From assembly GCA_021413905.1 (NCBI GenBank), contig JAIOPO010000006.1, positions 1 through 45,828 on the forward strand: 45,828 nt of DNA. Direction: 5' to 3'. Below the pieces are notes generated by a model, which was not told the origin of the DNA, did no database searches, and worked only from the letters and a program-made list of their open reading frames with translations. Positions 1 through 45,828 of this stretch are shown piece after piece. Origin of the DNA: Candidatus Nomurabacteria bacterium. Lineage in GTDB: Bacteria > Patescibacteriota > Minisyncoccia > Phycocordibacterales > UBA9973. The position numbers and the translations under genes are program-made. How positions within the stretch are numbered: position 1 is the stretch's first letter; each line of letters starts with the position of its first letter.

Positions 1-1331
1 TGATATTCGACAGACAATTTTTCAAAATATTTTTTATCAATCAAGATACCATAATCCTGCATTTCTTTTATGATGTGCATTATCGGCTTTTCTATTTCTT
101 CATATACTAAATCCAATTTGTCTTCTTTTAATTTCTTGAAAATATATTCATAAGCTGTGTCGAAAGATGTAGTTTTTGCGAAAAATAAAATATCATCCAA
201 TTTCGGCACAGATATATCGGAATTTATAAGCCAAAGGGCTATGGACGCTTCTTGGAGTTTTTCAGAATCCACAGGGACATTATCGGAAGAATCTTCGCTA
301 CTACCAGAAGGACCTTGACTGTGCAGATTCGCCGGCAAAGAATTCAAGGAGCCGTGGGTTCCCTGTCCTATGTCTCCGAGGGCGAAGGCGGGAGAATTTT
401 TTGCCGGCAAATTGCTACTAAAAAAACTTTTCAAACGCGCAAATAAACTCCTAAATTCAAATTGCACAAAAGTTTTTTCCACTTTACCCAAATCCGCATT
501 TTCCCAAAAAGTTTTTTCTGGAATTTTAAAATCAATCGGAGCGTCTTTGCGTATCGTCGCCAAAACTTTTGAAAACAAAGCTTCATCTTCGTTGTTTTTT
601 ATGAGCTCCACCATTCGTGGTTTGATACCCGCTTTTTCAAAATCTTCCGGTGATTTTTTTATTTTTTTATAAATTTCCTCTATAGTTCCAAAAGTTTTTA
701 TCAAATCGGTGGCAGTCTTTTCGCCGATACCTTTAATGCCGATAATATTATCTGACGGATCTCCTCTTAAACCTTTATAATCCGGTAAAAGTTTCGGGCT
801 AAAACCAAAACGCGCAAATACTGCTTCTTCGTCATATAAAATAGTATCATTGATTCCCTTTTTCAAAGTATACACTTGCACTTTTTTACCATCTACAAGT
901 TGCATCGTATCCATATCGCCTGATGCAATAATTATTTTTATATTCTTTTCCTTTTTTAAATTTTCTGTAATAGTCCCCAAAATATCATCCGCTTCAAAAC
1001 CAGGAGCATCGTAAATAGGAACATTAAAAGCTTCAAAAATTTCGCGAGATTGTTTCAATTGTGAAATAAGAGCATCATCTGTCTTTGCTCTGCCTGCTTT
1101 ATAAGCGTCATAAGCTTCATGGCGAAAAGTTTTTTGTGGCAAATCATAACAGGCGATAATGTAATCGGGTTTCAAATCCGTGATAATCTTCATTATCATA
1201 GTTGAAAGCCCATACAATGCTCCTGTCGGCTCGCCTCTAGACGACAAAAATTCCGGCAAGGCATGATACGCTCGGTGTATTATCGCATGTGAATCAAGCA
1301 AAACCAGAGTTTTAATTTTAGACTTTTCCAT
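1..1331 (-). CDS. polA: DNA polymerase I, N-terminal part (5'-3' exonuclease domain and start of the following region); truncated by window edge
   Basis: Manual minus-strand translation from ATG at 1331: MEKSKIKTLVLLDSHAIIHRAYHALPEFLSSRGEPTGALYGL...DYKGLRGDPSDNIIGIKGIGEKTATDLI..., typical PolA 5' nuclease motifs. Not in ORF track because it leaves the window. Confidence 0.93.
   Translation of the reverse strand, partial: MEKSKIKTLVLLDSHAIIHRAYHALPEFLSSRGEPTGALYGLSTMIMKIITDLKPDYIIACYDLPQKTFRHEAYDAYKAGRAKTDDALISQLKQSREIFEAFNVPIYDAPGFEADDILGTITENLKKEKNIKIIIASGDMDTMQLVDGKKVQVYTLKKGINDTILYDEEAVFARFGFSPKLLPDYKGLRGDPSDNIIGIKGIGEKTATDLIKTFGTIEEIYKKIKKSPEDFEKAGIKPRMVELIKNNEDEALFSKVLATIRKDAPIDFKIPEKTFWENADLGKVEKTFVQFEFRSLFARLKSFFSSNLPAKNSPAFALGDIGQGTHGSLNSLPANLHSQGPSGSSEDSSDNVPVDSEKLQEASIALWLINSDISVPKLDDILFFAKTTSFDTAYEYIFKKLKEDKLDLVYEEIEKPIMHIIKEMQDYGILIDKKYFEKLSVEY
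327..412 (-). repeat. In-frame GC-rich inverted-repeat insert in the polA interdomain linker (different core)
   Basis: ATTCGCCGGCAAAGAATTC (327-345) versus rc of 394-412 ATTTGCCGGCAAAAAATTC, 17/19 match; encodes NLPAKNSPAFALGDIGQGTHGSLNSLPANL. Confidence 0.65.
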
Positions 1332-1338
1332 AGGAAAA

Positions 1339-1821
1339 TTATAACATTTTTATCTTGAATTTTCTGTGTCCTTCTTTCGTATGAGCAATTGAAATTTTAT
1401 GATGTTTTTTAGGCATAGCTTTGGCGACATTTTCCGGCCATTCAATAAAAATAATATTCTCCGGATTTTTTATAATTTCCGCCCAACCTAAATGCAAAAG
1501 TTCTTTATGATTTTTCAGGCGGTAAGCATCCAGATGAAATAGATTCTTAAAGCTATGGATACACCCCCTCGCCCTTTGGGCACTCCCCCTTAGCAGGGGG
1601 AGAGGATAGCGTTTCATCACCACAAAAGTCGGACTATTTACTTTCTTTTTTATACCAAAATGTTTCGCAAAAAGTTGAGTAAAAGAAGTCTTGCCTGCTC
1701 CTAAATCTCCGGACAATGTTACCACTGTCGCATTTTTCATATTTTTATTTTTTAAAATCTTATTAAAAAATTCCTTTGCAATTTCTTCCGTATCTTTTAT
1801 ATTTTTTGAAATTTTCAGCAT
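1339..1821 (-). CDS. tsaE: tRNA threonylcarbamoyladenosine biosynthesis ATPase TsaE, with in-frame loop insertion
   Basis: SGDLGAGKTSFTQLFAKHFGIKKKVNSPTFVV P-loop motif and HLDAYRL / IIFIEWPEN motifs of the TsaE family. Confidence 0.9.
   Translation of the reverse strand: MLKISKNIKDTEEIAKEFFNKILKNKNMKNATVVTLSGDLGAGKTSFTQLFAKHFGIKKKVNSPTFVVMKRYPLPLLRGSAQRARGCIHSFKNLFHLDAYRLKNHKELLHLGWAEIIKNPENIIFIEWPENVAKAMPKKHHKISIAHTKEGHRKFKIKML
1553..1610 (-). repeat. In-frame GC-rich hairpin insert in tsaE
   Basis: CTCCCCCT-tagc-AGGGGGAG hairpin (1583-1602) plus GCCC-ttt-GGGC; encodes PLPLLRGSAQRARGCIHS between conserved TsaE motifs. Confidence 0.65.
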
Positions 1822-1860
1822 ATTTTCATATTAGCATTTCCTTAAAAATTTCCAAATAAA

Positions 1861-1887
1861 AAAGCGTTTCGTATAACGAAACGCTTT
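1861..1887 (-). terminator. Intrinsic terminator of the 1907-3097 gene
   Basis: AAAGCGTTTCGT-ata-ACGAAACGCTTT hairpin followed on the minus strand by TTTTTATTT. Confidence 0.75.
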
Positions 1888-1906
1888 GTTCTTTTTTATG
1901 ATCATC

Positions 1907-3097
1907 TCAATGACGACCATAACCGGTTGGCGAACTACCATAACCGGAAAAATTTGAACTTCCTGGTAAAACATATTGTCCACCAGGATTAACGCCATAA
2001 CCAGAGAAATCTTTACTACCAGCGGGAGTAATACCGTATCCTCCAATCTGATACGAACCACCAGGATTGTTGCCATAACCCCCAACATTTCCCTGATAAT
2101 TACCCATAGATCCGTATCCAGGCAAACCGTACCATCCACCAGGATTATTTCCATAACCGGAAACATTTCCATAACATCCATGATTATTTCCATAACCACT
2201 GATATTGTGTTGGTAATTTAAATTACCACAATTATGGCTGTAACCATACGCAACAGGTAAATTATAACCTGCAAACATAATCCAAGGATTATATCCATAA
2301 GCATAATAATAACCAGGTGTTGGTATTGGATTATAACCACTAGGACTACAATTCTGGTAACCAGAAACTACTTTCTGGCAAACAGACGGTATTTCCATTG
2401 GTTTGGTTTGAACAACATTGCTAGCAAAAAATTGATAGCTTTGTTCTCCTTGGGGCAACTCTCCACCAGGAGCATAAACTGTATCGTGAATAAAAACTTC
2501 ACGATAAACAATTACTGGTTTACACTCTTCCTTTGGAGAGAATAATTTTTCTAAAACAGTTTCATTATTCTTGAAACCTTGTTTCGTGTTTCCACAAACA
2601 AGGCAAACCAAACTACGAACAGGATATTGTTTATCCAAGTTCAAAATTTTAGTTATATCAAGAAACAAAACGGCTTCATTTGAAGAGTACGAATCTCTTT
2701 TAATGAAACCAAAACCATTTTTTTGTACATCGTCTATTTCGTAGACTCCGGCAGACCAACCTTCCGTTCCTTCATACATTCTGTTTAGGAAGTATAAAGC
2801 AATACGAGGTGTCACCTTTTCCACTTCCCAATTCTTTTTAATTTCAGAAACCCAGCCATCTTTTTCGGCTGTTTCCTGAATTCTCAAAGAAAGTTTTTCT
2901 AAATATGAAACTTTCATTTCATAAATTGAAACAACTTCCTCTTTAGAATAAGGAGCCTTATATTTTTTATAAGGCAAGAAGGGACTCCCTTGGCCAAAGC
3001 ACTCAAGCCCAAAGGCGAATGCGATAATAACCAAAATAAACAAAACTATATTTTTCATATTTTCTTTTTTCAATTTACAGAAAAGCCACATGGCCAT
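1907..3097 (-). CDS. Secreted protein with C-terminal Gly/Tyr/Asn/Pro-rich repeats; real start probably the internal Met at MKNIVLFILVIIAFAFG
   Basis: Hydrophobic N-terminal segment followed by repeats such as GYGNNPGGWY, GYGNNPGGSY, GYGVNPGGQY, GYGSSPTGY. Confidence 0.75.
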   Translation of the reverse strand: MAMWLFCKLKKENMKNIVLFILVIIAFAFGLECFGQGSPFLPYKKYKAPYSKEEVVSIYEMKVSYLEKLSLRIQETAEKDGWVSEIKKNWEVEKVTPRIALYFLNRMYEGTEGWSAGVYEIDDVQKNGFGFIKRDSYSSNEAVLFLDITKILNLDKQYPVRSLVCLVCGNTKQGFKNNETVLEKLFSPKEECKPVIVYREVFIHDTVYAPGGELPQGEQSYQFFASNVVQTKPMEIPSVCQKVVSGYQNCSPSGYNPIPTPGYYYAYGYNPWIMFAGYNLPVAYGYSHNCGNLNYQHNISGYGNNHGCYGNVSGYGNNPGGWYGLPGYGSMGNYQGNVGGYGNNPGGSYQIGGYGITPAGSKDFSGYGVNPGGQYVLPGSSNFSGYGSSPTGYGRH

Positions 3098-3175
3098 CTA
3101 GAGGAAAGTATATCATATTTTATATCAAAAGTCAAGGTATAGTAAAATCAATAAATACTGTATAATAAAGACATT

Positions 3176-4873
3176 ATGGCGCAATTTGATGAAGAAAAAG
3201 AAAATAAACAATTAGACGAAATCCACAAAGCTGAAGAAGAACAACTTGTGGAAGTTTTAGCAGGATCAAAATACAACCTACCTTACATAAATCTTTTGCC
3301 GATAGGTATAGACAATGAAGCCTTACGCGCCATTTCAGAAAAAGATGCGAGAGAAATGAACATAGGTCCTTTCAAACTTTCTGGAAAAAATATCTACATA
3401 GCATTACGTTCCCCTTCTGATGATCTGATAAGTAAATTAAAGGATGATATGGAAAGAAAAAATCTAGTCCCTACTTTTTATATGGCATCTAGTTCTAGTT
3501 TAAATAAAATATGGAACAGATATCAAGAACTTTCTATGGCAGAAAATTCAAAAGTGGGAGGCATAGATATTTCTGCAGAAATACTCCGAGATACAGCTAA
3601 AAATATTCAAAAAATGCAAGACATGGAAAAATTAATTTTGTCTGCAATGGAAGGAAAACAAATTCATAAAATTTCTCATATCTTGGAAATAATTCTCGCC
3701 GGAGCTATCGCTATACAAGCTTCAGACATACACATAGAAGCCGAACAAGACAGGAGCAGATTGCGTCTTCGCTTAGATGGAGTTTTGCATGATGTTATGT
3801 TTTTTGATTTAAGTGTTTACCATTTATTAAATTCAAGAATAAAACTTTTATCTGGAATGAAGTTAACTTCACGCACTGCGCAAGACGGACGCTTTAGTAT
3901 TATGGAAGAAAAAGAAGAAATAAGTATTCGTGCTTCTCTTATCCCTGGTGCATATGGAGAATCAATAGTGATGCGTATTTTAGATCCAAAATCCATCCAA
4001 GTAAAACTAGAAGATATGGGTATCGAGCCATATCTATTTTCCATAATTGAAGCAGAAATTAAAAAACCAAACGGTATGATACTCGTCACTGGGCCGACAG
4101 GATCCGGAAAAACAACGACTCTTTATGCTTTTTTAAATAAAATATATTCACCAGAAATTAAAATAATCACAATTGAAGATCCTATAGAATATCATCTGAC
4201 AGGCATAACCCAAACACAAACAGACAACGAAAAAGGATATACATTCCTTGAAGGTTTGCGTAGTGGACTTCGGCAAGATCCTGACGTGGTAATGGTCGGA
4301 GAAATACGTGATGCTGAAACTGCAAAAATTGCCGTCGAATCTGCACTCACTGGACACTTGGTATTCTCTACTTTACACACAAACAATGCAGCCGGAGTTA
4401 TTCCCCGTCTTATTGACCTTGAAGTGAATCCAAAAATAATGGTGTCCGCATTATCACTTTCAATAGCTCAACGTCTCGTAAGAAAACTTTGCCAAGCTTG
4501 TAAAAAAGAAAAGACACTTACTGAAGAAGAAAATAAAACAATTAAAACAATAATGAACGGCATTAAAGAAGAAGGTAAAGATTTAAAAAATTACAATATA
4601 AATCCAGACGCTCCTGTAAAAGTTTTTTCAGCTGTCGGCTGTGAAAAATGCAACATGACCGGCTACAAAGGACGAATGGGTATTTTTGAAGCCATAAAAA
4701 CAGATGAATCAATTGAAAAAATAATTCCTGAAAACCCTAGCGAACGTGAAATAAAAAAAGTCTCCTCACATCAAGGCATACTCTCTATGCGACAAGACGG
4801 CATTGTAAAAATATTAAATGGAATTACTTCAATAGATGAAGTGCAAAGCGTAGTTGATCTAAATGAAGAATAG
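3176..4873 (+). CDS. pilB: GspE/PilB-type ATPase (type IV pilus assembly / type II secretion family)
   Basis: Walker A GPTGSGKTTTLYA, ASDIHIE, EIRDAETAKIAVESALTGHLVFSTLHTN, CxxC motifs (CQAC, CEKC). Confidence 0.92.
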   Translation: MAQFDEEKENKQLDEIHKAEEEQLVEVLAGSKYNLPYINLLPIGIDNEALRAISEKDAREMNIGPFKLSGKNIYIALRSPSDDLISKLKDDMERKNLVPTFYMASSSSLNKIWNRYQELSMAENSKVGGIDISAEILRDTAKNIQKMQDMEKLILSAMEGKQIHKISHILEIILAGAIAIQASDIHIEAEQDRSRLRLRLDGVLHDVMFFDLSVYHLLNSRIKLLSGMKLTSRTAQDGRFSIMEEKEEISIRASLIPGAYGESIVMRILDPKSIQVKLEDMGIEPYLFSIIEAEIKKPNGMILVTGPTGSGKTTTLYAFLNKIYSPEIKIITIEDPIEYHLTGITQTQTDNEKGYTFLEGLRSGLRQDPDVVMVGEIRDAETAKIAVESALTGHLVFSTLHTNNAAGVIPRLIDLEVNPKIMVSALSLSIAQRLVRKLCQACKKEKTLTEEENKTIKTIMNGIKEEGKDLKNYNINPDAPVKVFSAVGCEKCNMTGYKGRMGIFEAIKTDESIEKIIPENPSEREIKKVSSHQGILSMRQDGIVKILNGITSIDEVQSVVDLNEE

Positions 4874-4879
4874 ACAATA

Positions 4880-5036
4880 AAAAAACACTAATCTCTAAAC
4901 AATCCTTTTAAAACTGAGCTTCAAAAGTAACAAATTCTTGAAGGATGGTGCCAGCGAACTAATAAAAGTGCCGAGACGTCCTACGCAAACCTGTATAACC
5001 AGGGGCTGATTGCTTAGAGATTAGTGTCCTCTAATG
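4880..5036 (-). ncRNA. Candidate structured non-coding RNA of unknown family
   Basis: Arms 4886-4904 and 5008-5026 form a 19-bp closing stem; the one non-Watson-Crick position is G-U only on the minus strand. Minus-strand T7 tract follows the stem; TATAAT (rc of 5042-5047) lies just upstream. Internal hairpins CTTCAA...TTGAAG and CCTG...CAGG. No ORF. Confidence 0.55.
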
Positions 5037-5138
5037 TTTTTATTATACTATATCCACAAGCAAGTAAATGCTATAATGTGAATATCGTGTTGATATGTCA
5101 AAATCAATTACAAAAAGAGTATAGCATATTAGAAAAAA

Positions 5139-6155
5139 ATGTCAAGCGAAAATACTAAAAAAGAAAAAGTATCTACTGATGATAAATACCTCGATCAGGC
5201 ACTTCGACCTTCTCGTTGGGACGACTATATAGGTCAAAAACATATAAAAGACAACGTTAAAATCCTCTTGCGAGCAGCAGAAGAACGTGGACACATACCT
5301 GAACACATACTTTTTTACGGCCCTCCAGGACTTGGAAAAACTACTTTGGCACACCTGATAGCCAAAGAAACCGGCAGACAAATGAAAATAACCTCCGGTC
5401 CGGCGATAGAAAAAGTCGGGGATTTGGCTTCTATACTTACAAATCTATCTCCTGGAGATATTATCTTTATAGACGAAATACACAGACTAAATAAAATGGT
5501 AGAAGAGATACTTTATCCGGCAATGGAGTCCGGAGTTCTCGATATCATCATCGGCAAAGGGCCTTCCGCTCGCACCATACAGCTAGACCTGCCTCCATTT
5601 ACACTGATAGCAGCGACGACTCGTGTGGCACTCGTGTCTTCCCCTCTTCGTTCTCGTTTCTCCGGCGGAGTTTTTCGTTTGGAATTTTATTCCAATGAAG
5701 AAATTGCGGAAATAATTCGCCGTTCAAGTAAACTTTTGGAAACAGAACTCGAAGAAGATGCATTAAATGAAATCTCAAAAAGAAGTAGATTCACTCCGCG
5801 CACTGCGAATTACTTTTTAAAAAGAGTTCGCGATTACGCACAAGTAAATAAAAAGTCTCTCGATAAAAAAACTGTAAAAGAAGCTCTAGACATGCTTGCA
5901 ATAGATGAAATAGGATTAAATGCATCTGACAGAAAGTTCTTGGAAGTTTTGATTGAAAAATTTAATGGTGGTCCAGTGGGACTCAAAACAATTTGCGCCG
6001 CTTTATCTGAAGAAGAATCAACTGTCGAAGAAGTCATCGAACCATATCTCATCCAACTCGGACTCCTCGAACGCACCGCCCGTGGACGCGTAGCAACAGA
6101 AAAAGCATATACGCATTTGGGTTTTGATTTACCTTCTGAAATAAAAAAAGATTAA
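5139..6155 (+). CDS. ruvB: Holliday junction branch migration ATPase RuvB
   Basis: RPSRWDDYIGQ, LFYGPPGLGKTTLAHLIA, IDEIHRLN, SPLRSRFSG motifs. Confidence 0.97.
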   Translation: MSSENTKKEKVSTDDKYLDQALRPSRWDDYIGQKHIKDNVKILLRAAEERGHIPEHILFYGPPGLGKTTLAHLIAKETGRQMKITSGPAIEKVGDLASILTNLSPGDIIFIDEIHRLNKMVEEILYPAMESGVLDIIIGKGPSARTIQLDLPPFTLIAATTRVALVSSPLRSRFSGGVFRLEFYSNEEIAEIIRRSSKLLETELEEDALNEISKRSRFTPRTANYFLKRVRDYAQVNKKSLDKKTVKEALDMLAIDEIGLNASDRKFLEVLIEKFNGGPVGLKTICAALSEEESTVEEVIEPYLIQLGLLERTARGRVATEKAYTHLGFDLPSEIKKD

Positions 6156-6156
6156 T

Positions 6157-7149
6157 ATGTTTTTGCTTTTACTAATGACAGCTTTAATAGTTTTACTATC
6201 CGGCATTTTTGCAATGTCCGAAGCTTCCATATTTACAATTTCCGGCACTAAAGCAGAAGCATTAAAAAATGAAAAAGTATCTGGAGCAGAATCTTTACTG
6301 AAGATAAAAAATAAAATAAATAAACCAATAATAACTTTGGTTGTTTTAAACAATGTAGTCAGCATTGCGGGCAGTATATTTGTCGGTTTTTATTCAGCAA
6401 AAGTTTTTGATCATAAATTTGTAGGAATTATTTCTGCAATGATTACAATCATAATCATATTGTTTGCGGAAATTATTCCAAAAACTATCGGTGAAAGGTA
6501 TTCAGAAAAAATATCTTTGACGATTTCAAAACCGATACTTTTTCTTTCTAATATTTTCACACCGATAGTATGGTTCGTGGAACTTTTTACAAAAAATTTT
6601 TCTGATGTCAGAAAAATAACTTCCGAAGAAGAATTAAAAATACTTTCTCGTATGGGTCATATGGAAGGCTCAATAGAACAAGACGAAAGAGAAATAATAG
6701 AAAAAGTTTTCACTATGAATGACCTCACTGCAAAAGATATCATGACCCCTCGCACAGTAATGGAAGCTCTGGAGAAAGACCAATTATTGGATGAAATAAT
6801 GCCAAAATTACAAAATGCCCCCTTCTCTCGATACCCTGTATATGAAAAAAATATTGATAATATTGTGGGATTTGTCAGAACATTGAATTTACTCCAAGCA
6901 TTGAATGTAGGAGAAAACAAAAAGACTGTCGGTTTTTTTACAAAAAAAATATTGGAAGTTCGTGAAACTGTAAAATTGGACATATTGCTCACTATTTTTC
7001 AAAAAACTAAAAATCACATAGCTGTGGCTAAAGATGAATTCGGCGGAACTTCCGGTATCGTCACGCTCGAAGACGTACTCGAACAACTCGTCGGGGAAAT
7101 AATGGACGAGACAGATGAAGTCGCGGATTTAAGAGAGATGATAAAATAA
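6157..7149 (+). CDS. CNNM/CorC (HlyC) family membrane protein with CBS-pair domain
   Basis: DUF21-like N-terminal membrane region (SGIFAMSEASIFTIS...), then DIMTPRTVMEALEKDQ and FGGTSGIVTLEDVLEQLVGEIMDETD. Confidence 0.88.
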   Translation: MFLLLLMTALIVLLSGIFAMSEASIFTISGTKAEALKNEKVSGAESLLKIKNKINKPIITLVVLNNVVSIAGSIFVGFYSAKVFDHKFVGIISAMITIIIILFAEIIPKTIGERYSEKISLTISKPILFLSNIFTPIVWFVELFTKNFSDVRKITSEEELKILSRMGHMEGSIEQDEREIIEKVFTMNDLTAKDIMTPRTVMEALEKDQLLDEIMPKLQNAPFSRYPVYEKNIDNIVGFVRTLNLLQALNVGENKKTVGFFTKKILEVRETVKLDILLTIFQKTKNHIAVAKDEFGGTSGIVTLEDVLEQLVGEIMDETDEVADLREMIK

Positions 7150-7173
7150 TTTTAACTATGCTAAAATTCAAAT

Positions 7174-7671
7174 ATGATAATCTTAGGTATAGATCCAGGT
7201 TTTGAAAGGTTGGGTGTAGCGGTATTAGAAAAAAAAACAAACAGCAAAGAATCTGTGCTTTTTTCGGAGTGTTTTAAAACTTCGGCAAAATTGGAATTTG
7301 GAGAAAGATTGAAACTCATAGGCATAGAAGTAAAGAAAGTAATTAAAAAATACAATCCGGAAGTTTTATCAATAGAAACACTTTTTTTAACCAACAATCA
7401 AAAAACTGTGATGCATGTAGCAGAAGCACGCGGAGTGATAATATATGAAGCGATAAACGCAGGACTTAAAATATTTGAAGCTTCTCCACCGCAGATAAAA
7501 ATAGCGGTGACGGGCTATGGCAAGGCAGATAAAACACAAGTGATGAAAATGGTTAAAATGCTTGTAAGTATAGACAACGATAAAAAATCTGATGATGAAT
7601 TAGATGCCATAGCCATAGCAATCACAGGATTGGCGCACTTATCCACAGTTTATAAAAAAATGTCTTGCTAA
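7174..7671 (+). CDS. ruvC: Holliday junction endodeoxyribonuclease RuvC
   Basis: MIILGIDPGFERLGVAVLE, SIETLFLTNNQKTVMHVAEARGVI, SPPQIKIAVTGYGKADKTQV, DELDAIAIA. Confidence 0.95.
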   Translation: MIILGIDPGFERLGVAVLEKKTNSKESVLFSECFKTSAKLEFGERLKLIGIEVKKVIKKYNPEVLSIETLFLTNNQKTVMHVAEARGVIIYEAINAGLKIFEASPPQIKIAVTGYGKADKTQVMKMVKMLVSIDNDKKSDDELDAIAIAITGLAHLSTVYKKMSC

Positions 7672-7766
7672 ATATTTATATATTTGATAAAAAATAGGAA
7701 CGTAATTAAAAGTGTTTTTTAAAGGTCGTTTTTTTAAAAAAATTAAAATAAAAAAATCTCATAAAT

Positions 7767-7904
7767 ATGAGCTACGATGAAGAAAATGATGATTTAATGG
7801 GTATGTCATCTGACATAGATTTAGATGATCCATTGATCGATGATCTTGGAGACCTCAATTTCGGCGACGACAATGAGGACGACAATTTCGACAAAGACCA
7901 TTAA
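7767..7904 (+). CDS. Small very acidic protein (45 aa)
   Basis: Manual translation: MSYDEENDDLMGMSSDIDLDDPLIDDLGDLNFGDDNEDDNFDKDH*; followed directly by a strong terminator. Too short for the ORF track. Confidence 0.55.
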   Translation: MSYDEENDDLMGMSSDIDLDDPLIDDLGDLNFGDDNEDDNFDKDH

Positions 7905-7906
7905 TT

Positions 7907-7942
7907 AAAAAGCCCCGTTCGCATTTGCGAACGGGGCTTTTT
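7907..7942. terminator. Bidirectional intrinsic terminator
   Basis: AAAAAGCCCCGTTCGC-attt-GCGAACGGGGCTTTTT perfect 16-bp stem between convergent genes. Confidence 0.9.
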
Positions 7943-7951
7943 AATTTTATC

Positions 7952-9139
7952 TTAATTTACATTTATTTTCAAAAATCTTTTCTTTCCGATTTTTAAAGTT
8001 AGATTTTCTAAAACTTTAAAATTAACATCTTTTATATTTTCATTTTTCTCTAAATCATGCACAGCATTACCTTCCACCAATCTTCTGTATTCCCCTTTTG
8101 AACTCAAAACTTTTTTATCCACCAAAACTTCCATCAAAATTTCTCCGGCATTTACTTTTATTTCCTCCATCTCATCCGGAATTTCTTTTTTAGAAAAAGT
8201 ATTCTCCCAATTTATTTGTGCTTCCTGTGCCTTTTTTTCTCCGTGGTAAATTTTTACGATTTCAAAAGCAAGTTTTAATTTTGCATCGCGAGGATTTTGC
8301 ATATTTGGAAAATATTTTTCTTCTAAATCTGTGCAAAGCTCAAAACCTTTTAAAATCAATCCATCATTCCAACTCATTATTTTACCAAACATTTCATTAG
8401 CATTATCTAAAAATGAAATCATGTTGCCTTCTGTTTTACCCATTTTCTTTCCAGTATTATCTTCGAGCAATTTCATTGTAATTACAGATTTATCTTTTTT
8501 AAGAATCTCAGAAACTAAATTTCTACCCATAAGCATATTAAAAGTCTGATCATTGCCTCCAATCTCTATATCAATATCCATAGCAACACTATCGTACCCT
8601 TGCATTAAAGGATAAAAAAATTCATGTCCAAATATTGGTTTATTTTCTTCTTGTCTACGAACAAACATATCGCGTTTCAACATTTGGTCTACTGTAATCT
8701 TTGAAGCAAGATTTAAGACATCTTCAAATTTCATTTTTGCCAACCATTTAGAATTGAATTTAAATTTTGCTGGATTATTACCATTGAATTTCAAAAACTT
8801 ACTTGCTTGTTTTTTATAATTTTTACAATTATTTAAAACTTCTTTATGAGTAAGCTGAATTCGAGTTGCCATTTTATCTGTTGGATCACCTATCATCGCT
8901 GTAAAATCTCCAATCAAAAGAATCACCTCATGTCCTAATTCTTGAAATTGTTTTAATTTCATTATTGGTATAACATGCCCCATATGCAAAGTTGGACCAG
9001 TAGGGTCAATACCTAAGTATATTTTCAATTTTTTTCCAGACAAAAGTTTATTTTTTAAACTTTCTTTTACGAAAATATTTTCCACCCCCCTGTTTAAAAT
9101 AAAATCTATTCTTTTTTCATCTGTTATTACCTTTGACAT
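7952..9139 (-). CDS. tyrS: Tyrosyl-tRNA synthetase
   Basis: YLGIDPTGPTLHMGHVIPIMKLKQFQELGH, GGNDQTFNMLMGR, GKKMGKTEGN (KMSKS-like), C-terminal S4-like segment. Confidence 0.93.
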   Translation of the reverse strand: MSKVITDEKRIDFILNRGVENIFVKESLKNKLLSGKKLKIYLGIDPTGPTLHMGHVIPIMKLKQFQELGHEVILLIGDFTAMIGDPTDKMATRIQLTHKEVLNNCKNYKKQASKFLKFNGNNPAKFKFNSKWLAKMKFEDVLNLASKITVDQMLKRDMFVRRQEENKPIFGHEFFYPLMQGYDSVAMDIDIEIGGNDQTFNMLMGRNLVSEILKKDKSVITMKLLEDNTGKKMGKTEGNMISFLDNANEMFGKIMSWNDGLILKGFELCTDLEEKYFPNMQNPRDAKLKLAFEIVKIYHGEKKAQEAQINWENTFSKKEIPDEMEEIKVNAGEILMEVLVDKKVLSSKGEYRRLVEGNAVHDLEKNENIKDVNFKVLENLTLKIGKKRFLKINVN

Positions 9140-9176
9140 AAATGGATTATAACATAATATCTGCTATGATTAAACT

Positions 9177-11684
9177 ATGAGAAAAAATTATAAAAAACAT
9201 AAATTTTTAAACAATATATTACTCTTGTGTTTAGGGGGAGGTATTTTTTTGGCAGGATTTATCATTATCTGGATGGCCACAATTAAAATTCCTGATTTTC
9301 ATTCTTTTGACAGTCGAAAAACAATAAATTCTACTCAGATATACGACAGAACTGGAAAAGTAATGCTTTATGATTTAAATAAAGACATAAAAAGAAGTAG
9401 CATTCCTTTTGATCAAATGAGTGTAAATATTAAAAATGCAACAGTGGCTGTAGAAGATGCTGATTTCTACAATCATAGTGGAATAAAAATAACTTCAATA
9501 ATCCGAGCTGTTTTATCAAATGTATTCCATATTGGAATAGGAGGTGGTGGATCTACTATAACTCAACAATTAGTTAAAAACACTTTATTAAATTCAAAAA
9601 AAACAATTGGTAGAAAGATAAAAGAATGGGTGCTTGCGATAAAAATAGACCGTGCAATGCCAAAAGAAAAAATATTGGAATTATATTTAAATGAATCGCC
9701 TTATGGTGGCAATGTTTACGGAGTACAAGAAGCATCACGTATGTATTTCGGTAAAAATGCTATTGATTTAGATTTAGCTGAATCTGCATATCTCGCATCA
9801 CTACCACAATCCCCGACAACACTTTCTCCTTATGGAAAAAATAAAGCGAAACTAGAAGAACGTAAGAACTTTGTTTTATTTAGAATGAAAGAAGTAAAAT
9901 TTATAACAGAAGAACAATACAATAATGCAAAAAATGAAGTTGTGACATTTTTACCGCAACAAACTTCCGGCATAAAAGCTCCTCACTTTGTATTTTTTAT
10001 AAAAGATTATTTAGAAAATAAATACGGAGCAGATATGGTATTAAACGGAGGACTTAAAATCACAACTACTTTGGATTATGATTTACAACAAAAAGCAGAA
10101 CAAATAGTAAAAGAAGGGGCTTTGCAAAATGAAAAAGATTGGGGTGGATCAAATGCTTCTCTTGTAGCAATTGATCCGAAAACAGGAGGCATACTTTCAA
10201 TGGTTGGCTCCAGAAATTATTTCGATAAAGAAATAGATGGCAATTTTAATGTAGCGACAGCATCCAGACAACCAGGTTCATCTTTCAAGCCTTTCATTTA
10301 TGCCACTGCTTTCAACAAAGGATTTACACCAGATGCAGTTCTTTTTGATGTGCCGACAGAATTTTCTACAACATGTAATGTATACGGAAAAGCATTGCCT
10401 GGACACAATCAAGACACTTGTTACAATCCGGACAACTATGATAATAAATTCCGTGGCCCAATGTCTTTACGAGATGCTTTAGCACAATCCATAAACATCC
10501 CCGCTGTAAAATTATTTTATTTAGCAGGCACAAAAGATTCGATAAAAACAGCCGAAGATATGGGTATCAGCACGCTTGTAGACCCTAGCCGATACGGACT
10601 TACACTTGTTATCGGAGGTGGTGAAGTTAAATTATTAGATATAACATCAGCTTATGGCGTATTTGCAAATGAAGGAATAAAAAACCAATACACTGGAATT
10701 CTAAAAATAGAAGATAGTAATGGAAATATTTTAGAACAATATAATCCTAATACTCAAAACATATTACCTAAAAATACAGCATTAATGATATCTGATATTC
10801 TTTCTGATAATACTGCGCGTGCTCCAACATTTGGTTCCAATTCAGTTTTAAATATTCCCAATGTTGCAGTAAAAACAGGAACCACAAATAATAATAAAGA
10901 TGCATGGACTATCGGATACACTCCGTCTATTGTCGTTGGTGTCTGGGCTGGAAACAATGACAACAAACCAATGAAAAAAGGAGGATCTGCTTTGGCTGGA
11001 CCAATTTGGAATAAATTCATGAATGAAGCTTTGCAAGTAATGCCAAATGAAAAATTTGAGAAGCCTAACTTAGACTTCGATCCAGAAGCTGTAAAACCAG
11101 TTTTAAGAGGTTTATGGCAAGGAAACGAACATTTCTTTGTTGATAAAATTTCCGGCAAATTAGCAACGATAAACACACCGAAAGAAATGAAGGTAGAAAA
11201 AGTTATAACGAATGTTCATTCGATACTTTACTGGGTTGATAAAAATAATATTTTAGGAAATCCACCTTCTAATCCATCAGACGACTCACAATTCAACCAT
11301 TGGGAATTTGGTGTACAAAATTGGTGGGCGCAAAATAAAAACAAATATCCTGTGACAACATGGGCAAGTCAACCACAAGGCTATGATGATGTTCATACAG
11401 AAACAATGAAACCAAAAATATCAATTATTTCTCCTGATACGATTACCACATATCAATCTGAACAAAAAATAGATTTAAAATTTACAAGCTCAGGAAGATT
11501 TGCATTACAAAAAATAGATGTATTTATAAATGACAATTATTTAAGCACATTAAAATCTCCATTTAATTTTTCATTTACTCCGTCAGAGCTAGACAATTTA
11601 AAAAATGAAAATGAATTAAAGCTCGTCTATTACGATACAGCTTATAATCAAAACGAAACAATATCGACATTTAAAGTACAATAG
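9177..11684 (+). CDS. Class A penicillin-binding protein (transglycosylase/transpeptidase)
   Basis: AVEDADFYNHSGI, GGGSTITQQLVKN, ELYLNESPYGGNVYGVQEASRMYFGK; transpeptidase SRQPGSSFKPFIYATAF, SIN, KTGTTNNNKDAWTIGYTP. Confidence 0.95.
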   Translation: MRKNYKKHKFLNNILLLCLGGGIFLAGFIIIWMATIKIPDFHSFDSRKTINSTQIYDRTGKVMLYDLNKDIKRSSIPFDQMSVNIKNATVAVEDADFYNHSGIKITSIIRAVLSNVFHIGIGGGGSTITQQLVKNTLLNSKKTIGRKIKEWVLAIKIDRAMPKEKILELYLNESPYGGNVYGVQEASRMYFGKNAIDLDLAESAYLASLPQSPTTLSPYGKNKAKLEERKNFVLFRMKEVKFITEEQYNNAKNEVVTFLPQQTSGIKAPHFVFFIKDYLENKYGADMVLNGGLKITTTLDYDLQQKAEQIVKEGALQNEKDWGGSNASLVAIDPKTGGILSMVGSRNYFDKEIDGNFNVATASRQPGSSFKPFIYATAFNKGFTPDAVLFDVPTEFSTTCNVYGKALPGHNQDTCYNPDNYDNKFRGPMSLRDALAQSINIPAVKLFYLAGTKDSIKTAEDMGISTLVDPSRYGLTLVIGGGEVKLLDITSAYGVFANEGIKNQYTGILKIEDSNGNILEQYNPNTQNILPKNTALMISDILSDNTARAPTFGSNSVLNIPNVAVKTGTTNNNKDAWTIGYTPSIVVGVWAGNNDNKPMKKGGSALAGPIWNKFMNEALQVMPNEKFEKPNLDFDPEAVKPVLRGLWQGNEHFFVDKISGKLATINTPKEMKVEKVITNVHSILYWVDKNNILGNPPSNPSDDSQFNHWEFGVQNWWAQNKNKYPVTTWASQPQGYDDVHTETMKPKISIISPDTITTYQSEQKIDLKFTSSGRFALQKIDVFINDNYLSTLKSPFNFSFTPSELDNLKNENELKLVYYDTAYNQNETISTFKVQ

Positions 11685-11726
11685 AAAAAGCCCGCAAAAT
11701 TTTATCGAAAATTTTGCGGGCTTTTT
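11685..11726. terminator. Bidirectional terminator overlapping the 3' end of the 11702-11959 gene
   Basis: AAAAAGCCCGCAAAATTTT-atcg-AAAATTTTGCGGGCTTTTT, perfect 19-bp arms, T-runs both sides. Confidence 0.88.
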
Positions 11727-11959
11727 TGACCTAGAGTTTCTGCAAGTTTAAAGAATATTTTTTCTTGTTTCAGAAAAATCTCGTTTTTATAAATGGGTTT
11801 TATATTTAAATAAATTGTGCCATTTTTAATTTTTATATCTTCGGATTTTATATCTGTTTTTATTATCTCGGAAATAATATCTCTAATTGCTTTTTTCTTT
11901 ATTTCTTCAGAAAGAAGTATATTACTAAATCTTAAAAGTAAATCTTTTATTTCTATCAT
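11702..11959 (-). CDS. Short protein downstream of dnaN; possible DUF721/DciA-like replication protein (tentative)
   Basis: 85 aa ORF adjacent to dnaN; helix-rich start followed by IKIKNGTIYLNIKPIYKNEIFLKQEKI, reminiscent of DciA/DUF721. Position and pattern only. Confidence 0.45.
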   Translation of the reverse strand: MIEIKDLLLRFSNILLSEEIKKKAIRDIISEIIKTDIKSEDIKIKNGTIYLNIKPIYKNEIFLKQEKIFFKLAETLGQKSPQNFR

Positions 11960-11968
11960 GATTAATTT

Positions 11969-13066
11969 TTAACGATTCATCGGCATTATAAGATAAGTAA
12001 AAGATTTATCTGAAACACCGGAGACCACTATCGGTTGCGAAGGTTGATTGAATTTTATAGACAAACTGTCAGTAGTCAAAGACTGAAAACAATCCAAGAA
12101 ATATTTATAATTAAAACCGAGTTCTATATTCTCCCCTGTTAAAGCAGAATCAACGCTAGTTTTATTTTCACCAATATCATTATTTTGAGAAGACAATTCA
12201 AATATTTTTTCTTTTGGTTTAACAGAAAGATTTACTTGATTAAATTTATCTGAAAATATATTTGAGAGTTTTAAACCATTCAACAAATCTTGTTTCAACA
12301 TAATAGCCTCTGTTTTTGATTCTTTTGGAATAATTTGTCGATAATCAGGAAAAACTCCGTCAATAACCCTAGAGGTCAAATAAATATTATCAGATGAAAA
12401 AGAAATCTGATTTTTATTAAAACAAACTTTTATTGAACCATTAAAATCTCCGAATGTTCTCAAAATTTCAGGTATATTTTTAAAAGGTATCAATATGCCT
12501 GATATTTCATCAAGATTTTTAACTTTAACTTTTTTCTCAGCAAGTCTAAAAGAATCAGTAGAAACAAAAACTAAATTATCTTCATTAGAATAAATATAAA
12601 CACTTGATATTTCAGGTTTTATATCAGAAACAGAAGAACTATAATAAACAGACTTTATACCATCAATGAATTTTTTTGCTTCTATCTCAAAAGTTTCCCC
12701 TGTAACATGAGGAATAGTAGGAAAATCATCACTTTGTTGTCCTTTTAATTTAATTCTGCTTTTTTTTGTTTTAATAACAATATTTCCATCTTCACCTTCT
12801 ATTAAAACATTTTCATTTTGAAAAACATTAGAGAAAATATTCGCCAAAACAGATCCAGAAATAGCCACAATCCCTTCTTCTTCTACTTTTGCAGGTATTT
12901 CCATTTCAATACCTAAACTTAAATTCGTGGCACGTAATTTTAAAGATTTACCAGAAGCAATCAAAAGTATAGAACTCAAAATAGGTAAGGTTAAATTTTT
13001 ACCAGTTACCTTTTCTGTTTGATTGATAGCATTTTTAATTTTATCGATTCCACATTCTAGTTTCAT
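11969..13066 (-). CDS. dnaN: DNA polymerase III beta sliding clamp
   Basis: LPILSSILLIASGKSLKLRATNLSLGIEMEIPA, DDFPTIP, VIDGVFPDYRQIIP, C-terminal SFTYLIMPMNR. Confidence 0.95.
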   Translation of the reverse strand: MKLECGIDKIKNAINQTEKVTGKNLTLPILSSILLIASGKSLKLRATNLSLGIEMEIPAKVEEEGIVAISGSVLANIFSNVFQNENVLIEGEDGNIVIKTKKSRIKLKGQQSDDFPTIPHVTGETFEIEAKKFIDGIKSVYYSSSVSDIKPEISSVYIYSNEDNLVFVSTDSFRLAEKKVKVKNLDEISGILIPFKNIPEILRTFGDFNGSIKVCFNKNQISFSSDNIYLTSRVIDGVFPDYRQIIPKESKTEAIMLKQDLLNGLKLSNIFSDKFNQVNLSVKPKEKIFELSSQNNDIGENKTSVDSALTGENIELGFNYKYFLDCFQSLTTDSLSIKFNQPSQPIVVSGVSDKSFTYLIMPMNR

Positions 13067-13304
13067 AATTGTTTATATCTTATATATTTAATCTATTAAT
13101 ACTATTAGTCCTGTTGATAAGTGGATAACTCTTTTTAATATTGTTAATTATAATTATTTTCAGAATTTTTTATTATAAACCACTGGAAAACTTTTTAATT
13201 ATACACACCTATTTTTATTTTTAAAAAGTTATTCTATTTTTACTCTTAGTTATTCACAGCTTTTATTTTACCTTTTCCATAACTTATTCAGATACTTATC
13301 AACA
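13067..13304. promoter_or_regulatory. Candidate oriC region (dnaN-dnaA gap) with DnaA-box-like 9-mers
   Basis: TTATACACA at 13199-13207, TTATTCACA at 13250-13258, AGTGGATAA at 13120-13128 (rc TTATCCACT); very AT-rich. Confidence 0.6.
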
Positions 13305-14657
13305 CTATTTAAACATAACTCTGATCTGTTCTATCTCTTGCATTAACTGATTATCATCTTTTAATTCTTCTTTAATTTTTAAATATGAGTGAATAACTGT
13401 CGTATGATCTTTACCTCCTAATTTTTGTCCTATTAAAGGATACGATACATTAAAATCTTCTCTTAATATATACATCACCACTTGTCTCGCTCGCACTATT
13501 TCTTTTCTTCTTGTTTTTTCGTAAATAGATGTCTCGTCTAAGTTATAATGGTCACTTACTATTTTAACAACATCTTTTATTGCTACATTTTTCTTGGGCT
13601 TGATGCTGTTTTTCAATAAGGTTTTTATCTCTATTAAAGTTAATGGTCTGTTTTTAAGACGATATTGGCATATGATGGTGTTTAAACTTCCCTCCAACTC
13701 ACGAATATTTCCTTGTATTGCTGAAGCTATGTAATCCAAGGTTTCTGGTTCTAAGTTAATATCCATTTCTTGTAATTTAAGCTTTAGAATTGCCAGACGT
13801 GACTCATATTCTGGTTCAGATACATCTACTATCATTCCAGCAGCAAAACGAGATTTGAGACGGTCTACAAGCTCAGGAATATGATTTGGATGTTTATCAG
13901 AAGAAAAGATTATTTGTTTATTGTTTTCATAAAATGTATTAAATGTATGAAATAATTCTTCTTGAATTTTTTCCATTTTACCTATGAATTGAATGTCGTC
14001 TATTATAAGCAGATCATATTTACGATATTTTTCTTTAAAAGAATTAGCTTTATTTCCCTGAAGAGAGTTTACAAAATCAGTAGCAAACTTTTCAAGAGTT
14101 ATATAACAAACTTTTTTACCAGGATATCTGTCTTTTATTGCATTTCCTACCGCTTGAATAAGATGTGTTTTACCAAGTCCTGTTTGCCCATAGACAAAAA
14201 AGGGATTGTATTTAGTGCCTGGATTTTCAATGATAGCTTGAGAAGCAGCATAAGCAAGTTCATTGAAAGTTCCAACAATAAAAGAATCAAATCTATAACG
14301 TGGATTTATATTGTCTTCTGGATTTATATATAAATCTTTTAAAGGTAACTCTTTGTTTGCATAAGTCTCTATTTGTTTAGGAGCTTCGTTTTTACTGCTG
14401 TTATTGTTGTCTATTTTAGTAATAGTATATTCAACTGCACGCATTGTCTGGAAACCATCCGCAATTGTTTTGGTGATTAGTTTGTGGTATTTATTTTTAA
14501 GCCAATCACGAACAAATTCGTTTGGTACTGCTATGTATACAATACCGTCTTCTTCTTTTAAGATTGAAGTATTTTTAAACCAAGTACTGAAATTAGCTTT
14601 CGATACTCCGCTCTCTATTTCTATTAAACAGTTCTTCCAAAGTTGTTTTATATCCAT
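13305..14657 (-). CDS. dnaA: Chromosomal replication initiator DnaA
   Basis: NPFFVYGQTGLGKTHLIQAVGN, DLLIIDDIQFIGKMEKIQEELFHTFN, SSDKHPNHIPELVDRLKSRFAAGM, domain IV RQVVMYILRE...GGKDHTTVIHS. Confidence 0.98.
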   Translation of the reverse strand: MDIKQLWKNCLIEIESGVSKANFSTWFKNTSILKEEDGIVYIAVPNEFVRDWLKNKYHKLITKTIADGFQTMRAVEYTITKIDNNNSSKNEAPKQIETYANKELPLKDLYINPEDNINPRYRFDSFIVGTFNELAYAASQAIIENPGTKYNPFFVYGQTGLGKTHLIQAVGNAIKDRYPGKKVCYITLEKFATDFVNSLQGNKANSFKEKYRKYDLLIIDDIQFIGKMEKIQEELFHTFNTFYENNKQIIFSSDKHPNHIPELVDRLKSRFAAGMIVDVSEPEYESRLAILKLKLQEMDINLEPETLDYIASAIQGNIRELEGSLNTIICQYRLKNRPLTLIEIKTLLKNSIKPKKNVAIKDVVKIVSDHYNLDETSIYEKTRRKEIVRARQVVMYILREDFNVSYPLIGQKLGGKDHTTVIHSYLKIKEELKDDNQLMQEIEQIRVMFK

Positions 14658-14794
14658 TGCTGTATATTATACTATTTGTTTTATGAATTTTAATTTCTAA
14701 ATCTTATTAACTATGTTTATAAGCTGTGGATAAACTAGATATCTTTATTTTAATAGGTATTGATTTATTTAGAATAATGTTATAAACTCTAAAT
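14658..14794. promoter_or_regulatory. Second candidate oriC/promoter region between divergent dnaA and rpmH
   Basis: Perfect DnaA box TGTGGATAA at 14725-14733 (rc TTATCCACA) in an AT-rich divergent gap. Confidence 0.5.
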
Positions 14795-14929
14795 ATGTCA
14801 CAAACATACCAACCAAATAAAAGAAAAAGAGCAAAAACACACGGTTTTTTGGCTCGAACTAAAACAAAAGGCGGTAAAAAAATGATTGCCCGCAGACGTC
14901 AAAAAGGTAGAAAAAAGCTTTCTGCTTAA
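14795..14929 (+). CDS. rpmH: Ribosomal protein L34
   Basis: Manual translation: [44 protein letters not shown]; canonical position upstream of rnpA. Confidence 0.95.
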
Positions 14930-14950
14930 GGTTATTTGGTTTTTTAGCTT

Positions 14951-15328
14951 ATGCTTCCTAAAATAAATAGAGTAAATAAAGGTCAAATAGATCTCATATT
15001 TAACAAGGGTAAATATATAAATTCCCCTAATTTAACCTTTAAATTTATTATTTCTGGAGAAAATAAACACTCTGGTTTTTCTTTTATAGTTCCAAAAACT
15101 GTTTCAAAAAAAGCTATTGTTAGAAATAGGTTAAAAAGACGCGGATATGCTGTTTTAGCTAGATATATAGATAAATTACCCTCAAATTTAATAGGTGCTT
15201 TTGTTTTTGGTAAGAAAAGTGCTAATTCTTATGGTTTACCAAGAAAAAAGAATTCTAAAAATAGTGGAAAACCAGTTGAAAACCTTGATAACGAAATAAA
15301 AATCTTATTAAATAAGCTTATATTTTAA
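14951..15328 (+). CDS. rnpA: Ribonuclease P protein component
   Basis: [27 protein letters not shown] (RNR motif) and rpmH-rnpA-yidD-yidC synteny. Confidence 0.93.
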
Positions 15329-15540
15329 TGATAAAACAAGCTTTTATCCACATAATTAAATTCTATCAAAGATTTTTAAGTCCTTTAAAGGGTTCAACTT
15401 GTGTTTTTTACCCTACTTGTTCTGAATATACAAAACAAGCCATACAAAAATATGGTGTTTTTAAAGGTTTCTTGCTCGGTTTTTACCGTATTTTGCGTTG
15501 CCATCCTTGGCAAAAGAATCATATTGATTTGTTGAGGTAA
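15328..15540 (+). CDS. yidD: Membrane protein insertion efficiency factor YidD
   Basis: [34 protein letters not shown]...RILRCHPWQ. Confidence 0.95.
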
Positions 15541-15577
15541 ATTTGGATTTTTTCACTTTTTCATATAGAATGAAAGA

Positions 15578-16318
15578 ATGATACATCATCTTTGGGATAT
15601 TGCTTTATATAAACCTTTTGTAAATGCCTTAGTTTTTCTAGTTTCAATAGTACCAGGTGGAGATGTTGGAATTGCTGTTATTTTGCTTACTTTGATAGTT
15701 AAAACAATACTATTCCCTCTATCTCAGAGATCTATTGAAGGTCAGTCAAAAATGAAGATATTAGAGCCTGATTTAAAAAAGATTAAAGAATCAGGTGCTT
15801 CAAAAGAAGAACAAGCAAAAATGACAATGGAGCTTTATAAAAAACATAATGCAAATCCTTTTGCTGGTTGCTTGTTGGTTTTAATTCAATTACCTATCAT
15901 TTTAGCTTTATATTATGTTTTCTATAAAGGATTGAATTTTGACAGTAGTATGTTTTATAATTTCGTTCATTCTCCCGAAAAAATAAATATGAATTTTCTT
16001 GGTTTGTTGAATATTGGTCATAAAAGTTTGATTTTAGCTATTTTGGCTGGTGTTTCACAATTTTTCCAAGCTTATTTTATGCCAAAACCAACAGTTTCCA
16101 GTAATAAAGATTCAAAAAATCAATCTTTCCAAGATAATTTTGCTAAAAGTATGAATATGCAAATGAAATACGTATTGCCTTTTTTTATAACCTTTATTGC
16201 TTATAGAATATCAGGTGCGGTTGCATTATATTGGATTACAAGTAATATATTTGCTATAGGTCAACAGATTTACGCTAATAAAAAACATGAGAAAATGAGC
16301 GCGATAATTGTTAAATAA
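15578..16318 (+). CDS. yidC: YidC/Oxa1 membrane protein insertase
   Basis: GGDVGIAVILLTLIVKTILFPLSQRSIEGQSKMKILEPDLKKIKE..., GAVALYWITSNIFAIGQQ. Confidence 0.95.
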   Translation: MIHHLWDIALYKPFVNALVFLVSIVPGGDVGIAVILLTLIVKTILFPLSQRSIEGQSKMKILEPDLKKIKESGASKEEQAKMTMELYKKHNANPFAGCLLVLIQLPIILALYYVFYKGLNFDSSMFYNFVHSPEKINMNFLGLLNIGHKSLILAILAGVSQFFQAYFMPKPTVSSNKDSKNQSFQDNFAKSMNMQMKYVLPFFITFIAYRISGAVALYWITSNIFAIGQQIYANKKHEKMSAIIVK

Positions 16319-16332
16319 TAAATTTAAATATT

Positions 16333-16800
16333 ATGCAAAAACAAGAAATACAAAATTTAATAAAAGATTTAGTTGAAAAGATGAATGTATCTTTGAAAAA
16401 TATTGATATCACAGAAGATAATGGTAAAAGTATGGTCTTTTCTTTGGAAGTTGATGAACCTCATTTTTTTATTAACCGTGAAGGTGAAGGACTTTTTGCT
16501 TTAAATCATCTTATTAAAAGGATCGTTGAATCTAAAAGTAATCCCGACGGGACATTAGTTTCTTTTTTAGTTGATGTTAATGGTTTTCATAAAAAGAGAA
16601 TGGATGGTGTGCGAGCTGTGGCACATATGATGGCGGAAAGAGCTCGTTACTTTAAATCAAATGTTGAAATTGACCCCATGTCTGCTTTTGATAGACGTAT
16701 AGTTCATGAATTTTTGTCTGATGCTATGGATTTAAAAACAGAATCAATGGGCGAAGGCCCTACTCGTAGAATAGTGATTAAATACACAGGTAGTATTTAA
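16333..16800 (+). CDS. Jag/KhpB-type RNA-binding protein (KH-R3H)
   Basis: Follows yidC; FLVDVNGFHKKRMDGVRAVAHMMAERARYFKSNVEIDPMSAFDRRIVHEFL...GPTRRIVIKY (R3H). Confidence 0.88.
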   Translation: MQKQEIQNLIKDLVEKMNVSLKNIDITEDNGKSMVFSLEVDEPHFFINREGEGLFALNHLIKRIVESKSNPDGTLVSFLVDVNGFHKKRMDGVRAVAHMMAERARYFKSNVEIDPMSAFDRRIVHEFLSDAMDLKTESMGEGPTRRIVIKYTGSI

Positions 16801-16801
16801 T

Positions 16802-18169
16802 TTATTTTAAATTTAATTCCCAAAGATAGGAATCTTTTTTATTTACAAAATAAAGATAATTTTCTCCTTCATCTGTAGCGAGTTGTGTACCGTCTATATC
16901 CCCTCCTATTGTAGGTAAATCAGCTATTAGTGAGCCACTTCCTGTAACAGTATCTATTTTCCATATTTGATCAGTAAAAGACACTAATCCTTGATACCAA
17001 TCATCTGGATATGATCCAGAATTTAAAAATTCAGGAACACTGCAGTAAATAAAATCATTGTTTTTACTCCAAACACATTTCTCTGGTAGTGTTTTCATGC
17101 TCAATGTTTTTGAGGTTAATGTGCCTGTTGAATAAATATTTAAAGACATATTACTATTGCCATATAAAACCATTTTTCCATTTGGGCTTGTTAGTGTGGT
17201 TAATCCATTTATATTGCTTAGTATTTTATTGAAATCTTTTTTATCGGGATCTATTGAATACATGTATCCCGGAGCAAAAGCCGAAGGTTTGGCTGTTAAA
17301 GTAACCATTTTATCATTTGGATATTGTGTCAGCCATTCATTGAATGCAGAAGTGAATATTTGAGATTTCTTATTATTTAATATATCTGAACTTATTCCTA
17401 TAGAATTTTCATTTAAGTTAAATAAATAAAATATTTTTGATGTGTCTGGAGAAATGCTGTAATCTGTAATGTCTTCAGGAAGAAAAATACCTTGCACGCT
17501 GGTGTCACTGGTTGTGTCCCCTCCTATTACTTCTTTTGGCAAATTACCAACAAAAGTTTCTATTGTTTTGTTGTCTGATTTTAAATATCTCATCACGACA
17601 GTATCTCCATTGTTTCCGAAATATGCGTCGTGAACTCTTGGTATTATGGTTGTTGTAAATCTTCTTTCGTCTATTCTACTTGCAAGTGTTTGATAAATAT
17701 TTCCATTTTCTTTTGCAATGTATTTTACCGCTGGTACAAATTCTGTGGCTGGAGCTGTGGGTTTTATAGCTGTTTTTATTTTTGTTGCAATTTTTTGTAT
17801 TGGAGATGTTGCAGTATCGGTTGGATTTGTTTCTGTTGCAGGTGTCGGTAAAATATCAGGAACTTCTTTGAAAATTTCTTTTTTGTATATAGTGAAACCA
17901 GCTATTGGCATGCTTGAAACTCTGTTTAATTTTTGTTTTTGGGGTGTTGTATTGTCTGTGCTTGGTGTGTATCCTGATATATCTGTCGGGTTTGTATTTG
18001 TGGGTGTTTGTAGTTTTGTTTTTCCAAAAGGAAAATATGAAATGAAATTATTTACCACTGGTGTTACTGTGTTATTTACACTTTTGCCTGATAAAAATAC
18101 ATAACCAAAAAAAACCAAAAGTATTATTGATAAGATGATTATTAAGATTGTGATGTTTTTTCTTAGCAT
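16802..18169 (-). CDS. Membrane-anchored WD40/TolB-like protein, last gene of the T4SS-like cluster
   Basis: N-terminal TM segment, then repeated beta-propeller-like segments (SPNGKMVLYGNS, CVWSKNNDFIYCSVP, TDEGENYLYFVNKKDSYLW). Confidence 0.55.
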   Translation of the reverse strand: MLRKNITILIIILSIILLVFFGYVFLSGKSVNNTVTPVVNNFISYFPFGKTKLQTPTNTNPTDISGYTPSTDNTTPQKQKLNRVSSMPIAGFTIYKKEIFKEVPDILPTPATETNPTDTATSPIQKIATKIKTAIKPTAPATEFVPAVKYIAKENGNIYQTLASRIDERRFTTTIIPRVHDAYFGNNGDTVVMRYLKSDNKTIETFVGNLPKEVIGGDTTSDTSVQGIFLPEDITDYSISPDTSKIFYLFNLNENSIGISSDILNNKKSQIFTSAFNEWLTQYPNDKMVTLTAKPSAFAPGYMYSIDPDKKDFNKILSNINGLTTLTSPNGKMVLYGNSNMSLNIYSTGTLTSKTLSMKTLPEKCVWSKNNDFIYCSVPEFLNSGSYPDDWYQGLVSFTDQIWKIDTVTGSGSLIADLPTIGGDIDGTQLATDEGENYLYFVNKKDSYLWELNLK

Positions 18170-18173
18170 GTTA

Positions 18174-19772
18174 TTATTGAACTTTTATTAAATCAGATAT
18201 TTTTGTTCTAGCTGTAATGGTTTTACCATTATCTTTAAAGAAACCAATTATCGTATTTAGGTAAACATTACTAAATCTTGCTGATGTGCTGTATATTCTA
18301 AGATATTGATATAATGAACCGTTATAGGTTTCATCACCAAGAGCACATGGTATTTTTTTACCAATTTGGTAACTTGTAGATGTGTTATTTGCTACTCTTG
18401 TTACAATATCACCTTGTGCTTGAATTCCATCTTTTAAATTAGAGAATGTTTTAGTTGATCCGTCATCTGTATTTCCAATATTACCAGGATTGTTTGTTCT
18501 AAAAGACTTACTACCAGGGAAAAATCCTTCCATGTGAGTTTGTGCCGTTATTAATAATTTTGTACCAGTTGATAGATTTGTTATTGTATCTCGAGAAGGT
18601 AGATACTTTTCTTTTATTGTATCATTTAATGTTACAGCAGATCCTGTTGCTGTATCTGGGTTTGGTGGATTTGTTGATATACACAAAGATGTATCAGATC
18701 CTGTGGATGTGTCTGTTGGTGATATTGTAATTTCCGCTCTTGGTAAACCGTTCAGACTTATATTTAATAAATCCGGATTTATTGTATTTAGTATCGTGTA
18801 TGCGCCGAGGGCTAGCAATAGGCCAAAAATTGCTTGAGTTATTTTACTTTTGCCACTTTCTTTACTGGAGACTAATTCACTGGTCATGTATTCTATACCC
18901 CCTATTACTATCATAATCATTGCAAGGACTGCACAGATTCCAAAAAATAAATTAATTATAATATTAAAATATTTTGCAAAAGAATTCCTGTCAGCTGTAT
19001 CTATTGTTTGGTCAACTCCTGGAAGCTGTTGAAGTGGTGCGTATAGTGTGTCTGTGTTTACTTGTGTTGCATTGTTGTTTATAGAAACAGGAGCGTCTTT
19101 TGTTGTAAAATTAATAGTATCAGAACTTATATAAGTTCCACTATCAAGTTCCTCTTGGGTTTTTAAAAAAGCATAATATTTTGTTTTTGCTTTTAATTCT
19201 TTTACTGGTATATCTATGTTTATAGCTGTTAGTGTTAGATATTGAATGTTTTGATAATTAAAATCAGTAAGAAATTTTGATAATGAAACTTTTTTAATTA
19301 TATTTTCTTCGCTATTGTCTTCACTGGACTTTATTATCAAAAAAATACCACCACTGTTTTCGTTGTCTTCTATCTTTTCATTATAAATTGAATCCCATCC
19401 ACCTAGCACTTCTTCATCTAAAACTCCATCTGTAAAACCTTTTAATATTGTTTTTCTACTACTATTTATAGATGTTTGAGGTGTGTTTGTTTTAACATCA
19501 CTTGCTTGAGGGTTCATTAAGATTTTCACATTGATTTTCACAGAATTATCAGTTATGTCTGATTCTGTATCTTTTATGGAAATTTTAAATTCACTTTTTG
19601 TCGTCTTTTGTGATGATCGTAGATTTTTATAACAAGCACTATCTATATTTAAAGTTGCTGGTATAAATACATCGCATAAACTTTTAGCATCAACTTTTGT
19701 TGGTATGATGAATATTATTAAAAATAAAGATATTGTAACAGGTATTAAAATTTTGGATAATATTTTTTTCAT
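18174..19772 (-). CDS. Secreted/membrane protein combining an extracellular region, a VirB2/TrbC-like two-TM segment and a C-terminal muramidase-like region
   Basis: NIIINLFFGICAVLAMIMIVIGGIEYMTSE...SKITQAIFGLLLALGAYTILNTINP (VirB2-like) and LLITAQTHMEGFFPGSKSFRTNNPGNIGNTDDGSTKTFSNLKDGIQAQGDIV (lysozyme-like NNPGNI pattern). Confidence 0.6.
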   Translation of the reverse strand: MKKILSKILIPVTISLFLIIFIIPTKVDAKSLCDVFIPATLNIDSACYKNLRSSQKTTKSEFKISIKDTESDITDNSVKINVKILMNPQASDVKTNTPQTSINSSRKTILKGFTDGVLDEEVLGGWDSIYNEKIEDNENSGGIFLIIKSSEDNSEENIIKKVSLSKFLTDFNYQNIQYLTLTAINIDIPVKELKAKTKYYAFLKTQEELDSGTYISSDTINFTTKDAPVSINNNATQVNTDTLYAPLQQLPGVDQTIDTADRNSFAKYFNIIINLFFGICAVLAMIMIVIGGIEYMTSELVSSKESGKSKITQAIFGLLLALGAYTILNTINPDLLNISLNGLPRAEITISPTDTSTGSDTSLCISTNPPNPDTATGSAVTLNDTIKEKYLPSRDTITNLSTGTKLLITAQTHMEGFFPGSKSFRTNNPGNIGNTDDGSTKTFSNLKDGIQAQGDIVTRVANNTSTSYQIGKKIPCALGDETYNGSLYQYLRIYSTSARFSNVYLNTIIGFFKDNGKTITARTKISDLIKVQ

Positions 19773-19780
19773 TTTATTTT

Positions 19781-20758
19781 TTAAAAATTAACATTTATTG
19801 AATTTTCTAATGTTTGGAAAAAAGATAAAGCATTATTTATTACAACTTTTATAACAGCAGATCCAGTTTGACCATTTTCTGGCTTCACTGAAAGGATATT
19901 TTTAACTGTCTGTGTTTCTGTTTGATTACCGTTTATATACCAAGTAAAATCCAAATCTTTGTTTAGATTCTTTGCAGAAAAGAAATACGGTTCTGTTACT
20001 ATGATACCACCATCGTTTTTTATATTAAAACCATTGCTTAAAGCTTTTTCATATTTAATACCGAAAATAGGATCTTTTTCATAAAAAATTATTTTAGGGT
20101 TGCTTGGAGTGAGTGTGATATTTGCTTTACCTGTGGTATTCCCTATTATACTGGAAGCTGTGACCTCGATTGTATTATTTTCGTCTAGATAACTATTTTT
20201 AAAAACATAAAAGCTTTTACCATATCCGGAAAAATCAGGTTGGCTAGTGTCGTCTTGTTTCCAATTATAAGTAATTGAATTATTTTGAACTTTTTTACCT
20301 TTTTCTGTTAATTGCGCTATTGCTACAACTTTATATTGGCCTTCTTCTGAAACCAAACTTCTACCTTTGTAAAAAGGAGGTGTGTATCCATCATAAGATT
20401 GCCACAATAAGTCTATTCCTGCTGGATTTATGATTATTATTTTGTCTAATAGTGTTCCGTCTTGTGTCATTACTTTTACTTCTACTGATGTTTGAGAACC
20501 TGTATTTTCAGTATAAAAATTGAAATCTTTTTTTCCTATACCCTCATCTTTTTTTGAACCGTTTATAAACCAAGAAATAGCTGATTTGTTTAAATTTACA
20601 ATATTGCTAGATACAGTGGCTTTTACATTTTGATTTGCTGAGGGGTATTGAGGGTTTATGCTTAAAATAATATCACTACCCTGTATTTGAGCATTTGCAA
20701 TATGAAAAGAGCCAAGTATTATAATAGCCAAGATAAAAGTTGAAAACCTTTGTTTCAT
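19781..20758 (-). CDS. Secreted protein with probable Ig-like/PKD-like domains
   Basis: Signal peptide; ISWFINGSKKDEG, ITYNWKQDDT, LDFTWYINGNQTETQTVKN repeats typical of Ig/PKD-like folds. Confidence 0.55.
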   Translation of the reverse strand: MKQRFSTFILAIIILGSFHIANAQIQGSDIILSINPQYPSANQNVKATVSSNIVNLNKSAISWFINGSKKDEGIGKKDFNFYTENTGSQTSVEVKVMTQDGTLLDKIIIINPAGIDLLWQSYDGYTPPFYKGRSLVSEEGQYKVVAIAQLTEKGKKVQNNSITYNWKQDDTSQPDFSGYGKSFYVFKNSYLDENNTIEVTASSIIGNTTGKANITLTPSNPKIIFYEKDPIFGIKYEKALSNGFNIKNDGGIIVTEPYFFSAKNLNKDLDFTWYINGNQTETQTVKNILSVKPENGQTGSAVIKVVINNALSFFQTLENSINVNF

Positions 20759-20805
20759 AATTTTATTATACCTTTTATTTTAATTTTTCCAAAATATAAA
20801 AAGTC

Positions 20806-22635
20806 CTACTTTCCTTCCAATTCAGCTCTTTCTTTTTTAATTGAAAGTATTTGTGAGGGGTCTGATGTTATTATTTGGTCTTCTGTGTATGAAGCTATTA
20901 CTTTTATAGCTACATGCTTTAATCCGGCAAAGAAAATACCTTCCCCTACTCCTGATTCCAATAGTAGATATTTTTCTTCATCTGTTAGATTGAATGTTTT
21001 TTGTAAGATGTCTATTGTCGAAGGAGATTGTTTTAAAAGTATTTGAATTGAAGAGTTGGTAACAATAGGCACGCCGTATGGAGATTTCATGAAATCCGCA
21101 GCATCTTGAGTTATGGTAGCAAGCCCAAGATAGTATTTTCTACCTCTTTTTGCTATGGAATATAGGAAAGATGCTGTATCTTCTGATTTCATCATCCACC
21201 AAGCTTCATCGACTACTAAAAGTCTCTTTTTTAGATTTTTACGCACAGCATTCCATATATAATGTGTGACTATATACATTGCAATAGGTTTTAATTCATC
21301 TTCCATGTCACGCACAGAAAAAACAATGAATTTTTTGTTTATGTCCACATTTGAAGGTTTGTTTAAAAAAGTCGCCCAAGATCCTCTTGTATATTTTACA
21401 AGTCTTTGAATTACAGAATCACTGCCTTCCATTCCTGAAAGCACCATTTCAAAATCAGATAAAAGCGGAGGTTCAATATTAGAAAAATCAGAATCCGGAG
21501 TAATGTCTTTCATCGCATATGTTTCAGATATTGCGCGGTCTACCATAGAATCTTCTTCTGGGGTGAGTCCTCCTAACATTAATCTGAAAAGACCTACCAA
21601 GTTTATGATATTTGAACGCAAGACATCTTCGGCTGTTTCATCTTCGCGTGGTATTGGTAAATCAAAAGGATTTATGTGGTGGTCAGATGATAAAGAAATA
21701 TTGAAATATCTGCCACCGACAGCTTCTGCTAAGTATTCGTATTCCCTTTCCGGGTCTATCACTATCACATCTACATCAAACATTAAAGATCTCAATATTT
21801 CCAACTTTGTGCAATAAGATTTTCCGGAACCGGATTTAGCAAATGTGACAGAGTTGTAATTTTCAAGTGAAAAACGGTCGAAAATAACCAAAGAAGAATT
21901 GTGTCTGTTTATCCCATACAATATTCCTTTGTCAGAAGTCAGATCAAAAGATACAAATGGAAAAATACTTGAAAGAGGTTCAGAATTTAATTTTTGATTT
22001 ATTTCTAGTAAATCAGTTTCTATTGGTATGACACTTTTAAAACCGTCTTCTTGTTGAAAAAGAGCCGGTTTTATATAGATGAGTTTGGATTCCAATATTG
22101 ATTTTATTTCACTTTCCACTTTGAAAAGCTCCATTTCATTGTCCGCATATACTGTGATATATACGCCAATATCAAACATTTTCTCTTGAGCTTGCATTAA
22201 GCTATCTCGTAAACTTTCCAAATCTTGAAAAGCAGTGTCGAGCATTGGATCACGCACCATACCTTTTGATTCACGTACATTTATCTGACTTTGCACTTCA
22301 GCTACCTTTTTTTGGAATTGGCGAAGTGCAAGTGAAGTATCTATCGGGTGAATAAATATTGAAATATCAAATATCTTATCCAGATTTATAATTGGAGAAA
22401 ACCAATTGTCTGTCAGAAATCTGGGATAGGAAATTATAAAAAAAGTGCGAGCTATTTTGTCCCCTAAATTTATTGATTTCGGTTCTATTTTTAAAGCAGA
22501 TGGAGCGATAACGTCTTGAAGTTCCAGTTTTGCAGATTCATATATTTCATCCGGAAGTACTGGTAAAACTGAAGCATTTGTTTGTGCTCCTGACATACTC
22601 TTATTTTTCCCTAATAATGTATCTAATATTGACAT
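20806..22635 (-). CDS. VirB4/TraC-family type IV secretion ATPase
   Basis: NSVTFAKSGSGKSYCTKLEILRSLMFDVDVIVIDPEREYEYLAEAVGG, RLLVVDEAWWMMKSEDTASFLYSIAKRGRKYYLGLATITQDAADF. Confidence 0.92.
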   Translation of the reverse strand: MSILDTLLGKNKSMSGAQTNASVLPVLPDEIYESAKLELQDVIAPSALKIEPKSINLGDKIARTFFIISYPRFLTDNWFSPIINLDKIFDISIFIHPIDTSLALRQFQKKVAEVQSQINVRESKGMVRDPMLDTAFQDLESLRDSLMQAQEKMFDIGVYITVYADNEMELFKVESEIKSILESKLIYIKPALFQQEDGFKSVIPIETDLLEINQKLNSEPLSSIFPFVSFDLTSDKGILYGINRHNSSLVIFDRFSLENYNSVTFAKSGSGKSYCTKLEILRSLMFDVDVIVIDPEREYEYLAEAVGGRYFNISLSSDHHINPFDLPIPREDETAEDVLRSNIINLVGLFRLMLGGLTPEEDSMVDRAISETYAMKDITPDSDFSNIEPPLLSDFEMVLSGMEGSDSVIQRLVKYTRGSWATFLNKPSNVDINKKFIVFSVRDMEDELKPIAMYIVTHYIWNAVRKNLKKRLLVVDEAWWMMKSEDTASFLYSIAKRGRKYYLGLATITQDAADFMKSPYGVPIVTNSSIQILLKQSPSTIDILQKTFNLTDEEKYLLLESGVGEGIFFAGLKHVAIKVIASYTEDQIITSDPSQILSIKKERAELEGK

Positions 22636-22641
22636 ATTTTT

Positions 22642-23289
22642 TTAATTTATTTTTTCTAAATCTATTTTACCTTCCACTTCTCCTGGATTAAATACTTTAT
22701 AAAAAACTTCCACCACTTCTTCTGTTCCTAATTGTTCTGATTTTACACCACAACTTGCAAGACCTTGAGTTATAACGCTGATTCTTTGTTCAAGCTGAGA
22801 TCTTTTCTCTTCAAAATCAACCTTTTCTGCATTTCTTAATTCCTTAGAGTTTTTCTTTGAAAATATTTTATCAAAGAAACCAGTATTTGTGTTGAAAGAT
22901 TTTGGTGTATAAGGAACAACGATAAAAAAATTCTTTGTCATGATGTTTACATTGTCTGTAAAATTCTTTATGAATTCCATATATTCTTTTGTTTGAAGTT
23001 TCAACAAAGGTTCATTTTGTAATTTCATTCTGTTTTCTAGAAGCAATAAATATGGTTTCATGTCTCTTTTTCTGGATTGTATTGATATTTGTATTGAAAA
23101 ATCCAAAGTGTTCAAGAAATTTTGAAATTGCATTATTGTGGCTTTTTGTTCGTCTACAGATTTTAAAGAAAGGTTTACGGAATTAGCCAAAATGATAGCG
23201 CGTAATTCATCATTTTTTAAAATGATTATACCATCACGGACTTCTCTTATTGGTACAAATTCTTGTGTTGCTTTTGCTGATAATGCCAT
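22642..23289 (-). CDS. VirB4 N-terminal/TraC-like protein
   Basis: ATQEFVPIREVRDGIIILKNDELRAIILANSVNLSLKSVDEQKATIMQFQNFLNTLDFSIQISIQSR resembles VirB4/TraC N-terminal regions; adjacent to virB4. Confidence 0.7.
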   Translation of the reverse strand: MALSAKATQEFVPIREVRDGIIILKNDELRAIILANSVNLSLKSVDEQKATIMQFQNFLNTLDFSIQISIQSRKRDMKPYLLLLENRMKLQNEPLLKLQTKEYMEFIKNFTDNVNIMTKNFFIVVPYTPKSFNTNTGFFDKIFSKKNSKELRNAEKVDFEEKRSQLEQRISVITQGLASCGVKSEQLGTEEVVEVFYKVFNPGEVEGKIDLEKIN

Positions 23290-23325
23290 TTCTTAATTAT
23301 AGTTTAAATTTTAATAAATAATAAG

Positions 23326-23739
23326 TTATTTTTCTTTTTTTGAATCTAAAACATCTAAACTCCAAGCTAGATCACGCAATTTATCACTATCCAAGTTTTT
23401 ATTGTTGGACAATCTTTGCAAGATTGCTTTTTGTTTTTCTTCTTCTGTCAATTTTTTTTCATTTCTTCTTTGCCAAATATAAAGCTTGCTTTGGATAAAA
23501 TATTTAAAACTAGCTTCTACTAGATTTATAAAAGGTTTGTTGTTTGGTTTATAAAATGTCAGTAACCCTGCCAATAGTGCGATTACCATTATCGGTATTG
23601 CTCCATACAATAAACCTAACCATTTATAAAAAAAGAAACACAATCCTCCCCCACCGACTATGTAAATAAATTCTTTGAAAGTAAATGGTCCAAAGATTTT
23701 GTCTTCTATGTCTAAAAATTGTGGGACTTTGAATTGCAT
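23326..23739 (-). CDS. PrgI family (VirB3-like) small membrane protein
   Basis: MQFKVPQFLDIEDKIFGPFTFKEFIYIVGGGGLCFFFYKWLGLLYGAIPIMVIALLAGLLTFYKPNNKPF. Confidence 0.85.
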   Translation of the reverse strand: MQFKVPQFLDIEDKIFGPFTFKEFIYIVGGGGLCFFFYKWLGLLYGAIPIMVIALLAGLLTFYKPNNKPFINLVEASFKYFIQSKLYIWQRRNEKKLTEEEKQKAILQRLSNNKNLDSDKLRDLAWSLDVLDSKKEK

Positions 23740-23757
23740 CTTTTAATTATACAACAA

Positions 23758-24402
23758 TTATTCAGGAATTTCTCTATATGGATCTATTTTTGGTTTAATG
23801 TTTGTTTGAACAGAAGGATTTGAAGTGTTTTTTGAAATATTATTTAAAGAATACTCTGTCTTTTTTATTGTTGATTGAAATGGGGCTGTAAATTTGTTTG
23901 GTATTTCCGGTGTTGTAAGTCCTGAGTTTAATTCTTTGTTTTCTGAAAGTATTTCTATTCCCGCTTTGTTTAATATGTTTGTGTCTTCTTTTTTTATTTC
24001 AACTTTAGGCATATATGTATTGCTCATATTTATTCTACCTATCGGTGTCTCCATTTTATTTTGTGTTGTTTCTGGTTTTTGATTTATTTCCATTAAAGCC
24101 ATGCGAATTGGTTTAAAAATTCTTTCGTTCAAAGAATTCGTAAGATCATTGGCTTTTGCATTTGAAATATTCATATTTTCTGAGAGTTTATTTGGGAATT
24201 CAGTTGGATTTGATAATCCACACAATAATAATTCTACTTCTGTCTCCAGATTATCGAGTTGGTCTACGTTATAACCGTCAGATTTAAATTTTAAAATTTC
24301 ATTTTTCCAATCAATACGTGCTATTGCTTCCTTTGTGGATGAAGGAAGATTGTTTTTAGCTTTTTCTATTTCTATGTCTAATAAATCTCTTGGTGTATCC
24401 AT
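23758..24402 (-). CDS. Hypothetical T4SS-cluster protein with short helical domain
   Basis: LDNLETEVELLLCGLSNPTEFPNKLSENMNISNAKANDLTNSLNERIFKPIRMALMEI; located between PrgI and its apparent paralog. Confidence 0.55.
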   Translation of the reverse strand: MDTPRDLLDIEIEKAKNNLPSSTKEAIARIDWKNEILKFKSDGYNVDQLDNLETEVELLLCGLSNPTEFPNKLSENMNISNAKANDLTNSLNERIFKPIRMALMEINQKPETTQNKMETPIGRINMSNTYMPKVEIKKEDTNILNKAGIEILSENKELNSGLTTPEIPNKFTAPFQSTIKKTEYSLNNISKNTSNPSVQTNIKPKIDPYREIPE

Positions 24403-24420
24403 ATGTTTTAAGGGTTAATT

Positions 24421-24951
24421 TTAATTTTTTGTTGGAAATATTTCATTTATATTTTTAATAAAATCTTGTAAAGCAATTGTTTGTGTTTCTTTTGTTGTTT
24501 CTTTTTCTTCGAATTCTTCTTGTGATAGTGTTCGTTCTTTCTCGTTTGCTATTAAATAATTATAATTACCTCCTGTTAATATAAAACCTATATTTTGTTC
24601 TGTTTGAAAATTCTTGTCTTTATTTTCATTAATAAATTTTCTCTCTGATTTTCTTTGAATAGGTAATAAAATATTATTGAATATTTCAGATGCTAAGGAT
24701 AGTGCTTCTTGGTGAGATATACCAATTTCAATTTCTAAATTATATACATACTCTTCTGTGTCAACTAAACCAGCAAGCATTATTGACGTTTCTACTGCTA
24801 TATCTTCGGCTTCACCTTCTATGTAATTTCTGTTTTTAGAAATATTTTCAATTTTTTCTAACCAATTTTCTTGATTTAAAAGAATAATAGAATCTTTAGG
24901 TAATTCTTTAGATAAAATGTCTTTAATTTTTTGTTTTATTTCTTCTTTCAT
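24421..24951 (-). CDS. Hypothetical T4SS-cluster protein, apparent distant paralog of 23758-24402
   Basis: EGEAEDIAVETSIMLAGLVDTEEYVYNLEIEIGISHQEALSLASEIFNNILLPIQRK. Confidence 0.55.
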   Translation of the reverse strand: MKEEIKQKIKDILSKELPKDSIILLNQENWLEKIENISKNRNYIEGEAEDIAVETSIMLAGLVDTEEYVYNLEIEIGISHQEALSLASEIFNNILLPIQRKSERKFINENKDKNFQTEQNIGFILTGGNYNYLIANEKERTLSQEEFEEKETTKETQTIALQDFIKNINEIFPTKN

Positions 24952-24956
24952 ATATT

Positions 24957-27356
24957 TTAATGATGTACTCCACCGCCTGCTGGAGCCGATGCTGGTTTTG
25001 GGGCTGGTTTAGGTTTTGCATGTCCTCCACCTCCGTGTCCATGATTATCTCCTCCGTGTCCACCACCACTATCTCCTTTTGGTTTAATATTCATTCTCAT
25101 TCTGTATGCTGATTCATTGGTTCCAGATATTGTTTTACCTGTTATTAATGCACCAGCTTTGTTCCAACCACTTTCAACTGTTTTGGCGTATGTTTCGATA
25201 ATTTCGTGATCTCTGTGTCTTAATTCTTTTTTAGCTTCTTTTAATGCGTCCTTAGCTGCTGTTAGCGGAGCTGATATTGTTTCTTTGTCTTGTTTTAATG
25301 TTAGTAATTCTATATCCAATGCTTCTTTTTCTTTTTCCATTGCAGCTTTTTTAACAGGGTCTGTTATATTTTTTAATCTTTCATTTAGATCAGTTCTGTA
25401 TTCTCTTTTTGCCTTCATTTTGGCGTCTAATATTTCTAGGTCTTCTTTCAGTTCTTCTTCTTTAGCATGCACAGCTGTTTCAGCTTTTTTAACCGCTTGA
25501 TTTAATGGTTTAGTTGATTTTTCTTTCAAACTTTCTGCTCGTTTTAAACGAGCATTGATTTGTCTTTCTCTTGCACCTTCAAAACCGTCATTTTTTGTTT
25601 TTCCTAAATTAGTAAGTCCAACTGTTGCTAAACCTTGACCGGCAATTTTTGCATTTCTTAAATCAAAGGTCGCTTTACTACCTGATTCGCCTAAACGTCT
25701 GATACCACTAGCAATTCCACTAAATAAAGGAACTCCTCTTGCTTCTAAGTTTTGCAAAGTTCTACTTTCAGATATTTTGCTACTAAATCTACCAAGTGTT
25801 GCTGTTCCAGCTAAAGCAACTCCACCTGAAGCTATACCTACAGCTGCACCACTAACCATTGCTCCAATTTTATTTACTCCTGCTCCTACTTCCCCTGCGT
25901 ATTCAGTAGCTAATTTTTTAGCTTGATGTAATAAAATAAATATTAAAGCAAAAGGAACTATTGTAGACATTGATACATTTAAAAAATCTGATTGTGTATC
26001 AAATACTGTTGAGACAGTTTTTAATGCATCGCCCATCAGTAATATTATGTAAAGAAAAAATATAAATATTGGTGCCATGAATGCTTGTTTAAATAATTCA
26101 GACCACCATTTTTGATGACCAATTTTACCAAAATCAAATGGTAAAGTATAAGAAGCGAAAGCAATAGGAGCGAAAATCATAGAAAGCCAAAGCCCCGCTA
26201 CTCTTCCTACGAACAAAAATGCTACAGACAAGAATATATAAATCATGAAAATCATAAGTGCAGATGCAAATAATGTTATCAATATAAATAAACCACCATT
26301 AGCGTCGTCGTATCCTCCTACGATATTTTGAGGATTTACTAATTCCATTAATGCTACGGATATATTTTTCTCTCCTTCTGCTCCAGTGACTACTTTTCCT
26401 GTGTTATCTTTTGTTGTGATTCCATTATAAAATACTTTTGCTAAAATATTTGATGAATCTATCACGACTTGGCTGACAAATAAGCTGAAATTTATGACTA
26501 GTCCGATAACTATGATAGATGCGATTATTTTTTTTGTCCCATGTCCCATTCCTAGTATTGTCTGTATTGCTACATAAAGTAAAGCTATTATAAAAAATAT
26601 GTTTGCGATATCGCGTACAGCACCCCAAGCTTTACCTACGAATGAAAAGCTGTAAGAACTGCTGTTTGTAGAATAATATATAAAGAAATCTAAAAATTTA
26701 GCAGCCCATTCTGTAAGCCATGCCAATGGCTGAAATACTAATGAGTATAAAATTTCAGCCACACAACCTTTTATATTACCTGGAAAATCACAATTCCATT
26801 TTGTTCCTTGGTTTATGGATTGTTGAGTTGAACGACCAGTTAAATCTTCATTTGATTGGCTTACTGTTCCAGATGATTCTGTGTTGTTTATTGTAAAACC
26901 TTTTGTAACATTTAAAAGAGTTTCAGGTTCATCAGATATTTCTTTAAGGGCTTTAACATTTAAAATATAATCTCCTTGTGGTAAATTTTCTATTCTATTT
27001 GTAAATACAATATCTTGTTGATCTTGAGTTTGATCAATTTCAATTGAAAGTGTTTTTTGATTTTCATTATTTAGTTTACTTTCATCTTTTAATCTAGCAT
27101 TTATTATTAAATGTTTAAGTTTATCAGAATTTGATCCCTTATGTATTACTGATACTATATTCACAGAATTACCAACAATACTTGTATCTACTGTTAAAAA
27201 TCTAGATTCAAATATTTGTGCATTTGCTTCGTTTAGATTAAAAGAACTTGTTAATGGCATCAAAAAAAAGCTCAATACGATGAATGGGATCAAGATTTTT
27301 GAAAAAATTCTTTTCATTTGATTATATTGTAACACAAAAATACGCAAAAAATACAA
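24957..27356 (-). CDS. VirB6/TrbL-like polytopic membrane protein with Ala/Lys coiled-coil region and Gly/His-rich tail
   Basis: Multiple TM segments (IANIFFIIALLYVAIQTILGMGHGTKKIIASIIVIGLVINFSLFVSQVVIDSSNILA...), tail GGGHGGDNHGHGGGGHAKPKPAPKPASAPAGGGVHH. Confidence 0.75.
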   Translation of the reverse strand: MYFLRIFVLQYNQMKRIFSKILIPFIVLSFFLMPLTSSFNLNEANAQIFESRFLTVDTSIVGNSVNIVSVIHKGSNSDKLKHLIINARLKDESKLNNENQKTLSIEIDQTQDQQDIVFTNRIENLPQGDYILNVKALKEISDEPETLLNVTKGFTINNTESSGTVSQSNEDLTGRSTQQSINQGTKWNCDFPGNIKGCVAEILYSLVFQPLAWLTEWAAKFLDFFIYYSTNSSSYSFSFVGKAWGAVRDIANIFFIIALLYVAIQTILGMGHGTKKIIASIIVIGLVINFSLFVSQVVIDSSNILAKVFYNGITTKDNTGKVVTGAEGEKNISVALMELVNPQNIVGGYDDANGGLFILITLFASALMIFMIYIFLSVAFLFVGRVAGLWLSMIFAPIAFASYTLPFDFGKIGHQKWWSELFKQAFMAPIFIFFLYIILLMGDALKTVSTVFDTQSDFLNVSMSTIVPFALIFILLHQAKKLATEYAGEVGAGVNKIGAMVSGAAVGIASGGVALAGTATLGRFSSKISESRTLQNLEARGVPLFSGIASGIRRLGESGSKATFDLRNAKIAGQGLATVGLTNLGKTKNDGFEGARERQINARLKRAESLKEKSTKPLNQAVKKAETAVHAKEEELKEDLEILDAKMKAKREYRTDLNERLKNITDPVKKAAMEKEKEALDIELLTLKQDKETISAPLTAAKDALKEAKKELRHRDHEIIETYAKTVESGWNKAGALITGKTISGTNESAYRMRMNIKPKGDSGGGHGGDNHGHGGGGHAKPKPAPKPASAPAGGGVHH

Positions 27357-27371
27357 AAAACTTCTTATTTA

Positions 27372-29123
27372 TTATTTTTTCTTACTGAAATAATATTCGT
27401 AACCGAAAGCATTTTTCAAATTGCCACTATTTACAGCGATATTCGTCAAAGTATTTTTATAATATTCATAAACTGCCAACTTTCCGTCTTTTAAACCTAA
27501 CTCGTAAGCCACTACATCAGGGGTATTGACGCGTATTTCTCTGCCTCCTCCTGTGTAATATCCGAATGATTGAGCAAAAGCATGAGCTAATTCACCTGCA
27601 AAAAATTGTAAATCATCCCCTGTTTTATATCCGTATGATTTTGCAAAAGCCGGAGCATCTATGATTTGTCTTGCGAAAACAGTTTCAATACCTTCCTGAG
27701 AATGAACTATTGCATCAGAAAAAGGTTTCGCTTTAGATCCAATCGTTGGAGCAGGAGATGCTTTTGTTGGCGTTGAATTGTTGTTTGTTGGACCAAATAT
27801 TCCTCCACCTATTGTGCCAGAGCCGGAGAAATTTATACCTGAACTGCCATCATTTCCAAAAGATGTTCCATTTCCAGTATTTGTTCCACCACCAGTACTT
27901 ATTCCGTTTCCATTATTGTTTCCATTTCCTGTTGATCCATTTGCATCCATACCACTTCCGGTTTTAGTGTCTAATTTCAACATTCTTTCTATTTGTTTGC
28001 CAGATATTCCGGTGCAAGATAATCTGTATATATTGAAATTTGGAGCTACTGCTGTGACGATAACACCTGCTTGCGCTCCGCGAGGAGTCGGTCTGTTCCC
28101 TGTCCATCCCCCTGATGAAATACAAGAACCTGGAAGTATGTTTTCTGAATCCCAAGAAAGTGTGGTGGTGTATATAGAATTATTTACAGTGACTGAAGTG
28201 TTGGATAATGTTAATGTTTCAATTGAAAGATTTAAATTTCCAGAAGAACTAGAGTCTGAATTGGAATAAGAATTAGTATCATTTGTGGTACCGTCTGTAG
28301 CACTACCATTGAAGGTGTTAAAACCAGTATCTGTATTAAATATAGATGTCTCTCCTTCTGTTGTTTTTAAATAATCAACACTGTTTGAATCTTGATTTTG
28401 AATCATAGCTTTGAATTCATAATCATGCCCTGTGTGAATTCCAGTTAATAAAAATTTAATTTGTCCCGAAGAATGAGAGCTTGTCCCTGTATTTTGAGAA
28501 ACTTTTGTAGTGTCTAACCAAGGAGAAAATGTTTGAGTATCGCCTGTTTGATTTTTAGTTTCACCATCATTTCCAGGTATTATTTCTCTATATTCAAACC
28601 ATGTAACAGCTTTTACGTTGGTGTTAAAAAATGCATTTAAATAAGCATTTGTGTCATCTATTATTTTGGCATTGTTTGTTTGTATTGTGGTTTGTGCGCA
28701 AGTTGAACATGGTTTTGTTGTGAATGTTTGTATTCCACCATAACGTATTACATTTGTATTTTTTGTTGCACCTGGAGAGATTGCTGAACAATAATAATAT
28801 GTTGTATTTGGAGTTAATCCTGTTAAATTTTTTGTAAAAGTTACATCACTTGAACCATTTCCAAGATTTACATCATTAGTAGAAGACATATTTGAACCAT
28901 AAACATCGTTACAAAAGATCGGAGGGTTTTGTGTTGAAGCATAACGAAAATATCCAAAAGCTGTAACTCCTTCAGGATTTCCAGAGCCTGTAAATGTAGC
29001 AGATACGTCTGTTATGTTTTTTGCAGGAGCCGTCAATACATTCGAAATTGCAAAAGATTGTAATGGTAACATTACTATTGTTGCAATTATTAAACTAAAT
29101 AAACTATAAATACTTTTTTTCAT
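27372..29123 (-). CDS. Secreted surface protein with Fn3-like segments and Gly/Asn/Ser-rich linker
   Basis: Signal peptide; FTKNLTGLTPNTTYYYCSAISPG (Fn3-like), GSGMDANGSTGNGNNNGNGISTGGGTNTGNGTS linker, two similar C-terminal segments (FARQIIDAPAFAKSYGYKTGDDLQFFAGELAHAFAQSFGYYTGGG). Confidence 0.6.
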   Translation of the reverse strand: MKKSIYSLFSLIIATIVMLPLQSFAISNVLTAPAKNITDVSATFTGSGNPEGVTAFGYFRYASTQNPPIFCNDVYGSNMSSTNDVNLGNGSSDVTFTKNLTGLTPNTTYYYCSAISPGATKNTNVIRYGGIQTFTTKPCSTCAQTTIQTNNAKIIDDTNAYLNAFFNTNVKAVTWFEYREIIPGNDGETKNQTGDTQTFSPWLDTTKVSQNTGTSSHSSGQIKFLLTGIHTGHDYEFKAMIQNQDSNSVDYLKTTEGETSIFNTDTGFNTFNGSATDGTTNDTNSYSNSDSSSSGNLNLSIETLTLSNTSVTVNNSIYTTTLSWDSENILPGSCISSGGWTGNRPTPRGAQAGVIVTAVAPNFNIYRLSCTGISGKQIERMLKLDTKTGSGMDANGSTGNGNNNGNGISTGGGTNTGNGTSFGNDGSSGINFSGSGTIGGGIFGPTNNNSTPTKASPAPTIGSKAKPFSDAIVHSQEGIETVFARQIIDAPAFAKSYGYKTGDDLQFFAGELAHAFAQSFGYYTGGGREIRVNTPDVVAYELGLKDGKLAVYEYYKNTLTNIAVNSGNLKNAFGYEYYFSKKK

Positions 29124-29131
29124 TTTTAATT

Positions 29132-31828
29132 TTAATAAATACCGATGATTGATTCAAAGCTTCCAGAATTATTGTTTGGAGTAAGTCCTAAGTATGTTCC
29201 CCACTTGTCTAGTTTTAACAAGTCTCCGATTTCTAATCTGTAAGGGCTACCGTCTGGTTTATGAACATACCAACCTTGATCACCAGCATCTCCTTGACTG
29301 TCAAAAGGAATATTACTTAAAAATCCTGGACCAGTGTCTGTTTTTTTAGGATAAACATAACTATGTAGATGTGGTGGATAATAAGTCATTCTTTGGACAC
29401 CATTTTCTGTAACTCCATAAGGTAATGTATTTTCTCCACCATTTGTTTCTTTTTCACAATTTATTAATAAATTGTTGTAAACATAATCTGTACTATCTTT
29501 TATTTGTTTTGTTAATTCAAATGCTTGAGTGATATCTTCAGAAGATTTAATATTATCTGAAATTCTTGCAAAAGCTTCGTTTAATTTTCCAATTTTAGTA
29601 TCATAATCAGAATCGGTAGTATTTAAATTATCTAATTGTGTTTTTAATTGAATTAATTGAGCTATTGTTCCTTTTAATTTACCCATTTCCTCATTGTTAT
29701 TCTTTATGATTTCATTATAACCTGTAATTTTCATAAATTCGGCATTGGCTTGTTTGGTTATCGCAGGCATATCGTTGTCATTATAAATTTGATGAATTAA
29801 CTCTACATACCTATCAAACATTGTATCTAAAACAGCAACAGCAGCTTGTTTGCTTTCTAGATTAGCCATTCTTATATCATCTCTTACATTTTCTGTGTAA
29901 TTTATATGTAATCCTGTTAGTGCACCAATTTGTGTTGCGTAATAAGCTTTTAATTTCTTTTCATCGTCATGATTGTTTAAAGATTTTATTATTACTCCTG
30001 TGATCGCTCCGACAGCTGCACCAACTCCAGCTCCAATAGCAGTTCCTAGTCCTGGAACAGCAGATCCGATACTTGCTCCGATAATAGCACCAGTACCAGC
30101 CATTGCAAGAGGTGCTACTGTTTCAGCAGCATGCACAACGTCATCGAATTTCTTTTTATCAACACTTTGTAGTGTTTCCGGAACTATTTTTGACTCTGCT
30201 GATGTTAATGCTTCACGAGAATCTTCTTCCCAACCAGGGTGTGGTCCAGGTATACAATAATCAAGTTGGTAAATTGTAGGAATCAAACCTATATAATCAC
30301 CTTTTCCATTATTATCAAATAATAATGCTTTATTTTGTTCTATAATTTTATCTACATAAGTTCTTTGTTCATCTATGAGTGCTTGATTTAAATCTTTTGT
30401 GATATCAAAATCCGGATGTCTTTCAAAATATGAATTGTTTTCATATCCTGCTGCGATATTACTTCTGTGTTGTCCTGAATTTTCATTGTCACTATATACA
30501 GATAAATCTAATTCATTGTCTGTATTATTTAATTCAGACAAACCTTTGTCTATCAATTGTCCACCAAATTTATTGATAGCTGTATCGAATATAGCTGCCA
30601 TTGCATCATTTAAATCATTTATATCTAAATATGCATTTCCTTGTATTTTTAATGCATCAGTAGCTGCGCTTGCTATTGCTGAACCAGGAGTAACATATTC
30701 CCATTTTTGACATAAATGAGTTTTGTTCCAATCATCATAAGGGCTGAGTCCACTCATTGTAGGACCTATAACACTAGGACTATAAGGATTTCCTTGCGCA
30801 AGTTGTCTATTGTATTGTTGTTTTGTTTGACCTTTTAGACTTTCTGGAGCTACGCAACGATAATCTCCCAAATATCCACCAGCTTCTTTTAATTGATCTC
30901 TTAGGTCTTGAGCTTCAGATTGAATTGTTCCATTAAGTCTTTTACTGAGTTCGCTTTGGAAAACTAAATTTGCTCCAAGTGGATTGTTTGCGGGTACTTG
31001 AGTCATAAAATTCCAAGCATTCCAACCACCTGAAGAGAAATTGGCTTGAAATGTCAAAGCGGTTGGGCAAGTTACATCGTCTTTTGCTTTTTGAGGGTCT
31101 GTTTGTTGGCAAGTTGTGTCTTTTATTAATTCATTTAATGAATATCTTGCATTTTGAGCAAACTTTGTTTTTAAAGCTATTGCAGTATTTTGAATAAAAC
31201 CTTTAGCAAAAGGACTGATTCCTTTTATTTCATTATTAAATTGCATTATTTGTTGTTTTGCTAAGTCATTAAAGAAAGAACTTCTGTTTTTTGGCCAAAA
31301 TGAATCACCGAAATTGCCTGTATTTATCCATGCAATAGTGCTCATTGTTAATTTTTTTATTAAAATCTTTGCTATAAGTTTACCGACACTGTTTAAGCAG
31401 AGTTGATTTGAAGCAATTATATCTTGTTGTTTTTTTAATCCAGCTAATTCTAATTGCATTTGTTCTTCTCTTATCCTTAAAAGAGGATCGTTAACAGTTA
31501 TTGTAGTAGCTTGAACTGCGGCCTCTTCTTCAGCTTCAGTAAGTACCGCTGCTCCTTTACCAAAAACATCTCTTATTGAATTTTCTGCTACAGCTTTACA
31601 TCCTTGAAGCCTTGGGATTGCTGGGCCAACCATTTTTAAATAACTTCCGACACCACCTCCTCCACCAGAATATGATGTCGGATTTGAACCAGAATAAGAG
31701 CTAGTTTGAGCTTCTGCTTTATGGACAAAATTTAAAAATGGCAAAAGAACAAAACTCATTATCAATAAAAATGATGTTATTTTTTGAATTTTGATATTTA
31801 TATACATATTACTATTTAATAATACCAT
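29132..31828 (-). CDS. Large secreted T4SS-cluster protein with glycine-zipper segment
   Basis: N-terminal signal; GTGAIIGASIGSAVPGLGTAIGAGVGAAVGAITGVIIKSL; long helical region. Confidence 0.6.
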   Translation of the reverse strand: MVLLNSNMYINIKIQKITSFLLIMSFVLLPFLNFVHKAEAQTSSYSGSNPTSYSGGGGGVGSYLKMVGPAIPRLQGCKAVAENSIRDVFGKGAAVLTEAEEEAAVQATTITVNDPLLRIREEQMQLELAGLKKQQDIIASNQLCLNSVGKLIAKILIKKLTMSTIAWINTGNFGDSFWPKNRSSFFNDLAKQQIMQFNNEIKGISPFAKGFIQNTAIALKTKFAQNARYSLNELIKDTTCQQTDPQKAKDDVTCPTALTFQANFSSGGWNAWNFMTQVPANNPLGANLVFQSELSKRLNGTIQSEAQDLRDQLKEAGGYLGDYRCVAPESLKGQTKQQYNRQLAQGNPYSPSVIGPTMSGLSPYDDWNKTHLCQKWEYVTPGSAIASAATDALKIQGNAYLDINDLNDAMAAIFDTAINKFGGQLIDKGLSELNNTDNELDLSVYSDNENSGQHRSNIAAGYENNSYFERHPDFDITKDLNQALIDEQRTYVDKIIEQNKALLFDNNGKGDYIGLIPTIYQLDYCIPGPHPGWEEDSREALTSAESKIVPETLQSVDKKKFDDVVHAAETVAPLAMAGTGAIIGASIGSAVPGLGTAIGAGVGAAVGAITGVIIKSLNNHDDEKKLKAYYATQIGALTGLHINYTENVRDDIRMANLESKQAAVAVLDTMFDRYVELIHQIYNDNDMPAITKQANAEFMKITGYNEIIKNNNEEMGKLKGTIAQLIQLKTQLDNLNTTDSDYDTKIGKLNEAFARISDNIKSSEDITQAFELTKQIKDSTDYVYNNLLINCEKETNGGENTLPYGVTENGVQRMTYYPPHLHSYVYPKKTDTGPGFLSNIPFDSQGDAGDQGWYVHKPDGSPYRLEIGDLLKLDKWGTYLGLTPNNNSGSFESIIGIY

Positions 31829-32756
31829 TTGTAATTAAATATGTCTTTAAATCATTCACCGATTTTATGAAATCTTCACTGTATTGTTGATATTGAGCAA
31901 GTCCGGAAAGTCCCACTACCGGATCATTGATTGTTTTTGACATATTTTTAACACTCACCCCTAAATTGTAAGAATTGTTTGTAATGTTTGTGTGATATGA
32001 GATTAAATCCGATGGAACTGTTATTTTTGTTAATTTTTTTGCAAAATCTTGATAAGCATTTGCTGTTTTTAAAAGCTCATTTTCTGCTTCGTATTGTTCT
32101 GCATCTGTGGCATTTTCATTATTTGTTATGTCAGCAATTATGTTTACTTCTTCACCTATTTGAGTGTTTTTATATGTAGCAAAAAGATTTTGCACTTTAG
32201 TGTAATATTCTATTTCTGTTTCTTTTGTTGTTTCTTTTATTTCAAAATCAGATTGAGAATATTTGTTTTCAAGTGTTGGATCTATGATTTTTTGTCCCAA
32301 AGAAGAAGATAGATTGTTCATTGTTGTTTGGTCTATTTGTCCTGATTGTTGCAATGCTAAATATGTAGCAAAGAATTCTCTTGCGAATTTGTCTGTTTCT
32401 GTTAAATCAGTAGTATTTTCAGGATTATTTTCATCTGAATTTAATTTTAAATCATCTTTTTTTTGTTTTATGTATTGAGTATCCGGTATATTGTTGAATG
32501 TTACTTTTTTTAATGGATCTGTACCCCAAAGAGCTTCTTCCCAGTCTAAAATACCATCACCATCAGAATCTTGTTGTAATAAATCATCAGTAGTGGATAA
32601 TGTTGATAATTTATTGTTTTGCTTTTTAAAATTAACTGAATGTCCTATACCAAAAAAAACCTTGTAAATAAAGAATATTATTAAAAATAATGCCAAAATA
32701 GTTATGGCTATATAAGAGAATTTTTTACTTGGAAGGTATTTTTTTATTTTTTCCAT
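31812..32756 (-). CDS. Membrane-anchored protein with thrombospondin type 3-like calcium-binding motif
   Basis: N-terminal TM; QQDSDGDGILDWEEALWGTDPLKK motif. Confidence 0.65.
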   Translation of the reverse strand: MEKIKKYLPSKKFSYIAITILALFLIIFFIYKVFFGIGHSVNFKKQNNKLSTLSTTDDLLQQDSDGDGILDWEEALWGTDPLKKVTFNNIPDTQYIKQKKDDLKLNSDENNPENTTDLTETDKFAREFFATYLALQQSGQIDQTTMNNLSSSLGQKIIDPTLENKYSQSDFEIKETTKETEIEYYTKVQNLFATYKNTQIGEEVNIIADITNNENATDAEQYEAENELLKTANAYQDFAKKLTKITVPSDLISYHTNITNNSYNLGVSVKNMSKTINDPVVGLSGLAQYQQYSEDFIKSVNDLKTYLITNGIIK

Positions 32757-32764
32757 ATTAAAAT

Positions 32765-33154
32765 TTATCTTCTACTTACTCCGAATGTTGTTACTGGGTA
32801 AACCATTACTACTGTTGTTGCTCCTATGGGGTCTGTGCATGTGACTGGTATGGGTGTCGGTGTATATAATCCTAATATTAATTTACCACTACTTGGTATA
32901 CCTTTTATTTTTGTTCCAACTGGTATCAAGAAAGGACCAGTTGTGCTGTTTTTTTGACTTAACGATTTAATATTGAAAGTCGTTCCCTCTACGGCGCAAA
33001 TAAAACCAGCGGATTCTGCTTCTATTATTTCTTTGGCTTGTGGAGCTGATATTATTCTACCTCCAAAAGGTATACCAAGACCAGCAAAAACAACTCTTGT
33101 TAAAGAAACAATAAATAAAAGAATAAAAAAAGTAATAAAAAAATATTTTTTCAC
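32765..33154 (-). CDS. Small secreted hypothetical protein, first gene of the T4SS-like cluster
   Basis: Signal peptide MKKYFFITFFILLFIVSLTRVVFAG; two Cys. Confidence 0.5.
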   Translation of the reverse strand: MKKYFFITFFILLFIVSLTRVVFAGLGIPFGGRIISAPQAKEIIEAESAGFICAVEGTTFNIKSLSQKNSTTGPFLIPVGTKIKGIPSSGKLILGLYTPTPIPVTCTDPIGATTVVMVYPVTTFGVSRR

Positions 33155-33185
33155 CTTTATATTATACCAACAATAAAATATTGTG

Positions 33186-34028
33186 CTAGTTTTTAGAAAG
33201 TTCTAACCAGTCAGAAAGTTTTAATTCTTCGGCTCGGATATTTTTCCATTTTTCATCTGTTAGTTTTATTAAACTTTTTAGGTTGCCAGATAATTTTTTT
33301 CTTTTATGCGCAAAGCCTGTTTTTACTATTTCCCAAAACTTTTCTTCTTCTTGGGTTGAATTAAAATTTTTTCTTGAAATATTATTTATTGCGATAATTG
33401 CCGAGTCTACTTTTGGTGCTGGAGAAAAATATCTTGCTGGTACCTTCATTACTATTTTTGGATCACCGTATGCTTTTACTGAAATTGATAAAATGCTTTC
33501 ACTACCGTCACGGGCGACAATTCTTTTTGCTACTTCGTGTTGCACCATTAATACCATTTTCTCTGGTTGATTTTCTTCTGTCAAAAACTTTTTCAAAATC
33601 GCGCCGGTGATGTTGTATGGTATGTTTGCAATTATTTTATAAAGACGCAAAGTCTTTTTGGACTCACCACGAAAATTTTCTGTTGAAAACTTTCTCTGTC
33701 CGTCGCCGTCGCTCCTACCAAGGGTTCGCTCAAAAAGACTTTGCGTCTTTATCTCTAAAATATCTTCCTGTATTAAAATCAATTTTTTATTTTTAATTTC
33801 TTCTGCGAATTTTTCTTGCAGTAATGCAAAAAGTTCACGGTCTTTTTCTATTGCGATTACAGTGCCTGCATGCTCTAAAAGTTTTTTAGTTAATGCTCCT
33901 TTACCTGGACCGATTTCTAAAATAACATCATCAGATTTGATTTCCCCTGCATTTATTATAGCCTTGAGTGCTGGTTCAGACTTTAAAAAATTTTGCCCTA
34001 ATGATTTTTTTGCTTTATGTATTTTCAT
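33186..34028 (-). CDS. rsmA: 16S rRNA dimethyladenosine transferase RsmA/KsgA with in-frame insertion
   Basis: KKSLGQNFLKSEPALKAIINAGEIKSDDVILEIGPGKGALTKKLLEH, IANIPYNITGAILKKFL; insert SLFERTLGRSDGDGQRKFSTENFRGESKKTL. Confidence 0.94.
   Translation of the reverse strand: MKIHKAKKSLGQNFLKSEPALKAIINAGEIKSDDVILEIGPGKGALTKKLLEHAGTVIAIEKDRELFALLQEKFAEEIKNKKLILIQEDILEIKTQSLFERTLGRSDGDGQRKFSTENFRGESKKTLRLYKIIANIPYNITGAILKKFLTEENQPEKMVLMVQHEVAKRIVARDGSESILSISVKAYGDPKIVMKVPARYFSPAPKVDSAIIAINNISRKNFNSTQEEEKFWEIVKTGFAHKRKKLSGNLKSLIKLTDEKWKNIRAEELKLSDWLELSKN
33639..33752 (-). repeat. In-frame palindromic insertion element, copy 1 (inside rsmA)
   Basis: Perfect 22-bp inverted repeat ATAAAGACGCAAAGTCTTTTTG / CAAAAAGACTTTGCGTCTTTAT around a core shared with 34915-35014. 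Confidence 0.9.
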
Positions 34029-36074
34029 TTAAATATAGATAGTTTTAATGCCGGGATTTTCGTCCCCTCTTTCTAATAAATCTGCGGGAATGTCTGATAA
34101 AAATTCTGATGGAGCATTGATTTGTCTTGATCCGAATATTGTGCGGAAATTTGCAAAAGTTAAAAATAATTTTTCTTTTGCACGAGTTAGTGCTACGTAG
34201 AAAAGTCTGCGTTCTTCTTCGCTATCTTCTCCTGATTTTGTGTCGCCCATTTTTTCATGCGGGAAAAGTCCACTTTCGAGTCCTGTAATAAAAACATATT
34301 GGAATTCTAATCCTTTTGAAGCATGAACTGTCATGAGCTTCACTCCATTTTTTTGTTCTTTCTTTTCTGTATTTATCATTATACTATCTTGATCTGATGC
34401 TAATGATGCATCTTCTAAAAGCTTTTCTATTCCTGTACCATTTTCCAAATTATCATATTTTAATGCAAGTGTAGCAAGTTCTTTTATGTTTTCCAATCTT
34501 TCCATATCTTCTTCTGTTCCTGCCATTAATTCATTTTCAATACCGGATTTTTTCACTGTGAATTTTATCACATCACTTGCTTTCATCGTATGTATTCTTT
34601 CTTTTATTTCATTTAATGTTTCATAAAAGTTTTGTATTTTTATTTGCATTTTTATCGGTAAGTTTTCTTTTTCTCCGGAAAATAATTTTATTAAAGTAGT
34701 TTTACCTATTCCTCTAGTTGGGAAATTTATTATTCTTTTTATGTCGGACAAACTTTCCGGATTCAGAGCCGTGCGTAAATATGCCAAAGTATCTTTGATT
34801 TCTTTTCTTTCAAAAAATTTCACGCCCAAGACTTGATATGGAATATTGTATCTGAGCATCGCTTCTTCGAGTGCGCGTGATTGAAAGTTTGCGCGATATA
34901 ATATTGCGACTTCGGGAAAGATGTTTTTATGTTCACCACGAGAATTTTCTGCTGAAAATTCTCTCTGTCCGTCGCCGTCGCTCCTCCCAAGGGTTCGCTT
35001 AAAAACATCTTTCCTTTCGTTGGTATCTATAATTTCCAAAATCTTTGTTGCGATAAATTCTGCTTCATCGTTTTCATCAAGCGCTTCATAAAGAGAAATC
35101 TTCTCTCCTATTTTATTTTTGGTGAAAAGATTTTTGTCTGGACGGTATTGATTTTTTTTTATTATTTCATTTGCTGCTTCTAAAATATTTTGAGTGGAAC
35201 GATAATTTTCTTCGAGCATTACTATCTTTGCATTTGGATAATCTTTTTCAAAATTTAAAATATTTTTTAAATTTGCTCCACGCCAAGAATATATATTTTG
35301 ATCAGCATCGCCCACTACGCAAATATTTTTACTTTTTTCTGATAAAAGTTTAGACATTAAATATTGCGCTTCGTTTGTGTCTTGATACTCGTCTATGTGT
35401 ATGTATTCCCATTTTTCTTGATAATTTTTTCGTACTTCTTCGTTCTCTTTCAAGAGTTTTACCGATTTCAAAAGTAAATCATCGAAATCCAAAGAATTTT
35501 CTTTTGATTTTTTATTTTCATATAAAGTCCACACTTGAGAAACTACTTTACCTAAATAGTTTGATTCATTACTTATAGGGTCATTCATACGTTCTTGGTA
35601 TTTTTCCATCGTAGTAAATTTCCCCTTTTCTCGAGAAATTATGTTTTTTATTTTTCTAGGTTCATATTGTTTTGGATCCAGGCCGATTTCTTTTATTGAT
35701 TCTTTTATAAGTGAATTTGTGTCATTATCATCTAAAATTGTGAAGTATTTGGTCAATCCTAAGATGCGAGCGTTTTCTTTTATAATATAAACTCCCAAAG
35801 AGTGAAATGTCGCAACAAAAGGCACTGTATTTTGTTCTTGTGCATTTTTCGCAATTTCCGCATAAATACGCTCTCGCATTTCTTTGGCTGCTTTGTTTGT
35901 GAATGTCACAGCGAGGATTTTCTCCGGAGCAACACCTTCTTTTATAAGATTTACTATTCTGTGTGTTATTGTCTTTGTTTTTCCTGCTCCGGCGCCGGCC
36001 AAAATAAGAAGCGGTCCTTTTGTATGAAGAGCCGCTTCTTTTTGTTCTTTGTTAAGTCCAGACAGATGTTGCAT
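34029..36074 (-). CDS. UvrD/PcrA-type superfamily 1 DNA helicase with in-frame insertion
   Basis: LNKEQKEAALHTKGPLLILAGAGAGKTKTITHRI, HIDEYQDTNEAQY, VGDADQNIYSWRGA, LMTVHASKGLEFQYVFITGLESGLFPHE, EERRLFYVALTRAKEKL; insert FKRTLGRSDGDGQREFSAENSRGEHKNIF. Confidence 0.95.
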   Translation of the reverse strand: MQHLSGLNKEQKEAALHTKGPLLILAGAGAGKTKTITHRIVNLIKEGVAPEKILAVTFTNKAAKEMRERIYAEIAKNAQEQNTVPFVATFHSLGVYIIKENARILGLTKYFTILDDNDTNSLIKESIKEIGLDPKQYEPRKIKNIISREKGKFTTMEKYQERMNDPISNESNYLGKVVSQVWTLYENKKSKENSLDFDDLLLKSVKLLKENEEVRKNYQEKWEYIHIDEYQDTNEAQYLMSKLLSEKSKNICVVGDADQNIYSWRGANLKNILNFEKDYPNAKIVMLEENYRSTQNILEAANEIIKKNQYRPDKNLFTKNKIGEKISLYEALDENDEAEFIATKILEIIDTNERKDVFKRTLGRSDGDGQREFSAENSRGEHKNIFPEVAILYRANFQSRALEEAMLRYNIPYQVLGVKFFERKEIKDTLAYLRTALNPESLSDIKRIINFPTRGIGKTTLIKLFSGEKENLPIKMQIKIQNFYETLNEIKERIHTMKASDVIKFTVKKSGIENELMAGTEEDMERLENIKELATLALKYDNLENGTGIEKLLEDASLASDQDSIMINTEKKEQKNGVKLMTVHASKGLEFQYVFITGLESGLFPHEKMGDTKSGEDSEEERRLFYVALTRAKEKLFLTFANFRTIFGSRQINAPSEFLSDIPADLLERGDENPGIKTIYI
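34915..35014 (-). repeat. In-frame palindromic insertion element, copy 2 (inside uvrD/pcrA)
   Basis: Perfect 15-bp inverted repeat GGAAAGATGTTTTTA / TAAAAACATCTTTCC; core nearly identical to the rsmA copy; internal hairpin GAGAATTTTC-tgct-GAAAATTCTC. Confidence 0.9.
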
Positions 36075-36105
36075 CTATCTAATATAACATATATTTATTT
36101 TTTAT

Positions 36106-36411
36106 TTAGTTTTGTAGGTTTTTGATTTCTCCTGCGAATTCTGCGCGTAAAATTTCAGCTTCTTCTTTGATCATATTTTCAAAATTTGGAACTTTTTCAT
36201 TTAAAAAATGAAATAAAAATTCGGGATTTTGTTTTTCATCTACAATTTTTTCATATTCTTGCAAGTCCGCTTCAGATAAAATAGGCAATGCTTTCAAAAG
36301 AACTCCCTGAAAAACCAATTTCGCTAATCTTTCCAATACTTGCTCGGATTTATTTTCTGGCATTTTATCCAATTTGAATAAATCTATCAATGTTTCTTTT
36401 ATTGTTGTCAT
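36106..36411 (-). CDS. Small hypothetical protein (DUF5663-like?)
   Basis: 101 aa helical ORF in frame with operon spacing; family assignment is only an impression. Confidence 0.5.
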   Translation of the reverse strand: MTTIKETLIDLFKLDKMPENKSEQVLERLAKLVFQGVLLKALPILSEADLQEYEKIVDEKQNPEFLFHFLNEKVPNFENMIKEEAEILRAEFAGEIKNLQN

Positions 36412-36445
36412 ATATTTATTTGTTATTTTTTTTGTTAATTATTAA

Positions 36446-39400
36446 TTAAAATTTTACTTTATTTAGTTTTCCTATTTCAGCAGCTTTTTGCAATGCTCTT
36501 TTTATAAATTCTTCAGATGTTTCGGCTCTTTGCAATAAACTTTCCGATCTAGGTTGTAATTCAGTTACGTCTTGTAATTTATGCATATATTTTAAATAAG
36601 AAATAAACGGTTCTTTTTCCGGTAAATGGTTTTCATTGCTTAACATTTTCATCGCAGAATCATCTTTGATCGCTTCCCAAGCTATTGGTCTTTCTTCAAA
36701 AATATGATTTATTGAATTTGTATAACTTTTATTTATTTTTTCTGTTAATTCTTCAGAAATTTTAATTTCATCATTTTTTGCATATACTTCATCATTATCA
36801 TTTTTGTAATTTTCAGCTTGTTTTGTCGCTCCTTCCATTGCTTCTTTTACTTCTGGTGTTCTACTTTCAAGTCTTTCTTCTGGAGTCATTTTATTAAATT
36901 CATTTTCTGTATGTTGTGTAGAGTTTTCGTGTTTTGTAAACTCTTCTGTGTATTTTTCATCAGTCATTCCTGTGTCATTTTGTGTATTTATTTCTGCTGT
37001 ATTGTTTTGCGCAAATTCTGGACTTGGAGTGTCTTCATCTAATTTAACATTCAAATTTTGTTCGTTTGTATCAATGTTTACATTTTCTTGGTAAGTCGAA
37101 TCATCATCTAAAGTATATTCTGTAGAATTTGTTTTTATTTCAGGTGTTTCAGTTAAAGCTATTTCATTTTCGTTATGATTTTCAGTATTTTCTATTGTTT
37201 CTTCCTTTTCAAAAATTGGTTTTTCTTCTATTATTATTTCTTTTTGATTTTCTTGTGTGTTTGTTTCATTGTTTGTATTTTCTGTTTTTATTGTTGGTTC
37301 TTGTTCTTTTATTATTTCTTTATTTATTTCCTTTTCAGCAGGAGCTTCCACTTTTTCTCCGTGTTTAAATTCATATAAGTTGTGTGAATTCGTATTTTCA
37401 AAATCTTCACGATTTGGGTGTGCTGATTCAGAATAAACAGAAATACCTGGTGTCCCAGAAGCTTCTGCTATTGGTGTATGTATATATCCAGACATTTCAA
37501 GAGTTGTCACTGAGCTTGCTAATGCTATTGCTCCAGATGCAAGTTTCCTGTAAATTCTTTGTTTTTCAGCTTCTCTGTGTATTTTTGAATATTCTGCTTC
37601 TATTTCTGCTAGCCTATTTTCATCTATCCCTCCTACTGTTTCACTTAGAGTATCTTTTTTTAATTCTTTTATTTTTTCATCTAATGTTTCTTGGATTGAT
37701 TTTTCACTTTTTATAAAACTTTTTGCTGCATAAACTCCGGTAATACTTGCAAGTGTTGCGATACCTGCGGGTGAAAATGCAGACATTCCAATACTTGCAC
37801 CAAGCATTGTTTTGTTTACCCAATGTCTGTGTTTTTCTGGTACATATGAAGTTATTTTTTCAGTTGCACCTGTTAAGGCTAAAGCCATAAGTGCTTTTTT
37901 TCCAATATAGCTTGTGATTCCAGCGCTGAGTGCAGCAGATGATCCTATACCTAATGCTCCAGCACTTAATACGACACCACTTGAAACCGCACCAACTAAA
38001 GCTATTTTTACAGCTGTTTTTGCGTATTTATTGTCCCAATTATCCCATTTTTCAATACCTTTTTGAATTCCATTTTTAATTCTTTCTGAAAAACCACCAT
38101 TTTCTATTTTGTATTTATTTATTTCTTCTTTTTCTTCTGTTATAAAATCAAAAATATCTTTACCTGTTGCTTCCAGATAATCTCTTTTTGATTTCAAATA
38201 TTCTTCTTCTGGATTTTTTATTTTTTCATTTTCATTATCACCAAAAATACTTAAAGTTTTTTTCCATAAACTTTTTTTCTCGTATTTTTTTTGTAGATAT
38301 GCTTCCCTTTTTTGTTTAAGTTGTAATTTAGCTAGTTCTACGCTCTCTGCTTTGTAGAAATTAGTACCGTCTATTGAAACAAAATCTTCACTAACTTCTT
38401 CTTTCTCTTTTGTTTCAAATTCTTCTATTTTTTCTTCCTCTTTTTTTGCATTTAAAAAATCATCTGCTGTTTTATTTATGTTTGCTACTATTTTTTTATT
38501 TGCTTCTTCTAATTCTTTTACGTAATCAAAAGAATCTTGCACTTCAATAGTAGGAATAGGTTCTTGTTTTTTTGTTTCAACAATAGTGTCTTTTTTCACT
38601 ATTTCATCTTGTTTTCCATACATTTCTAATATTGATTTGTTGTTTATTGAACTTAAAATATCACTTAACAATATTTCCTTTAATTTTTCTGGTGTTATTT
38701 TGATTTTTATTTTATTTTTTTCTGTTTCGAATACAAATTTGAAATCATTTTTCTTTGTTGGTCTTTCTAAAACAACATAAATACCTTTATTTATTTCTCC
38801 TTTATAAAAAAATCTCTCCCCTTTTTTAATATTTTTAAATATATCTTCTTTGAGAATAGATGGACTTTCTGTTTTTTCAAAAACTGCTTTTTTTGTTTCA
38901 GGTAATGAATTTAGTTCTTCTTTAGTTTCTTCTTTAGTATTTATTATTTTTAAATAGCCTTTATCCCATTCTTTTTTAAAATTTTCAGAATCCATCTCTT
39001 TAATTTCCTTTTCATCTCCTGTAGTTTTTTCTAAACGAATCAAAAGCATATTGTTTTTTTTAGCAGTTCTAAAACCAATCACTTTGTATTCAAGGTTATT
39101 TATTTTTATTTTTCTATCAATTTCTATTTTCTTATCTTTGCCATTTAAGTTAACAATAAAATCTTTTTTTGCTAAGGATTGAAATATCTTATCTACTAAT
39201 TTTTCAGTTGTTATTCCTTTGTTTTTATTAGTTGATTCTTTCTCTAATCTTTCTTTGGCTTTGTCTATTTTGTCTCTTTTTGTCTTTAGGGCAACTACTT
39301 GATCATTAGAAAGTTTTTGTAAAATTTCTTTTTTAATATTTTTACGGCCAGCTTCTTTGCTGTTTTTTTTATCAACAGAAGAAGAGCCTGAAAAATTTTC

Positions 39401-39448
39401 TCCTAATTCTTCAAAACTTGTAAATGTATTTTTAAATTTTGATGACAT
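36446..39448 (-). CDS. Large hypothetical membrane protein (1000 aa): charged N-terminal region, hydrophobic/glycine-rich centre, Glu/Asn/Thr-rich C-terminal region
   Basis: Long intact ORF; hydrophobic stretches TAVKIALVGAVSSGVVLSAGALGIGSSAALSAGI... and SGAIALASSVTTLEMSGYI. Confidence 0.65.
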   Translation of the reverse strand: MSSKFKNTFTSFEELGENFSGSSSVDKKNSKEAGRKNIKKEILQKLSNDQVVALKTKRDKIDKAKERLEKESTNKNKGITTEKLVDKIFQSLAKKDFIVNLNGKDKKIEIDRKIKINNLEYKVIGFRTAKKNNMLLIRLEKTTGDEKEIKEMDSENFKKEWDKGYLKIINTKEETKEELNSLPETKKAVFEKTESPSILKEDIFKNIKKGERFFYKGEINKGIYVVLERPTKKNDFKFVFETEKNKIKIKITPEKLKEILLSDILSSINNKSILEMYGKQDEIVKKDTIVETKKQEPIPTIEVQDSFDYVKELEEANKKIVANINKTADDFLNAKKEEEKIEEFETKEKEEVSEDFVSIDGTNFYKAESVELAKLQLKQKREAYLQKKYEKKSLWKKTLSIFGDNENEKIKNPEEEYLKSKRDYLEATGKDIFDFITEEKEEINKYKIENGGFSERIKNGIQKGIEKWDNWDNKYAKTAVKIALVGAVSSGVVLSAGALGIGSSAALSAGITSYIGKKALMALALTGATEKITSYVPEKHRHWVNKTMLGASIGMSAFSPAGIATLASITGVYAAKSFIKSEKSIQETLDEKIKELKKDTLSETVGGIDENRLAEIEAEYSKIHREAEKQRIYRKLASGAIALASSVTTLEMSGYIHTPIAEASGTPGISVYSESAHPNREDFENTNSHNLYEFKHGEKVEAPAEKEINKEIIKEQEPTIKTENTNNETNTQENQKEIIIEEKPIFEKEETIENTENHNENEIALTETPEIKTNSTEYTLDDDSTYQENVNIDTNEQNLNVKLDEDTPSPEFAQNNTAEINTQNDTGMTDEKYTEEFTKHENSTQHTENEFNKMTPEERLESRTPEVKEAMEGATKQAENYKNDNDEVYAKNDEIKISEELTEKINKSYTNSINHIFEERPIAWEAIKDDSAMKMLSNENHLPEKEPFISYLKYMHKLQDVTELQPRSESLLQRAETSEEFIKRALQKAAEIGKLNKVKF

Positions 39449-39643
39449 ATCTTATATTATACAATACTTATTTTGCATTGCACATAATTTATGATTCTTT
39501 TTTACAAATTGTGTATATTTTTAAATGTTTTGTCAAGTTCATTTTTAAAATAAAACTATTATATAGTTTTCCACATTTGGGTTGACTTGTTTCTCTGGAT
39601 TGGCTACCATTAAGTAGTAGCCCTGTATAGGAGTATGAATATA

Positions 39644-39675
39644 GGGCCAGGCTTGCCTAAAGGCAAGCCTGGCCC
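39644..39675. repeat. Perfect GC-rich hairpin, 15-bp stem, 2-nt centre
   Basis: GGGCCAGGCTTGCCT-aa-AGGCAAGCCTGGCCC; no T-tract on either side. Confidence 0.85.
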
Positions 39676-39847
39676 ATCCCGAAATCAGCACAGATCGTAA
39701 TCATCGTAAGAATCTTTTTCGCTTATGCGAACATACACATATTCGGTCGTTTCTGTATTTTACCCTTATTTTATAAGGATAAGAAAGAATTTCTTGCGAT
39801 AAATAATTTGTTTTATAAAAACTCAATTTAAAATTTATAGTGCTATT

Positions 39848-40957
39848 TTGACTGTCTACCTATGTTTTGGCTTTTTTGTTATGCCTTATAAGGCAAACGC
39901 TGGTTTCTGGTCTTCTTTTTTTGGAACAGATGCCTCTGCTAGTGATTCAGAGTCTTTTTCTGGTAAAAATTCTCAAAACTCTTCTTTGGCATTACAAGCC
40001 AATATTTCAGCAGTTTCGTTGATTCAAGAAAAAAAGGATAAAAAAACGGATGATGAGGTAAAAGAAGATGTTAATGTCGCTGTTTCCGGAAATGCTCTTG
40101 TTCCTAGTATTGTAGGACATGCTTCTACTTTAGATGGTACAGATAATGGAGAATCTTCTTCTGATCAGATAAGTGTTTATGTGGTAAGAAAAAACGACTC
40201 CATTAAAGCAATTGCAGATATGTTTGATGTGTCTGTTAATACAATTCTTTTGGCTAATGATATGAAAAAAGGAGATAAATTGACCGAAGGGCAAGTTTTG
40301 GTTATTTTACCTATTTCTGGAACAGAGCATACTGTTACAAAAGGCCAAACAATTCAAAGTATAGCTAAACTTTACAAAGTAGATTCAGGAGATATCGCTG
40401 CTTATAATGGTATTAGTGAAGATTCTAAATTAACCATAGGAGATAAGCTTATTATTCCTGGTGCTGATGATATGTCTGATGAAGGCGGTGATAAACCGGC
40501 TCCAAATTTGAATAAATCTGTTGATAAGGATAAAAATTATTATGCTAGTCATCCTATAAAAGATGTTGTTGGATATTTTATAAATCCTTTGCCTACTGGT
40601 CATAAAACTCAAGGTTTGCATGGCCCAGGACACAGTGGTATTGATATCGGTGCGCCAACAGGCAGTCCTATTTATGCTTCTGCTTCAGGAACAGTTCTCG
40701 TAGCAAAGACAGGTTGTGTTGTCGGCCGAAGAAGTTGTGGTGGTGGATATGGAAATATGGTTATTATTAAACATTCAAATGGTACTACTACTTTGTATGG
40801 ACATATGTCTAAAGTCATCACAACTACTGGTGATACTGTAAATCAAGGTGAATTAATAGGTCTTGTGGGTTCTACTGGTCACTCTACTGGCCCTCATCTT
40901 CATTTCGAGGTTCACGGAGCTAAAAATCCAGGATCTGATTGGTCTTGGAAACAATAA
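39848..40957 (+). CDS. M23 family metallopeptidase with two LysM domains (TTG start as given in track; start uncertain)
   Basis: YVVRKNDSIKAIADMFDVSVNTILLANDM and HTVTKGQTIQSIAKLYKVDSGDIAAYNGI (LysM); HSGIDIGAPTGSPIYASASGTV...YGHMSKV...GSTGHSTGPHLHFEV (M23). Confidence 0.93.
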   Translation: MTVYLCFGFFVMPYKANAGFWSSFFGTDASASDSESFSGKNSQNSSLALQANISAVSLIQEKKDKKTDDEVKEDVNVAVSGNALVPSIVGHASTLDGTDNGESSSDQISVYVVRKNDSIKAIADMFDVSVNTILLANDMKKGDKLTEGQVLVILPISGTEHTVTKGQTIQSIAKLYKVDSGDIAAYNGISEDSKLTIGDKLIIPGADDMSDEGGDKPAPNLNKSVDKDKNYYASHPIKDVVGYFINPLPTGHKTQGLHGPGHSGIDIGAPTGSPIYASASGTVLVAKTGCVVGRRSCGGGYGNMVIIKHSNGTTTLYGHMSKVITTTGDTVNQGELIGLVGSTGHSTGPHLHFEVHGAKNPGSDWSWKQ

Positions 40958-41015
40958 TTAATTGTGTTATTCTTAGGGTAGAAAATTCTTTGTAACCATT
41001 TAAATTGGAGGTCTT

Positions 41016-41741
41016 ATGATCATCTATGTGTTTTTCTTTGCTCACTGGTATCTTTCGCTTTTTACACAAAGCTTTTTTTACCATAGGTATTCCGCCCACG
41101 GGATGTTTTTAATGTCAAAAACAACAGAAAAGGTATTTTTTGTTTTGAGTTGGCTTTTCCAGGGTAGTTCTTATCTAAGCCCATGGGCTTATGGTGTGAT
41201 GCATCGAATGCATCATGCGTATGCTGATACGCCACTAGATCCACATTCCCCTTTGTATGACCACAATTTGTGGAATATGATGTGGAAAACAAAAAACATC
41301 TATAATAGCATTTTTTATAAAAAAGCTGATTTTACTCAAAATTTTTATAAGAATTTGCCGATCTGGACAGCAATGGATAAATTTGCAGATTCTTGGGCGA
41401 ATCGTTTATTTTGGGTATTTCTTTATATCACCTTTTATGTGATATTTGCTACTCATTGGTATCAGTATTTGCTATTGCCTATTCATTTTGTAATGGGTCC
41501 GTTTCACGGAGCTATCATTAACTGGTTTGCACATAAGTATGGTTATGTGAATAATAAAGTAAATGATACTTCTAAAAATTTAATGGCACCCGATATACTC
41601 ATGTGGGGTGAAAGTTATCATAATAATCACCATAAATTCCCTTCCAGTCCTAATTTTGGAAGAAGATGGTTTGAAATTGATCCAATGTATCCAATTATTT
41701 TAATTTTGGATAAAATAGGGTTAATAAAGTTAGTGCGTTAA
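41016..41741 (+). CDS. Membrane fatty acid desaturase (acyl-CoA/acyl-lipid desaturase family)
   Basis: Three His boxes: HRYSAH, HRMHH, HNNHH; four hydrophobic segments. Confidence 0.9.
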   Translation: MIIYVFFFAHWYLSLFTQSFFYHRYSAHGMFLMSKTTEKVFFVLSWLFQGSSYLSPWAYGVMHRMHHAYADTPLDPHSPLYDHNLWNMMWKTKNIYNSIFYKKADFTQNFYKNLPIWTAMDKFADSWANRLFWVFLYITFYVIFATHWYQYLLLPIHFVMGPFHGAIINWFAHKYGYVNNKVNDTSKNLMAPDILMWGESYHNNHHKFPSSPNFGRRWFEIDPMYPIILILDKIGLIKLVR

Positions 41742-41751
41742 TGTGCGTGTG

Positions 41752-41788
41752 ACTACGTGTCTTCTGAAAAGGAGCACGTAGTTTTTTG
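41752..41788 (+). terminator. Intrinsic terminator after the desaturase gene
   Basis: ACTACGTG...CACGTAGT followed by TTTTTT. Confidence 0.75.
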
Positions 41789-41848
41789 TTTAAATATTGT
41801 TTTTGTTAATTTTTTTTGCTACTATATGAAAGTTAGCTTATTTTAAAA

Positions 41849-41922
41849 GCGGGATTAGTTTATCGGTAAAATAACAGTTTTCCAAACTGTGGTGAAGGGT
41901 TCGACTCCCTTATCCCGCACCA
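41849..41922 (+). tRNA. tRNA-Gly (anticodon TCC), CCA encoded
   Basis: GCGGGAT/ATCCCGC acceptor stem, ACAGT-TTTCCAA-ACTGT anticodon arm, AAGGG-TTCGACT-CCCTT T-arm, terminal ACCA. Confidence 0.95.
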
Positions 41923-41966
41923 ACAAACAAAAAAGCCTTAAATTAAGGCTTTTTTGTTTGTTGGTG
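41918..41966. terminator. 49-bp perfect inverted repeat overlapping the tRNA-Gly 3' end; probable terminator
   Basis: CACCAACAAACAAAAAAGCCTTAA-a-TTAAGGCTTTTTTGTTTGTTGGTG. Confidence 0.85.
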
Positions 41967-42002
41967 TGTTTATTGTACCAAGTCCGAACCTATTTTCAAA
42001 AT

Positions 42003-42220
42003 CGCTGATACAGCGTTCCCTGCGCGCTGAAACGCCTCTGTGCGAAGCACAGAGCTTCTGCAAAAGCAGAAGTGTGGGAAAACGCTAAATACACAATGGA
42101 CTCGGTTTTGCGAAGCAATTTTGCGGGAGGGAGGATTCGCAAAACCGAGACTGATTTTTTGAAAAGTTTTTTGGGCTGGGCTTCCGCCCCGCAGGAGGGT
42201 GCGGGAGGAATGCGGGGCGG
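42003..42220. repeat. Cluster of GC-rich hairpins
   Basis: CGCTGataCAGCG (42003-42015); CTCTGTGCgaaGCACAGAG (42036-42054); CTTCTGCaaaaGCAGAAG (42055-42072); CTCGGTTTTGCGAA...TTCGCAAAACCGAG (42101-42149); CCGCCCCGCA...TGCGGGGCGG (42184-42220). Confidence 0.8.
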
Positions 42221-42257
42221 ATTCTTTTTTTAGATTTTTGGCGGGCGGGCAAAGAGA

Positions 42258-42287
42258 AAAGCCATTCCAAAATTTTGGAATGGCTTT
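42258..42287. terminator. 30-bp perfect palindrome, probable terminator of 42297-42683
   Basis: AAAGCCATTCCAAAATTTTGGAATGGCTTT. Confidence 0.7.
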
Positions 42288-42296
42288 AGGTTGATT

Positions 42297-42683
42297 TCAT
42301 CCATTGCGTCTGAAGTAAGCGTACTCATCAAATTTTTTAATGAGTAATTCTTCCTTCGTTAAATCAAATGTTCCATCATGCTTTAAGCATCGAGCATTTA
42401 AATTAGATTCTTTTTTTATAAAATCGCAAGGTGATTCGTAGGCTAGTAGGCATAAAATTAATTTTCCTTTTTCGCAATGAAAATAATTTATTTTTTCATT
42501 TTTGAAATAGAAATTAAAAATTTTTAATCCCGTTCTTGGGTCTGCTATGAAGACAAGTGCTTCATCAAGTGTTCCGTAAAATATCTTCCCTCCTTTTTCG
42601 TCTAAGAGAGGATTAATATATCCAGAGCGAGTTGCAAGTTCGGAGTATTCAAATACCCACCAGTTTTTTGTTTGTTTTTCCAT
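42297..42683 (-). CDS. Hypothetical protein (128 aa)
   Basis: Isolated ORF followed by terminator-like palindrome. Confidence 0.55.
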   Translation of the reverse strand: MEKQTKNWWVFEYSELATRSGYINPLLDEKGGKIFYGTLDEALVFIADPRTGLKIFNFYFKNEKINYFHCEKGKLILCLLAYESPCDFIKKESNLNARCLKHDGTFDLTKEELLIKKFDEYAYFRRNG

Positions 42684-43070
42684 TGTAAATTTGTTTTAAA
42701 TTGTTTCACTATACGCAAAAGAGTGCATGCCTTTTTGTCAGCTTGAAGCGCGTAGCTTCCTCTTCTGGAAAACAAATAACAATGAAATTTTTAAAGAACA
42801 ATTCACTACCAAACCACAAATAAATTTATGATCTGGATAATGAGGACAAGCAGTACTGCTTGTCCAAATATTTTTGCTACACAGTTTTTTGTTTGTTGAC
42901 ACAATAACTTTATTTGCTACGGAAATTATCTATCACAAATATTAGTTTTGAATGTGTTTAATCAACATTTAGAAACTTGTTTACTACGGAAATTTTTTAA
43001 AAATTCTATCATAAACTTTAAAACTAAACCTTGCGTTATCTACACAAGACAGAGCCAGGGGCTTCGGGTA

Positions 43071-43295
43071 CTATGCTTCACCGAGCTTTGTTTGGACTTT
43101 TTCTTGTAACTTTGATTCGGTGAGCAGAAATCCGCCTAAACCAATCATTACGATACTGACAATCAGTATGAACGCAATCATGGGTTGGTTTTTCTCTGCA
43201 ATCACTTGAGTAGTATGTGTTAAGGAATATATCCCAAACAATCCTGCACCAAGTGCTACTAAACCAAGAGTTAACCTAACTATTGTGTTTAACAT
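43071..43295 (-). CDS. Small two-TM membrane protein (74 aa)
   Basis: Two hydrophobic segments; matching promoter TTGACA-17-TATGCT (rc of 43316-43344). Confidence 0.6.
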   Translation of the reverse strand: MLNTIVRLTLGLVALGAGLFGIYSLTHTTQVIAEKNQPMIAFILIVSIVMIGLGGFLLTESKLQEKVQTKLGEA

Positions 43296-43315
43296 ATTTC
43301 GAAAGAACTACAGAC

Positions 43316-43361
43316 AGCATAGCAGATTACGCTTGACTTGTCAAGCGTTTCGTGCTAGAGT
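43316..43361. promoter_or_regulatory. Divergent promoters with -35 boxes inside one palindrome
   Basis: ACGCTTGAC-tt-GTCAAGCGT (43329-43348). Plus: TTGACT 43333-43338, 17 bp, TAGAGT 43356-43361. Minus: TTGACA (rc 43339-43344), 17 bp, TATGCT (rc 43316-43321). Confidence 0.75.
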
Positions 43362-43389
43362 ACATTCAAACAAATAAAAGTACCTTATT

Positions 43390-43917
43390 ATGCAAAATAC
43401 GGAATGGCTTAATGAAAAAGAGCTAATCACAATCTTGAGTGAGCACTACAAAAAGCTTGGTTTTGCTGTCAGAAAAGTCAAAAGTTCTGACAGTCTTCAC
43501 TACTTGCTTGAAATTACCACCGAACCACTCAAAGATTTCAAATTTGATTATCAGCTTGAAAAACTGGAAGTAACTGACCATCTTTTGGAAAAGGTTACTA
43601 AAATGCCAACCCAAAAAAGGAGTAATGTTTTTGACTTTTCGTCCTTGAATAAGGATGAACTAAAAGCAATTATCAAAAATCACATTTTGGCACGACTTTC
43701 AGAAAAAGAGCGAATGATTATGATTGAAATTTATGAGCTTTGCCCGAAAACTATTTGTAAGGGTGCACCAACAAATTTGAAGGGTGAAAAGATTAACCGA
43801 TCATTGGATAATTTGTATAAAATTTTTCCAAGAGCGGAAGCCCGAAAAATGGTGTCAGTGCACCGAAGGCTCATTGAAGATTTGAGAAAAGCGTTATCAG
43901 AATTTCAAAAAAATTGA
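43390..43917 (+). CDS. Hypothetical protein (175 aa), possibly with helical DNA-binding-like C-terminal part
   Basis: Promoter-terminator-bounded ORF; C-terminal helices after LSEKERMIMIEIYEL. No family recognised. Confidence 0.6.
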   Translation: MQNTEWLNEKELITILSEHYKKLGFAVRKVKSSDSLHYLLEITTEPLKDFKFDYQLEKLEVTDHLLEKVTKMPTQKRSNVFDFSSLNKDELKAIIKNHILARLSEKERMIMIEIYELCPKTICKGAPTNLKGEKINRSLDNLYKIFPRAEARKMVSVHRRLIEDLRKALSEFQKN

Positions 43918-43925
43918 TTCTGATT

Positions 43926-43959
43926 AAAGAGTGTTCCAGTATTGGAACACTCTTTTTTA
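43926..43959 (+). terminator. Intrinsic terminator
   Basis: AAAGAGTGTTCCA-gtat-TGGAACACTCTTT + T-run. Confidence 0.85.
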
Positions 43960-44017
43960 TTGACTAACGTCATATTTTACTGTAGTCTGATTTTAGAACC
44001 TTTTAAAAACTAACGAC

Positions 44018-44437
44018 ATGGCAGAAAAAATAAACATTCTCATCGTGGATGATTTAGAATTAGTACACGAGCCGATTGAAAGATTCTTAAAAGACTTTGT
44101 TTTTGTAGAAAACCAAATTAGCATTACCAGTGCTTATAATCTCACACAAGCTAGGCGTATTTTAACAGAAAGAAAGTACGACATTATCATGTTAGACGGA
44201 GATGTAGGAGGTAGTTGGGGTCATGAAATTATTCAGGATATTTTTAAACATAATGATAAAGTCATTATCGTTTCAAGTTCTAACCATGATAACTTCAACA
44301 CTGAAAATGTAAATTTGGGAGCACAGGAATCTTTGAACAAAACATATCTGTATGATTGGAATGACAAAGAGGGTGTGTTTAGAACGCAAAAAGCAAAAGT
44401 AATACGAGAACTTTTTGAGAAATCGAATAAACATTAA
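44018..44437 (+). CDS. Stand-alone response regulator receiver-like protein
   Basis: INILIVDDLELVHEPIERFLKDF, KYDIIMLDGDVGG (phosphoacceptor Asp region), KVIIVSSSNHDNF, KTYLYDW. Confidence 0.75.
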   Translation: MAEKINILIVDDLELVHEPIERFLKDFVFVENQISITSAYNLTQARRILTERKYDIIMLDGDVGGSWGHEIIQDIFKHNDKVIIVSSSNHDNFNTENVNLGAQESLNKTYLYDWNDKEGVFRTQKAKVIRELFEKSNKH

Positions 44438-44470
44438 GGACTTCGCGAAGCGAAGTCCTTTTCTTTTTTG
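44436..44470 (+). terminator. Intrinsic terminator
   Basis: AAGGACTTCGC-gaa-GCGAAGTCCTT then TTCTTTTTT. Confidence 0.8.
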
Positions 44471-44508
44471 GCGCGCAACTAGAAAAAATACTCATAAAAA
44501 CTATTGTT

Positions 44509-44547
44509 GAAAACACAAAAGCCCCGTTTAGGGGCTTTTGTGTTTTC
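44509..44547. terminator. Terminator of the 44558-45505 gene
   Basis: GAAAACACAAAAGCCCC-gttta-GGGGCTTTTGTGTTTTC perfect 17-bp arms. Confidence 0.8.
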
Positions 44548-44557
44548 AATTCCCATT

Positions 44558-45505
44558 TTAGTTTATTGAGAAAGAATTATCTGAATAATCATTTGGCGCA
44601 ATACATCCAGAGCCAGCACAAGAATCTACAATATAAATTTTAAATGGATAACCAACTGGTCCAGGGAAATAATCCCACATCGTAGGGCTTACTGTAAATG
44701 TTTCAGAACCATCATTTGGAGTACTTTGTATGATTGGCGCACTGGTTGTGTGTGCTCCACTGGAAACTGATGCAGAAAGATCAATTCGTAGTTGTGTAGT
44801 TGCAGGCACATTACAACTTGTCCAAGTGACCGTAGCTTGCTGACCTCTTGTCCATGTTTCGCCTCCGTTCGGGGAAAGCACTTTAATTGAAGGAGGATCA
44901 TTAGGAGAACAATTAGCTTGCTGGTTGGTATTTATAGTAAAAGAATTATCAGACCAATCGTTAACGCCTCCTGGCCCATAACTAGAAACAGAAATTTTGA
45001 ACGGATAACCATTTGGTCCAGCAAAATAATCAACAATCGTACTACTCAAAACGAAAGTTTCAGAACCGTCATTAGAAGTATTTTGTACAACCGGCAAGCT
45101 TGTTGTGTGTGCACCACTAGAAACTGATTCTGAAAGTGTAATTCCTAATAGTGTGCTTGCCGATAGATTACAACTCTTCCATTTTACGGTAACTGTTTGG
45201 CCAACATGGTAAATCTCTCCACCGTTCGGTGAAAGAACCGTTATTGAAGGATTGCATGTTGGTGTAGGAGGTGGTGTTTGCTGTTGTGGTGGATTATTCG
45301 CAGGCGGAGGAGTTTGTTGTTGAGAAGGATTATTATTTGTAGTCGGCGGAGTATAATTTTGTTCCGTCGTCGGGAAATAATTTGAGTTATCTGCTACTTT
45401 CGGAGTAGAACTTTTTCCCGCAAAGTATGCAACTCCGCCGACCGCTAAAACTCCAAGCACTATTAGTAAAACTACGACTGGTGCGAAACCTTTATTGTAT
45501 TTCAT
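44558..45505 (-). CDS. Membrane-anchored surface protein with two tandem Ser/Thr-rich Ig-like repeats and Pro/Gln/Asn-rich linker
   Basis: N-terminal TM (NKGFAPVVVLLIVLGVLAVGGVAYFAG); ITVLSPNGGEIYHVGQTVTVKWKSCN... and IKVLSPNGGETWTRGQQATVTWTSCN... repeats. Confidence 0.8.
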   Translation of the reverse strand: MKYNKGFAPVVVLLIVLGVLAVGGVAYFAGKSSTPKVADNSNYFPTTEQNYTPPTTNNNPSQQQTPPPANNPPQQQTPPPTPTCNPSITVLSPNGGEIYHVGQTVTVKWKSCNLSASTLLGITLSESVSSGAHTTSLPVVQNTSNDGSETFVLSSTIVDYFAGPNGYPFKISVSSYGPGGVNDWSDNSFTINTNQQANCSPNDPPSIKVLSPNGGETWTRGQQATVTWTSCNVPATTQLRIDLSASVSSGAHTTSAPIIQSTPNDGSETFTVSPTMWDYFPGPVGYPFKIYIVDSCAGSGCIAPNDYSDNSFSIN

Positions 45506-45542
45506 AATGATTTAATCTTATCATAATTACTAGCTAGCAAAA

Positions 45543-45642
45543 AGCTCCTAGCCAGCGATAATCCGAAGATTACCCATACCCCTTTCGGGATATGACACAA
45601 CCAGTGCGAACTCTGACTAGGAGTTCTTTATTCTGGTTGTGT
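45543..45642 (-). ncRNA. Candidate 5'-UTR structured RNA (riboswitch-, attenuator- or ribozyme-like), family unknown
   Basis: Minus-strand RNA order A(45642-45633) B(45623-45613) A'(45604-45595) HP CAUAUCCC-GAAA-GGGGUAUG (45594-45575) HP GGUAAUC-UUCG-GAUUAUC (45574-45557) B'(45555-45545); G-U pairs only on the minus strand. Confidence 0.7.
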
Positions 45643-45715
45643 TTCGCGACCATATCATTTTGATTTTTAAGGGCAAAATGGGTTAGGTCTTTCTATTAAA
45701 TTGACATCTATAGAA

Positions 45716-45742
45716 TAGCATTTTTGGTTTAAAAATGCTATT
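45716..45742. terminator. Hairpin, possible terminator
   Basis: AATAGCATTTTT...AAAAATGCTATT inverted repeat. Confidence 0.5.
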
Positions 45743-45767
45743 TGAAATCTTTATTTTTTATCGAGGG

Positions 45768-45813
45768 AGAACTCCTCGCCGTTTTATAATGTTTCCTAAA
45801 AACGGCGAGGAGT
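45768..45813. repeat. 16-bp perfect inverted repeat near window end
   Basis: AACTCCTCGCCGTTTT-(13 nt)-AAAACGGCGAGGAGTT. Confidence 0.75.
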
Positions 45814-45828
45814 TTGTGCGCGAACGGG

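Follow-up and report, generated by a model that had tools for sequence, protein, structure and literature searches.

The window, by which is meant the entire 45,828-nucleotide stretch of DNA analyzed here, carries on its minus strand a structured RNA element (about 45704-45530) followed by the gene for a 315-residue surface protein. The gene begins with an ATG at 45505, as expected from the initial annotation which had placed the element upstream of a surface-protein gene, and its product possesses a hydrophobic anchor at the N-terminus together with an Ig domain of the Kre9/KNH-like type. The features of the locus are listed below with the support for each in parentheses.

45712-45717, minus strand: probable -10 box TATTCT, 7 nt ahead of the conserved start motif (family spacing)
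45693-45704, minus strand: TCAATTTAATAG, local form of ACAAYTNAAT and probable transcript start (start placed from spacing)
45557-45689, minus strand: LOOT RNA, Rfam RF03000, comprising P1, P2, P3 and P4 (covariance-model match)
45682-45687, minus strand: CCUAAC, read as the 5' strand of an 11-nt-type GAAA tetraloop receptor (sequence, family comparison)
45650-45654, minus strand: UAUGG, read as the receptor 3' strand (sequence, family comparison)
45633-45642, minus strand: P2 5' arm (block A of the initial annotation), ACACAACCAG, variable and copy-specific (sequence, family comparison)
45613-45630, minus strand: B strand of the pseudoknot helix, UAAAGAACUCCUAGUCAG (family pairing and covariation)
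45623-45613, minus strand: block B as first delimited, CTCCTAGTCAG (sequence)
45595-45604, minus strand: P2 3' arm (block A'), CTGGTTGTGT, listed also as CUGGUUGUGU (sequence, Rfam match)
45575-45594, minus strand: P3 hairpin with its GAAA loop at 45586-45583, proposed to dock to the P1 receptor (sequence, covariation)
45557-45574, minus strand: P4 hairpin with a UUCG loop (sequence, Rfam match, covariation)
45555-45545, minus strand: block B' as first delimited, CTGGCTAGGAG, followed by TTTTTG (sequence)
45538-45555, minus strand: B' strand of the pseudoknot helix, CUGGCUAGGAGCUUUUUG, beyond the Rfam model (pairing and covariation, held-out loci)
45530-45538, minus strand: candidate competitor strand aB, GCUAGCUAG, alternative to B as partner of B' (minimum-energy fold, family statistics)
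45506-45529, minus strand: remaining leader up to the start codon, in which no P2 mimic was detected (leader scan)
44558-45505, minus strand: downstream gene, 315 aa, surface protein (ORF and domain analysis)

When the window was scanned with cmscan against all 4227 Rfam families, matches were obtained to LOOT RNA (RF03000) and to one tRNA, and to nothing else. The LOOT match spans the full length of the model (1-121) with a score of 72.1 bits against a gathering cut-off of 46.4. The element is a LOOT RNA and hence belongs to an already known RNA family, whereas the initial annotation had recognized no known family and had named a cmscan match as the outcome by which the RNA would not be novel. 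P1-P4, the conserved CCUAA/AUGG letters and the GAAA loop of LOOT are all present in the window copy, and no departure from the family was noted. The view of the element as a compact structured RNA on the minus strand was upheld, as the nested fold of the region has a z of -6.6 (none of 200 shuffles folded equally well) and both the Rfam match and the covariation are on this strand. The complementary blocks were all located where they had been described, in the order A-B-A'-B', but the 5' limit that had been set is too short, with P1 at 45689 and the probable RNA start near 45704. The Rfam model itself ends at P4. Neither the pseudoknot with its B' strand nor the 5' start motif, the competitor strands of the leader or the start-codon mimic, all described below, forms part of it. 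In the literature searched, which did not include the original LOOT description, LOOT was found only in structure-method papers. Twenty-eight unusual cross-covariations have been reported in LOOT (PMC7657543), and a revised Rfam LOOT structure has two more covarying pairs (PMC11701678). The family comparisons that follow used 134 LOOT loci and a further 60 held-out loci from other parts of the phylum (Patescibacteria).

The pairing of B, which is located between the P2 arms, with B', which follows P4, was assessed across the 134 loci. The mean pairing score was 30.9 compared to 16.6 with swapped partners. In an alignment of 52 sequences, 95.8% of cells in the B:B' helix were paired and 12 of its 15 pairs bore changes on both sides, which are the compensatory changes in homologs that had been suggested as a check; sliding the partners reduced pairing of the whole structure from 91.6% to ~40%. 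Among the held-out loci (n = 60), 75% attained a B:B' score that was reached by 12% of swaps. The helix has a conserved mismatch followed by A-rich and U-rich strands, extends over a median of 17 positions, and begins right where the P2 5' arm stops. Judged by covariation, which also establishes the overall fold, B:B' is a real pseudoknot helix of ~17 positions that closes onto P2. The pseudoknot-type pairing suggested at the outset is thereby strongly backed, and the B/B' contact is genuine although its length had been understated: the strands are 45630-45613 and 45555-45538.

The U-run at the end of B' had been offered as part of a possible terminator. However, pairing with the A-rich strand continues through the U-rich stretch, so the U-run is best regarded as a helix strand. 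Moreover, it is not conserved as a U-run: many relatives have UUUGUG or UUCUGUG with compensating changes opposite, as in L015 and L046 in which UUCUGUG is accompanied by matching changes in the facing strand. An intrinsic terminator at this site was rejected and a terminator role for the U-run is unlikely. Nor was the suggested likeness to double-pseudoknot ribozymes of the HDV type sustained. The pairing order A-B-A'-B' is all that the two have in common, no catalytic RNA family in Rfam matched the window, no sign of either a cleavage site or a catalytic core was seen, and no hairpin lies between B and A' once the pseudoknot forms.

The sequence CCUAAG/UAUGG is the textbook 11-nt receptor for a GAAA tetraloop. 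At the conserved positions of P1, 53 LOOT copies have CCUAAA/CAUGG, 48 have CCUAAC/UAUGG and three have CCUAAG/UAUGG; thus the exact receptor sequence occurs in three of 132 copies and close variants in most. A GAAA loop caps P3 in 131 of 132 relatives, and the window copy has all of the conserved letters (CCUAAC, UAUGG and the P3 GAAA). The conserved CCUAA/AUGG is interpreted as an 11-nt tetraloop receptor and the P3 loop as its partner, which would be expected to dock in P1. The GAAA/11-nt receptor pair is found in group I and II introns and in RNase P, with which LOOT shares CCUAAG/UAUGG in the three copies as well as the near-invariant GAAA. In contrast to these RNAs, position 6/7 in LOOT usually is A/C or C/U instead of G/U, and docking here is predicted. 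The GAAA tetraloop/11-nt receptor motif is the subject of PMC3494683. A reading frame within LOOT starting from the conserved AUGG also was considered and is unlikely in view of indels between copies, as judged by eye for one copy.

The ACAAYTNAAT motif was found in 112 loci ~14 nt upstream of LOOT. TATAAT-like -10 boxes precede it by 6-7 nt in the family, a spacing that suggests that LOOT RNA begins at the motif. Downstream, 134 of 135 loci have an ORF of 45 aa or more whose start is no more than 200 nt away, with a median distance of 58 nt and an interquartile range of 48-66 nt. The upstream box and start motif combined with this narrow ORF spacing indicate statistically that LOOT constitutes a 5' leader. 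Rfam files the family as 'Gene; sRNA', whereas its position and the leader statistics lean to a cis-acting leader. A 12-bp A/T-rich inverted repeat (AATAGCATTTTT/AAAAATGCTATT; 45714-45742, minus strand) overlaps the probable LOOT -10 region in the window and is a possible operator or upstream hairpin.

The 134 downstream ORFs fall into 93 similarity clusters. DNA methylases are the commonest downstream Pfam family (7 of 120), followed by DUF4352, zinc ribbons, bPH and others. The products, which include DNA methylases, nucleases, zinc-ribbon and DUF4352 membrane proteins and surface proteins, share no pathway. This pattern bears on the proposal that LOOT is an unrecognized metabolite or ion riboswitch in which the receptor-docked pseudoknot would form a ligand pocket and the leader strands an expression platform. 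The 5'-leader position and the compact conserved core joined to a variable, competing expression platform agree with such a riboswitch, and alternative leader pairings that reach the start region, a riboswitch trait, were found in a subset of LOOT RNAs, the mimic being absent from the window. Nevertheless, the downstream genes lack a common pathway, P2 is freely variable even though it is one of the core helices, and the proposal is a special case of the cis-acting translation switch favored below to which it adds a purely postulated ligand. A ligand-binding riboswitch is considered improbable.

The 5' arm of P2 is variable and copy-specific across LOOT loci. A mimic was defined as a repeat of the P2 5' arm in the leader of the same locus with a score of at least 9. 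Mimics were detected in 39 of 134 own leaders compared to 0.36% of 5269 swapped leaders and 0 of 134 upstream regions; the loci are related and the swapped controls accordingly are not fully independent, a limit that is answered in part by the methylase genes and held-out loci described next. Where an ATG follows within the scanned stretch, the gap between mimic and ATG in the 134-locus set is -1 to 7 nt. At the unchanged threshold, 11 of the 60 held-out loci possessed a mimic versus 0.69% of 3490 swaps, with gaps of -3 to 9 nt. The ATG is inside the mimic in L320 and L329. Thus, the presence of the mimic is statistically well founded. The repeat generally retains the basal part of P2 in full and is truncated towards the apex (27 apical broken positions versus one basal). 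From the identity of the mimic with the P2 5' arm, we infer that the mimic can pair with the P2 3' arm and that this pairing would influence translation. Compensatory G-U changes for the pairing were too sparse in the family loci to be of use.

Seven homologous DNA-methylase genes are preceded by LOOT copies with six different P2 sequences and the leaders match their own P2 in seven of seven cases. Among locus pairs with the same P2, 55 of 58 have unrelated downstream ORFs. As P2 differs between copies yet matches the leader of the same copy, each LOOT RNA would appear to address its own gene. The methylase loci also are pertinent to the idea that the leader repeat is a by-product, namely a duplicated target site, of a mobile promoter-LOOT-leader module that spreads before unrelated genes. 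Unrelated ORFs do follow the same LOOT and the same leader, with similarity stopping at the start codon in several pairs, and copy number is patchy (0-7 per genome). However, a target-site scar would not track six P2 sequences ahead of homologous methylases, nor would its truncation be confined almost entirely to the apical side, and this origin of the repeat is thought very improbable.

Another explanation is that LOOT is a separate small RNA, freed by termination or cleavage, whose P2 3' arm acts antisense in trans on mimic-bearing start regions of its own mRNA and of genes following other copies. The Rfam type, the promoter-like -10 box which would provide LOOT with its own start, and the P2 sequences which all differ within one genome as fits orthogonal addresses are in accord with this model. 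So is the L123 leader, in which CCATCCAAGG directly before the ATG corresponds to P2 of a LOOT RNA in another genome (L114) and not to its own P2, a leader that possibly is a remnant after LOOT exchange. Against this model, no conserved terminator follows B', where the U-run belongs to a helix and frequently reads UUUGUG, nearly all loci have an ORF within a narrow range of distances, and P2 is closed in the RNA such that a target in trans would be no more accessible than one in cis. A trans-acting small RNA is viewed as unlikely. For the window copy specifically, a trans target was rejected as none of the occurrences of ACACAACCAG in the window represents a start-codon target. The sequence appears five times in the genome: two are the P2 arms themselves, one is at 44742-44751 in the downstream coding region, one is at 17508-17517 on the minus strand inside the ORF at 16802-18169, and the fifth is on another contig. 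The recurrence at 44742-44751 lies in the second domain of the surface-protein gene and probably is due to chance.

Many leaders hold a second potential competitor, aB, directly after the U-run that is able to pair with B'. An aB score of at least 20 was observed for 32% of loci versus 8.3% of swaps and 1.5% of shuffles, and in the held-out set for 32% versus 10% of swaps and 3.8% of shuffles. The enrichment over swapped leaders is 3-4 fold, and similar B' strands inflate the swap controls so that the test is conservative in this respect. In the window, aB pairs as CUGGCUAG with CUAGCUAG in the minimum-energy fold, a match that, taken by itself, does not reach significance (rank 0.26 among swaps). 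For loci with a mimic, duplex energies average -19.9 kcal/mol for P2 and -19.0 kcal/mol for the mimic with the P2 3' arm; the choice between these pairings thus is nearly balanced. The corresponding values for B:B', B':aB and the local B hairpin are -26.8, -16.6 and -5.2 kcal/mol, respectively. There is no linker from the P2 5' arm to B and a median of 5 nt separates B from the P2 3' arm, a spacing that leaves little room for a helix of 17 positions when P2 is fully formed.

The explanation that best accommodates these data is that LOOT acts in cis, as a 5'-leader switch that governs translation of the following gene, to which we assign a probability of approximately 0.55. The RNA would fold into P1-P4 with the pseudoknot helix B:B' closing onto P2, as the covariation implies, and with the P3 GAAA loop docked in the P1 receptor, as the sequence motifs predict. 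In a subset of leaders aB would take B' away from B, and in a subset the repeated P2 5' arm reaches up to or into the start codon. In the proposed ON state the P2 3' arm would be paired with the P2 5' arm leaving the start codon free, whereas in the OFF state it would be paired with the mimic and the start codon would be covered. As the two pairings are predicted to be about equally stable, a small input, such as a ligand, a protein, ribosome traffic or folding kinetics, could decide between them. Plausibly, B that is zippered up completely through its A/U end may strain or open P2, thereby freeing the P2 3' arm for the mimic, and capture of B' by aB may relieve this strain. The initial annotation had asked whether the two helices coexist or compete, and the competitors which leaders add for both helices favor a switch. 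The wider interpretation is about evenly poised: LOOT RNAs may be self-addressed translation switches in which a shared tertiary core controls unrelated accessory genes, the 5' strand of the P2 address is copied onto the start codon of the controlled gene, and addresses and targets change together, thereby allowing several orthogonal copies per small genome.

SAM-II and preQ1-II are pseudoknot riboswitches that control translation. LOOT resembles them in its 5'-leader position, pseudoknot core and alternative pairing near the start codon. Unlike these riboswitches, LOOT has no known ligand or common downstream pathway and features a variable P2 with a copy-specific duplicated strand.

Approximately 70-80% of copies, including that in the window, have no mimic detectable at a score of at least 9, and for this reason the switch is not claimed for them. 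The window copy retains the fold and possibly the aB strand without a clear mimic. A relative with the P2 of the window copy, L076, has the mimic ACACAACCAGtgctATG 4 nt before its ATG. Leaders of genes encoding signal peptides (the window, L017, L032, L037 and L083) seem to be devoid of P2 mimics, and the window and L083 have a different leader sequence in common, GCTAGCTAGTAATTATG. In L016, L024, L028 and L041 the B' end UUUUUGCGU is matched by ACGCAAAAA ahead of the ATG, which is striking by eye. A second leader class founded on this pairing is not claimed as it was only about 2-fold above swaps in mimic-less loci.

LOOT was present in 30 of 61 genomes of the family, 107 of 392 of the class and 85 of 389 of the phylum, compared to 0 of 14 control genomes, and the genome of the window has seven copies. 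Most of the named records that match a strict LOOT B' pattern belong to Nomurabacteria and other Paceibacterota. Among the Patescibacteria genomes sampled, between about a fifth and a quarter contain LOOT; gene regulation in this large group is little studied. Until now no function had been attached to the covariance model of this family; the start-codon mimic supplies one that can be tested, and its copy-specific match means that LOOT-controlled genes should be predictable from sequence alone. If the interpretation is correct, these RNAs would be natural orthogonal switches on one scaffold, distinguished from one another solely by a stem and the copy of that stem, and would offer a ready design for synthetic riboregulators. 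In candidate viral contigs from IMG/VR, a loose pattern gave many matches of which the covariance model retained five strong ones (L214, L151, L221, L166 and L173); one of these, L166, carries a start-codon mimic. At the window locus, the surface protein (44558-45505, minus strand) contains a pair of similar domains ('SPNGGE...'). Directly after its gene, a hairpin rich in G+C (AAAAGCCCC..GGGGCTTTT; 44500-44545, minus strand) looks like the terminator of this gene.
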